From NCBI RefSeq assembly GCF_001245615.1, contig NZ_CWKH01000001.1, positions 2,356,001 through 2,420,000 of the forward strand: DNA of 64,000 nucleotides. Reading direction: 5' to 3'. The DNA is from Mycolicibacterium neworleansense. Its GTDB lineage: Bacteria > Actinomycetota > Actinomycetes > Mycobacteriales > Mycobacteriaceae. The notes below the pieces were generated by a model. The model saw only the letters and a list, made by a program, of their open reading frames with translations. It did no database searches and had not been told where the DNA came from. The position numbers and the translations under genes are program-made. How positions within the stretch are numbered: the stretch's first letter is position 1; each line of letters opens with the position of its first letter. This document shows, piece after piece, positions 1-64,000 of this stretch.

Positions 1-556
1 TGTACCGGGCCAGCACCACCAGATCGACGTTGCCGCGCAACAACTCCAAGATCCGTTGCTCGGCCTCGGCCCGATTCTCCCGGGTGGCCGGAACATAGAG
101 GAACGGCACCCCGAACGCACGCACCTGATCGGCCAGGTCGGGATGGTTCGAGATGACCATGACCACGGACATGTCGAGTTCACCGCGCCGGTTGCGCCAC
201 AAGAGATCCAGCAGGCAGTGATCCTCCCGGGAGGCCATCAGCGCCACCCGCTTGGGTTTCGAAGCCTCGGTGAGGCGAAAGTCCATCTCGAACGGCTCGG
301 CCACCTTTTGCCTGAAGTCGCGCTCAAGGCCGTCACGGACCGCGGCCAACCCGGGCAGGTGGAAGATCGTGCGCTGCATGAAGGTGCCGCCGGACTGCTC
401 GGTGGAGTGCTGATCCAGCGACACGATGTTGGCGCCGGCCCCGGTGAGGAAGCCGCTGATGGCGGCGACGAGACCGGGCCGGTCTGCGCAACGCAGCAGC
501 AGCCTGCCGACATCCTGGGCCGGCAGGGCGGTTGCTTTCGGATACTCCTGTGTCAT
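1..556 (-). CDS. purU: Formyltetrahydrofolate deformylase, 3' end cut off by the window
   Basis: Hydrolyses 10-formyl-THF to THF and formate, supplying formate for purine synthesis. Only the first 185 codons are visible. Translation from the ATG at 556 begins MTQEYPKAT and continues as an N-terminal ACT domain (about residues 12-95, with LLRCADRPGLVAAISGFL) followed by the start of the formyltransferase-like domain (RVALMASREDHCLLDLLWR, then MSVVMVISNHPDLADQV and VPFLYVPATRENRAEAE). This ACT plus formyl-transferase order is typical of PurU. Two GTG codons lie directly upstream in frame, so the start could be 3 or 6 bases earlier. The catalytic His and Asp would lie in the missing part. Confidence 0.93.
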   Translation of the reverse strand, partial: MTQEYPKATALPAQDVGRLLLRCADRPGLVAAISGFLTGAGANIVSLDQHSTEQSGGTFMQRTIFHLPGLAAVRDGLERDFRQKVAEPFEMDFRLTEASKPKRVALMASREDHCLLDLLWRNRRGELDMSVVMVISNHPDLADQVRAFGVPFLYVPATRENRAEAEQRILELLRGNVDLVVLARY

Positions 557-1013
557 CACCACCAGAATCTCATCCGGGCCGTCCGGCCGAGACGCAACCC
601 GCCAACGCATCACCGATCCGAAAGGGCCGGGCCGATGCGTTGTCGCTCGCCATTCACCGTGACGTGCTATCACTATGGACTGGCTGGGGGCCGTCACAGC
701 AAAAGCTCGCCTCACGTCCCGGGCACGGCCCATTCGACTACGACGTCAATTCAAGATTTTTGCGATATTGGGACCGAACTCGCATATTCAGCACCAATAG
801 CCGTTGCAGAATTTGCCAAAATTGCATGTACCCGTGAGTTAATCGGTGATGTCGGTGTCGAATTCACGACGCGACTGGACAAGATTTCTCGGCTCGCTGG
901 AATTCCACTACAAGGCGGCGCAATACTCATCTCACGTATTCGCACAACCGTGCTACACACCAAATCAGCCGTCCTAGTCGGAAGGCACGGCTGACCGACG
1001 AAATGGATTCCAG
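557..1013. other. Intergenic region, divergent promoters expected
   Basis: About 457 bases between the divergent purU and the gene starting at 1014. No protein with recognisable codon pattern is seen. The part from about 735 to 965 is visibly richer in A and T than its surroundings, which would fit promoters for one or both genes. No clear operator or RNA structure is recognised. Confidence 0.5.
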
Positions 1014-1763
1014 ATGACCGCTCCCCAACTCGATGCCGTCGCCCCCCGCAGCGTGACATTGGACGAAAGCCCAAGCTGGTGGGACCCCGACAGCGAGTGC
1101 ACGATCGTCGTGGCCCGACCGGCCGCCGAGCGTGAGCTGTGGAACGAATACGTCCGCGGCGCCCATTCCAACTACCGCAAACACGGGGTGGAACGAGCTC
1201 TGGATTCCAAAACGTTACGGACAGGCGAGGATACGGCGCTGTTCTGCGTCGGGATCAACAGCACCGGCCAAGTCGTCGGCGGCTTGCGGGCCAAGGGCCC
1301 CCATCAGAGCGTCGAGGACAGTCACGCGATCGTCGAATGGAGCGGACAACCCGCACTCGACGCCGTGCGCAAGATGATCGCCGACCGTCTACCGTTCGGA
1401 GTGGTCGAGATGAAAACCGCTTGGGTATGCGATGACCCGGAACAGAGTCGCGCACTCACCGATACGCTCGCGCGTATGCCGCTACACGCGATGACACTGT
1501 TGGACATTCAGTTTGCCATGGCCACGGCGGCCGCCTATGTGCTCAAACGCTGGTTGTCGTCGGGCGGGGTGCTGGCGGCGAAAATCCCGGCGACGCCCTA
1601 TCCGGACGAGCGATACCAGACGAAGATGATGTGGTGGGATAGCAGAACATTCGCCAACCACGCCGATGCCGGACAGCTGTCGCGATACTTCGCCGAGGCT
1701 CAGCGCATCGGCCCGCGCCCGGGCACCACGGACGCCCAAGCCTGGAACGCGGCGGGACGATGA
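1014..1763 (+). CDS. Unknown protein coupled to the ThiF-nitroreductase gene; possible acyltransferase-like fold
   Basis: A 249-residue soluble protein of unknown function. The start ATG at 1014 gives MTAPQLDAVAPRS. Residues about 30-95 (a strand, then helix RELWNEYVRGAHSNYRKHGV, then LFCVGINSTGQVVGGLRAKG) recall the N-terminal half of GNAT or autoinducer-synthase folds such as FeeM-type N-acyl amino acid synthases, in which a strand-turn-strand ends in G..R. This is a resemblance by eye only. Other features are a Trp-rich patch (MMWWDSRTF) near residue 208 and a conserved-looking IPATPYPDERYQTK stretch. Its stop overlaps the next start by 4 bases (ATGA), so the two proteins are probably co-translated and work together. 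Confidence 0.6.
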   Translation: MTAPQLDAVAPRSVTLDESPSWWDPDSECTIVVARPAAERELWNEYVRGAHSNYRKHGVERALDSKTLRTGEDTALFCVGINSTGQVVGGLRAKGPHQSVEDSHAIVEWSGQPALDAVRKMIADRLPFGVVEMKTAWVCDDPEQSRALTDTLARMPLHAMTLLDIQFAMATAAAYVLKRWLSSGGVLAAKIPATPYPDERYQTKMMWWDSRTFANHADAGQLSRYFAEAQRIGPRPGTTDAQAWNAAGR

Positions 1764-3928
1764 CCGACAAAACCACCCACGCAGGCATCGCGAATACCGA
1801 ATTGAGCGAACTCAACGATCCCGATCAGCATCGGGCGATCTTCATCGACGATGAATTCACCCTCGACCAGTTGCACGGGGACCCGCGGGTCAATGTCATC
1901 GATGAAAGTCGTCAGCAGCAGGCCGCGCTGCGAACACTCGTTCCGGCGGTGGACCAGGAAATGCTCGACGAGCCGACCAGATGGGCTTACTACCCGTGGC
2001 GCCGGTGCCTGGTTCATGTTCTCGGGCCGTCTGCGTTCAACCGGTTACGCCTGGATCGCAACCGCAACCTCATCACCGCCGACGAACAACGACGACTGTC
2101 GCAACTGAGGATCGGTGTCATCGGCCTCAGCGTCGGTCATGCGATCGCCCACAACCTCGCCACCGAGGGACTGTGCGGCGAGATCCGCCTCACCGACTTC
2201 GATGAACTCGAGCTGGCCAACCTCAATCGGGTCCCCGGCACCGTGTTCGACCTCGGGTTGAACAAAGCGGTCGTGGCCGCACGCAGGATCGCCGAGATCG
2301 ACCCGTACATCAAGGTCCGTATCGACCGGAACGGTGCGGTGACCGAGTCCATCGACCACTTCCTCGGCGACCTCGACATCGTCGTCGAGGAGTGCGACTC
2401 ACTGGACGCCAAAGTCCTTGTCCGGGAGGCGGCCCGAGCCCGGCGGCTGCCGGTGTTGATGACGACCGGGGACCGCGGGCTGCTCGATGTCGAGCGGTTC
2501 GACCTGGAACCCGCGCGGCCGATCCTGCACGGTCTGCTCGGCGACATCGCGGCCCGCGACCTGGCCGGGCTCAGCAGCAAGGACAAGGTGCCGCACGTGC
2601 TGCGCATTCTGGACGCGCCGCAGCTCTCCCCGCGGATGGCGGCCTCGCTGGTCGAGGTCGGGAAGTCGCTGAGCACCTGGCCCCAACTCGCTGCCGAGGT
2701 GGTGCTCGGGGCCACGGTGGTCGCCAATGCCGTCCGGCGCATCGGCCTGGGTGAGTCGATGCCGTCGGGGCGTGTTCGGGTCGATGTCGCCGACGCACTC
2801 GACCGCATCGCCGATCCGCTGGCCACCGCATCCGCGCCCCCACCCGTGCCGGTTCCCGCGGACATGCGACCCGAACCGGCCGGAATCGCTGACATCCTCG
2901 TCGAAGCAGCGACGCGAGCGCCCTCGGGCGGCAATGTCCAACCGTGGCATATCGAGGCCAGTGACGATCGGATCAACCTCCGGTTGGCGACGAAGTGCAC
3001 CACGACCATGGACATCGGATATCGCGGCAGTGCGGTGGCGCTGGGGGCGGCGGCGTTCAATGCGCGGGTGGCCGCGGCCGCACACGGCTTGACCGGGCAC
3101 GTGCAGTGGTCGCGCGGCGACGAGGGCACGCCCCTGTACGGGATCGCCGAATTCTCCCCCGGCAGCGCACCCGAGCTGGCTGCGCTCTACGCGCCCATGC
3201 TGGCCCGGGAGACCAATCGCCTCCGGGGCACGGCGGCACCGATCCCCGCTGAAGTGTTCGACGAACTGACGGCCGCCGCCCGCGATGAGGGCGCCGACCT
3301 GACGATCCTGCACGACCGAGCCCAGATCGAAACGGCCGCAGGGATACTCGCCGAGGCGGACCGCATCCGGTATCTGACCCCGACGCTGCATCGGGAGATG
3401 ATGTCCGAACTGCGCTGGCCCGGCGATCAGGACCCCGACACCGGCATCGACGTGACGACGTTGGGGTTGGACCCGGCCGACATGGTGGTGCTCGACATCC
3501 TGCGCCGGCCCGAGGTGATGGCGAAGCTGGCGGACTGGGACGCCGGTGCCGCCCTCGGCGACGACACCTATGAGCGGGTCACTTCCAGCTCGGCGCTGGC
3601 GGTCGTCTCGATCCGGGGCCGCCGGCTCACCGATTACGCCATGGCCGGGTCGGCTGTCGAGGCTGTCTGGGTCGGCGCCCAGCGCCGCGGGCTGGCGGTA
3701 CAACCCGTGTCGCCGGCGTTCCTCTACGCCCACGATGACCGGGACCGCGATGCACTATCGCCTGGTCACGCCCGTGCCCTGCGTGACCTGCAGTACGCTT
3801 TTCGCAGGTTGACCACCACCGAGCGCGATGAATCACAGGCGTTGGTGCTCAGGTTGTCCTACGCGCCGAGTCCGACCGTACGCAGCCGGCGCCGAGCCCG
3901 AACGGGCTCGACACCGCAGTACGGCTGA
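1760..3928 (+). CDS. moeY: ThiF/E1-like and nitroreductase fusion protein (Rv1355c/MoeY family)
   Basis: 722 residues, close to the about 715 of M. tuberculosis Rv1355c, which is annotated MoeY on weak grounds. Residues about 112-330 form an E1/ThiF/MoeB-like Rossmann domain: LRIGVIGLSVGHAIAHNLA is a degenerate nucleotide loop, followed by LTDFDELELANLNRV, typical of ATP-binding E1 proteins. From about residue 375 there is a flavin nitroreductase-like domain (VEAATRAPSGGNVQPWHIE). No CxxC zinc pairs of MoeB are evident. E1 plus FMN-oxidase pairing is also known from thiazole/oxazole peptide machinery, so a molybdopterin role is not secure. It overlaps the upstream unknown gene by 4 bases and is followed at 33 bases by dcpA. 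Confidence 0.8.
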   Translation: MTDKTTHAGIANTELSELNDPDQHRAIFIDDEFTLDQLHGDPRVNVIDESRQQQAALRTLVPAVDQEMLDEPTRWAYYPWRRCLVHVLGPSAFNRLRLDRNRNLITADEQRRLSQLRIGVIGLSVGHAIAHNLATEGLCGEIRLTDFDELELANLNRVPGTVFDLGLNKAVVAARRIAEIDPYIKVRIDRNGAVTESIDHFLGDLDIVVEECDSLDAKVLVREAARARRLPVLMTTGDRGLLDVERFDLEPARPILHGLLGDIAARDLAGLSSKDKVPHVLRILDAPQLSPRMAASLVEVGKSLSTWPQLAAEVVLGATVVANAVRRIGLGESMPSGRVRVDVADALDRIADPLATASAPPPVPVPADMRPEPAGIADILVEAATRAPSGGNVQPWHIEASDDRINLRLATKCTTTMDIGYRGSAVALGAAAFNARVAAAAHGLTGHVQWSRGDEGTPLYGIAEFSPGSAPELAALYAPMLARETNRLRGTAAPIPAEVFDELTAAARDEGADLTILHDRAQIETAAGILAEADRIRYLTPTLHREMMSELRWPGDQDPDTGIDVTTLGLDPADMVVLDILRRPEVMAKLADWDAGAALGDDTYERVTSSSALAVVSIRGRRLTDYAMAGSAVEAVWVGAQRRGLAVQPVSPAFLYAHDDRDRDALSPGHARALRDLQYAFRRLTTTERDESQALVLRLSYAPSPTVRSRRRARTGSTPQYG

Positions 3929-3960
3929 GTCACGTGCAGAGGTATAGGCGGAGGTATCTG

Positions 3961-5808
3961 GTGCCAGGCAGCCTCGAACTGCTCGTCACATCGGTCGCCA
4001 CTCAACTGATGGCGGTCGATGCTGCCACCTCGGTCACGGTGAGCCAGCAGGTGCTCGCCGAGCTGGTGTCGTTTTTCGACGTGGACGTGAGCTTCCTGCG
4101 CCATAACGATCACGCGGCGCACGCGACCCGGCTGGTCGCCGAGTGGCCCCCGCGCCCACCCGACGCCCAGACCGACCCGATCGCGGTCATCCACTTCGCC
4201 GATGCCGATCCGGTGTTCGCGATGGCCGAGCACCTCAAGGAACCCGCGGTGTTCCGACCCGAGCCGGCCACCGACGACTACCAGCGCACGATCGAGGCCG
4301 GCCGGCACATCCCGAGCACCTCGATGGCCTGTGTGCCGTTGCTGTCAGGAGACGTCACCACCGGCGTACTGGGGTTCGTCAAGTTCGGCGACCGCGAGTG
4401 GCTCCCCGCCGAGCTCAATGCACTCAAGGCGATCGCCTCGTTGTTCGCACAGGTACAGGCCCGCATCGAAGCCGAGGACCGGTTGCGCTACCTCGCCGAT
4501 CACGACCATCTCACCGGGCTGCACAACCGCCGGGCACTGATGGCCCACCTGCAGGCCCGGCTGGCCCCGGGTCAGCCCGGCCCGGTCGTGGTGATGTTCT
4601 TCGACCTCGACCGGCTCAAGGCGATCAACGATTATCTGGGCCACACCGCCGGTGATGCCTTCATCAGCATCCTGGCCGAGCGATTGCAGCGCGGCGACGA
4701 CTCGCCCAAGCTCATCGCGCGGCTCGGCGGCGACGAGTTCGTGGTGGTCCCCGCGGCGTCGATGACCGCCGAGGCGGCCACCGCACTGGCCTACCGCCTC
4801 CAGTCGGTGCTGCGCGAACGGGTGACCATCGACGGTGAGATGCTCACCCGTACCGTCAGCATCGGTCTGGCCCAAGGCATTCCGGGCCGGGACTCCACCT
4901 CCGACCTGCTCAACCGGGCCGACCACGCGGTGCTGACCGCAAAGAACTCCGGGGGCAACCGGGTCGCGGTGTTCTCCGATGAGATGGCGATGGAGATCGA
5001 CTTCCGTAACGACATCGAACTGCACCTGCAGAGCGTCATCGAGAGCGGCGCACTGGTGCTGCATTACCTGCCCGAGATCGACATGCGGACCGGTGAGGTG
5101 CTGGCCGCCGAGGCCCTGGTCCGCTGGCAGCACCCGACCCGCGGCCTGCTGTCCCCCGACTCGTTCATCGGCGTGGCCGAATCCATCAATCTGGCAGGCG
5201 AACTGGGCCGCTGGGTGCTGAGGACCGCGTGCGCCGAGTTCGCCCGGTGGCGGTCCAACGGCGTCGGTCGCAACATCGTGCTGCGGATCAACGTGTCGCC
5301 GGTGCAGTTGGTGACCGACGGATTCGTCGCGTCGGTGGCCGGCATCATGAAGGAATTCCGCCTCCCCCGCGGATCGGTGTGCCTGGAGATCACCGAGAGC
5401 ATTGTCGTGCAGGACATCGAAACCACCCGGTCGACGCTGACCGGACTGCACAAAGTAGGGGTGCAGGTCGCCATCGACGACTTCGGCACCGGGTACAGCG
5501 CGCTGTCGCTGTTGAAATCGCTGCCGGTGGACACCCTCAAGATCGACCGCAGCTTCGTCGCCGGACTCGGATCGGACCCGGGCGACCTGCCGATCGTCCG
5601 TGCGGTGATCGCCCTGGCGGGTGCCTTCGGGCTGCAGCTGGTGGCTGAAGGTGTCGAGACCGAACGGGCGGCGCTGACGCTCTTGCGCCACGGCTGCTAT
5701 CGAGCACAGGGATTTTTGCTGTCCAAGCCGATCCTCGGCCAGGAGATGGCGGCGCTACTGGCCAAAGGGCGCGTGCCGGTGCACTTCTCAGCCGCGCCGC
5801 GCACGTGA
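3961..5808 (+). CDS. dcpA: Bifunctional diguanylate cyclase / c-di-GMP phosphodiesterase (DcpA, Rv1354c family)
   Basis: Makes and degrades cyclic-di-GMP. The domains in the 615-residue product are GAF (about 15-165), GGDEF (about 180-335, with intact signature RLGGDEFVVV) and EAL (about 355-600). The EAL part keeps AEALVRWQHP, LEITES, DDFGTGYS, LKIDRSFV and VAEGVET, so both activities look possible. This GAF-GGDEF-EAL architecture matches the M. smegmatis and M. tuberculosis enzyme. I chose the GTG at 3961 because GGAGG sits 6 bases upstream and it gives the family-like N-terminus MPGSLELLVTS; the in-frame GTG at 3934 adds nine residues and lacks a good ribosome site. The 3' end overlaps the convergent gene by 21 bases. 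Confidence 0.93.
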   Translation: MPGSLELLVTSVATQLMAVDAATSVTVSQQVLAELVSFFDVDVSFLRHNDHAAHATRLVAEWPPRPPDAQTDPIAVIHFADADPVFAMAEHLKEPAVFRPEPATDDYQRTIEAGRHIPSTSMACVPLLSGDVTTGVLGFVKFGDREWLPAELNALKAIASLFAQVQARIEAEDRLRYLADHDHLTGLHNRRALMAHLQARLAPGQPGPVVVMFFDLDRLKAINDYLGHTAGDAFISILAERLQRGDDSPKLIARLGGDEFVVVPAASMTAEAATALAYRLQSVLRERVTIDGEMLTRTVSIGLAQGIPGRDSTSDLLNRADHAVLTAKNSGGNRVAVFSDEMAMEIDFRNDIELHLQSVIESGALVLHYLPEIDMRTGEVLAAEALVRWQHPTRGLLSPDSFIGVAESINLAGELGRWVLRTACAEFARWRSNGVGRNIVLRINVSPVQLVTDGFVASVAGIMKEFRLPRGSVCLEITESIVVQDIETTRSTLTGLHKVGVQVAIDDFGTGYSALSLLKSLPVDTLKIDRSFVAGLGSDPGDLPIVRAVIALAGAFGLQLVAEGVETERAALTLLRHGCYRAQGFLLSKPILGQEMAALLAKGRVPVHFSAAPRT

Positions 5809-6666
5809 TCGATACGACTCGCGCGGCGAGTCGTGCACTCCGCCGGAGCGGCAGTAGGACGATCGCGCGGCATCCGGATCGTGGACGAGCAACTCCACCC
5901 GACCGAATCGGCTGGCGCTGTAGCCGACCAGACCCACCTGCACGGGCGTGCCGGGCTCGATGAGCTGACCGGCCGGCGAAGCTGAACCGGCGTCACGGGG
6001 TTCCGTGGACAGGGCCACGCCGTGCCGCGCACGCAGGCCCAGCGGACCGTCGGGGGTGTCGAGCACGACCCCGAGGACCTCGCCCTCCTCGAAAACGATG
6101 CGCTGCAGGGTGCCGTTGTCCAGGGTGTGGATCTGCCGGTCCTGCACTTGGGCCGACAGCCAGTCACCGAGCACCGGCACGGTGCCGGCAGCGCCGTCAG
6201 CTTCCAGCGTCCCGAGCACCTTGACCTGGATCTCCTCGCCGGTGCGGGTCTTCATCGAGGTCGTCCCCCGGTCTGCCAGCCGGGTGTAGAGCACGCCGTA
6301 GGGCGACGTCAGGCATTGCTGCGCCCATTCCTGCAGCCGGGCCCCGTAGAACGGCGCGATGCGACCGCGTCCGGAAACCGGGGTCCAGGCACTGACCGGC
6401 CGGACCGTCAGATCAGAGTGGTATTCGGCAGCACCGACCGGTTCGAGGTCGGCCGACAACGCGTCGAAGTAGTCGCGGGTCTCGGGATCCTCGATGCCGG
6501 TGCCCAGCCGCGGTGTCTGGAGATCGGAGGCTACCGCTTGGGGGTCGTTCGCGATGCCTGGGCGAACGATGTGTACGTCAAGCCCGGCGTCAGCCGCCGC
6601 GACGGCCGCTGCCAATGCCCCCGGGCCCGAGCCACAGCAAACGACGTCGACTTCGTCATCCCACAT
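5788..6666 (-). CDS. Putative FAD-dependent protein
   Basis: 292 residues. The N-terminus DVVCCGSGPGALAAAVAAADAG followed by LDVHIVR is a dinucleotide-binding beta-alpha-beta fold like that of succinate dehydrogenase/ketosteroid dehydrogenase flavoproteins, but the protein is much shorter than those families (usually 450-570) and no second FAD or substrate motif is recognised. It is divergent from the TetR gene at 7037 and convergent with dcpA, overlapping it by 21 bases. The substrate is unknown. It may be a reduced flavoprotein or a protein that kept only the nucleotide fold. Confidence 0.65.
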   Translation of the reverse strand: MWDDEVDVVCCGSGPGALAAAVAAADAGLDVHIVRPGIANDPQAVASDLQTPRLGTGIEDPETRDYFDALSADLEPVGAAEYHSDLTVRPVSAWTPVSGRGRIAPFYGARLQEWAQQCLTSPYGVLYTRLADRGTTSMKTRTGEEIQVKVLGTLEADGAAGTVPVLGDWLSAQVQDRQIHTLDNGTLQRIVFEEGEVLGVVLDTPDGPLGLRARHGVALSTEPRDAGSASPAGQLIEPGTPVQVGLVGYSASRFGRVELLVHDPDAARSSYCRSGGVHDSPRESYRSRARRG

Positions 6667-7036
6667 CGGCTAGCGACGCTCCGGAGTGACCGGCAGATCC
6701 ACCAGCAAACTCGAATTGCTTTGGGAGAGTTTCGAAACTGGGGTCGCCATGGCCCGCACCGGGATTCGAGGGGGATTGCCGGTGCAGGCCATGACAACGC
6801 TTCCAGGATAGCCCTTGGCTACCGCCAACCGACAAATGGTGGCGCTCGACACAGCGCCCGCGGCCGTGGCGCGTGCCACCGCCGGGCGGGCAGCCCGCGA
6901 CGAACCAAGAGTTATCACGCTAAGCACGATACATACCTTTAGAATGTTATGCACGTACGGTGAAGACTGTGAGTCTGCTGGCGGTGGCGATGCAATCACA
7001 CGGCCGCCGGCGGATCAGAGTCAGGAAGGCCCCGCG
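6667..7036. other. Intergenic region upstream of the TetR pair
   Basis: 370 bases between the divergent FAD-protein gene and the TetR gene at 7037. A longer reading frame continues upstream from 7037 to 6815, but its codons do not look like protein sequence of this family and a good ribosome-binding site precedes 7037. The part 6905-6960 is A/T-rich and carries the operator candidate at 6931-6952. Confidence 0.5.
6931..6952. promoter_or_regulatory. Candidate TetR (gamma-butyrolactone-receptor type) operator
   Basis: A 22-base imperfect palindrome whose arms (ACATACCTTTA and the complement of GAATGTTATGC) match at 7 of 11 positions. The left part, GATACATACC at 6928-6937, agrees with the left half of the autoregulatory elements bound by Streptomyces butyrolactone receptors as I remember them. 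It lies about 85 bases before the first of two TetR genes, the second of which resembles those receptors. Inference only. Confidence 0.4.
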
Positions 7037-7738
7037 GTGACTGAGCAGCTCGACCGGCGAGCAGAGCTGACCCGCCTCCAGATCCTGCAGGCGGCGGCGA
7101 GACAGTTCGCCCACACGCCCTACAGCCTGGTCAGCCTCGACGACATCCTGGCCGATGCCACCGTCACCAAGGGTGCGCTCTACTTCCACTTCCGGTCCAA
7201 GCACGCGCTCGCGGTCTCGATCGTCGAGCACCGGACCGCGCGGGCCACCAAGGCGGTCGAGGATGTCCTGGCCCGCAACCTGTCCGGCGCCGAGACGTTG
7301 ATCGATCTGTCGTGTCTGGTCGCCGCCGAAGACATCGGCGATCCGATGGCCCGGGCCTGCCTGAATCTGGTGGAATCCATCGGCCGCACAGACGGCCTGG
7401 GACCGCGGGTACTCGGCGAATGGGTGCAGGGCTTCGCGGGTATCGCCAAACGCGCTATCGGGGAGGGTGATTTCACCGCCGACAGCGACCCCGAAGCGAT
7501 CGCCCGGCTGCTGGTGTCGATCTACCTCGGTGTGCGCCAGACGAGTGATCTCGACAACCCACCGCAATTCCTCACCGCCCTCGAGCACAGCTGGCGCCTG
7601 GCGCTGCCCGGATTCGCCGAACCGGAGCGGCTCGGGTACCTCACGCAGTTCATCCGGCGTCGCACCGCGGTGGGCGTCAAGAAGGTGGTGCCGCTGCACC
7701 CCCACGCCGGGGGCCCGACCGAGCGAGAAGGAGGTTAG
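7037..7738 (+). CDS. TetR-family transcriptional regulator
   Basis: 233 residues from the GTG at 7037, which has AGGAAGG 8 bases upstream. The N-terminal helix-turn-helix spans about residues 10-57 (ILQAAARQFAHTPYSLVSL, then VTKGALYFHFRSKHALAVSI). The C-terminal ligand domain is not assignable. The recognition helix TKGALYFHFRSK is nearly the same as in the next gene, so the two regulators may bind related sites. It ends 9 bases before the second TetR gene and the two are probably one transcript. It shares the upstream region with the divergent FAD protein, a possible target together with itself. Confidence 0.88.
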   Translation: MTEQLDRRAELTRLQILQAAARQFAHTPYSLVSLDDILADATVTKGALYFHFRSKHALAVSIVEHRTARATKAVEDVLARNLSGAETLIDLSCLVAAEDIGDPMARACLNLVESIGRTDGLGPRVLGEWVQGFAGIAKRAIGEGDFTADSDPEAIARLLVSIYLGVRQTSDLDNPPQFLTALEHSWRLALPGFAEPERLGYLTQFIRRRTAVGVKKVVPLHPHAGGPTEREGG

Positions 7739-7747
7739 AACGCCACC

Positions 7748-8401
7748 ATGGCACGCCAGGCCCGGTCCGAGCTGACCCGCCACAAGATCATCACCGCCGC
7801 GGTAGACCTGTTCAGCGAGCACGGCTATCCGGCCACCGGGCTCGGCGACATCATCGCGCGGGCCCAGATGACCAAGGGGGCGCTGTACTACCACTTCGAC
7901 TCGAAGGAATCCCTGGCCGAGGCGATCATCGGCGACGGCGGCACCGCGATGCTGGCCACATTCCGCACCATCACGGAATCCTCTTCGCCGGCTTTGGAAA
8001 ACACCATTCATGGATTGTTCGTGGTGGCCGACTTCACCCGCTCGGACAAGGTCGCACAGATCGGCATGCAACTGCTGCGGACGTTCAGCGGCATCAATGC
8101 CGCCGCCACCCGGGTCTACGCGAGCTGGCTCGACGAACTCACCAAGCAGTTGATCCAGGCCGCCGAGGAAGGCGACCTCCGCGAAGACCTTGACGTCGCG
8201 GGTGCGGCCGAGGTGATCCTGGGATCGATGCTCGGCGTGGAGGCTCTGTCACGCGCCAGCGCGACGGGCACCGACCTACGCGAACGGGTGGCCCGGACTT
8301 GGGATCTGCTGCTCCCCGCGATCGTCAGCAAGGATTCGCTGGAGTACTTCCGTGAGTTCCTGGCCCGCGAGTCGCTGCGCCGGGCGCAAGCCGCCGGCTA
8401 A
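7748..8401 (+). CDS. TetR-family regulator, ScbR/butyrolactone-receptor-like
   Basis: 217 residues, ATG at 7748 with AGGAGG about a dozen bases upstream, inside the end of the previous gene. The opening MARQARSELTRHKIITAAV and MTKGALYYHFDSKESLAEAI have the pattern of ScbR-like autoregulator-receptor proteins of actinobacteria (MA-Q-R start, LFxExGY, GDII, TKGALYYHF-SKE-LA). In Streptomyces such proteins sense gamma-butyrolactones; mycobacterial members have no known ligand. The C-terminal half (about 75-217) is all-helical. It is the second gene of a tandem TetR pair and convergent with the PAS gene, 3 bases apart. Confidence 0.85.
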   Translation: MARQARSELTRHKIITAAVDLFSEHGYPATGLGDIIARAQMTKGALYYHFDSKESLAEAIIGDGGTAMLATFRTITESSSPALENTIHGLFVVADFTRSDKVAQIGMQLLRTFSGINAAATRVYASWLDELTKQLIQAAEEGDLREDLDVAGAAEVILGSMLGVEALSRASATGTDLRERVARTWDLLLPAIVSKDSLEYFREFLARESLRRAQAAG

Positions 8402-8404
8402 GCC

Positions 8405-8869
8405 CTACAGCTCTTCGGCCCACAACCGCTCGGTGAGGTCCTGGAACGTCGCCAACGCCACCGGATCGTCGCCGCGCAGCAGCGCCGACTTGCTCATCCG
8501 CGCCCGCACGATCGAACCGTCGTGATGGACGAGGTCGACCAGCAGTCCGGCGTGGGCCCGCATCACCGACACCGCCGACTCGTCGGCCGGCAGCGAGTGG
8601 AACACCTCAGCAAACTGCATGCTCTTGACCGCTTCGGTGTCGCGGCCCACCATCTCGCCGAACGCGGTGTTGGCGAAGAGGATCGTCCCGTCTTCGGAGA
8701 TCGCCAACACCGGCACCGGGAACCGCTCCAGCACCACCAGCGCTGGAAGGTTCTGCAGCAGGGCCATCGGAGATTGGGGGTCCTGACCGCTCTGGCGACG
8801 CTCCACGAGTCGATTATCGCCTGCGACCAGGGCCGGTGCCACCACCGCCCAGCAACGGGCGGCGGGCAC
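8405..8869 (-). CDS. PAS-domain protein
   Basis: About 154 residues with one PAS fold at about residues 45-150: VVLERFPVPVLAISEDGTIL, FANTAFGEMVGRD, then VHHDGSIVRARMSKSALLRG and ATFQDLTERL. The end FQDLTER is a typical PAS border, yet no output domain (kinase, GGDEF, HTH) follows, so this is a stand-alone sensor or binding module. The start is uncertain: GTG at 8869 has AGGAACGG upstream, while GTG at 8807 would give VERRQSGQDPQ. It is convergent with the second TetR gene and divergent from the acyl-CoA dehydrogenase pair. Confidence 0.75.
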   Translation of the reverse strand: MPAARCWAVVAPALVAGDNRLVERRQSGQDPQSPMALLQNLPALVVLERFPVPVLAISEDGTILFANTAFGEMVGRDTEAVKSMQFAEVFHSLPADESAVSVMRAHAGLLVDLVHHDGSIVRARMSKSALLRGDDPVALATFQDLTERLWAEEL

Positions 8870-8966
8870 AGATCCGTTCCTGGCCGACGCACCGAATCCG
8901 GGGTGGCGTACGCCACTTGACTAACTAGGTTTACTCTGTGAGCGACACCAGCAGACAGGGGCAGGC

Positions 8967-10199
8967 ATGGACCTGAAGTGGTCGACGAGCGACCAGGAAT
9001 TCCGCGAAGAGGTTCGCGACTTTCTCGCCAAGAATCTGACTCCCGAACTCCGGCAGGCCGGCCGGCTGATGACCAGCGTGTATGCCGATCACGAGGCCAG
9101 CATGGCGTGGCAGAAGATCCTGCACGAGCGCGGCTGGGCCGCCCCGGCCTGGCCGGTGGAACACGGCGGGTGCGACTGGAGCCTCACCCAGCACTACATC
9201 TTCAGCCGCGAATCGACGTTGGCCGGCGCCCCGTCGCTGTCCCCCATGGGCATCCGCATGGTGGCGCACGCGATCATCAAGTTCGGCACGCAGGCCCAGA
9301 AGGACTACTTCCTGCCCGGAATCCTGACCGGCGAGGTGTTCTTCTGCCAGGGCTACTCCGAGCCCGAGGCAGGCTCGGACCTGGCCGCGTTGTCGATGGC
9401 GGCCGTCTCAGACGGAAACGACCTGGTGTGCACCGGCAGCAAGATCTGGACCACCCACGCCCAGGAAGCCAACTGGATGTTCGCGCTGGTGCGCACCACC
9501 CGCGGCGCCAAGAAGCAGCAGGGCATCACGTTCGTGTTGATCGACATGACCTCCCCCGGCATCGAAATCCGCCCGCTGGTGATGACCTCCGGCGAAGAGG
9601 TCCAGAATCAGGTCTTCTTCGACGAGGTCCGGGTACCGAAGTCCAATGTGATCGGCACCATCGACGACGGCTGGACCGTGGCCAAGTATCTGCTGGAATT
9701 CGAACGCGGCGGCGGCGCCAACGCCCCGGCCCTGCAGGTGCTGGGTGACGAAATCGCAACGGTCGCCACCGATATGCCCGGCCCCAACGGTGGCCGGCTG
9801 ATCGATGACCCGGCCTTCAGCCGCAGGCTCGCCGATGCTCGCATCCGCACCGACGTGCTGGAAATCCTGGAGTACCAGGTACTGGCCGCGGTGGCCGAGG
9901 GCGGCCATCCGGGAACGGCGTCGTCGATGCTCAAGATCCTGAGCACCGAGCTGAGCCAGACGCTGACCGAGCTGTCCATGGAGGCCGCGGGTCCGCTCGC
10001 CCGCGCCTACCAGCCGCACGCCACGTTCCCGGGCGGCCCGGTGGCCGAATACGAACCGCCCGCCGACGGCTATCACAGCGGCGAGCCGTGGCAGGCCGTC
10101 GCCCCGCTGCGCTACTTCAACGACCGGGCCGGCTCGATCTATGCCGGCAGCAACGAAATTCAGCGAAACATCCTCGCCAAGGCAGAACTGGGGCTCTAG
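8967..10199 (+). CDS. Acyl-CoA dehydrogenase, first subunit of a pair
   Basis: 410 residues. It oxidises acyl-CoA thioesters at C2-C3 using FAD. The family signatures are CQGYSEPEAGSDLAALSMAA (substrate/FAD segment near residue 130), KIWTTHAQEANWMFALVRT, and near the C-terminus GSIYAGSNEIQRNILAK. It ends one base before the next acyl-CoA dehydrogenase gene. Adjacent unequal fadE genes in actinobacteria often encode alpha2-beta2 heterotetramers, as in cholesterol side-chain degradation. The substrate is not evident; neighbouring catabolic genes suggest a branched, cyclic or xenobiotic acyl-CoA. Confidence 0.92.
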   Translation: MDLKWSTSDQEFREEVRDFLAKNLTPELRQAGRLMTSVYADHEASMAWQKILHERGWAAPAWPVEHGGCDWSLTQHYIFSRESTLAGAPSLSPMGIRMVAHAIIKFGTQAQKDYFLPGILTGEVFFCQGYSEPEAGSDLAALSMAAVSDGNDLVCTGSKIWTTHAQEANWMFALVRTTRGAKKQQGITFVLIDMTSPGIEIRPLVMTSGEEVQNQVFFDEVRVPKSNVIGTIDDGWTVAKYLLEFERGGGANAPALQVLGDEIATVATDMPGPNGGRLIDDPAFSRRLADARIRTDVLEILEYQVLAAVAEGGHPGTASSMLKILSTELSQTLTELSMEAAGPLARAYQPHATFPGGPVAEYEPPADGYHSGEPWQAVAPLRYFNDRAGSIYAGSNEIQRNILAKAELGL

Positions 10200-11342
10200 A
10201 TGGACTTCAACCTGACCAACGAACAGGAACTGCTGCGCGACGGGCTGACCAAGTTCCTGGCCAGCCGCTATGACCTGGCATCAAGCCGCGCCGCGGCCAA
10301 GACCGGTCCCGGCTGGCAACCCGAGATCTGGCGCGGCTTCGCCGACGAACTCGGCATCCTCGGCGCCACCCTGCCCGAGGAGGCCGGTGGCATCGGCGGC
10401 GGACCGGTCGAAACCATGGTCATCGCCGAGGCATTGGGCCACGCCCTGGTGATCGAGCCGTTCGTCGACACCGTGGTGGTTGCCGGTGGTCTGTTGCACC
10501 GGTCGGGCGACGCGGATGCTGCTGCGCTGCTTGAGCAGATCGTCGCCGGTTCAGCCGTTGTCGCATTGGCGGCCACCGAGCCGACCTCCGGGGACAACTG
10601 GCGCGACGTGTCCACTACGGCGCGACGCGAGGGCGACGAGTGGATCCTCAACGGCTCCAAGGTGATGGCCGTCAGCGCACCGCTGGCCGGCCACCTGCTG
10701 GTGACCGCGCGTACCTCGGGGGAACGCGCCGACGCCGACGGAATCTCTCTGTTTCTCGTCGACATCGCGTCGTTGTCACAGGGATTCACCGCGCACACCT
10801 ACCGCACGGTGGACGACCGCAGGGCATCGGACCTCATGTTCACCGATGTGCGGCTGCCGGCCGGCGCGTTGTTGGGCGCCGAGGGCCAGGCGTGGCCCTC
10901 ACTGGAGTCGGCTCGTGACGAGGGGGCGGCGGCGGTATGCGCCGAAGCCGTGGGCGGTATGCGCAAGGTGCTGGCCGACACGGTCGAGTACTGCAAACAA
11001 CGCCAGCAGTTCGGCCTGCCCATCGGCAGCTTCCAGGCCTTGCAGCACCGGATGGTCGACATGCACATGGAGGTCGAACAGGCCTCGGCGGCGGTCTATC
11101 TCGCCGTGCTGAACCTCGACGCCGAACCCGCACAGCGCGCCAAGGCGGTATCGGCGGCCAAGGCCACGATCGGCCGCGCGGCGCGGTTCGTCGGGCAGAA
11201 CGCGGTGCAGCTGCACGGCGGTATGGGCATGACGGAAGAACTGGCGATCGGTCACTACTTCAAGCGGCTCACCGCGGTCCAGTACGAGTTCGGCTCAACC
11301 GATTACCACGTCAGCCGGTACGCGGAGCTGACCCGGGCCTGA
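10200..11342 (+). CDS. Acyl-CoA dehydrogenase, second subunit of a pair
   Basis: 380 residues starting at the ATG right after the stop of the first dehydrogenase, so translation is probably coupled. The N-terminal helical domain begins MDFNLTNEQELLRDGLTKFL. The middle domain has ALAATEPTSGDNWRDVSTTA and LNGSKVMAVSAPLAGHLLV, and the C-terminal domain has YCKQRQQFGLPIGSFQALQH and VQLHGGMGMTEELAIGHYFK. The more divergent N-terminal and middle parts compared with the first subunit fit a heteromeric enzyme in which each chain supplies part of the FAD/substrate site. Transcription ends at the hairpin just downstream. Confidence 0.92.
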   Translation: MDFNLTNEQELLRDGLTKFLASRYDLASSRAAAKTGPGWQPEIWRGFADELGILGATLPEEAGGIGGGPVETMVIAEALGHALVIEPFVDTVVVAGGLLHRSGDADAAALLEQIVAGSAVVALAATEPTSGDNWRDVSTTARREGDEWILNGSKVMAVSAPLAGHLLVTARTSGERADADGISLFLVDIASLSQGFTAHTYRTVDDRRASDLMFTDVRLPAGALLGAEGQAWPSLESARDEGAAAVCAEAVGGMRKVLADTVEYCKQRQQFGLPIGSFQALQHRMVDMHMEVEQASAAVYLAVLNLDAEPAQRAKAVSAAKATIGRAARFVGQNAVQLHGGMGMTEELAIGHYFKRLTAVQYEFGSTDYHVSRYAELTRA

Positions 11343-11366
11343 GAGCTGCACCGCTACTTCACCGAG

Positions 11367-11414
11367 ACTGAAGCCAGGGACAAACTGATCGCTGATCCTG
11401 TCCCTGGCTTCAGT
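11367..11414. terminator. Hairpin between convergent genes, probable bidirectional terminator
   Basis: A perfect 16-base inverted repeat: ACTGAAGCCAGGGACA at 11367-11382 and its complement at 11399-11414, separated by 16 bases. It lies between the stop of the acyl-CoA dehydrogenase gene (11342) and the stop of the convergent amidohydrolase gene (11443). The downstream T-run is weak, as is common in mycobacteria. Confidence 0.8.
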
Positions 11415-11442
11415 TTCGCTGTTCTTCGGTGCTGCAGACGCA

Positions 11443-12474
11443 CTACTTGGTGCTGATGAGGCGGGCCACGCCCCGCATCACCGCCCGGGTGGCCTGATGC
11501 CGCACCTGATCCAACGGTGACGGGGCTGGTGGCGCCGGTGCAGTACCCAGCCGCGGGAACAGCGCCAGCGCATTGTTGCGATTGATCGCCTGGCGCGCAC
11601 CGGCATCGAGGCCGTCGTAGGTGTCCAAGCCCGCCGCGAACAGCTGACTGGCCGCCAGCGGAGCGAACGGCCAATCGGAACCGAAGGTGATGTGACCGGG
11701 CTGGGCGAACGCCAGCAGGGTGGGCAGTGCCGCGGCGCTCGACGACAACGCGGTGTCGAAGTAGAAGCTCGCAAAGTCGTCGAGGATGTCAGCCGGGCTG
11801 CGTCCGGTGTCCCCCATGATGGCCACCGCCATGCGGTGCGAGGCATACGGAACAAATCCGCCGGCATGACTCAGGATGAACTTGATGTTCGGGTAGTTGT
11901 GCCGTATCCCGTTGCGCACCAACAAGTATGCCGCCCGAGTGGTGTCGAGCAGGAAGTCGGTGGCGAACGGCACCACGCCGGGCACCGTGGGCCCGGGCAG
12001 TTCGGCCGGATGGATGAACACCACGGCCGAGCGCGCATCCAGCGCGGCCCACAGCTCGTCCTGGCCATCCTGTCCCAGGTAGGTCCCGGCGTGGTTGGCC
12101 AGAAGGACGACGCCGTCGGCGTTCAGTTCGTCGAGGGCGCGCACCGACTCGCCGACCGCGGCATCCACGTGGGGCATCGGCACGGTGGCGAAGAACCCGA
12201 ACCGGTCCGGCTGAGATGCCACCAGATCGGCGCTGAAGTCGTTGACGTCGGCGGCCAGTGCGACGGCATCGGCCGGGTTCGGCAGGAATGTGGTGCCCGG
12301 CGCCGAGACCGACAGCACCGCGGTGGCGATGCCGAGTTCGGCCATGGTCTGCAACGAGCCCTCCGGGCTCCATTCCGGTAGTGCCCGCCCACCGGCATCC
12401 CCGATCCCCGCCTTCTGCAACGCCTCTCGATAGCCTGGCGGAAGCATGTGGTGGTGGGTATCGATTCGGTTCAT
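11443..12474 (-). CDS. Amidohydrolase of the ACMSD-like (amidohydrolase_2) family
   Basis: 343 residues. The N-terminal NRIDTHHHM gives the metal pair HxH, VFIHPAELPGP and FILSHAGGFVPY supply further His ligands, and FGSDWPFAP carries the metal Asp. Relatives include aminocarboxymuconate-semialdehyde and resorcylate decarboxylases as well as hydrolases. I chose the ATG at 12474 because GGAAGG lies 6 bases before it; an in-frame ATG at 12480 touches that site. It is the last gene of the minus-strand arm of a meta-cleavage cluster (12 bases after the dioxygenase gene), so it probably decarboxylates or hydrolyses a ring-cleavage intermediate or starting compound. Confidence 0.85.
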   Translation of the reverse strand: MNRIDTHHHMLPPGYREALQKAGIGDAGGRALPEWSPEGSLQTMAELGIATAVLSVSAPGTTFLPNPADAVALAADVNDFSADLVASQPDRFGFFATVPMPHVDAAVGESVRALDELNADGVVLLANHAGTYLGQDGQDELWAALDARSAVVFIHPAELPGPTVPGVVPFATDFLLDTTRAAYLLVRNGIRHNYPNIKFILSHAGGFVPYASHRMAVAIMGDTGRSPADILDDFASFYFDTALSSSAAALPTLLAFAQPGHITFGSDWPFAPLAASQLFAAGLDTYDGLDAGARQAINRNNALALFPRLGTAPAPPAPSPLDQVRHQATRAVMRGVARLISTK

Positions 12475-12486
12475 GGTCATCCTTCC

Positions 12487-13488
12487 TCAGCTGTCGGCAA
12501 TGCCGGCTCCTGACAGCGCTGCGACGCTGTCCTCGCGCCTCAGCACCGAGCGAACACCGGCCTTGAACTGGGCGAGCTTGTCGATCACCGTCTGCCCTTC
12601 CGGCGTGTGGCCCCAAATGCTGATGCCCTGGTGGGTGCTGGGCTCCCAGGTCGTCTCGTCGACGACCAGCGGGTTCCACCCCACCTCCCATTCAAACCCC
12701 GATGGGGTCATCGCGTAATACGACAATTCGCGGTCGTTGGTATGTTGCCCTACCCCCAACGCCATGCCGAACCCGAGCTGCTTGATGCGTTGGTATGACG
12801 CCGTCATGTCATCGAGATCGTTCACCTGAATGTTGAGGTGCTGGATTCGGGTGCGGATCGGGTTGACGGGCAGGCGGTTCACCGAGGCGATGGCCACCGA
12901 GTGGTGCCGCTGGTTGACCCGAAGGAACCGGATCTTGACCTTGACGCCGCTGATCGTCTCGTCGATGAAATCGGATAGCCGTGCGTCGAACACGGTGTTG
13001 TAGTAACCCCGCATCTGCTGCGGCTTCTTCGTGGTGATCGCGACGTGCCCGATGCCGAAGTCACCCGTCACAAACCCGCCACGCACGGTCAGCTGCAGCG
13101 GCGCGACGGCGGGCTCGGCACGCACGAAGATCTCCTGCGCCAACCCATTCGGCCCCGGGAACCGCACCAGCCGCTCGACCCCGCGCAGCGCGGCTTCCTC
13201 CTCGCTTCCCTCGGCGACCGGTACACCGTGCCTCACCACGCGGCCGACGATGTCGTCGAACGTGGCGTGGTCGTCGAGCTGCCAGCCGAGTGCCGTGACA
13301 TCCTCGGCCGGTCCGCGTTGCAGCAAGAAGCGGCATTCGTGGTCGTCGAGCCGGAACCGAAGGACATCGGGCAGCGCCTCGTCAACGTGCATGCCTACGC
13401 CATCGCGGCCGAACCGACGCCAGTCACCGAACTTTTCGGTTTCGATGACGACATAGCCCAAGTGGACATTGCCGAACACGCTAGACAT
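12487..13488 (-). CDS. Type I extradiol ring-cleavage dioxygenase
   Basis: 333 residues, two vicinal-oxygen-chelate modules. The iron ligands are readable in the second module: H148 (FGIGHVAI), H217 (RIQHLNI) and E268 (GFEWEVGW); H195 in the RHHSVAI motif is the acid-base residue of BphC-type enzymes. The first module (about 8-125) is the degenerate one usual for the family, and the C-terminal tail of about 40 residues is longer than in BphC. It cleaves a catechol next to the two hydroxyls with O2. Its start overlaps the 3' end of the hydrolase gene by 8 bases, so hydroxylase, hydrolase and dioxygenase form one operon. Confidence 0.92.
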   Translation of the reverse strand: MSSVFGNVHLGYVVIETEKFGDWRRFGRDGVGMHVDEALPDVLRFRLDDHECRFLLQRGPAEDVTALGWQLDDHATFDDIVGRVVRHGVPVAEGSEEEAALRGVERLVRFPGPNGLAQEIFVRAEPAVAPLQLTVRGGFVTGDFGIGHVAITTKKPQQMRGYYNTVFDARLSDFIDETISGVKVKIRFLRVNQRHHSVAIASVNRLPVNPIRTRIQHLNIQVNDLDDMTASYQRIKQLGFGMALGVGQHTNDRELSYYAMTPSGFEWEVGWNPLVVDETTWEPSTHQGISIWGHTPEGQTVIDKLAQFKAGVRSVLRREDSVAALSGAGIADS

Positions 13489-14356
13489 GAGCGAGCTTCG
13501 AGTTCTGCCCGAGGAACTCGGACACGATTTGATTGAACAGATCGGAGCGTTCCCACTGCATCCAGTGGCCGGTGTGCGAGGTCATCACCAGTTCGGCATT
13601 GGGCATGGCGTTGAGCAGCATCGGGCCACCGGCCGGCCGGTTCACCTTGTCGTCGCGGCCCCACAGGATCAAGGTGGGCGTCTGCAGGTTCTTGAGTCGG
13701 CTGTCGCGGGTAAGGTCCATGCGCCACAGCGTGCGCAACGCTTTCGGTCCCGACGGCCGGGTCAACGGTGGATCGGCCACCACCTCCGGATCGATGGACG
13801 CCTGGTATCGCAGGTCGATCAGATCCTCTGGCACCGAATTACCGTCGTATACCAGGTAATTGCGAATGAAGGCGGTCAGCTTCTCGCGACTGGGCCCGTC
13901 GCCGGTGTAGTAGGACAGCAGGTTGTTCAGACCCGCGGTCGGCAGACCCCTGGTGGTCCCGATCCCGCCCGGCCCCATCAGCACAAGCTTGTCCACCCGC
14001 TGGGGAGTGTCCAGCGCAAGCCGTAAGGCCGCGGCGCCACCGTACGAGTTACCGATCAGATGCGCGGTCTCCACACCCAACTCATCGAGCAGCCCGCGGA
14101 GCATGTCAGCCAGGAATCCGAAGGGATCGTCCTTGTCAACTCCCTTCGTCGAGCGGCCGTAGCCGGGCATATCCGGCACGATGACCCGGAAATGTGCGGC
14201 GAGCGCGTCGATGTTGCGTCCGTAGTTGGACACTCCGGAGGCTCCCGGCCCGCCGCCGTGGAGCATCACCACGACAGGCCCGACACCCGCTTCGGCGTAG
14301 AAGATCGAGCGGCCCGCGACGGTGACGGTGTGTTCGGCAAGTTCGGTGGTGGTCAT
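13481..14356 (-). CDS. Meta-cleavage product C-C hydrolase (BphD/HsaD-like alpha/beta hydrolase)
   Basis: 291 residues from the ATG at 14356. It splits the ring-opened vinylogous 1,5-diketone into a dienoate and a carboxylic acid. The catalytic triad is visible: S104 in GNSYGG, Asp near 235 in WGRDDKV, H264 in HTGHW. The oxyanion region HGGGPGASG (about 33-41) is the hallmark of this hydrolase class. A longer frame continues upstream to 14635 but lies inside the hydroxylase gene. Its start overlaps the hydroxylase stop by 4 bases. The cluster context (hydroxylase, extradiol dioxygenase) supports this role over a generic esterase. Confidence 0.92.
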   Translation of the reverse strand: MTTTELAEHTVTVAGRSIFYAEAGVGPVVVMLHGGGPGASGVSNYGRNIDALAAHFRVIVPDMPGYGRSTKGVDKDDPFGFLADMLRGLLDELGVETAHLIGNSYGGAAALRLALDTPQRVDKLVLMGPGGIGTTRGLPTAGLNNLLSYYTGDGPSREKLTAFIRNYLVYDGNSVPEDLIDLRYQASIDPEVVADPPLTRPSGPKALRTLWRMDLTRDSRLKNLQTPTLILWGRDDKVNRPAGGPMLLNAMPNAELVMTSHTGHWMQWERSDLFNQIVSEFLGQNSKLAHV

Positions 14357-15945
14357 GCGTGGGCTCCAGTTCTGGTCGGTGCCAGCTCGTAGCCGGCCGG
14401 GGGTGCGGGCAACCGCTGACCGGATTCGGCTGCGGCGTAGATAAATCCGTCGGGGCGCAGCACGACCGCGGCAGCCTTCTTTCGTTGCAGCCAGGCGATG
14501 AGGGTGCCGTCGATGTCGCGCACCGCAGCGGGCCTCGCCACGTCCCGGGCACCACAGAGTGCGATCACGGGCGCTCCCAGATCCGCCCAGGCCGGTACGC
14601 CGTCCGGTATCGGTCCGATGTGGAGCAACGCCCATCGTCCGGCCACGACGTCATCGAGGCGACGCGTCGCGTCCGTGTCGTCGGTGACCCACGGCTGTGG
14701 GATCTGCCAGCCGACCGCGCGATTCCCGTTCCGGGTAAACAGCCCTGCGCCGTATCGGGCGTCCGGGATCCAGTAGAGCTTCTGCCCGCCGCGCAGCACG
14801 CCGGGAAGCTTGGTCAAGGCCCGTAGGGTGTGGTTGCGAACCGCGGCGGTCATCCGATTGCGCTCGGTGATCACCCGGCCGACGATGCAGGCACGGCGCG
14901 TTACTTCGACGACGTGCGGTTTGCGTTCGGCCTGATAGGAATCCAGGAGCGCGTCTGGCGCTCGGCCGGCCAGTACCGCGGCAATCTTCCAGCACAAATT
15001 GGCCGCATCGCGCACGCCGGCCGACATGCCCTGACCGATCCATGGCGGCATCGCGTGCGCGGCGTCGCCGGCCAGGAAGATGCGGCCCACGCGCCAGCGG
15101 TCGGCGACCCGGACATGGTGGCTGTAGACCACGGCCCGGAGGATCTCGACGTCGTCGGGTGTGATGCCCTGATCCTCCAGCACCTTCCAGATCTCGGGCT
15201 CAGTGACCAGTTTCTGTTCATCCTCGCCGGCACGGGCCGGATACTCCCAGCGGTGATGCCCCAGCGGTGTCGGGCAATCGACGGTAGGCCGATCCGGGTT
15301 GCAGTGGAACCTGAGCCGGTCGTGGGCGTCCCATTCCCGAAGCACCCTGGTGTCGATGACGATCCACCGTTCCGAGTAGGTGTTACCGGCGTACCCGATG
15401 CCCAACTGTCCACGCGTCGGGGAAGATCCGCCGTCGGCGGCGATGACATAGGCGGCCCGCACCCTCTTGAACGTGTCCGTGTGGAGGTCGGCCAGCATCA
15501 ACTCGACATGGTCAGGTTTGGCGAGCACACGTAGACATTCGTGCTCGAGTAGTACCTCGACGGTGTCGAAGCGCTCCACACCCTCGCGCAGGACATGGTC
15601 AACCGCGGGCTGGTAGAGGAACTGCTGGGGCGGGTGGCCCGAACCTCTTGCGGCGATCGTTGTTTCGATGAAGGGCACTCCGGCGGCGTCGACGAATGCC
15701 ACGGGGCGGTCGGGCAGCATGTCCTGTTGCAGTCGGTCGGCCAGGCCGACCGACTGCCAGATGCGCATGACCTCCTCGTCGGTGCTGATAGCCCGGGCCC
15801 TGGCGTACACATCTGGATCGCGCTCTATGACAAGCACTTTCAGGCCGAGCTGGCCGAGCAGATTGGCGGCGGTGGCACCCGTGGGCCCGTAGCCGATCAC
15901 CGCCACGTCGTAGAAGTCTGCGGTCACGGTGGCCTCTCTCGTCAT
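14353..15945 (-). CDS. FAD-dependent aromatic hydroxylase (MhpA/PheA-like)
   Basis: 530 residues, first gene of the minus-strand catabolic arm. The flavin monooxygenase signatures are in order: VAVIGYGPTGATAANLLG (FAD, near residue 13), IAADGGSSPTR (DG motif, near 170), FLAGDAAHAMPPWIGQGM (GD motif, near 290) and a thioredoxin-like C-terminal part. It probably hydroxylates a phenolic acid such as a 3-hydroxyphenylpropanoate-like compound to the catechol cut by the dioxygenase. The start is ATG at 15945 or the GTG seven codons later (MTADFYDV), which has AGAGG just upstream. It is divergent from the TetR gene across the operator pair at 15958-15993. Confidence 0.9.
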   Translation of the reverse strand: MTREATVTADFYDVAVIGYGPTGATAANLLGQLGLKVLVIERDPDVYARARAISTDEEVMRIWQSVGLADRLQQDMLPDRPVAFVDAAGVPFIETTIAARGSGHPPQQFLYQPAVDHVLREGVERFDTVEVLLEHECLRVLAKPDHVELMLADLHTDTFKRVRAAYVIAADGGSSPTRGQLGIGYAGNTYSERWIVIDTRVLREWDAHDRLRFHCNPDRPTVDCPTPLGHHRWEYPARAGEDEQKLVTEPEIWKVLEDQGITPDDVEILRAVVYSHHVRVADRWRVGRIFLAGDAAHAMPPWIGQGMSAGVRDAANLCWKIAAVLAGRAPDALLDSYQAERKPHVVEVTRRACIVGRVITERNRMTAAVRNHTLRALTKLPGVLRGGQKLYWIPDARYGAGLFTRNGNRAVGWQIPQPWVTDDTDATRRLDDVVAGRWALLHIGPIPDGVPAWADLGAPVIALCGARDVARPAAVRDIDGTLIAWLQRKKAAAVVLRPDGFIYAAAESGQRLPAPPAGYELAPTRTGAHA

Positions 15946-15957
15946 CGAGGGTTGTCC

Positions 15958-15973
15958 TGTAGTGATCGCTACG
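15958..15973. promoter_or_regulatory. Operator half of a tandem pair, upstream copy
   Basis: TGTAGTGATCGCTACG, an imperfect 16-base palindrome nearly identical to the perfect palindrome 20 bases further on. It lies 13 bases in front of the hydroxylase start, overlapping its likely promoter or leader. Probably bound by the TetR protein encoded at 16025. Inference from palindrome, spacing and position. Confidence 0.75.
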
Positions 15974-15977
15974 GTAA

Positions 15978-15993
15978 TGTAGTGATCACTACA
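15978..15993. promoter_or_regulatory. Operator half of a tandem pair, perfect palindrome
   Basis: TGTAGTGATCACTACA is a perfect 16-base palindrome 32 bases in front of the TetR start at 16025 and 33 bases in front of the hydroxylase start. With the copy at 15958 its period is exactly 20 bases, close to two helical turns, which would put two TetR dimers on one DNA face and repress both divergent arms. Confidence 0.8.
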
Positions 15994-16024
15994 GAGTCAA
16001 GACCGAACCGGACGGGAGTCCCAG

Positions 16025-16660
16025 ATGCCCGCTGATGAGCAGCCCAAGCCGCGCCGTCGCCGCCTCGACGGTGAGCAGTCGCGGGAACGGATCCTCGACG
16101 CCGCCACCGAGATCGCCGCCGAGCGCGGTTACGAAGGCACCAGCATCGCGCTGGTGAGCAAGAAGTGCGGGTTGCCGGCCAGCTCGATCTACTGGCACTT
16201 CACCGACAAGGACGACCTGATCGCGGCGGTGATCGAGCGCAGCTTCGGAACCTGGCTGGCGGCCTGGCAGGTGCCGACCGAAGGGTCCACCGACGATCGT
16301 GCGGTGAGCGTGGGGACGCAGGTGGCCAAGGCGTTGCTGGACTCCCCCGACTTCATCCGATTGGGTCTGATGCTGGCCCTTGAGCGACGTCCGGTCGAAC
16401 CCCGCGCCAGGGCGATGTTCCTCCAAGCGCGCGCCGAGGCGTTCCGCCAGTTGTCCGACACGATTCGGGACTGGACACCCGAACTCAGCGACGCCGACGT
16501 CCACCACCTGGCGACCTATGCGATCGCCGGCGCCGACGGCCTGTTCATCGCCAGGGAGATCGGTGGCGACTCGGTGGATCTGATCGCGCTCTTCGAGCTG
16601 CACGCTCAAAATCTCATCGAGGCGGCTCGTCGCCTGGTCAACAACCAGGACCGGCGATGA
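16025..16660 (+). CDS. TetR-family repressor of the meta-cleavage cluster
   Basis: 211 residues. The helix-turn-helix is at about residues 18-63 ([20 protein letters not shown], then [20 protein letters not shown]). The basic N-terminus ([13 protein letters not shown]) may add minor-groove contacts. The gene is divergent from the hydroxylase, and its stop overlaps the next start by 4 bases, so it heads an operon with the two lower-pathway enzymes. The operators directly in front make it the natural autoregulator and repressor of both arms, presumably released by an aromatic acid or its CoA or ring-cleavage product. The ligand is not inferable from sequence. Confidence 0.9.
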
Positions 16661-17598
16661 GCCGCTATCCAGTTGCCATCATCGGCTCGGGCAACATCGG
16701 CACGGATCTGATGATCAAGATCCTGCGCAGCGACGGGCCACTGGCTGTGGCCGCTGTGGCCGGCATCGACGCGCAGTCCGACGGTCTGGCGCGCGCCGCC
16801 CGCCTCGGGGTTTCGACCACGGCCGACGGTATCGATGGACTGATCGCGATGCCCGAATTCAGCGACGTCAAACTGGTTTTCGACGCCACCTCAGCCGGAG
16901 CGCACCGCGTGAACTGGGCCAGGCTGGCTGAACACGGGGTTCGGATGATCGATCTCACGCCGGCCGCCCTCGGCCCGTACTGCGTGCCGGTCGTGAATCT
17001 CGAAGACCATCTCGAGGCTCCCAACCTCAACATGGTGACCTGTGGCGGTCAGGCCACCGTGCCGATCGTCGCGGCCGTCGCGCAATCGGGCATGGTGTCG
17101 TATGCCGAGATCATCTCGTCCATCTCGTCGCGGTCAGCAGGCCCCGGCACCCGTGCCAATATCGATGAGTTCATCGAAACCACTTCCGCCGCGCTGCAAA
17201 TCGTCGGTGGCGCGCAGCGAAGCAAGGCGGTGATGGTTCTCAACCCGGCGGACCCGCCGATCCTGATGCGCAACACCGTCTACTGCCTCGTCGACGGCGG
17301 CGCCGATCGGCACACGATCGAGACGGACATCGCGGCGGTGGCCGAGCGGGTCGGCAGCTATGTGCCGGGATACCGGCTCAAGCAGCGGGTGCAGTTCGAG
17401 ACGTTCAGTGCGGCACGGCCTCTCCATATCCCGGAGACCGGTGAGTTCACCGGTACGCGGGTGACCGTGATGCTCGAAGTCACCGGCGCCGCGCATTACC
17501 TGCCCGCCTATGCAGGCAACCTCGACATCATGACCTCGGCCGCAAAAACAACGGCCGAGCACATCGCCGCCTCCGAAAGCGCCATCACGCAATCATGA
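16657..17598 (+). CDS. Acetaldehyde dehydrogenase (acylating), MhpF/DmpF/HsaG type
   Basis: 313 residues. It converts acetaldehyde (or propanal) with CoA and NAD+ to acyl-CoA as the last step of the meta-cleavage pathway. It has NAD-binding [18 protein letters not shown] at the N-terminus, catalytic C129 in [10 protein letters not shown], and the family stretch [16 protein letters not shown]. It overlaps both neighbours by 4 bases. The downstream gene encodes the aldolase with which this enzyme forms a channelled complex in all characterised systems. M. smegmatis-type genomes also carry a cholesterol copy (hsaG), so this is a second, pathway-specific set. Confidence 0.94.
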
Positions 17599-18602
17599 TT
17601 CACGACTTGTACGTCAGCGACGTCACGCTGCGTGACGGCATGCACGCGGTACTCCACCAGTACAGCCTCGACCAGGTGACCACCATCGCCGCTGCGCTCG
17701 ACACCGCCGGGGTGGAATCGATCGAGGTCGCCCATGGCGATGGCCTCGGTGGATCGAGCTGTATCTACGGCTTCGGGGCGCACACCGACCTGGAGTGGAT
17801 CGAAGCTGTCGCCGGGACCGTCCGCAACGCCCAGGTTGCGACGCTGCTGTTGCCTGGCATCGGCAGCGTGCACAACCTCAAGGACGCGCACCGCGCCGGC
17901 GCCACAGTCGTGCGCGTCGCCACCCATTGCACCGAAGCCGACATCTCGGCCCAGCACATCGCTGCCGCCCGGGATCTCGGCATGGACACAGTCGGCTTCC
18001 TGATGATGAGCCACATGGCCACTCCAGCGGAGCTGGCAGGGCAGGCCCAACTGATGGAGAGTTACGGAGCCACATGTGTTTACGTCGTCGACTCCGGTGG
18101 CGCCATGACCATGCGGGATGTCGCCGACCGAGTCGGCGCGCTCCGTGAAGTCCTGTCCCCCACCACCGAAATCGGCATTCACGCCCATCACAATCTGTCT
18201 CTGGGCGTGGCCAATTCGATCGTTGCCGTCGAGCACGGTGCCAGTCGGGTCGACGCGTCCCTGACCGGCATGGGCGCCGGCGCCGGCAACGCCCCGCTTG
18301 AGGTGTTCATCGCGGCTTCCGACAAACTGGGCTGGCGCCACAGCTGCGACCTGCATGCCCTCCAAGACGCTGCCGACGACATCGTGCGCCCCATGCAGGA
18401 CCGGCCGGTCCGGGTGGACCGCGAAACTCTCACTCTCGGATACGCGGGGGTGTACTCGAGCTTCCTGCGCCACGCGGAAGCCGCGGCGGAGCGCTACGGC
18501 GTCGATGCACGCTCGCTGCTCGAGGAGGCCGGCCGCCGCGGCATGGTCGGCGGCCAGGAGGACATGCTCGTCGACATCGCGCTGGATCTGATCGCGCCCT
18601 GA
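17595..18602 (+). CDS. 4-hydroxy-2-oxovalerate aldolase, MhpE/DmpG/HsaF type
   Basis: 335 residues. It cleaves 4-hydroxy-2-oxoacids to pyruvate and an aldehyde, which is passed to the dehydrogenase encoded just upstream. Signatures are [15 protein letters not shown] with the catalytic Arg-Asp near the N-terminus, [19 protein letters not shown], the metal pair in [13 protein letters not shown] (near 195), and a C-terminal communication domain ([20 protein letters not shown]). The start ATG at 17595 overlaps the dehydrogenase stop by 4 bases. The hydratase that should make its substrate is not encoded in the cluster. Confidence 0.95.
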
Positions 18603-18643
18603 CACTGCCACGCCGACGTCCTGCAATCCGTAGTCTGGACCGG

Positions 18644-19543
18644 GTGAGTGTGCGGGGCTGGTTGCTGCTGGGCGCCATGAGCATCATCTGGGGCATCCCG
18701 TACCTGCTGATCAAGATCGCGGTCGAAGGCGTCTCGGTACCCGTGCTGGTCCTGGCCCGCACGGCCGTGGGTGCCGCTGTGCTCCTCCCACTGGTGATGT
18801 CGCGCGCCGCCTGGGCGCCGGTGCTGCGGCACTGGCGGCCCGTACTGGCCTTCGCATTCTTCGAGATCATCGCGGCGTGGTTCCTGCTCACGGACGCCGA
18901 ACGCCACCTGAGCAGTTCCTTGACGGGCCTGCTGATCGCGACCGCACCGATCATCGCCGCGGTGCTCGACCGGCTCACCGGTGGAGAACGGTTGAGCGCC
19001 AAGCGGGTCACCGGACTCGGCATCGGTCTGGCCGGCGTGGCGGTGCTGGCCGGACCCGGGCTCGCCGGTGGGCACGGCTGGCCGATTGCCGAAGTGCTCT
19101 TGGTGGCAACGTGTTACGCGATCGCTCCGCTGATCGCAGCACGTTATCTGGGTGAGGTGCCGACGCTTCCGCTGACCGCGGCGTGTCTGACGGTCGCGGC
19201 GCTCATCTACGCCACTCCCGCCGCGCTGACCTGGCCCGACCACATGCCGTCGCGGCGCGTGCTGATCGCCCTGGCCGCGCTCGCCGTGATCTGCACGGCG
19301 CTGGCCTTCGTGGTGTTCTTCGCGCTCATCCGCGAAGTCGGGGGCGCGCGGGCGCTGGTCTTCACCTACGTCAACCCCGCCATTGCCCTGGCCGCCGGCG
19401 TCATCGTGCTCGGTGAACCGCTGACCGTCTACAACGTCGCCGGACTGGCACTGATCCTGCTCGGATCGATCCTGGCGACCCGCACCCCCCGCGATCCCGA
19501 TCCGCAGAGCGAAGCCGAACTCAGCCGCGCAGGCCCGCGCTGA
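18644..19543 (+). CDS. EamA/DMT-family membrane transporter
   Basis: 299 residues with ten predicted hydrophobic helices in two EamA repeats (about 5-137 and 145-285). The first repeat begins GWLLLGAMSIIWGIPYLLIK, and the second ends VIVLGEPLTVYNVAGLALIL, the usual family end motif. It starts with GTG at 18644, 42 bases after the aldolase stop, so it may ride on the catabolic transcript and export or import a pathway compound, but that is inference. The 3' end overlaps the convergent ferredoxin-reductase gene by 23 bases. Confidence 0.88.
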   Translation: MSVRGWLLLGAMSIIWGIPYLLIKIAVEGVSVPVLVLARTAVGAAVLLPLVMSRAAWAPVLRHWRPVLAFAFFEIIAAWFLLTDAERHLSSSLTGLLIATAPIIAAVLDRLTGGERLSAKRVTGLGIGLAGVAVLAGPGLAGGHGWPIAEVLLVATCYAIAPLIAARYLGEVPTLPLTAACLTVAALIYATPAALTWPDHMPSRRVLIALAALAVICTALAFVVFFALIREVGGARALVFTYVNPAIALAAGVIVLGEPLTVYNVAGLALILLGSILATRTPRDPDPQSEAELSRAGPR

Positions 19544-21107
19544 GCATCTCCTCGATCGACACGAACTTCACCCGCGGCCGGGCGGCCTGCACACCACGGT
19601 CCCGTTCGGCGGCATCGATCGCGCGCCACCCCGGCCAGCCGACGGGCTCGGCTCCCCTACTGGCCAACAACGCATCGAGCGACTCCCGGCCCTCGACGTC
19701 ACGGTTCAGCAGGCCGGCGTCGAAATCCGCCCACAACTGCGCCACGGTCTGCTCGGCGCACAGGCGGTTGGTACCGATCACCCCGCGGGGCCCGCGTTTG
19801 ATCCACCCGGTCACATAGGTACCGGGGACGACGCGACCAGACTCGTTGGGGACGGTGCCCGAGTCCTCGTCGTAGGGCAGCCCGGCGACCGGTAGGCCGC
19901 GGTATCCGATCGATCGCAGGATCAACGGCGTCTCGATCACCTCGGTGCCATGCGAATCACTGCGGACCGCCAGCCCTTCGGCGCGGTCGGTGCCCAGGAT
20001 CGCGACCGGCGTGGTGCCGAAGCGGAACACCACCCGCTTGTTCCCGAGCGTCGGTGTGCGCTGGGCATACTCGCGGGCGATGGCGAGCTTGAACGAGGTC
20101 TCGATGTCATCGTGCTCGTCATCGGGAGGAAGATCCGCGGGGTCGACGATGACGTCGACACCGTCGAGATGACCAAGGGCCAGGAACTCCCCCGCCGAGA
20201 ACGCCGCGTGGCCGATATCGCGCCGAGCCAGGATCACCACTTCCCGGATTGCGCTGCCGGCCAACGCATCAAGCGTGTGCTGGGCGATATCGGTGGCGGC
20301 CAGCGCCGCCCGGTCCATCAACAGCACCCGGGCGACATCAAGGGCCACGTTGCCGTTGCCGACGATGACCGCCCGCTCACCGGTCAGGTCGAACCGGTGG
20401 CCGGCGTGGTCAGGGTGACCGTTGTACCAACCGACGAACTCTGCCGCGGCGTGGTGACCCATCAGATCCTCGCCGTCGACTCCGAGTCGTCGGCTGGTGG
20501 CCGCCCCCACCGCATAGATGACCGCATGGTGATGGGCCAGCAGCTCATCGTGATTGACGGTGCGCCCGACCTCGACGTTGAAATGGCTGGCGAACCGCGG
20601 GTTGGTGAACGCCCGCTCGAAGATGTCGACCACCGACTTGGTGTGTTGGTGATCGGGTGCCACGCCCGCCCGGATCAGCCCGAACGGCGTAGGCAGCCGC
20701 TCGAACAAGTTGATCTCCACTCCGTCGACATCGATCAGCTCGGCGGCGGCGTAGCAGGCGGCCGGCCCCGATCCGACGATCGCAACCCGAAGCGATCCGG
20801 CGTCGACCCGCGACCGGGAGGCCGGCGCGGATGCGGTCACCGGCTCAAGTGGATGGCGCTCGAAGTAGGCGGCGTTGAGGTCCTTGAACCGCTGCAGTTC
20901 GCCCGGCAGATCCTCTTCGTAGTGGATTGCGCCGACCGGGCACTCCTCGAAGCACGCCCCACAGTCGATGCACGATTCCGGGTCGATGTAGAGCATCTCG
21001 GCCGAGGCCGAATCCAGCCCGCCCTCCGCCGGACGGATGCAGTCCACCGGACACACCGGAACGCAGCTGGCGTCCTTGCAGCAGTTCTGCGTGATCACGT
21101 AAGCCAT
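19521..21107 (-). CDS. fprB: Ferredoxin / ferredoxin-NADP+ reductase fusion (FprB family)
   Basis: 528 residues. An N-terminal bacterial ferredoxin domain (about 1-75) has C9/C10/C15/C19/C23 and C46, C49, C52, C56 in CIDCGACFEECPVGAI, giving two iron-sulfur clusters. It is followed by an adrenodoxin-reductase-like FAD/NADP domain (about 105-528) with VAIVGSGPAACYAAAELI, FERLPTPFGLIRAGVAPDHQ, VIVGNGNVALDVARVLL and a late GWIKRGPRGVIGTNR. It shuttles electrons between NADP(H) and ferredoxin partners such as P450s. The start ATG at 21107 has AGGGAAG just upstream. A GGACA-N2-TGTCC inverted repeat lies 35 bases in front of it. Confidence 0.93.
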   Translation of the reverse strand: MAYVITQNCCKDASCVPVCPVDCIRPAEGGLDSASAEMLYIDPESCIDCGACFEECPVGAIHYEEDLPGELQRFKDLNAAYFERHPLEPVTASAPASRSRVDAGSLRVAIVGSGPAACYAAAELIDVDGVEINLFERLPTPFGLIRAGVAPDHQHTKSVVDIFERAFTNPRFASHFNVEVGRTVNHDELLAHHHAVIYAVGAATSRRLGVDGEDLMGHHAAAEFVGWYNGHPDHAGHRFDLTGERAVIVGNGNVALDVARVLLMDRAALAATDIAQHTLDALAGSAIREVVILARRDIGHAAFSAGEFLALGHLDGVDVIVDPADLPPDDEHDDIETSFKLAIAREYAQRTPTLGNKRVVFRFGTTPVAILGTDRAEGLAVRSDSHGTEVIETPLILRSIGYRGLPVAGLPYDEDSGTVPNESGRVVPGTYVTGWIKRGPRGVIGTNRLCAEQTVAQLWADFDAGLLNRDVEGRESLDALLASRGAEPVGWPGWRAIDAAERDRGVQAARPRVKFVSIEEMLSAGLRG

Positions 21108-21141
21108 CGAACTTCCCTTTCAGATCTGGGCAGATCCTACT

Positions 21142-21153
21142 GGACACCTGTCC
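21142..21153. promoter_or_regulatory. Inverted repeat GGACA-N2-TGTCC upstream of fprB
   Basis: GGACACCTGTCC, the same palindrome as at 21284-21295 except for one centre base. It lies 35 bases upstream of the fprB start in the region shared with a divergent TetR gene. Likely an operator for that TetR; inference from repetition and position. Confidence 0.65.
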
Positions 21154-21283
21154 GATTTAGCGAGCCGGAAATCTCGTACACGCCCTCGTCGAGGGTCGAA
21201 CTGCACGAACATCCGTGCTGAAAATGTGTTGATACATGGTATTTCAGTTGGTGATTGCCAATCCGCGCTCGGGTCTATATCTT

Positions 21284-21295
21284 GGACACATGTCC
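21284..21295. promoter_or_regulatory. Inverted repeat GGACA-N2-TGTCC across the TetR start
   Basis: GGACACATGTCC, containing the probable ATG of the TetR gene (21290). Together with the copy at 21142 this gives one site for each divergent gene, the layout expected for an autoregulating repressor. Confidence 0.65.
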
Positions 21296-21868
21296 AGGCC
21301 AGCGGTGGCTACGGTCACCCGCCTCCATGACGCACAGGGTCAGCGCATCCGCACACAGCGCCGTGTCTTCGGCGCGGCGACGCAACTTCTCGATGCGCAC
21401 AGCGACGTCTCGGTACCGGCATTGGCGGCGCGCGCGAAGATGGCGCCCGCAGCGCTCTACGCACATTTCCCATCGATCGAGGTGGTGTTCGCCGAGCTGT
21501 ACCTGGACCGGGTGATTCAGCTGCCGCTGGACATCGACCCCGCTGCCAGCACCACCAGCCGGGTCACCGAGCAGCTCACCGCGCTGACGCTGTTGATGGC
21601 CGATGAGCCCCGGCTGGCCCGCGCCTGCACCCATGCGCTGGTGAGCACCGACGACGAGATGGTCGAAGATGTCCGGTCACGGATCGCCGCCGAGGTCAAC
21701 CGCCGGATCTCGACGGCTTTGGGTGGCGGAGCCTGGCCGGAGGTACTCGCCACCTTGGAATCGGTGTTCTGGGGCGCCCTCCTGCAGGCTCAAACGGGCG
21801 CGATGAGCTACCGGCAGATGGCCCGCCAGCTCGAGACCATGGTCTCGCTGATCGTCCCCGGTGGGTGA
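21290..21868 (+). CDS. TetR-family regulator divergent from fprB
   Basis: 192 residues from the ATG at 21290 (MSRPAVATVTRLHDAQGQR). An in-frame ATG at 21236 would add 18 residues, but the added part does not look like TetR sequence. The helix-turn-helix is at about residues 20-65: RRVFGAATQLLDAHSDVSV, AARAKMAPAALYAHFPSIE. The C-terminal domain is helical. The start codon lies inside a GGACA-N2-TGTCC palindrome, so the transcript may be leaderless or tightly autoregulated. A role in controlling fprB is inferred. It is convergent with the allophanate hydrolase gene, 9 bases apart. Confidence 0.85.
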   Translation: MSRPAVATVTRLHDAQGQRIRTQRRVFGAATQLLDAHSDVSVPALAARAKMAPAALYAHFPSIEVVFAELYLDRVIQLPLDIDPAASTTSRVTEQLTALTLLMADEPRLARACTHALVSTDDEMVEDVRSRIAAEVNRRISTALGGGAWPEVLATLESVFWGALLQAQTGAMSYRQMARQLETMVSLIVPGG

Positions 21869-21877
21869 ATCAGGCGC

Positions 21878-23539
21878 TCACGCCATCGCAGCCAACCAGC
21901 CCCGGTACCCGGTGATGTCACGGCCTTGCGTGGGAGCGATGTGGTCACAACCGAAACCGGTGATCCAGCGGCCGTCGTCGAGTTCCACCTTCCCGAGCAG
22001 CATCGGCGCCGGCAACTCAGCGAGGAACTCTCCGAGCGCGCCCGGCGACAACAGCCACCGCTCACCCACGATCGGCGCCCCGCCCTCGTCGACGCGGGTC
22101 AGGCCCGGCTTGGGCGGAACCGTGTCGAGAGCGTAGAGGCGGTAGTGCGGGGCCGTGGTGATCGGGCCGGCCCAACGGGCACCCCGACCGGTGAGCTGAT
22201 GCTCCAACGGCTGGCCACGCAGATGCGCTCCGAACACCGCGAGTTCGGTCAGCGGCGCACCGCCGGATTCAGGCCAGGTCTCGGCCGACGGAACATCCAA
22301 GAATCGCGCCGCCAGTTCCGCGATGACGCCGTCGTGAAATGCCGTTGCGAGCAGGGTGATTCCGAACTGCGCACCGTCAGAAGTCATTCCCGCGGGAACC
22401 GCGATGGCGCACATGTCGAAGAGGTTGCAGAAGTTGGTGTAGCGGCCCATCCGCGAGTTCACCGCGACAGGGTCGGCCGCGACCTCGTCCATGCGCGGAT
22501 GCTCGGGGGCGGTCGGGACCATGAGCGCGTGACAGCCCTCGAGCTGCGTCAGCGCTGCGCGCCGTAACTCCTCGACCCGCCTGCGATCACGCAGCAGATC
22601 GGCCGCCGAGTAGGTCCCGGCAGCGGTGACGATCGCGGCCACGGTCGGGTCCAGCTTCGCATCAGGGCCGGCGGTGCTGATGAACTCCCCTACCGCATCC
22701 CACCTTTCGGCCACGAGTGCGCCGTTGTAGAGCAGGCCGGCCGCCGCGAAGAAGTCGTCCATCGGGATCGGCACCGTATCGAATCCGGCATCGTTGGCCT
22801 GGCGCACGGCGGCCTCGAAGGCTGTCCGCCAGGCGTCGTCGAGACCCGCCAACGAATCCGGGATTCCGATTCTGGGAGTCACCGGTGCGGCGAAGCGAAC
22901 ATCGGCCGGCCACTGGCGTTGCGGCGCAGCGGCACTCATCACGGCCATCGCAGACTCCGCGGTGACCAGATCCGCGGCAAAAATCGTCACACAGTCATAA
23001 CTGGCACAGGCCGGAACCACACCCTCGGTGGAGACCAGGCCAATGGTGGGCTTGATCCCGACGATTCCCTGCAGCCCGGCCGGCACACGACCCGACCCGG
23101 CGGTGTCGGTGCCGATCGCGATGTCGGCGAATCCGAGTGCCACGGCAACCGCCGATCCGGAACTCGACCCGCCGGAAATGTAGTCGGGCCGGCGGGAATC
23201 CCGCACGGCGCCATAGGGACTGCGGGTGCCGACCAAGCCGGTGGCGAACTGGTCGAGATTGGTCTTCCCGATGACGACAACACCGGCGGCCTTGAGAGCG
23301 GCGACCGCCGGTGCGTCGGCATCGGGAATATAACTGAAATCTGGGCATGCCGCAGTGGTCGGCACTCCTGCGACATCGACGTTGTCCTTGACCGCCAGCA
23401 CCAATCCGGCCAACGGCCCGTCACCCGCCAGCGCCGCACGGTGATCGGCTTCGACCTCCGCCTGCGGACGAAGGTGGATGAATACCTCGTCGCGTCCGGC
23501 TTCGGCGATCTTGCGGTAGATCTCGGCAATGCGAGTCAC
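21878..23539 (-). CDS. atzF: Allophanate hydrolase (AtzF/DUR1,2 amidase half)
   Basis: 553 residues from GTG at 23539, with AGGAG 7 bases upstream. It hydrolyses allophanate to ammonia and CO2. The amidase-signature domain (about 1-420) keeps Lys in AVKDNVDVAG, YISGGSSSGSAVAVALG and the nucleophile Ser in IGTDTAGSGRVPAGLQG. The C-terminal AtzF domain (about 435-553, from LTELAVFGAHLRGQPL to ITGFGCDH) distinguishes it from ordinary amidases. It is the last gene of a five-gene operon and overlaps the carboxyltransferase gene by 4 bases. The order permease, DUF1989 pair, carboxylase, allophanate hydrolase is the urea/guanidine carboxylase operon. Confidence 0.94.
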   Translation of the reverse strand: MTRIAEIYRKIAEAGRDEVFIHLRPQAEVEADHRAALAGDGPLAGLVLAVKDNVDVAGVPTTAACPDFSYIPDADAPAVAALKAAGVVVIGKTNLDQFATGLVGTRSPYGAVRDSRRPDYISGGSSSGSAVAVALGFADIAIGTDTAGSGRVPAGLQGIVGIKPTIGLVSTEGVVPACASYDCVTIFAADLVTAESAMAVMSAAAPQRQWPADVRFAAPVTPRIGIPDSLAGLDDAWRTAFEAAVRQANDAGFDTVPIPMDDFFAAAGLLYNGALVAERWDAVGEFISTAGPDAKLDPTVAAIVTAAGTYSAADLLRDRRRVEELRRAALTQLEGCHALMVPTAPEHPRMDEVAADPVAVNSRMGRYTNFCNLFDMCAIAVPAGMTSDGAQFGITLLATAFHDGVIAELAARFLDVPSAETWPESGGAPLTELAVFGAHLRGQPLEHQLTGRGARWAGPITTAPHYRLYALDTVPPKPGLTRVDEGGAPIVGERWLLSPGALGEFLAELPAPMLLGKVELDDGRWITGFGCDHIAPTQGRDITGYRGWLAAMA

Positions 23540-25530
23540 GCGGACTCCTTTCGTGCGAATTCTCCTGCCGCCGCCCAACGCTCGCGTTCCTCGGCCCGTG
23601 CCGCCTCCATCGCCGTGCGGGTCGCGGCGATGTCATCGGCGTTGGCGGCCAGGAACTGCTCGTGCTCGGCCAGCGAGAAGGTACCGTCGGCGATCTCGAC
23701 GACGCCGCGTCCGGCGGCCATATCGGCGCGCAGGTCCAGCAGCTCGTCAGCGGATACCGGGTACCACTGGATGCGATCGAAAAACCGTAACAGCCATGGG
23801 TGTTCGGGATCGAAGCCTTGCGCGACCAGGGGGTGACGGTGGTTCCAGATCTGTGTGGTCCGGCCGACGAACTGGTAGCCGCCCGGCCCCTCCATCCCGT
23901 AGACGCACAGGTATGCCCCACCGATTCCGACGGCGTTCTCCGGCGTCCAGGTCCGCGCCGGGTTGTACTTGGTGGTGACCAGACGATGACGTGGGTCCAG
24001 CGGTGTCGCGACCGGAGCCCCCAGATACACATCGCCGAGGCCCAGCACCAGATACTCGGCGTCATAGACGATTCGGTGCACATCATCGACCGAGGCCAGG
24101 CCGTTCATCCGCCGGATGAACTCGATGTTCCACGGGCACCAGGGTGCGTCGGCGCGCACGCCGTGCATGTAGCGTTCGATCGCCTCCCGGGTCGAGGGGT
24201 CATCCCAGCTCAGCGGCAACCGCACGGTGCGACTGGGCACCACGAGGTCCTGCGCGGCGGGCAACGAGGCTTCGAGTTCGGCCAGCAGCGGCACCAACCT
24301 CGACTGCGGGAGCCGGGCCGGGTCGACCTTGACCTGTAGCGAACGGATGCCGGGAGTGAGATCGATCAGTCCGTCCGGCCGATGCTGTTCCAGCGCGTGG
24401 TGCAGTGCGTGCGCACGCGCCCGCAGCGCCAGGTCCAGCCGCATCTCACCGTACTCGACCAGGACGTTGTCATCCCCGATCCGCCGATAAGTGACGGCCG
24501 TGCTGCCGTCCGATGAGGTTGTGCCGCCGATGATTCCGTAGTCCTCATCGCCGCCGGCGGAGAACACCGCAGAGATCGAGGCGCGCCGGGCCGGTCCGAC
24601 GGTCGCGGGCGGGGGTGCCGCCGAGGCCTTGACCGGGACGAACCGGATGGTGGCGCCGGGGGCGAGTTGTCCGAGTTTCCAGCGGTCGGCCGCGGTGACG
24701 GTGACCGGGCAGACGAAGCCGCCGAGGCTGGGGCCGTCCGGACCCAGCAGGATCGGGGTGTCCCCGGTGAAGTCGAGCGAACCCACCGAATAGGCGTTGT
24801 CGTGAATGTTCGACGGGTGCAGTCCGGCTTCCCCGCCGTCGGGGCGGGCCCATTCGGGCTTCGGCCCGATCAACCGGACACCTGTGCGGTCGGAGTTGAA
24901 GTGCACCTCGTAATCGTGGTTGAGCAGTGTGTCTATGTCGTTGCGCGTGAAGAACTCCGGCGCCGAGTGCGGGCCGACGGTGACTGCGATGTGCCAGTGG
25001 CTGCCGATGGCCGGCTGCTCTTCGAACAGGATGCGCCGACGGACACCGCGCACGGCATCGCTGGTTTCCAGCTTGTCCCCCACCGTCAGCGCGCGGCCCT
25101 CGTGGCCGCCGAACCGGCCGAGGGTGAATGTCGATGCGCTACCCAGGTATTCGTCGGCTTGCAGCCCGCCCTCGATTGCGATGTAGATCCGCAGGCCCGG
25201 GCCGTCGACCAACCCCACGTCGAGGACCTGACCGGCCTCGACACGAACCGGTACCCACTGCGCCACGCGTGTTCCGTCGACGCTCACCGGGGCGGGCGCG
25301 CCGGTGACACATACCCAGGTGTCAGTGTCAAACCGCAAAGCCGGTCCGCCCATTGTGGCCTCCAGCGCGGGCGCGCCCTCCGGGTTGCCCACCGCGACGT
25401 TGGCCAACCGGAAAGACACGTCGTCCATCGGCCCCGAGGGCGGCACCCCGATCTGCCAGTACCCGGTCCGCCCAGGCCAATCCTGGACGGTGGTGGCCAT
25501 ACCCGGTCGGATCACCTCCATGGTGCTCAT
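23536..25530 (-). CDS. Urea/guanidine carboxylase-type carboxyltransferase lacking biotin carboxylase and biotin carrier domains
   Basis: 664 residues. Residues 1 to about 315 are the KipA/AHS2-type half (VIRPGMATTVQDWPGRTGYW, GVPPSGPMDDVSFRLAN). About 335-580 is the KipI/AHS1-type half with the longer urea-carboxylase insertions (APWCPWNIEFIRRMNGLASV, KYNPARTWTPENAVGIGGAY, GGYQFVGRTTQIWNHRHPL). The tail up to ESA matches the segment that normally leads into the biotin carrier. A complete urea carboxylase is about 1200 residues, with a biotin carboxylase domain in front and a carrier domain with its lysine at the end; both are absent here. It overlaps atzF and the upstream DUF1989 gene by 4 bases each. 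Confidence 0.88.
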   Translation of the reverse strand: MSTMEVIRPGMATTVQDWPGRTGYWQIGVPPSGPMDDVSFRLANVAVGNPEGAPALEATMGGPALRFDTDTWVCVTGAPAPVSVDGTRVAQWVPVRVEAGQVLDVGLVDGPGLRIYIAIEGGLQADEYLGSASTFTLGRFGGHEGRALTVGDKLETSDAVRGVRRRILFEEQPAIGSHWHIAVTVGPHSAPEFFTRNDIDTLLNHDYEVHFNSDRTGVRLIGPKPEWARPDGGEAGLHPSNIHDNAYSVGSLDFTGDTPILLGPDGPSLGGFVCPVTVTAADRWKLGQLAPGATIRFVPVKASAAPPPATVGPARRASISAVFSAGGDEDYGIIGGTTSSDGSTAVTYRRIGDDNVLVEYGEMRLDLALRARAHALHHALEQHRPDGLIDLTPGIRSLQVKVDPARLPQSRLVPLLAELEASLPAAQDLVVPSRTVRLPLSWDDPSTREAIERYMHGVRADAPWCPWNIEFIRRMNGLASVDDVHRIVYDAEYLVLGLGDVYLGAPVATPLDPRHRLVTTKYNPARTWTPENAVGIGGAYLCVYGMEGPGGYQFVGRTTQIWNHRHPLVAQGFDPEHPWLLRFFDRIQWYPVSADELLDLRADMAAGRGVVEIADGTFSLAEHEQFLAANADDIAATRTAMEAARAEERERWAAAGEFARKESA

Positions 25531-26147
25531 GGGCGCGTCACGACCATTCGCACCGCGGTCGGATCAAACCCGTTGCACGGGTTGTTGATCTGCGGGCAGT
25601 TCGACACCAGCACCAGGGTGTCGATCTCGGCACGCAGCGACACGGTCTTGCCCGGGGCGGACAAGCCGTCGACGATCCCCAGCGCACCGTCCGGATCCAC
25701 CGGCACGTTCATGAAGAAGTTGATGTTGCTGACGATGTCGGCCTTGGTCAGCCCCCACCGGGCACCCTCGCCGATGAAGTTCTCGACGCATGCGTGCTGA
25801 TGCTTGGTGTGGTGCCCGTAGCGCAGCGTGTTGGATTCCTGTGAGCAGGCGCCGCCGAGCGTGTCGTGATTGCCGACCTCGTCGTCGACGATGGTGAGCA
25901 TCGGCTCACCGTCACTGTCGCGCAGCACCGTTCCGGTGGTCAGGAAGATGTTTCCCTGCGCCGCTATGGTGGCCGGGGCGCTGTAACGCACGCCGTGATC
26001 GGATGCCCCGTAGAACAGAGTGTCCACGGCCTGATTCCCGTGCAGGTCCACGATGGTGAGCACGTCACCGGCTCGCACGACCTTCGACCACGGGGCGCGG
26101 GGTGCGACGATTTCGTCGACGATGGTGTGGGCGGCGGTGATGGTCAT
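25527..26147 (-). CDS. DUF1989 urea-carboxylase-associated protein (carboxyguanidine deiminase subunit type)
   Basis: 206 residues. DUF1989 proteins occur in pairs next to urea carboxylase genes (once called UAAP1/2). Work on guanidine use assigned such pairs to carboxyguanidine deiminase, which removes ammonia from carboxyguanidine to give allophanate. Family features are VVRAGDVLTIVDLHGNQAVD, FYGASDHGVRYSAPATI, GGACSQESNTLRYGHHTKHQ and NFFMNVPVDPDGALGI, with Cys and His residues likely to bind metal. It overlaps both neighbours by 4 bases. The assignment of the deiminase role follows the operon rather than any residue I can prove. Confidence 0.88.
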   Translation of the reverse strand: MTITAAHTIVDEIVAPRAPWSKVVRAGDVLTIVDLHGNQAVDTLFYGASDHGVRYSAPATIAAQGNIFLTTGTVLRDSDGEPMLTIVDDEVGNHDTLGGACSQESNTLRYGHHTKHQHACVENFIGEGARWGLTKADIVSNINFFMNVPVDPDGALGIVDGLSAPGKTVSLRAEIDTLVLVSNCPQINNPCNGFDPTAVRMVVTRP

Positions 26148-26971
26148 CGGGCACTCCAGACGTCTTCGGAATTCAGGTAGGCACGTTGGTATTCGGGGTC
26201 ACGGTCACCGATCGTCCTACCGATCTCGGCCAGGTCACCGGGTGCCGACCAGGCCAGCACTTCGAGCGAGCCGACGGTGAACCGGGTAGCCGGGTCCAGC
26301 GGGTGTGCGGTGTTGGCGACGGCCACGATCAGCGGCAGGTGGGTGATCAGTTCGACGGTCGTGCCGGCACCGGCAGACCCGGTCGACACCAGCGCGCCGT
26401 CGGCGTCCACGCGCACTCCGTGGAAGAACGACAGGCTGGGTGCCACATCGCGCCGGGTCAGGCCGTTCTTGAGGGCGGCCAGGGCGAGCAGCTCGCGCCC
26501 GGCGGGACTGGGTGACTCCACGTCGCCCGCACCGTATTTGGCCGTGTTACCGGACCGCGTGGTGGTGCCGCACAGGGCGTCGTGGTGGCCGGAGGTGTCC
26601 GACACCAGGGTGGCCAGCACCCGGCCCTGGTCACTCAGCAGCGGGTGGCCCGCCGAAAGATAGGCCTGCCAGGGCACTTTCACGGTGTCGGCGACGTTGA
26701 GCCGCTCCCAGGGCGCGTCCGCCCGCCACAACAGCAGATGTGCGCACGCGGTGCCGTCCAGATCGCGCAGCCGCAACCGGGTGCCGCGCGCCAGCACCTT
26801 GTTGGTGTAGCGGCCACCGGGAACCGTTTCGGCCCAGGTCAACTGCTCGGGAGCCACGCCCTGCGGCGGGGTCGGCCAGCGAGAGGCCGGCACGACGGGC
26901 ATCGAGTCGGTGATGGCGCCGGCCTGGGCGCGGGCATGGTCGCGAGCGCCGGCGGTCGTCGCAGTGGTCAT
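26144..26971 (-). CDS. DUF1989 urea-carboxylase-associated protein, second subunit type
   Basis: 275 residues from the ATG at 26971 (MTTATTAGARDHARAQ); the frame stays open to 27073, but that part lies in the permease gene. The DUF1989 core has VPGGRYTNKVLARGTRLRL, LRDLDGTACAHLLLWRADAP, HHDALCGTTTRSGNTAKYG and SLSFFHGVRVDADGAL, parallel to the smaller partner just downstream. The two genes are paralogues and probably form a heteromer. It begins 2 bases after the permease stop and overlaps the next gene by 4 bases, so the operon is tightly coupled. Confidence 0.87.
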   Translation of the reverse strand: MTTATTAGARDHARAQAGAITDSMPVVPASRWPTPPQGVAPEQLTWAETVPGGRYTNKVLARGTRLRLRDLDGTACAHLLLWRADAPWERLNVADTVKVPWQAYLSAGHPLLSDQGRVLATLVSDTSGHHDALCGTTTRSGNTAKYGAGDVESPSPAGRELLALAALKNGLTRRDVAPSLSFFHGVRVDADGALVSTGSAGAGTTVELITHLPLIVAVANTAHPLDPATRFTVGSLEVLAWSAPGDLAEIGRTIGDRDPEYQRAYLNSEDVWSAR

Positions 26972-26973
26972 TC

Positions 26974-28515
26974 TCAAGCTCCGATCGTGACGGGGTTCGG
27001 GTGGGTCTTTCCGCGGGGGAAGCACAGGGCGCCAAGGACCACCGCGGCGGCGATGCTCAAGGGTCCGGCCCACTGCAGGATCGGCAGTTCCCCGGTGGGG
27101 TTGAAGATCTCGGCCCGCGGCCAGCCCAGATTGACGATCATCACGGCGCCGTAGAGCACCGCCAGGACGTTCACCGCGATGCCGAACTTGCCGAGTGAGA
27201 ACAGCGGCAGGCCTTCGGCGTCGACCTGGTTACGCTGGGCGGGCCAGCCTTTGAGCCGTCGATACAGCAGCGGTGCGGTGACCAACAGATAAGCCAGGTA
27301 GATAAGGATGATGCAGACGCTGGCCAGGGTGGCGAAGATGGCCGAGTTGCCGACATTGACCAGAAGCACCCCGATACACAGCAGGCCGATGAGCACCGAC
27401 GGCCAGATCGGTGTGCCGGTGTGGCTGTTGACCCGGGACAGGATCGAGGAGGCCGGCAGGCGCCCGTCGCGGGCCATCGAGAACATCAACCGTGAGGCCG
27501 CGGTCTGAATTGCCAAGGTGCAGATCGTGATCGCGATGGAGACATCGATCAGTAGCACTGTGCCCCACGGTGAGGACAACACGGTGTCGAGAACATAGGG
27601 CAGACCCTCGGTGGCCAGGCGTCCGTCGGTCAGGCTCGGTGCCGCCATCAGGGCCCCCAGAATCATCAGCCCACCGCCGAGCGCTGAAACCGAAAGGGCC
27701 AACCGGATGGTGCGGGGCGCGACGCGACGCGGGTTGCGGGTCTCCTCGGCGAGTTCGCCGGCCGAGCCGAAACCGACCATGACGTAGGCGGCCATCAGGC
27801 CCGACATGATCCAGGCCCAGATGTAGCCGGGCTGGCCGCCGGCGTGGCCGGTGTCGAACACAACCTGCGGTCCGCGCTGGGCATGGGTGAAGAACACGCC
27901 GATGACAGCGATGACGCCGACGATCTCACAGATCACCCCGGCACTGTTGACGCGTGACATCCATTTGACACCAAGGCAATTGATCGTGGTGGTGAGCACC
28001 AGCAATACCGTGCCGAGCAGCACGGCGTTGGCGGCGCCACTCGGTGAGGTCAGAGCCGGGTCCTCCCCGATCACCTGGAATCCGGACCAGATCGACGGCA
28101 GCACCACCTGCAACGCGATCGCCGCGGCCGAGGCGGTGACGATCTGCGCCAGGATCATGAACCAGCCGCCGAACCAGCCGACCACCTCGCCGCCCATCCG
28201 CCGGGACCACTGATAGATGGCCCCTGAGATCGGATAGCGCGCCGCCAGCTCCGCGAAACACAGAGCGACGAGGAACTGGCCGAGGAACACCGCAGGCCAG
28301 GTCCAGAAGAAGGCGGGACCGCCGAAGCCGAACCCGAGGCCGAACAACTGGAAGATCGTGGTCAGAATGGACACGAACGAAAAGCCCGCGGCGAACGACT
28401 CGAACTTGCCGAGCCGACGGTGCAACTGCTGGTCATAACCAAACTCGGCCAGGTCGTCATGGTCGCCGAAACGGCCGGCCACATCTCGCGGGCTCTCGGT
28501 CGCGCTGCTGGTCAT
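26974..28515 (-). CDS. APC-family amino acid/amine permease of the urea-carboxylase operon
   Basis: 513 residues, about 12 membrane helices after a soluble N-terminus of about 45 residues. Features are FAAGFSFVSILTTIFQLFGL (first helix, near 40), the APC motif ELAARYPISGAIYQWSRRMG, and VGFGSAGELAEETRNPRRVA after helix 6, as in GABA/choline-type transporters. It heads the operon, so it probably imports the substrate whose nitrogen is released: urea, guanidine, or a guanidino or amine compound. The start ATG at 28515 faces a 172-base region shared with the divergent nucleotidyltransferase gene. I recognise no guanidine riboswitch there. Confidence 0.9.
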   Translation of the reverse strand: MTSSATESPRDVAGRFGDHDDLAEFGYDQQLHRRLGKFESFAAGFSFVSILTTIFQLFGLGFGFGGPAFFWTWPAVFLGQFLVALCFAELAARYPISGAIYQWSRRMGGEVVGWFGGWFMILAQIVTASAAAIALQVVLPSIWSGFQVIGEDPALTSPSGAANAVLLGTVLLVLTTTINCLGVKWMSRVNSAGVICEIVGVIAVIGVFFTHAQRGPQVVFDTGHAGGQPGYIWAWIMSGLMAAYVMVGFGSAGELAEETRNPRRVAPRTIRLALSVSALGGGLMILGALMAAPSLTDGRLATEGLPYVLDTVLSSPWGTVLLIDVSIAITICTLAIQTAASRLMFSMARDGRLPASSILSRVNSHTGTPIWPSVLIGLLCIGVLLVNVGNSAIFATLASVCIILIYLAYLLVTAPLLYRRLKGWPAQRNQVDAEGLPLFSLGKFGIAVNVLAVLYGAVMIVNLGWPRAEIFNPTGELPILQWAGPLSIAAAVVLGALCFPRGKTHPNPVTIGA

Positions 28516-28687
28516 AGGCGTTTTCTCTCAGGTTCGGGGGCGGTGCCGCCGGCTCCTTAACTGTCACTTGATAGATAAGCGTGCCGGCGTGTCCGAGCTG
28601 TCACCCGCGTGTTTCGTTCATGTAGCCAGCGGTAAGCATTGCGTTGCCGAAACCTCACCGGACCCTTTGCCTGTCACAATCGCCGAC

Positions 28688-29704
28688 ATGGTTGTGGCTC
28701 CGTTGGACGATGCCCACCGGCGCCTGGCGTCGGCGGCCGGCGAGAGCGAGCTGGTGACGGCCGCTGCCGCAGCCCACGATGCGGTGAAGACGGTGATCGA
28801 CACCCGCGTCGGGGCCGCCTCGGTTGCGGAGGCATGGTCGGCAGTGGCCCGCGCCGCGCTGTCGACCGCGGCACGGCTGGTGTCCCCCGGCATCGCCTGG
28901 TACGCCTCGGGCAGCGTCGGCCGCGGTGACGCACTCCCCGGATCGGACCTGGAAACGCTGGTGGTCCGCGGCACCGACGTCACCGCGGAGTCTGCCCTGG
29001 CCCAGGCTGCGCACGTCCATGACCTGTTGGCGTGTTGCGGGTTCCGCGCCGACGACAACGGCGCGGTCGCCTCGCGGATCCGGTTCAACCGCACCGCCCA
29101 GGACTGGGCGGTCGGCATCGGACGCTGGGCCGCCGACCCAGCCGCTGATCGGGGGGTGGTGATGATCGGCCTGCTGGCCGACGCCGTTGCTCTCGGCGAC
29201 GGACCCGACCTGCGCGACCAGGCCGGTATCGCCGCGAGAGCGCAACCGCCCGCGCTCGCCGCGATGCTGCAGGACGCCACCTTCGCTCGCGCCTACGTCC
29301 CGTCCCGGCTGCGCGCGCTGGCCGGCGGTGACAGCGGTGTCGACATCAAACACGCCGCCGTCGACCCGGTGGTCCGGATCGCACGCTGGGCCGCACTCAG
29401 TTGCGGCTCAGACGCGCTGCCCACCGCCGAAAGGATCGCCGCGGCGGCCGGCACCCGCTACCTCGATGCCGACGACGCCCGGGTGCTGGCGAAATGCCAC
29501 GCGATCGGGTCCAGCATCCGGTGGCGGGTGCGGGGTGCGCACTGGAATTCCGCCGTTGACGTCGACGGCTTCGACGAGCGTGTCGAACTGTCGGAACTCT
29601 CACCGCAGGACCGCGCCGCCCTGCGCAGCATCGGCCGCGAACTGACCGGGGTACGACGCAAACTCGACTACCTGGCGTCGACCTCGACGTTCTCCACGTG
29701 GTAG
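28688..29704 (+). CDS. DUF294-like nucleotidyltransferase
   Basis: 338 residues from the ATG at 28688; the frame extends upstream to 28568 with no family support. The polymerase-beta-type signature is WYASGSVGRGDALPGSDLET at about residues 71-90, giving GS-x2-R, SD and a final acidic residue, the pattern of GlnD-like DUF294 nucleotidyltransferases. The rest is helical, and no cyclic-nucleotide or CBS domains are seen, unlike many DUF294 proteins. Its 3' end overlaps a fic gene by 7 bases, so two nucleotide-transferring proteins appear to be made together. The substrate is unknown. Confidence 0.8.
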   Translation: MVVAPLDDAHRRLASAAGESELVTAAAAAHDAVKTVIDTRVGAASVAEAWSAVARAALSTAARLVSPGIAWYASGSVGRGDALPGSDLETLVVRGTDVTAESALAQAAHVHDLLACCGFRADDNGAVASRIRFNRTAQDWAVGIGRWAADPAADRGVVMIGLLADAVALGDGPDLRDQAGIAARAQPPALAAMLQDATFARAYVPSRLRALAGGDSGVDIKHAAVDPVVRIARWAALSCGSDALPTAERIAAAAGTRYLDADDARVLAKCHAIGSSIRWRVRGAHWNSAVDVDGFDERVELSELSPQDRAALRSIGRELTGVRRKLDYLASTSTFSTW

Positions 29705-30507
29705 CCGAGCCCGACGAGGTCGCGCGTCACGCCCTCGCCCAGACCATCGCCGCCGAACGCCTGGAAGGCTGGAAGCCCACCCAGGAGCAGGTCGACGCCC
29801 TGACCGCGTTGCTCACCGGCACCGAGAGCTTCGGGGAGTACCTCGGACGGCACCTCCCCGCCCCCGCCCCACCACCGCGTCGGCGCGTGTTCGCCCGGCG
29901 CCGGCCGTACTTCATTCCAGGAACGTCGGTGTTGCGCAACAACTTCGGCGTGCAGGATGCCACAGTGCTCGCGCAATTGGAATTCGTGGCGACCGCCGGC
30001 CGAATCTTGCAGGTACACCTGCGCACCCGGGACGCGGATCTGAACATTCGATCCCTGCATCAGCACGTGTTCGGCGACGTGTACGCGTGGGCAGGCGAGC
30101 CACGGATCGTCGAACTCCGCAAGGGTGACAGCGCTTTCGGTCCATGTGCACGCATTCCGCACGCCCTGGAGGGACTGCATGCCGAGATCGGCAGGCTCGC
30201 CGAGGAAGGTGCCGACATCGATGACGGCACGCTGTCCTATCGACTGGCCCGGATCTATGCCGACTACAACCAGATCCATCCGTTCCGCGAAGGAAATGGA
30301 CGCACCGGCACCCTGCTGCTGCATCTGCTCGCCCGCCGGGCCGCACGCCGGCTACACCTCGATGACATGTCCCGTTCGGAGTGGATCAGTGCGTCTCAGG
30401 ACTCGATGCCCTTCCGACGCGACGGCCGCGCCGATCCACGGCCGTTCGTAGCCGTGCTACGGGGACGATTGCGGCCCGAGCCCTCTGTACAGCCCGAGAG
30501 CGCCTGA
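29698..30507 (+). CDS. Fic-domain protein with a fused VbhA-like inhibitory N-terminus
   Basis: 269 residues from the GTG at 29698. The Fic motif HPFREGNGRTGT is at 194-205; H194 (catalytic), E198 and N200 are present, but the final Arg of HxFx(D/E)GNGRxxR is Thr. The beta-hairpin flap is about 130-155. Residues 10-45 (ARHALAQTIAAERLEG, then WKPTQEQVDALTALL) resemble the VbhA antitoxin, whose inhibitory motif is (S/T)xxxE(G/N); here A19-E20-R21-L22-E23-G24 keeps the inhibitory Glu but has Ala in place of Ser/Thr. Fic enzymes usually transfer AMP to protein hydroxyls. It is coupled to the nucleotidyltransferase upstream. Confidence 0.88.
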   Translation: MVAEPDEVARHALAQTIAAERLEGWKPTQEQVDALTALLTGTESFGEYLGRHLPAPAPPPRRRVFARRRPYFIPGTSVLRNNFGVQDATVLAQLEFVATAGRILQVHLRTRDADLNIRSLHQHVFGDVYAWAGEPRIVELRKGDSAFGPCARIPHALEGLHAEIGRLAEEGADIDDGTLSYRLARIYADYNQIHPFREGNGRTGTLLLHLLARRAARRLHLDDMSRSEWISASQDSMPFRRDGRADPRPFVAVLRGRLRPEPSVQPESA

Positions 30508-30512
30508 GCCGC

Positions 30513-31112
30513 CTACGGATTCGGATCCGTCAGATACCGCTGCACCGTGGGCCCCATCCAGGCGACCAGGTCATCGATACCGGCCGAGGCCAGCGGTTCG
30601 ATCTTGAGCTGGTAGCGGGCGAAGGCCAGGCCGACCAGGTGCACAGTCACCAACTCCACGCGCAGCTCAGCGTTGTCGACAGAGAACTCCGCCGACACCC
30701 GCTGGGCCACCGGCCCGGCCAGCGAGTCGTGTAAGAGCTTGCGCGCCAACGGCTGAATTCCCGCCGACCGGAACACCGTCAGCAACGGGTCGAAGGACCC
30801 GCCCTCGTCCCACCGCTGAACGAAATCGCGGACCAGGCGCGCGCCGATGTCGTCGACCCCCTCGTCGAGCAGATTCGCCAACTGATGCAGGGGGTGCTGA
30901 GGTGTGTCGAGCACCGACGCGTTGAACAGCCCCTCTTTGTTGCCGAAGAAGTAGTAGACCATCGCGACGTCTACGCCGGCATCGGCGGCAATCCCACGCA
31001 CTGTCGCGCGTTCATAACCGTGAAGTGTGAAGTGTTCACGCGCCGCATCGATGATGCGCTGCTTGTTCTGTTGGCCCGTGCGCCACCGGCCACTGCGCCC
31101 GGACTCTGACAT
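30513..31112 (-). CDS. TetR-family regulator
   Basis: 199 residues. The helix-turn-helix is at about residues 15-62: NKQRIIDAAREHFTLHGYER, then DAGVDVAMVYYFFGNKEGLF. The C-terminal domain (PQHPLHQLANLLDEGVDD onwards) matches the TetR_C type common in mycobacteria. It is divergent from the membrane methyltransferase gene at 31202; the 89 bases between hold two inverted repeats sharing the half TTCAAC, probably its operators. It is convergent with the fic gene, 5 bases apart. Confidence 0.88.
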   Translation of the reverse strand: MSESGRSGRWRTGQQNKQRIIDAAREHFTLHGYERATVRGIAADAGVDVAMVYYFFGNKEGLFNASVLDTPQHPLHQLANLLDEGVDDIGARLVRDFVQRWDEGGSFDPLLTVFRSAGIQPLARKLLHDSLAGPVAQRVSAEFSVDNAELRVELVTVHLVGLAFARYQLKIEPLASAGIDDLVAWMGPTVQRYLTDPNP

Positions 31113-31127
31113 GCGTCGAAGTTTAGT

Positions 31128-31141
31128 TCAACAACTGTTGA
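31128..31141. promoter_or_regulatory. Inverted repeat TCAACA-N2-TGTTGA
   Basis: A perfect 6+6 palindrome 15 bases in front of the TetR start. The half-site resembles that of the second repeat at 31169-31190. Candidate operator for autoregulation. Confidence 0.55.
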
Positions 31142-31168
31142 CCTATGCGGAAGTCGCAGCGTAGCGTT

Positions 31169-31190
31169 TTCTTCAACATGAGTTGAAGAA
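31169..31190. promoter_or_regulatory. Inverted repeat TTCTTCAAC-N4-GTTGAAGAA
   Basis: A perfect 9+9 palindrome 11 bases in front of the methyltransferase start, just before its GGAG ribosome site. Candidate operator of the divergent TetR; as RNA it could also form a hairpin near the start. Confidence 0.6.
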
Positions 31191-31201
31191 AGGAGTTCGA
31201 C

Positions 31202-31723
31202 ATGACGAAACGGCGACTCTGGTGGCGGCACACGATCTCGGTGCTGATCGCCCCGGCCACCATGACGGTCTTCATCCCGGGCCTGATCATCTGGCTGACC
31301 GGAGTGAAAGCCCCGGACCTCAGCGCCCTGTCCGGACTGCTCCTCGCTGTCACGGGAGCGCTTCTGATCGCGCTCGGCCTGTGGTTTCTGATCTGGACCG
31401 TGGTGCTGTTCGACCGCGTCGGCGAAGGCACATTGGCCATCGGCTCTCCGGTCAACCTCGTGCTGCGCGGGCCGTATCGCCACGTCCGGAATCCGATGAT
31501 GACCGCGGTGTTCTGCATTCAGCTCGGTACCGCCGTCGCCACGGCCTCACCCTGGTTGTTCGCTTGGTTCGCGCTGTTCTGCACGATCGTCGCGATTGCG
31601 ATCCCGGCTGTGGAGGAGCCGCACCTGACGAGGCGGTTCGGCGCGCAGTACGAGGACTACCGCCGACATGTGCCGCGCTGGATTCCTCGGATGAGGCCGT
31701 GGGTTCCGAGCCACGCCAACTGA
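31202..31723 (+). CDS. Membrane methyltransferase-like protein (isoprenylcysteine methyltransferase/PEMT fold)
   Basis: 173 residues, about four membrane helices. The C-terminal part has the ICMT/PEMT pattern: GPYRHVRNPMMTAVFCIQLG (near 91-110), then a helix and VEEPHLTRRFGAQYEDYRRH with the usual E..L...FG..Y..Y...V.R. Such proteins bind S-adenosylmethionine at the membrane; substrates in bacteria are mostly unknown. ATG at 31202 with AAGGAG upstream. Probably under control of the divergent TetR. Confidence 0.8.
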   Translation: MTKRRLWWRHTISVLIAPATMTVFIPGLIIWLTGVKAPDLSALSGLLLAVTGALLIALGLWFLIWTVVLFDRVGEGTLAIGSPVNLVLRGPYRHVRNPMMTAVFCIQLGTAVATASPWLFAWFALFCTIVAIAIPAVEEPHLTRRFGAQYEDYRRHVPRWIPRMRPWVPSHAN

Positions 31724-31796
31724 CCCGGCGGGCACTTTCGCATCACCCTGCGTCGATCTCTTCAGGCAGGTCAGACTGGGTTGGACACTCGCAGCG

Positions 31797-31826
31797 GCTC
31801 ACACCCGGGATTACCCGGGTGTGAGC
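31797..31826. terminator. Strong hairpin between the methyltransferase and monooxygenase genes
   Basis: A perfect 13-base stem, GCTCACACCCGGG and its complement, with the loop ATTA. It lies 74 bases after one stop and 44 bases before the ATG at 31870. No T-run follows. It may be a rho-independent-like terminator of the upstream gene or part of the leader of the monooxygenase pair. Confidence 0.6.
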
Positions 31827-31869
31827 TCGCGTTGTCGCCAGAGACCGCGACCGAAAGTGAGAACCGTCG

Positions 31870-33030
31870 ATGGGTACCCCACTGCACCTCGCCGTCGCAC
31901 TCGATGGCACCGGCTGGCACCCGGCCTCCTGGCGTGAGCCGCTGGCCCGCCCCGCCGAAACACTCACCCCGCGGTATTGGACCGATCTGGTCAGCCAGGC
32001 CGAACGCGGCCTGCTGGATTTCGTCACGATCGAAGACGGACTCACCCTGCAGTCCGATCACCCGTTCCGGCCCGATGACCGCGCCGATCAGGTCCGCGGC
32101 CGCCTCGACGCCGTGCTCATCGCGTCCCGCGTCGCACCCCGTACCCGTCACATCGGCCTGGTGCCGACCGTCGTCACCACCCACACCGAGCCGTTCCACG
32201 CGTCCAAGGCCATCGCCACCCTCGACTACGTGAGCAGCGGGCGGGTCGGGGTACGGGTCCAGGTGTCTTCCCGCCGGGACGCCGCGGCCCACTTCGGCCG
32301 GCGCGAACTCCCCGAGGAACGCGCCGCGCTCACCACCGAATTGTTCGCCGAGGCCACGGATTACGTGGAAGTGCTGCGCCGGTTGTGGGACAGCTGGGAG
32401 GACGATGCCGAGATTCGCGATGTGGCCACCGGACGGTTCATCGATCGAAACAAACTGCACTACATCGATTTCGAGGGCGCGACGTTCTCTGTGAAAGGAC
32501 CGTCGATCACCCCGCGGCCACCGCAGGGGCAACCCCTCGTCGCCGCGCTCGGCCACGTCGACCCTGCCTACCAACTGATCGCCGGCAGCACCGACGTCGG
32601 CTTCGTCACCCCGCACACCGCCGACGAGGTCACCGCCCTGGTCGACACCATCGCCGCGCTGCGCCCCACCAACGTCCCGCCAGTACGCGTGTTCGCCGAC
32701 CTGGTGGTGTTCCTCGAAGACACGCCCGACGCGGCACGCGCACGGCGCGAGCGCCTCGATGATCTCGCGGGAACCGAATACCTTAGTGACGCCGAGATTT
32801 TCGCCGGAACCCCAGCGCAACTGGCCGATCTGCTCCAGGCCTGGCACAGCGCCGGTGCCGCTGGTTTCCGGCTGCGCCCGGCGTCCCTGCCGCACGACCT
32901 ACAGCAGATCACCGACGTACTGGTGCCCGACCTGCAACGCCGCGGCCTGTTTCGCGAGACCTACGAAGCATCCACCCTGCGCGGACTGCTCGGCCTCACA
33001 CGCCCCGCCAACCGCTACTCGACCGTCTGA
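31870..33030 (+). CDS. Flavin-dependent luciferase-like monooxygenase
   Basis: 386 residues, TIM-barrel bacterial-luciferase family. It has LHLAVALDGTGWHPASWREP, AERGLLDFVTIEDGLTL, IGLVPTVVTTHTEPFHASKA, and DYVSSGRVGVRVQVSSRRDA, the segment where relatives have the GR-(A/V)-W-N motif of the NtaA/SnaA/SoxA group. Such enzymes use reduced FMN from a partner reductase to oxidise sulfur, nitrogen or sulfone compounds. It forms an operon with a second family member 15 bases downstream; no flavin reductase gene is adjacent. Confidence 0.87.
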   Translation: MGTPLHLAVALDGTGWHPASWREPLARPAETLTPRYWTDLVSQAERGLLDFVTIEDGLTLQSDHPFRPDDRADQVRGRLDAVLIASRVAPRTRHIGLVPTVVTTHTEPFHASKAIATLDYVSSGRVGVRVQVSSRRDAAAHFGRRELPEERAALTTELFAEATDYVEVLRRLWDSWEDDAEIRDVATGRFIDRNKLHYIDFEGATFSVKGPSITPRPPQGQPLVAALGHVDPAYQLIAGSTDVGFVTPHTADEVTALVDTIAALRPTNVPPVRVFADLVVFLEDTPDAARARRERLDDLAGTEYLSDAEIFAGTPAQLADLLQAWHSAGAAGFRLRPASLPHDLQQITDVLVPDLQRRGLFRETYEASTLRGLLGLTRPANRYSTV

Positions 33031-33045
33031 CATCGAGGAAACGTC

Positions 33046-34428
33046 ATGAGCAAGCCCGTCAAGCAGATTCATCTGGCCGCACACTTCCCCGGGGTCAACA
33101 ACACCACGGTGTGGAGCGATCCCGAGTCCGGCAGCCACATCGAGTTCGATTCGTTCGTCCACTTCGCCCAGACCGCCGAGCGCGGCAAGTTCGACTTCCT
33201 GTTCCTGGCCGAAGGGCTGCGGCTACGCGAACAAGGCGGCCAGATCTACGACCTCGACGTGGTGGGACGCCCGGACACTTTCACGGTGCTGGCCGCACTC
33301 GCCGCGGTGACCGACCGGCTCGGACTGACCGGCACCATCAACTCCACGTTCAACGAACCCTACGAGGTGGCACGGCAATTCGCCTCGCTGGACCACCTCT
33401 CCGAAGGCCGGGCCGCCTGGAACGTCGTCACCTCGTGGGATGCCTTCACCGGCGAGAACTTCCGGCGCGGCGGCTTCCTGCCGGAGAACCAGCGCTATGA
33501 GCGGGCCGAGAGCTTCCTGGCTGCCGCCCACACGCTGTTCGACTCCTGGCGCGGTGACGAGATCGTCGCAGACAAGGACCGCGGCGTGTTCCTGTCCGAT
33601 CCAGCTGCCGGTGAATTCACCTACCGCAACGATCATTTCGATATCAGCGGCCGGTTCAACGTGCCCCGCAGCCCACAGGGACGCCCGGTGATCTTCCAGG
33701 CCGGGGATTCCGATCGCGGCCGCGAATTCGCCGCGGCAGGCGCCGATGCCATCTTCTCCCGATACGGGACGCTGGAAGACGGTCAGAAGTTCTATGCCGA
33801 CGTCAAGGGCCGCCTGGCCAAATACGGCCGCCGCCATGACCAGTTGCTGATCCTGCCCGCAGCCACCTTCGTCCTCGGGGACACCGACGACGAAGCCGCC
33901 GAGCTGGCTCACGAGGTGCGACTGGCCCAAGTCTCCCCCGCCACCGCGATCAAATTCCTCGAACAGCTGTGGAACCGCGACCTTTCCGATCACGATCCGG
34001 ACGGACCGCTGCCCGCCGTCGACCCCGTGGTGGGTGAGAACACCATCGCCAAGGGACGGGCCAGCGTGCGCATCCACCGCGACCCGGTCGCCGTCGCCAA
34101 CGAATGGCGCGCCAAGGCCGAGGCGGAAAACCTGACCACCCGCGAGCTCATCATCGAGGTCACCGGGCGGCAGAACTTCGTCGGCTCGGCGGCCACGATC
34201 GCCGAATCCATCAACCATCTCGTGCAATCGGATGCCAGCGACGGATTCATCCTGGTTCCCCACGTCACGCCGGGCGGGCTGGACCCCTTCGTCGACCGCG
34301 TCGTCCCGCTGCTGCAGGAACGCGGTGTGTTCCGCACCGACTACGAAGGCACGACGCTGCGCGACCATCTGGGCCTGGCTCTGCCCGAACTCCCGGAGCA
34401 CGGGCAACGCGCGGCGGCAACGGGATAG
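33046..34428 (+). CDS. Flavin-dependent monooxygenase, NtaA/SnaA/DszA family
   Basis: 460 residues, full length for the NtaA/SnaA/DszA group. Signatures are IHLAAHFPGVNNTTVWSDPE, AERGKFDFLFLAEGLRL, FNEPYEVARQFASLDHLSEG with RAAWNVVTSWD directly after, YERAESFLAAAHTLFDSW, and the SPQGRPVIFQAGDSDRGREF region for the phosphate of FMN. The start ATG at 33046 has GAGGAA at good spacing. Family members attack nitrilotriacetate, sulfones and similar compounds; the substrate cannot be named. It is convergent with the PTH2-like gene 3 bases away. Confidence 0.9.
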   Translation: MSKPVKQIHLAAHFPGVNNTTVWSDPESGSHIEFDSFVHFAQTAERGKFDFLFLAEGLRLREQGGQIYDLDVVGRPDTFTVLAALAAVTDRLGLTGTINSTFNEPYEVARQFASLDHLSEGRAAWNVVTSWDAFTGENFRRGGFLPENQRYERAESFLAAAHTLFDSWRGDEIVADKDRGVFLSDPAAGEFTYRNDHFDISGRFNVPRSPQGRPVIFQAGDSDRGREFAAAGADAIFSRYGTLEDGQKFYADVKGRLAKYGRRHDQLLILPAATFVLGDTDDEAAELAHEVRLAQVSPATAIKFLEQLWNRDLSDHDPDGPLPAVDPVVGENTIAKGRASVRIHRDPVAVANEWRAKAEAENLTTRELIIEVTGRQNFVGSAATIAESINHLVQSDASDGFILVPHVTPGGLDPFVDRVVPLLQERGVFRTDYEGTTLRDHLGLALPELPEHGQRAAATG

Positions 34429-34431
34429 CGG

Positions 34432-34722
34432 CTACTCGTCCGCCTCGGCGGGGTCGGCGCGGTCCTTGTACTCCCAGTTCGCCCCCGCGGTCAGCGTGCC
34501 GGGTTCCAGTTCGGTGCGCCCGGCGTCGCGCACGTGCACCGTCTGCGCCAGGATCTCGTCGGGCTTACCGCCGATCACGATCACCGGGTGGTGGTACTCG
34601 ATGCCGTAGAGCTTGAGCGCGGCATGTACGGCGTGCGCCGCGGCCTTGCCGCGTGACATCTTGGCGTTCGAGTTGACCCTGATGACCAGCCGGCGTTCCG
34701 GTTCGGCGTCTTCGGCGTCCAT
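34432..34722 (-). CDS. PTH2-like (peptidyl-tRNA hydrolase II fold) protein
   Basis: 96 residues. LVIRVNSNAKMSRGKAAAHA with VHAALKLYG after it matches the start of Pth2 (strand, KMSRGK-AAQ-aHA), and VHVRDAGRTELEPGTLTAGA matches its end (DAGRTxxxPGT). It is shorter than the usual 113-120 residues, the middle of the fold being compressed. Canonical Pth2 recycles peptidyl-tRNA; a standard Pth is expected elsewhere in the genome, so this one may have another substrate. Convergent with the monooxygenase, divergent from the 13E12 gene. Confidence 0.75.
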   Translation of the reverse strand: MDAEDAEPERRLVIRVNSNAKMSRGKAAAHAVHAALKLYGIEYHHPVIVIGGKPDEILAQTVHVRDAGRTELEPGTLTAGANWEYKDRADPAEADE

Positions 34723-34779
34723 GGCATCACACTAAAGCTTGACCCAGAACTTGTCGTACCCCTCTGCCATGATGTGGTT

Positions 34780-36060
34780 ATGTCCTCGGCCGCAGCCACT
34801 TTCGATGTTGCGGAAAGCCCGGCGCAGCGTACTGAGGTGTTGTTCGCCGAGTTGTCGGAGCTGACCGGTCAGCGCAACGCGATTGATGGCCGCATCGTCG
34901 AGATCGTCGCTGAACTGGATCATGACGAGTTGTGCGGTGCCACCGGTGCCCGTTCGATGAAGGCACTGGTGGCTTGGAAGACCGGCGTGACACCGCGCAA
35001 CGCCGAGGTTGTGGTGGCGATCGCGCGGCGGCTCGAGGAGTTCCCCCGCTGCGCCGAAGGCATGCGGGAGGGCCGGCTGTCGCTGGATCAGGTCGGGGTG
35101 ATCGCCGAGAAAGCCGCCGAAGGATCCGATGAGCACTATGCCGAGCTGGCGGCGGTGGCCACCGTTGATCAGTTGCGTACCGCGGTCAAACTCGAACCAC
35201 GCCCCGCGCCAGACCACGAGCCTGTGCCAGGTCCCGATCCTGGACGTGCGATCACCAAGACTGATGAAGGCGAGTACACCACCTACCGGATCCGGTTGAC
35301 CCGGTTGGAGGCAGCCAAGTTCGACGCGGCCCGCCAAGCCCATCACGAGGGGTTGGTCGCCGACTGGAAACACGATCACGACACCGAGTCCGATGGTGGC
35401 GACGCAGAGCAGGCACCACCGTTTCCGAACGGTGTGGATGCCTTCATGAGCGTCGTCAAGGCCGGCTGGGATGCTGAGGCGGCGCGTCGTCCGCACGGGC
35501 AGCACACCACGGTGGTCGTGCATGTCGACCTCGACACCGACGGTGACAAGCCGGTCGCCGCACTGCATCTGGGTCCGCTGCTTACCGACGACGAACGACG
35601 CGAGCTGCTGTGCGACGCCACGTACGAAGCCTGGTTCGAACGGCACGGGCAGGTGATCGGCGCCGGACGCACCACTCGACAGATCAGCCGCCGGCTGCGC
35701 CGGGCCCTGGAGCATCGCGACCGCTGCTGTGCCGTGCCCGGTTGCGGGGCCACCCGAGGTCTGCACGCCCACCACATCGTGCATTGGGAAGATGGCGGGC
35801 CCACCGAGCTGGACAACCTGGTGCTCGTCTGCCCATATCACCATCGCCTGCACCACCGGCGCCTCATCACGATCGTCGGGCCCGCTGATCAGCTGGTCGT
35901 TACCGACAGCGCCGGCAGACCATTGCACGGTGGGTCGTTGGCCCGCCCTCCGACCTCAACCCCACCTGATGTCACACCGTGCCCCGGACCGACCGGAGAA
36001 CGCGCTCACTGGTGGTGGTACCAACCCTTCCAACCCCAACCCCCGCCGGCAGTCAATTAG
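34780..36060 (+). CDS. 13E12-repeat family protein with HNH endonuclease domain
   Basis: 426 residues from the ATG at 34780 (a GTG two codons earlier is possible). The N-terminal DUF222 region (about 15-300) has LFAELSELTGQRNAIDGRIV, LVAWKTGVTPRNAEVVVAIA and MREGRLSLDQVGVIAEKA. The C-terminal HNH nuclease has RRLRRALEHRDRCCAVPGCG, LHAHHIVHWEDGGPTELDN and LVCPYHHRLHH, with the zinc Cys pairs and the catalytic His-His intact. Members occur in many copies per mycobacterial genome; in M. tuberculosis a REP13E12 copy is a prophage integration site and several are DNA-damage induced. The gene begins almost directly after a possible -10, suggesting a leaderless transcript. Confidence 0.9.
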   Translation: MSSAAATFDVAESPAQRTEVLFAELSELTGQRNAIDGRIVEIVAELDHDELCGATGARSMKALVAWKTGVTPRNAEVVVAIARRLEEFPRCAEGMREGRLSLDQVGVIAEKAAEGSDEHYAELAAVATVDQLRTAVKLEPRPAPDHEPVPGPDPGRAITKTDEGEYTTYRIRLTRLEAAKFDAARQAHHEGLVADWKHDHDTESDGGDAEQAPPFPNGVDAFMSVVKAGWDAEAARRPHGQHTTVVVHVDLDTDGDKPVAALHLGPLLTDDERRELLCDATYEAWFERHGQVIGAGRTTRQISRRLRRALEHRDRCCAVPGCGATRGLHAHHIVHWEDGGPTELDNLVLVCPYHHRLHHRRLITIVGPADQLVVTDSAGRPLHGGSLARPPTSTPPDVTPCPGPTGERAHWWWYQPFQPQPPPAVN

Positions 36061-36078
36061 CCGCGCGAGCACCACGCG

Positions 36079-36771
36079 TCACGGCTCGTCGGACACCACT
36101 TCCCTGAGGAATTCCCCGCCATGGATGGCGGCCAGCAGTGAATTCTCCGAGGTGCGATTGGCGGTGAACAGCAGCTCGTCCCCCGCTTCGAGCACATCGT
36201 CGGGCTTGGGCAACCTGACCTTGTTGCCGCGAACGACGGTGACCAGCGCGGTGTCGAGCGGCAGATCCAGCCGGTCCACCCGCTGACCCACCACCGGATT
36301 GTCTTCCGGCAGCGTGAGTTTGGTCAGCTCCACCCGGCCCCCGCGCAGCGACATCAACCGCACCAGGTGCCCGACGTCGATCGCACCCTCGATGCCGGCG
36401 ACCAGGGATCCGGGCGTCGACACCGCGACATCGATGCCCCAGTCCTGGCCGAACAACCACTGATTGCGGATGTCATTGATGCGGGCAACCACCCGCGGCA
36501 CGCCGAACTCCGACTTGGCCAACAAGCCGACCACAAGATTGGACTTGTCGTCACCGGTGGCCGCGATGAGCACGTCAGCGGTTTCGATGCCGGCCTCCTC
36601 CATTGCGGAGAGTTCGCACGCGTCGGCCAGCAACCAATCAGCGCCGGGCACGGTGTGCGGCTCGTAGCGGCGTTGCAGCTGCTCGATCAGCAAGACCTTG
36701 TGGCCGTTCTCGAGCAACTCGCGCGCAACGGACCGGCCCACATTGCCCGCTCCGGCAACCACTACCCGCAT
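36079..36771 (-). CDS. TrkA-type potassium uptake regulatory (RCK) protein, CeoC-like
   Basis: 230 residues from the ATG at 36771 (GGAG upstream; an in-frame GTG at 36786 is possible). RCK_N Rossmann domain: [59 protein letters not shown]/TrkA_C domain from about 140 (KLTLPEDNPVVGQRVDRLDL to LEAGDELLFTA). It binds NAD(H)/nucleotides and gates a K+ channel or transporter. The M. tuberculosis CeoB/CeoC pair lie together, but here only one is present. It is divergent from a cation/proton antiporter that has its own TrkA_C domain, so both likely serve K+ or pH homeostasis. Confidence 0.87.
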   Translation of the reverse strand: MRVVVAGAGNVGRSVARELLENGHKVLLIEQLQRRYEPHTVPGADWLLADACELSAMEEAGIETADVLIAATGDDKSNLVVGLLAKSEFGVPRVVARINDIRNQWLFGQDWGIDVAVSTPGSLVAGIEGAIDVGHLVRLMSLRGGRVELTKLTLPEDNPVVGQRVDRLDLPLDTALVTVVRGNKVRLPKPDDVLEAGDELLFTANRTSENSLLAAIHGGEFLREVVSDEP

Positions 36772-36850
36772 GTTCCGCTCCGCCACTCAGCCATTTTCGC
36801 CTATTCGCACAGCACACTCACGGCCCTTCGTCCTGATTAACTGATTCTCG

Positions 36851-38347
36851 ATGAGCCTGAACCAGCTGTATTTGACCTTGCTGACCGGCGGCATCGTGCT
36901 GCTGGCGAGCATCATCGGCACGCGCGTGGCCACCCGGATCGGGTTCCCCAGCCTGCTGTTCTTCCTGCTGGTCGGCATGGTGCTCGGCGTCGACGGGATC
37001 GGCCTGGACTTCAACAACGTCGAGCTGGCCCGCAACGTGTGCACCACGGCGCTGGCGATCGTGCTCGTCGAAGGCGGTTTGACCACACGCTTCTCCGATA
37101 TCCGTGGCGTACTGGCGCCTGCCTCGGTGCTGGCCACTGTCGGTGTGTTGATCAGCACCGCCATCACCGCCGTCGGTGCTCACCTGCTGCTGGGTATGGA
37201 CTGGCAACTCGCGCTGTTGCTGGGCGCGATCGTTTCCTCCACCGACGCTGCGGCGGTGTTCTCGGTGCTGCGGATCCTGCCCTTGCCCCGCCGGCTGGCC
37301 GGGCTGCTGGAAGCAGAGTCCGGTTTCAACGATGCGCCCGCGGTCATCCTGGTTCTGACGTTCAGCGTGGTGCCGTTCGTTTTCCACCCCGAAGGGGCGA
37401 TCACCGATCTGCTCTACGAACTGATCCTCGGTGCCATGCTTGGCCTGGCGGTCGGATTCGCCGGAGCATTTGCCCTGCGCCGTATCGCGCTGCCTGCCTC
37501 GGGTCTCTACCCGATCGCCACCTTCGGGCTGGGTTTCATCGCGTTCGCCGCCGCGGGCAGTGCCCACGCGAGCGGTTTCATCGCCGCCTACCTGTCGGCA
37601 GTAGTCCTCGCCAACTCCGGACTGCCGCACAGGTCGGCCACCCGGTCGTTCGCCGAGGGGGTGGGCTGGCTGGCCCAGATCGGGTTGTTCGTACTCCTCG
37701 GATTACTGGTGAACCCGCACGATCTGGGCGGTGACATCATCCCCGCGATCGTCATCGGGCTGGTGCTGCTGCTGATCGCCCGCCCGGTGTCGGTGGTGCT
37801 GTCGCTGGCCGGATTCCGGATCTCGTTGCGCGAACAACTCTTTCTGTCGTGGGCGGGACTCCGCGGAGCGGTGCCGATCGTGCTGGCGACATTCCCGATC
37901 GTGGCCGGCGTGCCCGACAGCTATCGGCTGCTCAACATCGTGTTCGTCCTCGTGGTGATCTTCACCCTGGTCCAGGCCCCCAGTATCCGTTTCGTGGCCA
38001 ACGCGCTGGGGCTGATCACCCGCGACATCACCCGCGAGATCCAGGTCGAGGCCGCGCCGCTGGACGTACTCGACGCCGAACTGCTGACCATGACGGTGCA
38101 GCCCCACTCCCGGCTGCACAACGTGACGATCCTCGAACTACGGCTACCCGACCCGGCCGTCATCACCCTGATCATCCGCAACGGCCGCACCTTCGTCCCG
38201 CTACCGGACACCCGCATCGCCGTCGGCGACGAACTGCTCATCGTCACCACCAGCAAGACCCGCCACGCGGCCGAGGCCCGGATGCGCGCGGTGAGCCGGC
38301 GCGGCAAACTGGCCTACTGGTTCGACGAATACGGTCTCGAGGACTGA
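36851..38347 (+). CDS. CPA1-family K+(Na+)/H+ antiporter with TrkA_C domain (NhaP2/CvrA type)
   Basis: 498 residues. About 12 membrane helices (5-385) include the CPA1 core ALLLGAIVSSTDAAAVFSVL and ESGFNDAPAVILVLTFSVV with the conserved ND pair, and FLSWAGLRGAVPIVLATFPI. A cytosolic TrkA_C domain follows (about 410-485: HSRLHNVTILELRLPDPAVI, RIAVGDELLIVTTS). E. coli and Vibrio NhaP2/CvrA exchange K+ for H+. TrkA_C domains of this kind can bind cyclic di-AMP, which mycobacteria make. Divergent from the TrkA regulator, with 79 bases between the starts. Confidence 0.92.
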   Translation: MSLNQLYLTLLTGGIVLLASIIGTRVATRIGFPSLLFFLLVGMVLGVDGIGLDFNNVELARNVCTTALAIVLVEGGLTTRFSDIRGVLAPASVLATVGVLISTAITAVGAHLLLGMDWQLALLLGAIVSSTDAAAVFSVLRILPLPRRLAGLLEAESGFNDAPAVILVLTFSVVPFVFHPEGAITDLLYELILGAMLGLAVGFAGAFALRRIALPASGLYPIATFGLGFIAFAAAGSAHASGFIAAYLSAVVLANSGLPHRSATRSFAEGVGWLAQIGLFVLLGLLVNPHDLGGDIIPAIVIGLVLLLIARPVSVVLSLAGFRISLREQLFLSWAGLRGAVPIVLATFPIVAGVPDSYRLLNIVFVLVVIFTLVQAPSIRFVANALGLITRDITREIQVEAAPLDVLDAELLTMTVQPHSRLHNVTILELRLPDPAVITLIIRNGRTFVPLPDTRIAVGDELLIVTTSKTRHAAEARMRAVSRRGKLAYWFDEYGLED

Positions 38348-38438
38348 ACGCCCGGCCGATCATTCGTTTCGTCCTCGGACAGGCGGGTATACCGCGCGGT
38401 GGTGCACGGCACGGTGTCCACCCGACCCTGGAGCAGAG

Positions 38439-39131
38439 ATGTCGAGGCCTTTCGCGGTCCTGTTCGATGTCGACGGCACGCTCGTCGATTCCAACTACCT
38501 TCATGTGCACGCCTGGGCGCGTGCGTTCCGCGAGGAGGACATCGACGTGGAGTCCTGGCGGATACATCGCAGTATCGGCATGGATGGCAGCACCCTGGTG
38601 GCCAACCTGTCCGGGGACGCGAGTGATGCTGTGCAGCAACGGCTCAAGGATCGGCACAGCAACCTGTACAAGGACAGCGCCGACCTGATCGTGCGCCTCC
38701 CGCGCGCCCGTGAACTACTACACCATCTCGCCGAGAACGAGGTGCGGGTGGTGCTCGCCAGTTCCGCTCCGGACGACGAACTCGCCATCACCCGAACGGT
38801 TCTCGACAGCGACGACGCCATCGCGGCAGCGACGTCGTCGAAAGACGTCGACACCGCCAAGCCCGACCCGGACATCGTCGAGGTGGCCCTCGAACGCGCC
38901 GGGGTGCCCGCCGACCGGGCCGTCTTCGTCGGCGACGCGGTATGGGACGGTGAAGCGGCTACTCGCATCGGCGTGCCCTTCATCGGGGTACGCTGCGGCG
39001 GCGTCGCTGACAGCGAACTCGAAAAAGCCGGCGCACAAGCCGTTTTCGACGATCCGCGTGACCTCCTCGAGCATCTGGACACCACTGTCATCGGAGCGCG
39101 AATCCACGAGGCCGCCGACTCGACGAAGTGA
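38439..39131 (+). CDS. HAD-superfamily hydrolase
   Basis: 230 residues, phosphatase/phosphoglycolate-phosphatase-like. Motif I is VLFDVDGTLVDSNYLHVHAW (nucleophile and acid Asp); motif II VVLASSAPDDEL; motif III Lys in DTAKPDPDIVEVAL; motif IV VFVGDAVWDGEAA. An alpha-helical cap sits between motifs I and II. The start ATG at 38439 has GAGCAGAG upstream. It lies alone between the antiporter and the DUF6319 gene, both in the same direction with about 90-100 base gaps. The substrate is unknown. Confidence 0.88.
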   Translation: MSRPFAVLFDVDGTLVDSNYLHVHAWARAFREEDIDVESWRIHRSIGMDGSTLVANLSGDASDAVQQRLKDRHSNLYKDSADLIVRLPRARELLHHLAENEVRVVLASSAPDDELAITRTVLDSDDAIAAATSSKDVDTAKPDPDIVEVALERAGVPADRAVFVGDAVWDGEAATRIGVPFIGVRCGGVADSELEKAGAQAVFDDPRDLLEHLDTTVIGARIHEAADSTK

Positions 39132-39163
39132 GCACGGCTGGCGCGTCGACTTGACCACTGGCA

Positions 39164-39179
39164 TCGAACGTGTGTTCTA
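39164..39179 (+). promoter_or_regulatory. LexA/SOS-box-like palindrome
   Basis: TCGAAC-GTGT-GTTCTA matches the mycobacterial LexA box TCGAAC-N4-GTTCGA at 11 of 12 defined positions. It overlaps a possible promoter (TTGACC at 39151, TTCTAA at 39175) and ends 55 bases before the DUF6319 start. Binding is inferred. Confidence 0.5.
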
Positions 39180-39234
39180 ATACCTGCGACCGCAAGCCCG
39201 CCCAGCGCAAGCGATGTTCGACAAGGAGTTCGCC

Positions 39235-39633
39235 GTGACGATGACTGTAGACGCCCAGGCCCCAGACGACTTGGCCGCCTCACCCGAGAGCGCCGCACCC
39301 GCCGCCGAAGCCCTTGTCGACGAGACGCCGAGGAAGGCACCGGCCAAAAAGGCGCCGGCCAAGAAAGCCAAGACCATCGAGCTGACCCTCACCGTAACCG
39401 GCACCGCCGACGGCGAATGGCGTGCCGAGCTCAAGCAGGGCACCACCTACCTGGCTCGTGACCTCGCCGTCGCGGCCGCCGCTGTCTCCCGGGCCGCCAA
39501 AGAACTGCATGATGACCTGGCCACCCCGATCGACAAGGTGATCGAGGAGGCACGCGCCCAGCAGGCCGCGAAGGTCGCCGCGTTGGAAGCCGAGCTCGAA
39601 GCTGCACGAAAGGTCTTGTCCGGCTTGGAGTGA
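39235..39633 (+). CDS. DUF6319 family protein with Lys/Ala/Pro-rich segment
   Basis: 132 residues from the GTG at 39235, which has AAGGAG 6 bases upstream; an ATG at 39214 lies before that site. Residues about 15-45 are Ala/Pro/Lys-rich (RKAPAKKAPAKKAKT), like the basic tails of actinobacterial HU and histone-like proteins. The remainder is a small domain (TIELTLTVTGTADGEWRAEL, KQGTTYLARDL) with a C-terminal helix likely to form a coiled coil (VIEEARAQQAAKVAALEAEL). The function is unknown. A LexA-like box lies upstream. Confidence 0.75.
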   Translation: MTMTVDAQAPDDLAASPESAAPAAEALVDETPRKAPAKKAPAKKAKTIELTLTVTGTADGEWRAELKQGTTYLARDLAVAAAAVSRAAKELHDDLATPIDKVIEEARAQQAAKVAALEAELEAARKVLSGLE

Positions 39634-39664
39634 GGCGTCTCTGCCAGTCAGCCGCGCCTTTTCG

Positions 39665-40024
39665 TTATGGTGCAGGTGCAGGTGCAGGTGCAGGTGCAGG
39701 TGCGAGCGTGTCGGGACACAGCTCACGCTGGGCGGCATCCACCATTTGAGGGTTTCCCCAACCGATCAACTCAAATGACATCAGGACATTTTCTGGCGTC
39801 GAACCGCCGTAGCGAAGCTTGTCGCAGATGGTGCGTCCGAGGGCCAGCAACGATGCCGTGGGCAAGAGTTGGGGCCCCAGCGCCGCTAGGTAACTCCCCT
39901 CATCGGCGTGAGCGCTTCCTGGTGCCACCATCGCGACGGACGCGAAACTTACTGCGATGGCGATCGATAGCTTGATGCGGCGGCTGACCGCTTGGCTTTT
40001 CACGAGCGGAACGGTACCGGTCAC
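39665..40024 (-). CDS. Secreted DUF732-type protein with Ala-Pro repeat tail
   Basis: 119 residues. The N-terminal signal peptide has Arg-Arg and a hydrophobic core, KLSIAIAVSFASVAMVAPGS, ending AHA-DEG. The mature part has the pattern of mycobacterial DUF732 exported proteins (YLAALGPQL, LLALGRTICDKLRYGGSTPE, FELIGWGNPQMVDAAQREL with C), the two Cys probably forming a disulfide. The last ten residues are (AP)n, encoded by a hexanucleotide tandem repeat, so the tail length may vary between strains. The start is uncertain (GTG at 40024 or a GTG eight codons in). Confidence 0.75.
   Translation of the reverse strand: MTGTVPLVKSQAVSRRIKLSIAIAVSFASVAMVAPGSAHADEGSYLAALGPQLLPTASLLALGRTICDKLRYGGSTPENVLMSFELIGWGNPQMVDAAQRELCPDTLAPAPAPAPAPAP
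39669..39704. repeat. Hexanucleotide tandem repeat GGTGCA
   Basis: Five perfect GGTGCA units plus a sixth with one change. On the minus strand they are Ala-Pro codons of the DUF732 protein's C-terminus. Short in-frame repeats like this can change in number by slippage without breaking the frame. Confidence 0.9.
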
Positions 40025-40222
40025 ATCTGGGTTATCTGGGGCTTTTGGAGACCCGATTTAACTAAATCGTCAATTTCTTCGCGGATCGACCGCGCCAGAA
40101 CCGCGGGCAAGGCGTGAGGCTCGGACCGTTGCGTCGGCGCGTACTTGTCCCATGCAATACCAGCAGGCGCGTCAGCGTGTTCGGCTATTCAAACGACGGC
40201 CGCAGTAACCCACGGGCGTTCG

Positions 40223-40480
40223 CTATTTCGCCTGGCGGAAATAAGGTTCGACCGCGCCGCGGAGCTTGACGACCATCGGATTTCCGCGGCGATCCTTTGC
40301 GGTAGGGACTTCAACACGCACCCAACCCTCGGCCACGTCGTATTCGTGAACATTGGATTTCTCGACTCCGTTGAAGCGAATACCCACGTCGCGGAGGAGC
40401 ACCGCCTCGTCATAGAAGGGGCTGCGGGGATCGACGGAGAGGTGATTCGGTGGAACGTCTGTGTTCTGATCCTCGGACAT
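40223..40480 (-). CDS. DUF3297 family protein
   Basis: 85 residues. It matches the family pattern: LSVDPRSPFYDEAVLLRDVG, IRFNGVEKSNVHEYDVAEGW, DRRGNPMVVKLRGAVEPYF. The family is small, conserved and of unknown function; it has no signal peptide or membrane segment. It lies alone on the minus strand between the DUF732 gene and a broken SdpI-like gene. Confidence 0.85.
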   Translation of the reverse strand: MSEDQNTDVPPNHLSVDPRSPFYDEAVLLRDVGIRFNGVEKSNVHEYDVAEGWVRVEVPTAKDRRGNPMVVKLRGAVEPYFRQAK

Positions 40481-40768
40481 GATGGCTTTCGTTGAATGCT
40501 GCGTAGGCTGGATTTGATTCTCTAAGAACCTACGCGACCTGTAGTGGCGGGTTGCGGGTAGGTAGGTCCTGGCGGGCCGCCCTCAGTGGAGATTACGAAA
40601 CGCAGGCATGGCGCCCCCCGATTGAATTCGGCGACAACAACCCGCACACAGCAAAGAACCCGAAGCCCATGCCTGCAGCCGGCGAGATTCTGGAGCGCCG
40701 AACTCAAATCTCAGCCCTTCCCACCTGGCGTCTGGGCCCAGCGACGATGACTGAGCGTGACGCGGTCG

Positions 40769-41142
40769 TCATCGATCGTTGGCGGCCCTGCTTGCCGCGA
40801 TGGCGGTGGCGATGACCGCAGCCAGGACCACGACCAGTGCGCTGATGCCGATCAGAAGGACACCGAATGTCCAGCCTTGTAGGAATGCCCAGACTGTCAG
40901 CGCGCATATGCCGAGCGCGAGGCTAATGTAGGCCGGTGCGCTCCGCGCTGCCGCACGGTGTCCTGTTACCCAGGCTGCATCGCGCGCATGGTCGTCGGCG
41001 TTCGTATGCCAGTCCACTGGTTTCGGTTCAGCTTGCCTCGGGCCGCAGTCCACGTCACGCAGATCGTCAGGATGCAGACCGCCACCGCAGCGGCGGCCAT
41101 GATCAAGCCCACAACCAACGATGGCAGACGGTCAGTACCCAT
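40769..41142 (-). pseudogene. SdpI-family membrane protein broken by a frameshift
   Basis: The first frame from ATG 41142 reads MGTDRLPSLVVGLIMAAAAV and reaches QWTGIRTPTTMR before hitting TAA at 40966. The -1 frame then continues DAAWVTGHRAAARSAPAYIS, followed by two hydrophobic helices to the stop at 40769. Joined, the parts give the SdpI signature (N-x-W-x-GIRTP-x-T, then W-x-x-(G/A)HR) and the expected three membrane helices. One base is missing within the CGCGCG run at about 40979-40986. This is either a real pseudogene or a sequencing error. SdpI-like proteins act as immunity or signalling factors in Bacillus. Confidence 0.75.
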
Positions 41143-41153
41143 TTCATCCCCCG

Positions 41154-42305
41154 CTATTCCGCGGGTCCGGCCATAGTGGTTTTGGCGGTGGCGACGACAT
41201 TTTCGGCAGCCCGTGTGCAGGCGTCGTAGTCGGGTCCGGCCTGGCCGAACGTGGTAGTGCAGGCCACCGACAGGTGCGCCAGCAGCGTGTTGTGGCAGGC
41301 GGTCATCGAGGTGTGAGTCGGCGTGGTGGCCAGGCATTGTTGGTGGGTGACACACCCAGCGGTGAATTCAGCGCTGCGCCCGTCAGGGCTGCGGTAGTCG
41401 TTGACCCCGCCCGGACATTGCGCTGAACCATCGGTCGCGGCCGCGATGGTGGGTGCGCCCTCAGGTAGGCCGGTCCAGTTCGGCGTGGGTGCCCCGGTGG
41501 TGGGGATATCGGAGGCCCGGTAGGCCAGGGTGATGGTGACCGGAAACGCGAAGATGTCGGCTGGTCCGAGGTCGACGGTCAGATTCGACTGGCCAGGCGG
41601 AAACCCGGGTCCCAACGCAGGGGCCACCGTCAGCGGTTTCTGGTTGGTGTCGTGGGCGGCCGGGATGCTGAACGTGCCGATCACCGCAGCGGGTCGTCCT
41701 GGCGCAGCGTCGGTTTCGACGAGCACCACGTTGTCACCTCGGCGTAGATGCGTGCCGCCCGGGAGTTTGATCCCGAACGGGATCGTTGAGGCGGAGAACA
41801 CTGTTTTGCGGGTGATCGTGACATCTATACCGCCACCGGTCAGCGGCCTCACTGCGTAGTCGACATCCGCGCTGGCATACACACCGCCCCCGCCAGGTGT
41901 CCAGGCCGCTGGCTGCTACGTCAACTCATCGGGCAAGTGGATACGGATCTGACGGTTGGGATGTGCGGTTGGTGCGAAGATGCCATCTTTGGCCCACATC
42001 GGTACCGTGGCCTCGCCGCGTTCGGCCGGTGCTGCGAGCGGTTGTTCCAGGCCTGCGGTTTCCCCCTGTGGCGTGGTGGAGGAGATCCGCGCTCCGCCAA
42101 TCGGATTGACCCGGGGCGGGTCGGCGGGCATGGGCCGCGGAATTGGTACCGGCACTGGGGGCGGGACTGCGGGGTCGGCAGCGGCCACCGCCAACGACCC
42201 AGGCGCTGCTGCGCCCGAGTGGTCAAGCGCAGGTGCCATCAGGGCCAGAATGGGCACAACCGATACGATTGCCAGGTGCAGGAATGAGTTGTTGACACGC
42301 GTCAC
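41154..42305 (-). pseudogene. Exported protein gene interrupted by an in-frame amber codon
   Basis: The reading frame from GTG 42305 encodes a signal peptide (LHLAIVSVVPILALMAPAL), a Pro-rich linker (PPPVPVPIPRPMPADPPR) and PNRQIRIHLPDELT, then stops at TAG 41916-41918. The same frame continues immediately as QPAAWTPGGGGVYASADVDY and stays open for about 250 codons to 41154, with even Cys numbers (CPGG, GCV, QCL, ACH, ACT, ACT) suggesting an exported disulfide protein. One stop codon in an otherwise intact coding frame is the only break. The gene begins 3 bases after the MspA-like porin gene, so the two are an operon. The family is not recognised. Confidence 0.7.
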
Positions 42306-42308
42306 GTT

Positions 42309-43121
42309 CTAGAGGTCTTTCGGTTCGCCGTAGAGGGTTTGGGTGTCGTTGCCGTTGTCGGTGCGCAGCCGAATCGTGGTGTAGGACTGGATTTTCACTT
42401 GTCCCCCGCATCCGTCGGCGACGATGTTCTGCTCCCGCAGGTTCGACACCGCGTGCATATTGCGCAGGCTGATCCGGTCCATCGCCACCTGAGCGTGCCC
42501 GCCCGGTTTCAGCAGTACCCGGATGTAGCCGCCGATGTGCTCGGTGGCGCCAACTGAGACGTTGCCTTGGGCGCCGGCGAAACCGCCACCACCACCGCCA
42601 CCACCGCCGGCGCCACCTTGGCCTTGGCCGTAACCGCCGCCGTAGACACCGGCGCCTGCCTGCTGGTTGAGGTCGAGCCCGAGATCCCCACCGACTTCGA
42701 CACCGGCCGAGGAATCGGTGCGGCACCCGACGAAATAACCGGATTCCAGCTGGGCGTCCTGGATGACCGAGGAGCCCTGCCCGCCGATACGGGCCTCTGA
42801 ACGCAACGTGACTCGGGCTTGCCACGAATTCGAAGCGCCCGCAAGGTTGTCGATGTGATCGATCACCTCGTTGGTGGTGTTCACATCGACCACCCACCCG
42901 TCATCGGTGACGAACTGTGTCCACCGATCCGGCATCACCTGCGGCGCAGCGCCCGCCAAGGGTAGTGACACGAGACCTGTGCCACCCACTGCGAGCGCTG
43001 CGGCCAGCGCCGCCGCGCGGCCTGCTGCGCGATGTCCTCGACCGTGTGACAAACCCACACCCCCCCGAACGAGATTCAGCGATGCCTTCGAGCATTTGCT
43101 GAGTGACGATGAAGGAACCAT
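42309..43121 (-). CDS. MspA-family porin-like exported protein
   Basis: Up to 270 residues. After a signal peptide (AAALAAALAVGGTGLVSLPL, cleavage about at GAA-APQ), the mature protein has the MspA family pattern: DDGWVVDVNTTNEVIDHI, LESGYFVGCRTDSSAGVEVG, then near the end VADGCGGQVKIQSYTTIRL and NDTQTLYGEP. A run of 20 or more Gly/Gln residues (about 160-185) is inserted in the middle. MspA forms octameric outer-membrane channels in M. smegmatis. The start is uncertain: ATG 43121 gives a long N-region, and GTG 22 codons in (MGLSHGRG) would fit a signal peptide better. Confidence 0.8.
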   Translation of the reverse strand: MVPSSSLSKCSKASLNLVRGGVGLSHGRGHRAAGRAAALAAALAVGGTGLVSLPLAGAAPQVMPDRWTQFVTDDGWVVDVNTTNEVIDHIDNLAGASNSWQARVTLRSEARIGGQGSSVIQDAQLESGYFVGCRTDSSAGVEVGGDLGLDLNQQAGAGVYGGGYGQGQGGAGGGGGGGGGFAGAQGNVSVGATEHIGGYIRVLLKPGGHAQVAMDRISLRNMHAVSNLREQNIVADGCGGQVKIQSYTTIRLRTDNGNDTQTLYGEPKDL

Positions 43122-43827
43122 ACGATAACGATCGATGTCAAGATCAGATTATTTGCCTCTACGTGGCGCATCCCACAAGTAGGCCGGATCTTCCATCCGG
43201 CCGCAGGCATCAAACAGCGTTGTAAATAGGGACATTTGGCGCCTCATGTGGATACTCCAGTTCACCGACTGGGCCGTCACGAAGAGTAGCTGCACTGGAT
43301 GCCAACGTGAGTCGGCGTGCACCCCTGCCGCAGGGTATCCATGTTTCCTGCGACATCGGATGGGGCAGAGCCTTCACCTGCAGAGCGGACACGTTCACCG
43401 AGATCACGCGATCAATGGCCGAGCGATCAACATGGGCCGGGACTGGCAACTTTGGTTGCACGAGCCGAGCCGCGCGGGTCGTGTCGGGCAGTCGATTCGC
43501 ACGCAACCAGCCACCGCCGAGGTGGCCCGATCGATGCCGGCCCCGAATCTCCCTGCGGCGCGACCACGGCAAACTTGAAAGCGAGCCGTCAGATCGGCCA
43601 GCAAATGGCATAGTCGCGCAGTATCACGCCTTACGTATGCCTGCTCTTCATGCGCAAAAATTAGCTGTCCGCTTGGCGTTCCGGCGCGGTGGTTTCGCAC
43701 ATCTCGCCTCGGCGATGCGCGCTTTAGCCCTCTTGACAAGGTGATTTCGGATATTTATGTTGCAGCGACAAGGGGGCGGCACCCTCGTATGATCTTGATT
43801 TGCAGATTGCCGACAACGAGGGGGGTC
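43122..43827. other. Intergenic region between divergent exported-protein genes
   Basis: About 700 bases between the porin-like gene and the gene at 43828. Open frames exist on both strands, but none has a recognisable product or convincing start signal. Apart from the promoter at 43733-43761, nothing is recognised. The size of this gap is unusual for the window and fits an inserted accessory region. Confidence 0.4.
43733..43761 (+). promoter_or_regulatory. SigA-type promoter
   Basis: TTGACA at 43733-43738, a 17-base spacer and TATGTT at 43756-43761, matching the mycobacterial housekeeping consensus TTGACA/TANNNT. It would start transcription near 43768, about 60 bases before the ATG at 43828. 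Confidence 0.7.
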
Positions 43828-44982
43828 ATGGCTGATCGTGGCGACGCCAGTCCGGCGTCAGACAACCGATATCGAGGATGCAAGCAAACTAATCTGCGGC
43901 ATCGTCAACGGAGCGCTCACCGCGACCGCGGGGATAGCTCCCAGCCTCAGGCGAGAGCCCGAACACGACTTGCGACGGGCGCGGTACTCGGTGCCGTGAT
44001 CTTGGCTGCCAGCCTGCTCAGCCCTCAACCCGCGCACCGCAACGCCGCCCCGCCGTGGTTCGTTGGGCTACCCACGGCGGCGGCCCAGTGTCCGCCGGAC
44101 TGCGGCGGGAACGGCGGTGGCGACTACGGACCGCCAGGCGGTGGGCAGCAGTTCCAACCACCATCGATGGGCGGACAGCAACCAGGCTATTCCGGCGGGA
44201 TCAACTCCGGCTACCCCGGACTCGACCCGAGCAACGGGATCTCGATCAACAACCCCGCAGCACAAGCCCCCACCGGCCAACAAGGCGGCAATGCCCAGTA
44301 CCCACAGCAGGCCCAGCCCCGCACCCCTGCGCACGGCCAAATGCCACCCAACTACGACGCACCGCCCCAACAACCGGCGCAACCACCAAGCCAGCAACCG
44401 GCTCAACAGCAGCCTGCCCAGCAGCAACCGCAGCAACCGGCTCACCAGCAAGAACCTCAGCAGCAGGCCGACAACAATCAGGAGACCCAGAAGGTCAATC
44501 AACGCCAGCAGCAATGCCAAGACGCCGCCGCCATGCTGGGCAACACCCTCCTCGGCATCAGCGGTGGCGGCGGCCGAGGCCCGATCTGGATCGAACCCGG
44601 CCTCGACCCCGCACCAACGCCCACACCACCGTGTCCACAATGCGAACCGACCACGGCGCAGAAGCCGTCGGTTCAGGATCAGATCGATAATCTTCAGAAG
44701 CAAATCGATGAGGGCAAGCAACAACATGTCCAGGACCAACAGAAGATTGCCGAGCTAGAAAAGAAACAAGCCGAGAAAGATCTGTGCACTGTCGGGGAAA
44801 AGATGAACATCGGAATGGCAATCGGAGGCGGGCTACTGGTTATCGGCGGCGGACTACTATCACTGACCGGAATCGGCGCCACAGGCGGCGTGCCAGCGAT
44901 CGCGGCAGGACTAGGAATCCTCGGCGGCGGCGTTGCCACCACCGGTGGAGTAGTGGCAGCGATAGATTGCGGCACCCGTTGA
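43828..44982 (+). CDS. Exported Pro/Gln-rich protein with coiled coil and C-terminal membrane hairpin
   Basis: 384 residues from ATG 43828 (GAGGGGGG just upstream; the open frame extends to 43741). A basic N-terminus (about 1-47) precedes a signal or anchor helix (TGAVLGAVILAASLLSPQPA); the mature start carries PTAAAQCPPDCGGNGGGDYG. Then come a Gly/Pro/Gln-rich stretch (about 90-230) with QPAQ repeats, a Cys-containing linker (CPQCEP), a coiled coil (about 270-315, QDQIDNLQKQIDEGKQQ), and two Gly-rich hydrophobic helices (NIGMAIGGGLLVIGGGLL; GLGILGGGVATTGGVV). No family is recognised. It heads a run with a small membrane protein and a lipoprotein, suggesting a cell-envelope unit. Confidence 0.75.
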   Translation: MADRGDASPASDNRYRGCKQTNLRHRQRSAHRDRGDSSQPQARARTRLATGAVLGAVILAASLLSPQPAHRNAAPPWFVGLPTAAAQCPPDCGGNGGGDYGPPGGGQQFQPPSMGGQQPGYSGGINSGYPGLDPSNGISINNPAAQAPTGQQGGNAQYPQQAQPRTPAHGQMPPNYDAPPQQPAQPPSQQPAQQQPAQQQPQQPAHQQEPQQQADNNQETQKVNQRQQQCQDAAAMLGNTLLGISGGGGRGPIWIEPGLDPAPTPTPPCPQCEPTTAQKPSVQDQIDNLQKQIDEGKQQHVQDQQKIAELEKKQAEKDLCTVGEKMNIGMAIGGGLLVIGGGLLSLTGIGATGGVPAIAAGLGILGGGVATTGGVVAAIDCGTR

Positions 44983-45013
44983 TGGCAACTTCAAATCGAA
45001 AGACTGGCAACAA

Positions 45014-45214
45014 ATGACACGAGCACGACGCACGCTTCCAGTTGTCCTGACCGCCATGGGATCAATCCTGTTAATAATCGCATCAGTGGTCGGCGCAGTT
45101 TCGAATACTGCCCTCGTATTTGTCCTCTTGCAGGGGATCGTTGGCGCATACGGGCTGGGCTTCGCAATATATCTCTATCGAAAAGTGCGCAGATCGGGTG
45201 ATAGTGATGCTTAA
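45014..45214 (+). CDS. Small membrane protein
   Basis: 66 residues with two hydrophobic helices (VVLTAMGSILLIIASVVGAV and VFVLLQGIVGAYGLGFAIYL) and a basic end (YRKVRRSGDSDA). The start ATG 45014 has only a weak ribosome site, but the stop overlaps the lipoprotein start at 45207 by 8 bases, so coupling is likely. The A/T content is higher than in neighbours. The function is unknown. Confidence 0.65.
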   Translation: MTRARRTLPVVLTAMGSILLIIASVVGAVSNTALVFVLLQGIVGAYGLGFAIYLYRKVRRSGDSDA

Positions 45215-45773
45215 GTTCGGTGCCGTGTTAACCGCAGTCGCATTAGTCACCGCAGCATGCAACGGCACTCAGGGAGAAGAAGACCACGCTTCTGCACCAC
45301 CCACGGCGCCAGCGCCTGCGGATTTCAGTCGTATCCCCGGACAGTTCCCCTCACAGCCCCCCAACGTCCCCGGCGAATCGATAGCACCAGTTGGGGCGTG
45401 CGTCAGCTTTGAAGGACCGAGCAACAACGCCACACTCATGGTCGTTGACTGCGGATCGCCGAACAACGGCTATACAGTGATCCAGCGGGTATCCACGCCT
45501 GACCAGTGCCCGGCAGATGTGGCTCAAAAGTTCTACATGAACCCCGACGAGGGGCAATTCACCGCCTGTCTGGACTATGCCTGGAGCAGCACCGACTGCC
45601 TGAGCATCGGGAAGGTGACCGCTGTCCGCGCCAAATGCGACGACACCACCAAACCGAATCGCGAAAAGCCTCTCAATGTCATCCTGAACACCACCACCAA
45701 CAACGACTGCCCCACTGGCGGATTCCCGCACGCGGTGCGAAAGTTCACGATCTGCACCGAAACACAAGACTGA
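45207..45773 (+). CDS. Putative LppU-like lipoprotein
   Basis: 188 residues from ATG 45207. The lipobox is clear: MLKFGAVLTAVALVTAAC, with lipid-modified Cys at 18. After a Pro/Ser-rich linker, the mature domain follows the LppU pattern of mycobacteria: VGACVSFEG, LMVVDCGSPNNGYTVIQRV, DQCPADVAQKFY, FTACLDYAW, DCLSIGKVTAVRAKC and a C-terminal C-x(n)-FTICTE, i.e. paired cysteines likely joined in disulfides. It is anchored on the outer side of the plasma membrane. Last gene of the run starting at 43828. Confidence 0.75.
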   Translation: MLKFGAVLTAVALVTAACNGTQGEEDHASAPPTAPAPADFSRIPGQFPSQPPNVPGESIAPVGACVSFEGPSNNATLMVVDCGSPNNGYTVIQRVSTPDQCPADVAQKFYMNPDEGQFTACLDYAWSSTDCLSIGKVTAVRAKCDDTTKPNREKPLNVILNTTTNNDCPTGGFPHAVRKFTICTETQD

Positions 45774-46325
45774 CCACGCCATCGGCAGTCGAAGGTCGGA
45801 AGTCTGCACTGACCGTCGGGGTGGTTACCCCGTACTTGCGGACGATCGATCGATTGATCTCGTACAGGAGCTCGATATCGTCGAGTCATGACAAGCGATC
45901 CGACTTGCGCCGTTGCCATTGCCGTCAACACGAATCAGAAGAATTCGATTGATTCGTACGTGCACTGCGAGGGGATTCCTGCTGTCAACGACGGACGAAG
46001 AGTGAGCCAGCCTCTGTTGAGGGGCAGGCTCACTCGTGTCGCTCGGTCGCGTGCTGGTCGCCCTGCTTAACGCCCTCGATCTGATGTCTGACCCCGAGAA
46101 GCCTTATACCGACGGCAACGATGCCATACGTCGCAACATGATTTCCGAGCTGCGCTCCACCTCGCGGACAAGACCAAAGTGGGTGCACTGACAGCATCAA
46201 CCACCACAACGAAACAAGGCCCCCTGCGGGAGCCTTGGATCGAGCACAACCTTGTCGTTCTAACTCTGGATTAGCTCTTTCCCTTGCCGACATCCTTTCG
46301 GGCGTCGGTTCGAGTAAGAACTCTT
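45774..46325. other. Intergenic region between lipoprotein gene and tRNA-Ala
   Basis: About 550 bases without a credible gene. It holds a hairpin at 46001-46034 and a second, weaker inverted repeat at 46287-46308 (CCGAC...GTCGG) placed as a terminator for the minus-strand tRNA. The 3' side of the tRNA faces this region, so any element junction would be expected here, but I find no second copy of the tRNA end by eye. Confidence 0.5.
46001..46034. terminator. Hairpin, probable terminator
   Basis: AGTGAGCC at 46001-46008 pairs with GGCTCACT at 46027-46034, and the inner GCCTC/GAGG adds to the stem after an A-A mismatch, closing on TGTT. It is about 230 bases after the lipoprotein stop. No T-run follows. 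Confidence 0.55.
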
Positions 46326-46401
46326 TGGTGGAGCTAAGGGGATTCGAACCCCTGACCCCCACACTGCCAGTGTGGTGCGCTACCAACTGCGCCATAGCCC
46401 C
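46326..46401 (-). tRNA. tRNA-Ala (anticodon GGC)
   Basis: 76 bases. On the minus strand it reads from GGGGCTATGGCGCAG to TAGCTCCACCA. The acceptor stem is seven pairs with G3-U70, the alanine identity pair. The anticodon stem-loop CACACTGGCAGTGTG gives GGC, and the T-arm GGGGTTCGAATCCCC is perfect. The CCA end is encoded. Its 3' end faces the accessory stretch at 39.7-46.3 kb, the side on which integrating elements insert. Confidence 0.97.
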
Positions 46402-46456
46402 GTTTGTCGTGCCCCACGAAGTTACACCACGGCTACCCCAGGTTCAAAATCGCTGG

Positions 46457-47712
46457 TCAGGGAACCTCGCCGCCGGCCTCAGGACCCAGTGCGCGGGCCG
46501 GAGTGTGCTCGGCGGAGGGCCGTCCGCGGGTCTCCGGAGCGAAGACCCAGCCCACGGCCGCGACCAGGAGGATCACCCCACTGATCACGAAGGACCAGGA
46601 GAACGACAGGTACTGCGCGATCAACCCGACCAGCAGCGAGCCGCCGACCGAACCGACGTCGGCCATCATCTGGAAGGTCGCCACCGCGGTACCGCCACGC
46701 GCCTTGTTGCCGATGATGTCGGCCACCGCGGCCTGCTGGGGTGCGGTGAAGATGCCGGTCGAGAAGCCCGCGACGTAGGCGCTCACCAGAAACAGCGTCA
46801 GTCCGTCGGTGAAGCCCACCATCACCGTCGAGATCCCGGCCGCGGTGAGTCCGACGATCAGTAGCACGCGCCGGCCCGCCCGGTCGGACAGGTAGCCGCT
46901 GGGAATCACGGCGGACACGTTGCCGACGGCGAAGGTGGCCAGCGCCAGCCCCGCCATCCCCGGACTGTGATGCAGTACGTCGACGATGAACAACGGCACC
47001 AAGGCAATTCGGAGCCCGAAGGCCGACCATCCGGTGGCGAAGTTCGACAGCAGCGCCGCCCGGTAGGCACGGTTGCGCAGTGCGGTACGCACCGTCACCT
47101 TGGCTCCTTCGTCGGGCGCGGGCGCGGCCAGCGACGAATGCCGCAGGCTGACGAACACCACGGCAGCCGCCACCAACAGGGCGGCGCCGTAGATGAGGAA
47201 CGGGGCGCTCAGCCCCAGGCCCGCGGTCATGCTGCCGAGCACCGGCCCGCCGACCGAGCCCACCAGGAATGCCGAGGAGAACATGCCGGCCACGCGACCG
47301 CGGGCGTCCTCCGGGCTGATCCGGATCATCAGGCCCAGCGCCGACACGAAGAACATCGTCGAGCCGACGCCACCCAGTGAGCGGAACAGCAACAACTGCC
47401 AGTACGTCTGCGCGAACGCACAGGCCCCGGTGGTGACGGCGACGATCAGCAGACCCCACACGTAGATCCGGCGCTCCCCCAGGCGCTGGATCAGCACCCC
47501 GGTCGCCGGCGCGAAACACAGCCTCATCAGCGCAAACGCGGTGATGACGAACGTCGCGGCGCTGATGCTGACGCCGAAGTGACGGGCATAGGCGGGCAGC
47601 ACCGGCGCGACCACGCCGTACCCGAGCGCGATGACGGCGTTGGCGACGATCAGGACCCAGACTTCACCGGGCAGCTTCGCCTTGGTCTGACAGTCACCCT
47701 CCGCGACAGAAC

Positions 47713-47716
<4 letters not shown>
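46457..47716 (-). CDS. MFS transporter
   Basis: 419 residues, 12 membrane helices. Features are the first helix [20 protein letters not shown], motif A-like [12 protein letters not shown] between helices 2 and 3, the second-half [18 protein letters not shown], and a central loop (about 205-220). It resembles drug/sugar-efflux members (DHA1 type). GTG start at 47716 overlaps the phosphoglucomutase stop by 4 bases, so the two are co-transcribed, though a shared role is not obvious. The substrate is unknown. Confidence 0.88.
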
Positions 47717-49347
<1,631 letters not shown>

Positions 49348-49418
49348 GGTTCCCGATTCTGCTCCCGAACGGATGTCGGTGCCTGCTAGTCGCGCACCAG
49401 ACGCCATACTTTTGGCTT

Positions 49419-49817
49419 ATGTTCGGCCACGACCCCCGAGAATTGGCCGCGGTGTTCGTCGGCGGCGCCCTGGGCACGCTGGCACGCGCCGGCCTGGCGG
49501 TGCTCGCGGCCCACGATCCCCATCAATGGCCCTGGCCGACGTTCATCGTGAACATCGTCGGCGCGTTTCTGCTGGGGTACTTCACCACGCGACTGCTGGA
49601 AAGGCTGCCGGTATCGAGCTACCGCCGCCCTCTCCTGGGCACCGGGTTGTGCGGCGGGCTCACCACGTTCTCCACGATGCAGGTCGAGACGATCACGATG
49701 CTCGAGCACGGTCACTGGGCGTTGGCCGCGGGCTACACCGTGGCCAGCATCGCGGCAGGCCTGCTCGCGGTGGCGGTGGCGACCGCGTTGGTCCGGCGGG
49801 CCGCGGTGGGTCGATGA
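49419..49817 (+). CDS. crcB1: Fluoride exporter CrcB/Fluc, first copy
   Basis: 132 residues, four membrane helices. Conserved CrcB features are [19 protein letters not shown] (G-R turn), [19 protein letters not shown] with the pore Asn, and [20 protein letters not shown] with the TTFST bend. Fluc channels are dual-topology dimers; where two genes lie side by side, each usually has a fixed opposite orientation and the pair forms a heterodimer, as is likely here. The stop overlaps the next start by 4 bases. Divergent from pgmA with 71 bases between the starts. Confidence 0.95.
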
Positions 49818-50179
49818 CTACCCTGTTGTGGACCGGGGTGATGCTGCTGGGCGGCGTCGGGGCGGTCTGCCGATTCCTTCTCGACCGCGCGGTTTCCGCA
49901 CGGCACTCGCGGGGGTTTCCGTTCGGCACCCTCGCGGTGAACCTGAGCGGCGCCTTCCTGCTCGGCTTTCTGGGCGGCCTGGCCCTGGACCGGCACACCG
50001 CGCTGCTGGCGGGTACCGCATTCGTCGGCTCCTATACGACGTTTTCCACCTGGATGCTGGAAACCCAGCGCCTGGGCGAAGAACGCCGGATCTGGCCGGC
50101 AGTGGGCAATATCGTCGTCAGCGTCGCGCTCGGATTGGCCGCCGCGTGGCTGGGGATGACGCTGGGAGCCCGGTTGTGA
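49814..50179 (+). CDS. crcB2: Fluoride exporter CrcB/Fluc, second copy
   Basis: 121 residues from ATG 49814. It has [40 protein letters not shown] with the pore Asn, and [20 protein letters not shown] with the TTFST motif. It starts inside the end of crcB1 and its stop overlaps the DUF190 start, forming a three-gene operon. The charge pattern at the ends differs from crcB1, as expected for an antiparallel heterodimer. Confidence 0.94.
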
Positions 50180-51246
50180 GCTCCGCCGATTACCTCAAGC
50201 TGACGGCCTACTTCGGTGAGCGCCTGCGCCACGAGCACCGCTTCGTCGCCGATGCGCTGCTGGACCTGTACGGGGGCAATGACGTCGCGATCAGTGTGAT
50301 GCTGCGCGGGATCGCCAGCTTCGGCCCACATCACCACCTGCGCACCGACGAGACGTTGACCGGCTCCGAGGATCCCCCGATCGCCATCGCCGCCGTCGAC
50401 GCCGCAGGCAAGATCGCGGCACTGGCCGAGCAGACTGTGACCGCCATCCCCCGCGGCCTGGTCACCCTGGAACGCGCTCAGCTGGTTCGTCGGGAGTCAC
50501 CGGCTCCGACGGTCACCGATGCCTGCAAGCTGACGGTGTATGTCGGCCGCCATCACCGGATTGACGGGATTCCCGCGTACCGCGCGGTGTGCGACCGGCT
50601 GCACCGGCACGGGTTCGCCGCGGCCACGGTGTTTCTGGGGGTGGACGGGACCGCACACGGTCAGCGTCGACGCGCCGCATTCTTCAGCCGCAACACCGAG
50701 GTACCGCTCATGATCGTCGGGCTGGGAACCGGGGTGCAGGTGAATGCCGTATTGGGCGAGCTGACCGAACTGCTCCAGAACCCACTGCTGACCGTCGAGC
50801 GGGCACAGCTGTGCAAGCAGGGCGGGCGTCTTCTGACCCGGCCGGCCGAGCTGCCGAGCACCGACGCCCAGGGGCGTCCGCTGTGGCAGAAACTGATGGT
50901 GCACACGTCCGAGACCGCACAGCACGACGGGGTGCCGATCCACCGGGCCATCGTCCGCAGGCTGCTGCAGTCGCGCTCATCCGGCGGCGCCACCGTGCTG
51001 CGCGCGGTCTGGGGCTATTGCGACGACGGGAAGCCCCACGGAGACAAGCTGTTCCAGCTGGGCCGCCACGTCCCGGTGACGACCATCGTGGTGGACTCGC
51101 CGGAACGGATCTCCGCATCCTTCGAGATCGTCGATGGGATCACCCGCGAGCATGGCGTGGTCAGCGCCGAGATGGTGCCCTCGGCAACCGTTGTCGACGC
51201 CGGCCACCGGCTCGGCGGGACCGATCTGGCGTCCTTCAGTTACTGA
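50176..51246 (+). CDS. DUF190 protein with three tandem domains (Rv3071 family)
   Basis: 356 residues from GTG 50176. Three copies of the DUF190 (PII-like) fold can be read: about 3-105 (LKLTAYFGERLRHEHRFVAD ... GLVTLERAQLV), about 118-215 (KLTVYVGRHHRIDGIPAYRA ... LLTVERAQLC), and about 245-350 (QKLMVHTSETAQHDGVPIHR ... HGVVSAEMVP). DUF190 proteins often accompany crcB and may sense a ligand in the PII manner; the role in fluoride resistance is not established. Translationally coupled to crcB2. Confidence 0.9.
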   Translation: MSSADYLKLTAYFGERLRHEHRFVADALLDLYGGNDVAISVMLRGIASFGPHHHLRTDETLTGSEDPPIAIAAVDAAGKIAALAEQTVTAIPRGLVTLERAQLVRRESPAPTVTDACKLTVYVGRHHRIDGIPAYRAVCDRLHRHGFAAATVFLGVDGTAHGQRRRAAFFSRNTEVPLMIVGLGTGVQVNAVLGELTELLQNPLLTVERAQLCKQGGRLLTRPAELPSTDAQGRPLWQKLMVHTSETAQHDGVPIHRAIVRRLLQSRSSGGATVLRAVWGYCDDGKPHGDKLFQLGRHVPVTTIVVDSPERISASFEIVDGITREHGVVSAEMVPSATVVDAGHRLGGTDLASFSY

Positions 51247-51258
51247 CCTCACAGCCAG

Positions 51259-51277
51259 CCTGGTAAGGCTAGCCTAT
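51259..51277. promoter_or_regulatory. IdeR-box candidate upstream of mbtL
   Basis: CCTGGTAAGGCTAGCCTAT matches the IdeR consensus TWAGGTWAGSCTWACCTWA at about 15 of 19 positions, with the AGG/CCT core arms intact. It ends 29 bases before the mbtL start. It would repress the mycobactin acyl-chain operon when iron is sufficient. Confidence 0.75.
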
Positions 51278-51306
51278 CTTTCCTCGGCCGTGTACCGTGC
51301 CACCCC

Positions 51307-51576
51307 ATGCAGTCGACAACACCCGAAGCGGTCAGCGCCGCCCTCACCGAGATCCTTCGCGACGACATGAACGTCGATGTCCGCCGGGTGACCAGGGAAT
51401 CCCGACTCATCGACGACGTCGGCCTGGACTCGGTGGCCTTCGCCGTCGGCATGGTCGCGATCGAGGACAAGCTCGGGGTCGCCCTGTCCGAGGAAGACCT
51501 GCTCAGCTGCGACACCGTCGGCGACCTCGAGGCGGCCATCCTGGCGAAAGTGCCTGCCGCGCAGAGCAGCCAGTGA
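51307..51576 (+). CDS. mbtL: Acyl carrier protein for mycobactin acylation
   Basis: 89 residues. The phosphopantetheine site is [20 protein letters not shown], with the conserved DSxxF. It carries the long acyl chain that MbtM loads, MbtN desaturates and MbtK transfers to the lysine of mycobactin. Next comes mbtM, overlapping by 4 bases. The order mbtL, mbtM, mbtN and convergent mbtK equals Rv1344-Rv1347c, the mbt-2 locus. Confidence 0.93.
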
Positions 51577-53147
51577 GCGTGCTGGCCACGGCGCTCGCCG
51601 CGTCGCTGACCGCCACCGACGCTGACCTCGTGGTGTACGACCATGAGACGCACGCCTGGACGCGTCATTCCTGGGGCGAGGTGTACGCCCGCGCCGAGAA
51701 CGTCGCCGAGCAGATCGGTCAGGACGGTTCGACGGCGGTCGGTGTGGTCGGCGAGCCCACCGTGGAAGGAATCGCATCGGTTCTCGGTGCCCTGCTGGCC
51801 GGCGCGGCGCTGTCCGTACTGCCGGGCCCGATCCGGGGTGCCGACGCGGATACCTGGGCCCAGTCCACCGTGAACCGCTTGGCAGGCATCGGCGTGGGCA
51901 CGGTGTTCAGCCACGGCGGTTACCTGGACCTGCTGCGGACCGTCGAGACCCCGCTGACGCTCCACGACGACGCCGTCGTCGCCCACGCTCAGCGGTCCAC
52001 CACGCTGCCGCTGGGAACCGGCCCGTTCGCGGTCCTGCAGGGCACCGCCGGATCGACCGGCACGCCCCGCACCGCCCAGCTGACCCCGTCGGCGGTGCTG
52101 GCCAACCTGCGTGGGCTCAGCGATCGGATCAGCTTGTCGCGCAGCGATATCGGCTGCTCCTGGCTGCCGCTGTACCACGACATGGGGCTGACCTTCCTGC
52201 TGGCCGGAGCGCTCGGGGGCATCGAGGTGTGGCAGGCCCCGACGATGGCCTTCGCGGCCTCACCGTTCAGCTGGGTGCGCTGGCTCACCGAGAGCCGCGC
52301 AACCTTGACCGCGGCCCCGAACATGGCCTACGGCCTGATCGGTAAGTACTCCAAGCGCCTCACCGATCTGGACCTGTCCGCCCTGCGGTTCGCGCTCAAC
52401 GGCGGCGAGCCGGTCGATTGCGAGGCCACGATCCGATTCGGCACCGAACTGTCCCGCTTCGGCTTTGATCCCGGAGCGCTCTCACCGTCGTACGGCATGG
52501 CTGAATCATCCTGCGCGGTCACAGTTCCCGTTCCCGGACTCGGTGTGGTACTCGACGAGATCACCGTCGCCACCGATGCCGGGAGCAACCGGCAGCAGCT
52601 GGCGGTGCTCGGTGACGCCATCGCCGGCATGGAAGTGCGTCTGCGGCCCAGTGAAGACAACGCGGGCATCGTCGGCCGCGAGGTGGGCGAGGTCGAGATC
52701 CGCGGCACCTCGATGATGACGGGCTACCTGGGCCAGACACCACTGGATCCCGACGACTGGTTCGCCACCGGGGATCTGGGCTACTTCGTCGGCGGTGGAC
52801 TCGTGGTCTGCGGCCGCACCAAGGAACTGATCACCGTGGCCGGGCGCAACATCTTCCCCACCGAGATCGAGCGGGTTGCCGCTCAGGTCAAGGGAGTTCG
52901 CGAAGGCGCGGTCGTGGCCGTGGGCGCCGGCGAGAAGTCGGTCCGCTCCGGCCTGGTGATCGCAGCCGAGTTCCGTGGCGCCGACGAGGCCGGCGCTCGT
53001 AGCCAGGTGATCCAGCAGGTCGCATCCGAGTGCGGCATCGTGCCCGCCGACGTGGTGTTCCTGACCCCCGGATCACTCCCCCGCACCTCCTCGGGCAAGC
53101 TGCGCCGCCTGGAGGTCAAACGACAATTGGAGACAGCGAAGCCATGA
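51573..53147 (+). CDS. mbtM: Fatty acyl-AMP ligase / fatty acyl-[ACP] synthetase of mycobactin synthesis
   Basis: 524 residues from GTG 51573. It activates a fatty acid as acyl-AMP and loads MbtL. Adenylating-enzyme motifs are [17 protein letters not shown] (P-loop), [19 protein letters not shown] (typical of fatty acyl-AMP ligases), [16 protein letters not shown] (A5), [11 protein letters not shown] (A7), [15 protein letters not shown] (A8) and the C-terminal Lys in [12 protein letters not shown] (A10). Overlaps mbtL and mbtN by 4 bases. Confidence 0.94.
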
Positions 53148-54319
53148 CCGCGACTGTGCCCACGCCGGCGCCGGCCACCACCACCCTCGACGAATACCGT
53201 GATCTGCTGGAGCGCGCGTTCGACGACCAGGTCAAGGCATGGACCGCCGAAGCCGAAGAGACCGAGAGCTTTCCGCGCCAGCTCATCGAACATCTCGGCC
53301 GCAGCGGGGTGTTCAGCGAGAAGTGGGGTGACGGCCAGCAACCCGACGTGGCCAAGCTGGTCGAACTGGCCTTCGCCCTGGGGCGGACCGGCTCGTCTGG
53401 TATCGGCGTCGGGGTCAGCCTGCACGATTCGGCAATCGCCCTGCTGCGCCGCTTCGGCAAATCCGACCACCTGCGCACCATCTGCGAACAGGCCATCCAC
53501 GGCGAGGCTGTGCTGTGCATCGCCGCCTCCGAGGAATCCGGAGGTTCGGACCTGCAGATCGTTGAGACCGAAGTACGCACGGTCGACGGCGGTTTCGCGA
53601 TCAAGGGCATCAAGAAGTTCGTCTCTCTGTCGACGATCGCCGATCACATCATGGTGGTGGCCCGCAACGTCGATCACGACCCGACCAGCAGGCACGGCAA
53701 CGTCGTCGTCGTCGCCGTGCCAACCACGCAGGTCGAGATCCAGACGCCCTACCGCAAGGTGGGCAACGGACCCCTGGCCACCGCGGCGGTGCACATCGAC
53801 ACGTGGGTGCCGGCCGACCATCTGGTGGCCCGCGCCGGCACCGGGCTGGCGGCGATCTCCTGGGGATTGGCCCACGAGCGCCTCTCGATTTCGGGACAGG
53901 TCGCGTCGGGATCACAACGGATCCTCGGAATCACGTTGGCGCGCATGATGAAACGCCGGCAGTTCGGCCACACCCTCTACGAGCATCAGGCGCTGCGGAT
54001 GCGGATCGCCGATCTGCAGGCCCGCGTCGATCTGCTGCGTTACGCCCTGGCCGGGGTGGCCGCGCAGGGCAAGCTCGATCTCCGGGCCGCCGCGGCCTTC
54101 AAGGTGACCGCCGCGCGGCTGGGCGAGGAGGTCGCATCCGAGTGCATGCACATCTTCGGCGGCTCCGGCTATCTGGTCGACGAGACACCGCTGGGCAAGT
54201 GGTGGCGCGACATGAAGCTGGCCCGTGTCGGTGGCGGCACCGATGAGGTGCTGTGGGAGCTGGTGGCCGCGGCCATGAAGCCCGATTACGACGGCTACGC
54301 CGAATTCGCCGGAGCCTGA
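53144..54319 (+). CDS. mbtN: Acyl-ACP dehydrogenase of mycobactin synthesis (FadE14)
   Basis: 391 residues, acyl-CoA dehydrogenase fold. It introduces the double bond next to the carbonyl of the mycobactin acyl chain while bound to MbtL. Motifs are [80 protein letters not shown] and [15 protein letters not shown]. The first 10 residues are Pro/Ala/Thr-rich. Coupled to mbtM and convergent with mbtK, 13 bases apart. Confidence 0.93.
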
Positions 54320-54332
54320 ACCGGTTCGCCAG

Positions 54333-54983
54333 TTACCCGGCGACGCCGATGGCGTCGTCGGGTGTACGCGGCAGCGCGTAGAGGGCCATGCGCCGGTTCG
54401 ACATCTGGTGCTCGCCCAGGAATTCGCATCCCGCCCATTCGCACACCCGCCGGGCGCCGGCGTTGCGGTGGTCCGGATCGAACATGACCCGACGGCAGTT
54501 CGGTTCGAGTTCGAACACGTTGGCTACGATGCGCGGCAACAGGATCGGGCCGATGCCACGGTTGACGAATCTCAGATCGGCGATCGCGGCATGCATACCG
54601 ATGTCATGTGGATCGGCGGCGTACCGGGGTGCGATCGAATCCTTGGCCGCCCGGTACAGCTCGACGTACCCGACCGGCTTGCCGCGGAAGCTCGCGATGA
54701 ACGGCCGTGAGTATTCGCCGTCGAGCTGAGCCTGCAGGTACCGCCGCCAGCGCTCCGGCTCCCAGTCGTACTCCCAGGCCTCCACCAGGTGCGGACGGTT
54801 CATCCACTCCGACACCAGCTCGGCGTCGGCATCGGCGTCAGCCACCCGGATGTCGTACGGCTCAGCCAGGACCGGGGTGGGAGGGGCGTCGACCGCGCGC
54901 ACCGCGTCGGCGATGTCGGTCAGCTCGCGTTTGAGGACGGGGGCGCCGGGCAAGTCGGTCACGTCGGTATCGATATCGCTCAT
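54333..54983 (-). CDS. mbtK: Mycobactin lysine N6-acyltransferase (GNAT)
   Basis: 216 residues. It transfers the acyl chain from MbtL to the lysine epsilon-amine of mycobactin. The GNAT/IucB-RhbD-type fold has [60 protein letters not shown] (conserved His and active-site region) and [20 protein letters not shown] with the conserved DP-H-N acyl-CoA region, then the wing [23 protein letters not shown] at 54983. An IdeR-like box lies 27 bases upstream, so it is iron-regulated together with the convergent mbtL-M-N operon. Confidence 0.94.
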
Positions 54984-55009
54984 TTGAGCGCCGAGCCTAC
55001 CGTAGCGAG

Positions 55010-55028
55010 TGAGGGTAGGTTTACCTTC
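55010..55028. promoter_or_regulatory. IdeR-box candidate upstream of mbtK
   Basis: TGAGGGTAGGTTTACCTTC matches TWAGGTWAGSCTWACCTWA at about 15 of 19 positions. It lies 27 bases in front of the mbtK start and about 20 bases after the stop of the DUF488 gene on the same strand. Confidence 0.75.
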
Positions 55029-55046
55029 CTACCCTGCAGCCCGAGG

Positions 55047-55406
55047 TCAGCCGAGCAGCTCGGCGAGAACGGTCAGATGGCTCAGTTCAAGTTCGCGGGT
55101 CGCCGTCACCAACGTGACCGGACCGTCGCCGACCAACGCCCGCAGCTCCTCGAGGGCCGCGGCCTCGTCGCCGGACTGCAGTTCCTGCGTGTAACGCGCA
55201 GCGAATTCGTCATAGCGCTCGGGTTTGTGGTCGTACCAGTGCCGCAACTCCGTGGACGGAGCCACCGCGGGCAACCAGCGCCCCACCCGCGGATCTGTCT
55301 TCTTCAATCCCCTGGGCCACAGCCGGTCAGCCAGGACCCGCCGGCCCTCATCGGGTTCGGGCTCGGTGTACACACGGGCCAGCCGCACTCGGTTTTTCTC
55401 GGCCAT
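55047..55406 (-). CDS. DUF488 family protein
   Basis: 119 residues. It matches the family: VRLARVYTEPEPDEGRRVLA, DRLWPRGLKKTDPRVGRWLP, STELRHWYDHKPERYDEFAA, VTLVTATRELELSHLTVLAE. The DRLWPRG and WYDHKPERYDEF motifs are diagnostic. Small soluble protein of unknown function, common next to metabolic genes. ATG at 55406, divergent from the small gene at 55427. Confidence 0.9.
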   Translation of the reverse strand: MAEKNRVRLARVYTEPEPDEGRRVLADRLWPRGLKKTDPRVGRWLPAVAPSTELRHWYDHKPERYDEFAARYTQELQSGDEAAALEELRALVGDGPVTLVTATRELELSHLTVLAELLG

Positions 55407-55426
55407 GACATGCCATGGTAGGAGGC

Positions 55427-55636
55427 ATGAGCCTGGACCGGATCGCAGATCTGCAGCGTTGGCAGGATTCCGGCGCGCACTGGCGCGTCCTCACCCGAAC
55501 CTCGAACAGCCTCACGATCGCGCTGCTGCGGTGCGACGGCGGCGAGGAGGTCGACCGCTTCACCTCCAGCGATCCACGACTGGTCGAATTCGTCGGCGCC
55601 CGCATGTCCAGCGAGGACCCGGATCAACCGGGCTGA
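55427..55636 (+). CDS. Small conserved hypothetical protein
   Basis: 69 residues: MSLDRIADLQRWQDSGAHWR, VLTRTSNSLTIALLRCDGGE, EVDRFTSSDPRLVEFVGARM. It has no signal peptide or membrane helix. The sequence looks like a compact beta-alpha domain and coding bias is good, but I recognise no named family. It starts at 55427 (AGGAGG very close) or at an ATG four codons upstream. Its stop adjoins the stop of the convergent LuxR-type gene. Confidence 0.65.
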   Translation: MSLDRIADLQRWQDSGAHWRVLTRTSNSLTIALLRCDGGEEVDRFTSSDPRLVEFVGARMSSEDPDQPG

Positions 55637-58245
55637 TCACCTCACCGGACCGAAGCGTGCCAACCGGGCCAGATGATCACGGTCCTCCACTCCGAGCTTG
55701 GCGAACATGCGGTATAGATGCCCGTCGACGGTGCGCACCGACAGACACAGCTTGCCGGCGATCTGCCGGTTGCTCAGCCCGACACCGACCAGGTTGGCGA
55801 TCTCCCACTCACGCCCGGTCAACGGCAGCGGATCTCCGGCGCAGCCAAGGGCCGGGGTCAGCGCACCGCTCTGGCGAGACAGCCACAGCGCCCGGGCGGC
55901 CGATTCCAGTTCCCCGCCGCGGCCGCGTACTCCTGGGCCGCGTGGGCGGCAGCATCGGCGGCCAGGGCCAGCGCACCGATCGCCTCGAACCGGTCGGTGG
56001 CGGTGACGAGTTGATCGGGATCATGCTGGGCCAGCCCCAAACCGTGCGCGGTGATCGCCTCGGCCATCCGGCCACCGTGGGCGCGCGCCAGGTGCCGGAC
56101 TCTGCGGTGCCCTGACGTGTTCCCGAACCTCAGTGCAGTGTGCAGCGCCGCGAGTTCGACCGTCACCATTCCGCCCGCCTTGGCGCACTGGGCCGCCCGC
56201 AGGGCGTGCTCCACAGCCGATTCGGGGTCACCGTTGGCGGCCGCTGCCCAGGCCCTGGCCAACTCCAACTCGGGCCGGAACACATCGAGCGGCCCGACCC
56301 CGGCAGCTTCGGCCCGCAGCAGCGCAGCGCCCGCCGCGGGACCGTTGCCGCGCATCCCCTCGGCCTGGGCCAGCCAGGCGGCAACCACCATCAACCACCC
56401 GGGCGGAAGCCCCTGCGGTGTGGCCCACACCGCAGCCTGCAGGGCTTCGCAGGCCGAGGCCAGGTGTCCGCGAGCCAGCGCGACCCGGCCCGACAGCGCG
56501 GTGACGATGGCCTCGGCCTGCGGGGAACCGGCTGCCGGTACGGTGTAGCGGTCACAGACCCGCTGCGCCCGCCCCAGGTCCCCCTCGGCCACGCCCGCCG
56601 ACACCTGCGCGAAAGCCAGCCAATAGCGCTGTGGCCCGGACCCGCAATCCTCGGCGGCCAATTCACCCGCCTGCGCCACGGCGACGACCTCATCAGTCCG
56701 GCCCGACAAGGCCAGCGCGCTCGAAGTAGCCAGGGCCGCCCACACATTCGCCGTCGACGACACCTCGGTGCCGAGAGTTTCGGTACCCGACGCGATCGCA
56801 CCGGCCAGATCGCCGGCGAAGAACGCGAACACCGCCTCCATCGCCACCACCAGATGCAACGTCTGCGAGCGGTGGACGCGCCCCCGCACCGTCGCGAGAA
56901 CGGAATGCGCCGCGTCGGGGCGGGCACACCCGAAGAACAGGTTCGACGCCCGCAGACAACCCCAACGCGCCAGCGCCGGTTCGTCGCCGGCCGGCGGTAC
57001 CGAGCGAGCCAGCAGTTCCTCGGCCTGCTCACCGCGCCCCTGCCAGCTCATCGCATCGGCCAGCACGATCGCCGCGGGCAGCCCGGCACCGTGGTCGAGC
57101 GCGTATCGCGCAAGTTCTTCGCCCAGTGCCAGATTGGACATGGTCACGGCATTGGCCGCGGCATCGGTGATGACGTCCGGATCGGCCGGGCCGTTGCCTC
57201 CGGCCATGAATCGAGCCAGCTGAATGCGTCCCCGTACGTCGGGGATCGTACCGTTGTTCGGCGACTCCAGGTGCGCCCCGAGCAGCGATGCCAGCAGCGT
57301 GTTGATCTGCCGGGAACGGGTTTTCGAGCATCGGCCGCGGGCGACTTCCCCGATGATGGGATGGCCGGGCTGCACCAGGGTGCAGGCAGCGTCGTTGAGC
57401 ACCTGGATCGCTCCCCGGCGCTCGAGCCGCGCAATCGCGTCGGTGTCGCAGGCCGCCACCAGCACATCCCAGTCGAGCACCTCGGCGGTGGAGACCACCT
57501 CCACCACATCGCGTTCAGCCGGTGTCAGCGTGTCGAATCGCGACTCGATCAGCGCGTGCAGATCGGCACTTGCCCGCAACTGCCCGCGCAACCGCCAGCG
57601 TCCCTGATCGCAGACGAACACCGAATCTCCCAGGGCCGCGTTGAGCGCGCCGCGAAGGTAGAGCGGACTTCCCGAGGAGAACCGGTGCAGTTCACCGACC
57701 GCACGCTCGTCGACATCACCGCCCAACACCGCCCTGGCCAACTCACCGGTCTGCTCCCGGGTGAAGGGTTCGAGGTCCAACCGCAGCAGCAGCTGTTCCT
57801 TCCACAGCGCTGTCACCGCATCGGAAGCGGGTGCCCCGTTGCCGATGGTGACGATCAGGCGCGGCGAGCCGTGCACCGCCAGTTGCTGTACCAGCAGCGC
57901 CGACAACGGATCCAGGTGCTGCGCGTCGTCGACGACGATGACCAGGTCGGGGTCGGAGGCCAACCGTTCGTGTGCCGCGGCGAGCATGACCGTCGGGTCA
58001 TGCGCGTCGGTGAGGGTGAGCGCGTGACGAAATGCCCCGAGCGGCACCGCCTGACCGGTTTCGGTGCCCAGCACGAACCGGACCGGGCAACCTTCGGCCT
58101 CCAGGCCTTCGGCCAGTACCCGGGCCAACGCCGACTTGCCGACTCCGGCCTTTCCCGCCAAGACCACCCCGCGGGCGCCGCCTCTCAGCGCCTGCGCGGC
58201 CTCGCGCAACTCGACATCCCGTGCGACAAACGGCCAGTCCGACAA
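55637..58245 (-). pseudogene. Large LuxR-family (LAL-type) ATPase regulator split by a one-base frameshift
   Basis: Walker A VVLAGKAGVGKSALARVLAE and Walker B DLVIVVDDAQHLDPLSALLV lie near the N-terminus, followed by about 550 residues of TPR-like helices and finally a LuxR helix-turn-helix (LTGREWEIANLVGVGLSNRQ, KLCLSVRTVDGHLYRMF). The helical frame stops at 55858, while the DNA-binding domain is in another frame. The join is at the C4 run 55912-55915 (G4 on the coding strand), where one added G restores AAAGELESAARALWLSRQS and the connection to the HTH. This is a real mutation or a homopolymer sequencing error. The start is uncertain: TTG 58245 (LSDWPFVARD, preceded by GGGGGTGG) or TTG 58314. 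Confidence 0.8.
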
Positions 58246-58387
58246 ATACCACCCCCAGAAGCCTCGCGCCGTACTCGGGTGACGGTACGCCGGTACAAGA
58301 ATCTGTAACGACAATTCACCACCGGCGCAACCCGAATCTTTGCCTCAGAAAGCACTTCTCGGGATTGCAGCATACGTGGCGCGCGCT

Positions 58388-59533
58388 CTACGCCACCGGC
58401 TCCATTTCCCACACACCTCGACGCAGCACCCCGGCAACCGTCAGATCCGGACCTAGTGCCACCAGATCGGCTGCGGCGCCGGGCGTCAGGCCGGCGCCGG
58501 GCAGACCCAGTGCCCGTGCCGGGTTGATCGAGGCCTGACGAACCACAACCATGAGGGCCTCGTCGCGGGGCAAACCGCAATGGGCGACCGCGAATCGGAC
58601 CACCAGGTCCATGGTCGCCGTGCTCCCGGCGATGGTGTCGGTGCCTCCGACGAACGCCACCCCGTCCACCACATCGACCTGCACGGGGCCCAGGTGATAG
58701 CGGCCGTCGGCCATGCCGGTGGCCGCCATCGAGTCGGTGATCAGCGAAACGCGATCCGGTCCGGCGGCGTGCGTGACGTGCCGGTAGATGGCCGGATCGA
58801 GATGGACCCCGTCAGCGATGAGTTCGACGGTGACGGCGGGATCTTCGAGCAATGCGATCACCGGGCCCGGCTCACGTCGGTCGATCGGGCGCATGGCGTT
58901 GAACAGGTGCGTGCCCACCGTGGCACCGGCGGAAATCGCCGCGCGGGTCTGCTCGTAGGTCGCCTCGGTATGACCGACGGCCACCACCACCCCCGCCTCG
59001 ACCAGCTGCCGGATCGCGGCCGGCGCGCCCGGACGTTCCGGTGCGATCGTCACCATCCGCAGTGTGCCCGCGGCGGCGGCCAGTAACCGGTCGATCTCGG
59101 CCGGGTCAGGGTCACGCATGAGATCGGGTTGATGAGCACCGCACCGCACGGTCGACAGCCACGGGCCCTCGAGATGGATGCCGTCGATCCGCCCGGCACG
59201 CGCGTCCTCGGCCCGCGCCCGGACTTGGCGCAGCAGGTCATCGGGGCTCGCGGTGACAAGCGAGGCGATCAGGGTGGTGGTGCCGTGCTTACGGTGCAGC
59301 GCCACGGCGGCCGAGGCGTCGTCCTCCGACACGACCGAGAAGCTGCCTCCGCCACCGCCGTGGTTATGGGTGTCGACGAACCCCGGAGCCAACGTCACCG
59401 AACCCAGATCACGATCCGGAGGGCGGGGCGGTGCACCCGCGCCGGTCGCGGTCACCCGGCCGTCCGTCACGTCAATCCACCCTGGCCGCAACAGTTCTGC
59501 GCCGGTGATCAGGGTTTCGGCGGTCAGCAGCAC
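58388..59533 (-). CDS. nagA: N-acetylglucosamine-6-phosphate deacetylase
   Basis: 381 residues. It removes acetate from GlcNAc-6-P. The metal-binding GFVDTHNHGGGG is near residue 55; HLEGPWLSTVRCGAHQPDLM carries the conserved Glu and His residues; VGHTEATYEQTRAAISAGAT and HLFNAMRPIDRREPG hold later ligands; and LITDSMAATGMADGRYHLG contains the catalytic Asp. The GTG start at 59533 follows the nagB stop directly. It forms an operon with nagB and the EIIA gene and is fed by the divergent nagE. Confidence 0.95.
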   Translation of the reverse strand: MLLTAETLITGAELLRPGWIDVTDGRVTATGAGAPPRPPDRDLGSVTLAPGFVDTHNHGGGGGSFSVVSEDDASAAVALHRKHGTTTLIASLVTASPDDLLRQVRARAEDARAGRIDGIHLEGPWLSTVRCGAHQPDLMRDPDPAEIDRLLAAAAGTLRMVTIAPERPGAPAAIRQLVEAGVVVAVGHTEATYEQTRAAISAGATVGTHLFNAMRPIDRREPGPVIALLEDPAVTVELIADGVHLDPAIYRHVTHAAGPDRVSLITDSMAATGMADGRYHLGPVQVDVVDGVAFVGGTDTIAGSTATMDLVVRFAVAHCGLPRDEALMVVVRQASINPARALGLPGAGLTPGAAADLVALGPDLTVAGVLRRGVWEMEPVA

Positions 59534-60319
59534 TCAGATGCCCTGCCAATCCGGCTTCGAGCGGTAGGTCTCCCGGTAGTAGTCGATGAGCTGAAGCCGC
59601 TGCGCCGCAGCATCATCGAGCAGCACGCTGACATGCGGGTGGTGCTGCAGGATGGTTGCCGGCCACATGGCGCTCACGGCGCCTTCGACGAGATGGTGCA
59701 CGGCTTCGGCCTTGCTGCGACCGACGGCCACCAGGATCACGTGCCGGGCCGCCATGATGGTGGCCAGCCCCTGTGTCAGGCAGTGCGTCGGCACCGCATC
59801 CAGGTCGTTTCCGAAGAACCGGGCGTTGTCGAGGCGGGTCTGCCGCGTCAACGTCTTGATCCGGGTACGGGACGCCAGTGAGGACCCCGGTTCGTTGAAC
59901 GCGATGTGTCCGTCGGTGCCGATACCGACGATCTGCAGATCGACACCACCGGCGTCGCGAATCGCCTGCTCGTATGCCGCGCACGCGGCCGGGATGTCGG
60001 CCGCCAGTCCGTCGGGACCGGCGACGGCGCCCGGCGCGAAGTCCACGCGTGAGACGAACACCGTGTCGATTACGTTGCGGTAGCGCTCGGGATGGTCAGC
60101 GGGCAGGCCGACGTACTCGTCGAGGGTGAACCCCCGGGCCTGCCGGAATGACATCTGCCCGGCGGCATAGCGCGCGGCGAGTTCGTCGTAGATCGCCAGC
60201 GGCGACGAACCGGTGGCCAGGCCCAGTACCGCGTCCGGCTTGCGACCGAGCAGCGCGCCGACCGCGTCGGCAGCCACGCCGCCGATCGTGGCAGCATCGG
60301 CCAGGATGATGACTTCCAT
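59534..60319 (-). CDS. nagB: Glucosamine-6-phosphate deaminase
   Basis: 261 residues. It converts glucosamine-6-P to fructose-6-P and ammonia. The phosphate loop is VLGLATGSSPLAIYDELAAR; FTLDEYVGLPADHPERYRNV contains the active-site Asp; and VGIGTDGHIAFNEPGSSLAS carries the Asp-His-Glu catalytic relay. The allosteric lid region appears standard for the shorter, Bacillus-type enzyme (about 240-265 residues). It lies exactly between the EIIA gene and nagA with no spare bases. Confidence 0.96.
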   Translation of the reverse strand: MEVIILADAATIGGVAADAVGALLGRKPDAVLGLATGSSPLAIYDELAARYAAGQMSFRQARGFTLDEYVGLPADHPERYRNVIDTVFVSRVDFAPGAVAGPDGLAADIPAACAAYEQAIRDAGGVDLQIVGIGTDGHIAFNEPGSSLASRTRIKTLTRQTRLDNARFFGNDLDAVPTHCLTQGLATIMAARHVILVAVGRSKAEAVHHLVEGAVSAMWPATILQHHPHVSVLLDDAAAQRLQLIDYYRETYRSKPDWQGI

Positions 60320-60790
60320 CTACTTGCTCGCCGTGAAAAGTTCTGCGCCCGAGCCGATGTCGGCCCCAGCCGTCACCGGCGCGGCCACCGTCACGTTGCC
60401 GGGCTCCCGCTCGTCCATGACCACTACGGGAACTACCGGATTGAGGCCCTTCGCCTCGATGGCGGGCACGTCGTAGGTGATCATCACCTGGCCGGCGGTG
60501 ACGTCGTCGCCCTGGTTCACATGCGTGGTGAAGCCTTCTCCGTTGAGTGCCACCGTATCGAGCCCGAGGTGGACCAGGACGCCGACGTTGTCGGTCGTCA
60601 TGATGACGTAGGCGTGCGGCATCAGTTTCAACAACTTGCCGCTGACCGGGGCAATCGCGTCGATCACGCCACGCGGCGGATCCACCGCGGCACCGTAACC
60701 CACCATGCCCGCCGAGAACACGGGGTCCGGAACATCCTGGAGTGCCACTGCACGCCCCGGAACCGGGGCGAGTACTCGCGTCGTGCTCAC
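60320..60790 (-). CDS. crr: PTS glucose-family enzyme IIA (Crr-like)
   Basis: 156 residues from GTG 60790, with AGGAG 7 bases upstream. It has [26 protein letters not shown]-type strands ([20 protein letters not shown]) and the active-site His in [18 protein letters not shown], which takes phosphate from HPr and passes it to EIIB. A single free EIIA next to a separate EIIBC is the actinobacterial arrangement. First gene of the nagB-nagA operon, divergent from nagE. Confidence 0.93.
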
Positions 60791-60938
60791 TGTGCGGCTC
60801 CTTTTGCGGCCCGGGCTGCTCGTGCCACAAACAATACGAGCGCGGCCGAAAGACGACCTCAAGTTTACGGGTTCTCGTCTAAGCTTCCGCTCAGCCTCGC
60901 GGCGGATCGCGCCGGGCGGCCAGGAGGGCGACAGTGCG

Positions 60939-62516
60939 ATGAGCGGTACAACGAAACCTGAAGGTACACAGGCGAAGTCCGGCCTGCGTATACCCGCTTT
61001 CGCCCAACTGCAACGACTCGGCAAGAGCCTGATGTTGCCGATCGCCGTGTTGCCCGCCGCGGGCATCCTGCTGCGCCTGGGCCAGCCCGACCTGCTCGGC
61101 CGGATCGACTCACCCGTCATCGGCCCGTTCTTCAAGGCGATGAGCGCCGCCGGCGACGCCCTGTTCACCAATCTGCCCCTGCTCTTCGCGGTCGGTGTCG
61201 CGATCGGCTTCGCCCGCAAAGCCGACGGCTCGACCGCCCTGGCCGCGGTGGTCGGTTACCTGGTGATGGCCGCGGTCTTCAAGACCATGTCCCCCATCGT
61301 GCTGGCCGGCGAGGTGGACAAGGCCGGCGATCAAGCGCAGATCAACTACAGCGTGTTCGCCGGAATCGTGGTGGGTCTGGTGACGGCATGGTTGTTCGAC
61401 CGCTACCACACCATCCAATTGCCCTCTTATCTCGGTTTTTTCGGCGGACGACGATTTGTCCCGATCGTGGTGTCGCTGGCGAGCTTGTTCATCGCCTTCC
61501 TGATGAGCTACTTCTATCCGATCTTCGACGCGGGGTTGACGGCGCTAGGCCGGTTCATCGGCGGCAGCGGCGCATTGGGCGCCTTTGTGTACGGGTTCGC
61601 CAACCGCATGCTGATTCCCGTGGGCCTGCACCACATCCCGAACTCATACGTGTGGTTCATCTACGGCGACTATCAGACCCCGGACGGCAACGTGGTGACC
61701 GGCGAGCTCACCCGGTTCGCGGCAGGAGACCCGACCGCGGGCATCCTCACCTCCGGGTTCTACCCGGTCCTGATGTTCGGTCTGCCCGCTGCGGCGCTGG
61801 CGATGATCTTGGCCGCCAACAAGAAGCAACGCAAAGTCGCGGTCGGCATCCTCTCAGCGGCCGCCCTGACCGCATTCCTGACCGGCGTGACCGAACCACT
61901 GGAGTTCGCGTTCATGTTCGTGGCGTTCCCGCTCTACGTGATTCATGCGGTCCTGACCGGGCTGTCGCTGGCGATCGCCTACCTGCTCGACATCCACCTG
62001 GGCTTCTCGTTCTCAGCCGGGCTCATCGACCTGCTGCTCTACGGCGGTGCTCCCGCGGCGAACAACATCTGGCTGCTCATCGCGATGGGCGCGGTGTTCG
62101 CGGTGGTCTACTTCGTGCTGTTCTATGTCGCGATCACGAAGTGGAACATGCGCACCCCTGGCCGTGAACCGGAAACCGATTTCGAGGCCGAGGAACAGGC
62201 GAACCTCGGTGAGGGCGCCGACTCCACGACTGCCGTTGCCGCAGGCGGCGTGGCCACCGAAACGCTCACCGCCCCCGCCCGAGCCGACACTCAGGCCGAA
62301 CAGATCATCGCGGCCTTCGGCGGCCGGGAGAACCTCGTGAACGTCGACGCCTGCATCACCCGGCTCCGCATGGAGGTCGCCGACAAGAGCAAGGTCGACC
62401 AGGACCGACTGAAGGCGCTGGGCGCCGCAGGCGTCATCGAGGTCGGCAACAGCGTTCAAGCGGTCTTCGGCACCAGTTCCGAGGCGATCAAGAACGCGAT
62501 CGTCGACACCTTGTAG
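60939..62516 (+). CDS. nagE: PTS N-acetylglucosamine/glucose-type enzyme IIBC
   Basis: 525 residues. The EIIC membrane domain (about 15-400) aligns by eye with E. coli NagE throughout: [80 protein letters not shown]. An acidic linker follows, then EIIB (about 445-525) with the phosphocysteine in [18 protein letters not shown]. GlcNAc specificity is inferred from the divergent nag genes; glucose cannot be excluded. Enzyme I and HPr are not in the window. ATG 60939 is preceded by GGAGGG. Confidence 0.92.
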
Positions 62517-62520
62517 ACCC

Positions 62521-62952
62521 TCACACCGACAGTAGCCGGTGGAAGAAGTCGCGATAGCGCTGCAGTGCCAGCCGGAGGTCCTCGGTCGAGGCCTCCTCGC
62601 CGCGGCCCCATTGCGCCTCAAGGCGAGAACGCGTATCGGCGAAGCTCGCGGTGAGCTCATCGACAACTTCCGAGACGAGGTTGTCGGCTTCCTGGACGCA
62701 GCCCTTCGGATCGTCGACGAACGCGGCCTGAACCTCGTCCCACCGCGAATTCAATCTGGTCCGGTGTTCATCGGCGAACAACAACGCGTTGTCGTCGGAT
62801 GGCGGCTCGGGCTCCACGGTCTGCTCGGTCTCTGCGCGCTGAGGTGGTTCGACCTCTTCGTGGGCCGGCCCTGCCGCACCCGTATCGCGGCCTTCCGCTA
62901 CATCAGTCGGCTCCGCTCGAACTGCTGACGTCTGCTCGTCGTGGGTGGTCAT
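62521..62952 (-). CDS. Acidic conserved protein, paralogue of its upstream neighbour
   Basis: 143 residues, no membrane segment. An acidic, Glu/Pro-rich N-terminal half (about 1-60) is followed by a helical domain: HRTRLNSRWDEVQAAFVDDP, KGCVQEADNLVSEVVDELTA, SFADTRSRLEAQWG, LALQRYRDFFHRLLSV. The motif W-x-x-(V/T)Q-x-x-FVD-(D/N)P-x(2-4)-V-x-x-AD-x-LV-(S/T)EV is shared with the upstream protein, showing a common origin. Overlaps that gene by 4 bases. The function is unknown. Confidence 0.75.
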   Translation of the reverse strand: MTTHDEQTSAVRAEPTDVAEGRDTGAAGPAHEEVEPPQRAETEQTVEPEPPSDDNALLFADEHRTRLNSRWDEVQAAFVDDPKGCVQEADNLVSEVVDELTASFADTRSRLEAQWGRGEEASTEDLRLALQRYRDFFHRLLSV

Positions 62953-63602
62953 GCTCGCGCCTCCTTCGGCGAATCTGTACCGGCCTCCGGCTCGGTATTT
63001 GTGTGGCGCTGGCGCTCATGCTCGGCGCGGGGCTCACGCTCATGCTCGGTGGGCGTCTCCGGCTCCATTCCGAGCAATCGTTCGAAGAGCGCGCGATAGT
63101 GCACGATCGCCTCGCGTTGCGCCTCGGTGCCGATCTCCCCCTTCTCCTGGGCGAGGTGAAGGATGTGCGCCGCCCGGTAGTGCTCGACCACCTTGGGGTG
63201 ATCGACCGAGATGTCGGCCGCACGTTGCTCGAAATCGTCTACCGGATAACCCCGTTCACGCATCACCTCGGTCACCAGGCGGTCGGCATCACCGACCGAT
63301 TTCGCCGGATTGTCGACGAATCCGGTCTGCGTCACGCCCCACGCCTCGACATATCGAGCCCGGGACTCCGGCGTCAACTCCTTGATGTCCAGCTTGTTGT
63401 GCTTGCGTTCGCGCGCAAGTAGTTCCCGCTCCGCGGCGCGCTGATCACCGGCCGTCTCGACCGCGTGCTCATATTCCGGCCCGAACTGATCCTTGAGCCG
63501 TTCGCTGCGCTTGTGACGCATCATCGATGCGGCCACGACCACCGCGAGCAGCACGAGCGCCACGACAACTACAGCGATGACGATCCAACTCCATGTAGGC
63601 AT
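62949..63602 (-). CDS. Membrane-anchored conserved protein, paralogue of its downstream neighbour
   Basis: 217 residues. An N-terminal membrane helix (WSWIVIAVVVVALVLLAVVV) is followed by a basic turn (MRHKRSERLKDQFGPEYEHA), so the bulk is probably cytosolic. The helical domain is VEAWGVTQTGFVDNPAKSVG, DADRLVTEVMRERGYPVDDF and EHYRAAHILHLAQEKGEIGT, ending ALFERLLGMEPETP, and the tail is Glu/Arg-rich. The core repeats the motif of the next gene. Seen in many actinobacteria as a hypothetical secreted or membrane protein; the function is unknown. Confidence 0.75.
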   Translation of the reverse strand: MPTWSWIVIAVVVVALVLLAVVVAASMMRHKRSERLKDQFGPEYEHAVETAGDQRAAERELLARERKHNKLDIKELTPESRARYVEAWGVTQTGFVDNPAKSVGDADRLVTEVMRERGYPVDDFEQRAADISVDHPKVVEHYRAAHILHLAQEKGEIGTEAQREAIVHYRALFERLLGMEPETPTEHEREPRAEHERQRHTNTEPEAGTDSPKEARA

Positions 63603-63675
63603 TTCCTGACCTCCTGCGGCCAGGAGTACCCGCCCCCTGTCTACAGAAACGTCAATTCCGGAATGTGCCCCGCAG

Positions 63676-64000
63676 TCAGCGGCAATAGGACCGGGTGGCG
63701 AAGTCGAGCGCCCGCCGGTACAGCGGATCCAGATTCCGTGCCACGGCTACGGCATCGACGGCGCTCGCCAGGTCAGCCGGGCACGACGGTGAGTGCAGGG
63801 TCGGCCACTGATCGGCGATCTCGTCGACCATCGTGTGGTTCAGCGCGTCGATCGCGCTCCGCGACGCCGAAAGGTCGGGGGCGCTCACCGGAGCGGTGTC
63901 CGGATCCAGTTTCCACTGCGCGAACAGGCTGTGCTCCACGGCGACGGTGGCGTCGATCTGGTCCCGGAACACGTCGCCCACGTAGGCCGGGACGATGTGC
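63676..64000 (-). CDS. Secreted chorismate mutase, 5' end cut off by the window
   Basis: The last 107 codons are visible. HIVPAYVGDVFRDQIDATVA, VEHSLFAQWKLDPDTAP, PDLSASRSAIDALNHTMVDE, SCPADLASAVDAVAVARNLD and LYRRALDFATRSYCR agree throughout with the AroQ-gamma secreted chorismate mutase of M. tuberculosis (Rv1885c), including the two Cys that form its disulfide. It converts chorismate to prephenate outside the plasma membrane. The signal peptide and the first helix with its active-site Arg should lie beyond base 64000. Confidence 0.92.
   Translation of the reverse strand, partial: HIVPAYVGDVFRDQIDATVAVEHSLFAQWKLDPDTAPVSAPDLSASRSAIDALNHTMVDEIADQWPTLHSPSCPADLASAVDAVAVARNLDPLYRRALDFATRSYCR

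Follow-up and report, generated by a model that had tools for sequence, protein, structure and literature searches.

The 664-residue protein encoded at 23536..25530 on the minus strand of the window, the 64,000-nucleotide stretch of the Mycolicibacterium neworleansense genome analysed here, is the carboxyltransferase (CT) part of a urea/guanidine carboxylase, without the biotin carboxylase (BC) and without the biotin carrier (BCCP). This CT-only form is not peculiar to the window operon but extends over a large part of a bacterial family. It is likely (probability of about 0.7) that the protein is a CT subunit served in trans by some shared BC-BCCP alpha subunit; the chances that this subunit is AccA3 itself seem to be even. 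Searches of open-licence papers gave no earlier description of a guanidine or urea carboxylase that depends, as a stand-alone subunit, on a shared carrier.

Domain content and operon

CT_A_B (residues 27-299) and CT_C_D (residues 347-565) were the only domains detected by Pfam. The alignment with the urea carboxylase profile TIGR02712 covered positions 447-1116 of 1201, with a score of 975.8 bits against the curated cut-off of 1303.85. This means that the profile parts before and after this segment, that is, the N-terminal BC and the C-terminal BCCP with its biotin lysine motif, are absent from the protein, and the original prediction was right in describing KipA- and KipI-type CT halves only. 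The best structural match of the protein model was the K. lactis urea carboxylase (TMq 0.81). In the CT active site, position 253 is occupied by the guanidine-type Asp and not by the urea-type Asn, a rule set out in PMC12186494. Guanidine is the likelier substrate of the two.

The operon around the CT gene is otherwise intact, as had been predicted, and each partner scored above the cut-off of its own profile. All genes are on the minus strand: the permease of the urea carboxylase system (TIGR03428; 26974..28515); UAAP1 (DUF1989, TIGR03425; 26144..26971, in a frame that opens at 27073, the start being placed from the onset of homology); UAAP2 (DUF1989, TIGR03424; 25527..26147), one of two carboxyguanidine deiminase-type subunits; the CT gene; and the allophanate hydrolase gene atzF (TIGR02713; 21878..23539, in a frame that opens at 23578, with a putative GTG start). 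UAAP2 overlaps the CT gene by four nucleotides (ATGA), and the AtzF start overlaps the CT stop by four (GTGA); therefore, no sequence has dropped out between these genes. Beyond atzF lies a convergent gene for a TetR-type regulator (21236..21868, plus strand). A biotin part was found neither in the CT gene nor in the operon, and no member of the PxpA family was present among the seven neighbours scanned, CT itself counted. A full-length urea carboxylase in the same genome had been named in the original prediction as speaking against it; a search of the genome gave none, the sole other match being a PxpC-type protein.

A GlnR-type box, GCTACATGAACGAAACA, is predicted at 28610..28626 on the minus strand, about 95 nucleotides before the permease start, and fits the M. 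smegmatis consensus perfectly. Boxes of this type are located upstream of 18 of 38 CT-only operons and 21 of 39 fused ones, the chance level being 1.8%. Looked for as an indication of the substrate, a guanidine riboswitch was found neither at positions 19000-31500 of the window nor in 25 loci of the CT-only and fused forms.

Relatives of the CT-only protein

The CT-only form occurs at 67 of 109 related loci, as whole frames and in at least eight named genera; one fused enzyme cut by a contig end (L104) had been taken out of the CT-only set before the counts. No BC frame was found in the flanking sequence analysed at these 67 loci, and UAAP1 and UAAP2 adjoin the CT gene at all of them. AtzF is absent from the flanks at 19 of the 38 named CT-only loci, so that linkage of the pathway genes is not universal. 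All of the best 120 of 6279 relatives hold just the two CT domains in Pfam, full-length forms falling outside the size limit of this search. Among the matches listed, CT-only proteins are named urea amidolyase, urea carboxylase or 5-oxoprolinase/urea amidolyase family protein, annotations that would be affected by the reading given here. The tree places the CT-only proteins together in a single clade inside the fused enzymes (SH-aLRT 99, one change), which points to one early loss of BC and BCCP.

Broken CT copies were observed in two of 297 genomes of the genus (G231, G249); these copies were left unclassed, as was the second of the CT copies in G254, which begins at the end of a contig. They might indicate that the window gene, too, is a decayed and functionless urea carboxylase or an assembly artefact, but this is highly improbable in view of the whole frames at the 67 loci, the uniform two-domain content of the 120 relatives listed, and the depth of a clade in which at least 95% of the invariant columns are retained in each row. 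An assembly gap, which the original prediction had considered, was rejected for the BC and BCCP parts because the homologues form a conserved CT-only clade.

Invariant columns were defined on 55 fused enzymes and the K. lactis enzyme, with five duplicates left out. Of 167 such columns, 156 are also kept in at least 95% of the 84 CT-only rows, a count in which biotin contacts and substrate contacts are taken together. The guanidine-type Asp is present in all 84 rows. In the A/B half, 77 of 84 fused-invariant columns are kept in CT-only proteins, versus 41 of 84 in the PxpC-type protein of the same genome. The insertions in CT_A_B and CT_C_D that are typical of urea carboxylases are present in the window protein, as in the fused TIGR02712 enzymes, and the distinction from 5-oxoprolinase subunits drawn from them in the original prediction holds. 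The PxpC profile (NF045499; 138.3, cut-off 500) and the PxpB profile (TIGR00370; 33.1, cut-off 145.55) were both missed.

PxpB and PxpC function without fused biotin parts, and the gene and operon in the window likewise have none. A new, biotin-free function was the alternative offered in the original prediction; it could be a step that acts on carboxyguanidine, or an ATP-dependent reaction of the kind run by PxpBC in 5-oxoprolinase. Such a function is disfavoured because, at active-site columns where the PxpC-type protein departs from the biotin-dependent enzymes, the CT-only proteins agree with the latter. In addition, the CT-only form takes the place of the fused carboxylases among the same neighbouring genes and with the same kind of box, and even relatives of PxpB and PxpC are listed with AccA3 in a solved complex. 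This alternative thus keeps a small place, being quite improbable, and biotin dependence is the preferred reading.

Candidate biotin donors

In the genus, the CT-only and fused forms tend to exclude each other: they occur together in one of 297 genomes, versus 9.5 expected (p 0.0002, kinship ignored). The mean number of BC genes per genome, again with kinship ignored, was 4.85 in genomes with the CT-only form (n=75), 4.62 in those with neither form (n=167, all such genomes at 90% completeness or more) and 5.94 in those with the fused form (n=35); G070 and G274 (below 90% complete) and G145 (both forms) were excluded, and G052 (fused, 87% complete) was retained. CT-only genomes show no excess over those with neither form (p 0.17, kinship ignored). 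A dedicated BC gene was therefore rejected, as BC genes are not in excess and none was found in the flanking sequence analysed at CT-only loci.

A BC-BCCP supply in trans, for instance by AccA3, was part of the original prediction; the evidence agrees with a shared alpha subunit, but the presence data do not single out AccA3. AccA3 was found in eight of the nine CT-only genomes with few BC genes. It was not found in G303, and neither were close matches there to two of its neighbour genes, so that the gene may be lost or lie outside the sequence available. Elimination among the alpha subunits singles out AccA3 only with G303 set aside. The part of PMC11001197 consulted describes AccA3 as common to several mycobacterial carboxylases. 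In PDB entry 9yx5 (M. smegmatis), the alpha3 subunit (AccA3) is listed with MSMEG_0435-0436, relatives of both CT halves. This entry is a precedent for AccA3 with a related CT-like pair, rather than for the window protein.

The donor in trans might instead be AccA1, AccA2, pyruvate carboxylase or a free 72-residue biotin carrier loaded by some BC, or it might depend on the lineage. AccA2 is present in eight of the nine low-BC genomes, G303 among them, but was not found in G448. For the free carrier, which is of the Rv3221c/TB7.3 type, a close relative was found in 22 of 26 CT-only genomes (E up to 6e-19), but none in G303, G332, G325 and G626. Among the nine, AccA1 was not found in G332 and G303, and pyruvate carboxylase was present in only three. 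The carrier profile of the fused enzymes, compared with the organism's own proteins, gave 68.8 bits for AccA2, 63.7 for the free carrier and 52.4 for AccA3, the lowest of six; the BC profile gave 472 for AccA3 and 503 for AccA1. The BC scores of pyruvate carboxylase are meaningless, because its entries in this comparison held the C-terminal part only. The fused-domain profiles do not favour AccA3. Of these candidates, however, it is AccA3 that accompanies CT-like proteins in the solved complex, and a donor of another kind is considered unlikely, though far less so than a biotin-free function. It should be mentioned that such a donor overlaps with the preferred reading of a shared alpha subunit, which leaves the identity of that subunit open.

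In two genomes (L186, L187), AccA1 is encoded no more than a few kb from the CT operon, which could be counted in its favour as the donor, and pyruvate carboxylase is near the CT genes in L206, L207 and L209. Both proximities were taken as chance, since the genes are apparently in separate transcription units.

Proposed reaction and known systems

According to the model of a shared alpha subunit, a guanidine carboxylase would have lost its own BC and BCCP, probably once, in the Mycobacterium-Nocardia-Rhodococcus family. A housekeeping BC-BCCP alpha subunit, with AccA3 as the likeliest, would supply the carboxyl group in trans from its carboxybiotin, and the CT protein would pass it on to guanidine. 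UAAP1 and UAAP2 would then convert carboxyguanidine to allophanate, from which AtzF would release ammonia, with the operon probably under nitrogen (GlnR) control. It is about an even proposition that, through one ancient two-domain loss, a formerly self-contained guanidine carboxylase became a subunit plugging into AccA3, which is the alpha subunit serving fatty and mycolic acid precursors; the scavenging of nitrogen and the synthesis of lipids in this family would then draw on one carboxybiotin pool. If so, a guanidine/urea carboxylase would operate as a subunit of its own with a biotin carrier that it shares, nitrogen assimilation would be tied to the mycobacterial lipid carboxylases, and the case would illustrate how a multidomain enzyme can be reduced when a donor subunit of general use is available. 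The split carboxylase for guanidine or urea nitrogen put forward in the original prediction is supported in part; its extent across the family and the preference for guanidine over urea modify it.

The CT-only protein is homologous throughout its length to the CT of the fused BC-CT-BCCP guanidine/urea carboxylases (TIGR02712; K. lactis 3va7, 5i8i), with which it shares the fold, the operon partners and the guanidine-type Asp. Unlike them, it has no BC and BCCP in the chain, the operon or the flanking sequence analysed. The MSMEG_0435-MSMEG_0436 or PxpC-PxpB type pair (3mml; 9yx5) also has CT_A_B and CT_C_D without fused biotin parts, and in 9yx5 it appears with the acyl-CoA carboxylase complex; this pair consists of two chains, whereas the window protein is one chain. 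The genome's own pair of this type is encoded elsewhere (L007), aligns to the window protein at 31% (A/B) and 25% (C/D), and is without many of the urea carboxylase columns. The proposed use of one BC-BCCP alpha subunit by several CT partners resembles the acyl-CoA carboxylases with AccA3 and AccD4/5/6, as far as described in the same part of PMC11001197. The AccD carboxyltransferases, in contrast, act on acyl-CoA and are of another, unrelated kind (PMC3199775, in the portion consulted). In some Mycobacterium genomes (G160, G266, G152, G225, G154), a stand-alone BC adjoins a CT_A_B-type gene, which gives a CT-like protein with a separate BC, as proposed here; this BC is about 1 kb away, unlike in the CT-only operon, and the CT is 36-38% identical in the A/B half.

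The carboxyltransferase gene and its operon

The gene at positions 23536-25530 of the window (minus strand) encodes a protein of 664 residues, in which two carboxyltransferase (CT) domains were the sole domain matches. The urea carboxylase model TIGR02712 aligned with it only at model positions 447-1116 of 1201, and the score of 975.8 bits fell short of the model's cut-off (1303.85). This means that the N-terminal biotin carboxylase (BC) and the C-terminal biotin carrier are absent. The surrounding permease, UAAP1, UAAP2, and allophanate hydrolase (AtzF) each exceeded the cut-off of their own model, and the operon type is the same as that for urea carboxylase. Thus, the original prediction of a CT gene without both biotin parts in an otherwise whole operon was borne out. 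The CT gene overlaps UAAP2 by 4 nt and also, when a likely GTG is taken as the start of atzF, that gene by 4 nt. These overlaps leave no room for a missing gene piece, and suggest translational coupling. Past the TetR gene adjoining the operon, one protein combines a ferredoxin-type 4Fe-4S part with a pyridine nucleotide-disulphide oxidoreductase part (19521-21107, minus strand).

The AlphaFold2 model of the CT protein (pLDDT 81.1, pTM 0.85), whose confidence is low for residues 234-236 and 267-270 and over much of 499-559, had 5i8i and 3va7 as its top fold matches (TMq 0.80-0.81). In the alignment, 167 columns are invariant among 55 fused sequences (BC, CT, and carrier in one chain) and the Kluyveromyces lactis enzyme; of these, 156 are unchanged in 95% or more of the 84 CT-only rows, and no CT-only row keeps less than 95.2% of the invariant columns. 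In the A/B half, the CT-only rows keep 77 of 84 such columns, in contrast to 41 in the PxpC-type protein (5-oxoprolinase subunit) of the same genome. Asp253 of the window protein aligns with Asn1330 of K. lactis urea amidolyase, which we take to be the substrate determinant. Asp occupies this position in all 84 CT-only rows and in 54 of the 55 fused rows. Part of PMC12186494 describes this CT residue as separating guanidine enzymes (Asp) from urea enzymes (Asn). The CT-only active site therefore seems, as judged from the alignment, to be the same as in the fused enzymes and of the guanidine type. The sole fused sequence with Asn (L201, G408:C18:210709-212682) is likely a true urea carboxylase within the family.

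Spread and origin of the CT-only form

The CT-only feature is real and conserved across several genera. Among 109 related loci (L016-L124), 67 were CT-only and 42 fused, with L104 classed as fused. UAAP1 and UAAP2 adjoin CT in all 67, and no BC frame was found in their flanking DNA (covered for about 1.5 kb on either side at 29 loci and for up to 8 kb at 38). An artefact, such as loss of the biotin parts in an assembly gap, was therefore rejected. The CT-only proteins end where the fused enzymes run into the carrier linker. The genera known by name to carry this form are Mycobacterium/Mycolicibacterium, Williamsia, Gordonia, Rhodococcus, Rhodococcoides, Nocardia, Skermania, and Dietzia. A full-length urea carboxylase elsewhere, which would have spoken against the prediction, was not found in the own genome (completeness rating 100%); the sole further match was the PxpC-type protein.

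With both forms pooled, CT was present at E up to 1e-150 in 263 of the 401 genomes of the wider family, representing 25 of 31 genera; 20 chosen family genomes, re-examined by frame length, gave 9 CT-only and 11 fused. A protein search, whose size range leaves full-length enzymes out, gave 6279 relatives, and among the matches listed 120 of 120 carry two CT domains alone. Comparison with other mycobacterial operons confirmed that the CT-only form recurs (78 of 297 genus genomes), but the fused form is also present (36); one of these genomes has both, 182 have neither, and two have broken copies (G231:C2:179990-181807 and G249:C19:169834-171817). Co-occurrence in one genome compares with 9.5 expected (Fisher p 0.0002, genomes being treated as independent despite kinship). 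That genome, G145 (CT-only, C95:2797-4791; fused, C21:44583-46568), is a natural case to tell the two roles apart.

A tree (quick search, LG+G4) was built from 93 rows: thinning at 90% identity had left 53 of the 84 CT-only and 40 of the 56 fused sequences, K. lactis included among the latter. All 53 CT-only rows lie beyond one branch (SH-aLRT 99), nested in the fused enzymes; fused enzymes from other Mycobacterium genomes belong to the neighbouring group. One change is enough for this distribution, which is most simply explained by a single origin.

Pathway and control

According to part of PMC3662644, the GlnR consensus of M. smegmatis is Gn2AC-n6-GnAACA, a GlnR site lies upstream of MSMEG_2184 (a permease gene, flagged first in an operon), and the regulated genes include MSMEG_2187, there named urea amidolyase. 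The window has one perfect candidate box, about 95 nt upstream of the permease. Because a single match is no more than chance (mean 1.42 anywhere in the window), the weight lies on its position. With the last A dropped, 18 of the 38 named CT-only loci and 21 of 39 named fused ones have a candidate box no more than 300 nt from their first gene, three fused loci having no UAAP1 in view being left out, compared with 1.8% of random pieces. These results suggest that both operons share pathway and control. Two results count against a shared guanidine pathway: AtzF was not in view in the flanks of 19 of the 38 named CT-only loci (L063, L069, L070, L052, L056, L064, and 13 more; in some, the permease too), and no guanidine riboswitch was found in window positions 19000-31500 or at 25 loci of both forms.

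Proposed source of the biotin parts

The search of the own genome for BC proteins proposed with the prediction yielded five: two pyruvate carboxylases and three alpha subunits. One is AccA3, confirmed by sequence match to the alpha3 chain of PDB 9yx5; the others are presumably AccA1 and AccA2. BC genes are not significantly more numerous in CT-only genomes (mean 4.85, n=75) than in genomes with neither form (4.62, n=167; p 0.17), so one would expect the CT partner to be a housekeeping protein; in fused genomes the mean is higher by about one gene (5.94, n=35). The entry 9yx5, listed by the fold search and known here by title and chain list, is the M. smegmatis long-chain acyl-CoA carboxylase complex with MSMEG_0435-MSMEG_0436 bound. 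These two (chains V and W) match the own PxpC- and PxpB-type proteins and are related to the CT halves of the window protein. The CT-only protein is best read as a carboxyltransferase working in trans, one of the two readings first proposed (probability about 0.7), rather than as a protein of biotin-free function, the other reading, which is unlikely.

AccA3, put forward as the partner, seems the likeliest candidate at roughly even odds, but was not singled out. Among nine of 34 family genomes counted, those with at most three BC genes, AccA3 and AccA2 each occur in 8, AccA1 in 7, and pyruvate carboxylase in 3. AccA2 was not found in G448, nor AccA1 in G332 and G303. G303, rated 99% complete, gave neither AccA3 nor close matches to two AccA3 neighbours from G332 over the whole contig C1 (3157527 bases). 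In profiles of the fused-enzyme domains against the own proteins, the AccA3 carrier scored lowest of six and its BC second to AccA1, which does not favour AccA3.

The principle of a shared alpha subunit is already known: AccA3 is common to several carboxylases (PMC11001197, in part), and in Streptomyces one kind of alpha subunit pairs with several beta subunits (PMC13118682, in part). Searches of open-licence papers brought up no description of a guanidine or urea carboxylase that is CT-only. The parts of PMC3199775 covered describe fused urea carboxylases, some of them in Actinobacteria, and unstudied gene pairs resembling the two CT halves, with no mention of a single CT-only enzyme.

Other biotin-related genes should be mentioned. 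The own genome encodes a free 72-residue carrier with the motif ESMKM (L013, G000:C1:2562688-2562903, minus strand), and 22 of 26 CT-only genomes contain a close relative of it. At L186 and L187, from two genomes of a single genus, the CT operon has an AccA1-type alpha subunit gene a few kb away that is oriented towards it. In five Mycobacterium-genus genomes, a BC frame on its own (452-466 residues) stands about 1 kb upstream of a CT_A_B-type gene (G160:C23:85248-87407, G266:C89:15269-17392, G152:C32:187889-190099, G225:C1:1901394-1903556, and G154:C62:81793-84018); with 36-38% identity to the window CT, these genes represent another split arrangement. A lipoyl-domain frame of the own genome (L008, G000:C1:634845-635060, minus strand) stops after 126 residues with an arginine-rich tail, and may be a dehydrogenase E2 gene disrupted by a frameshift.
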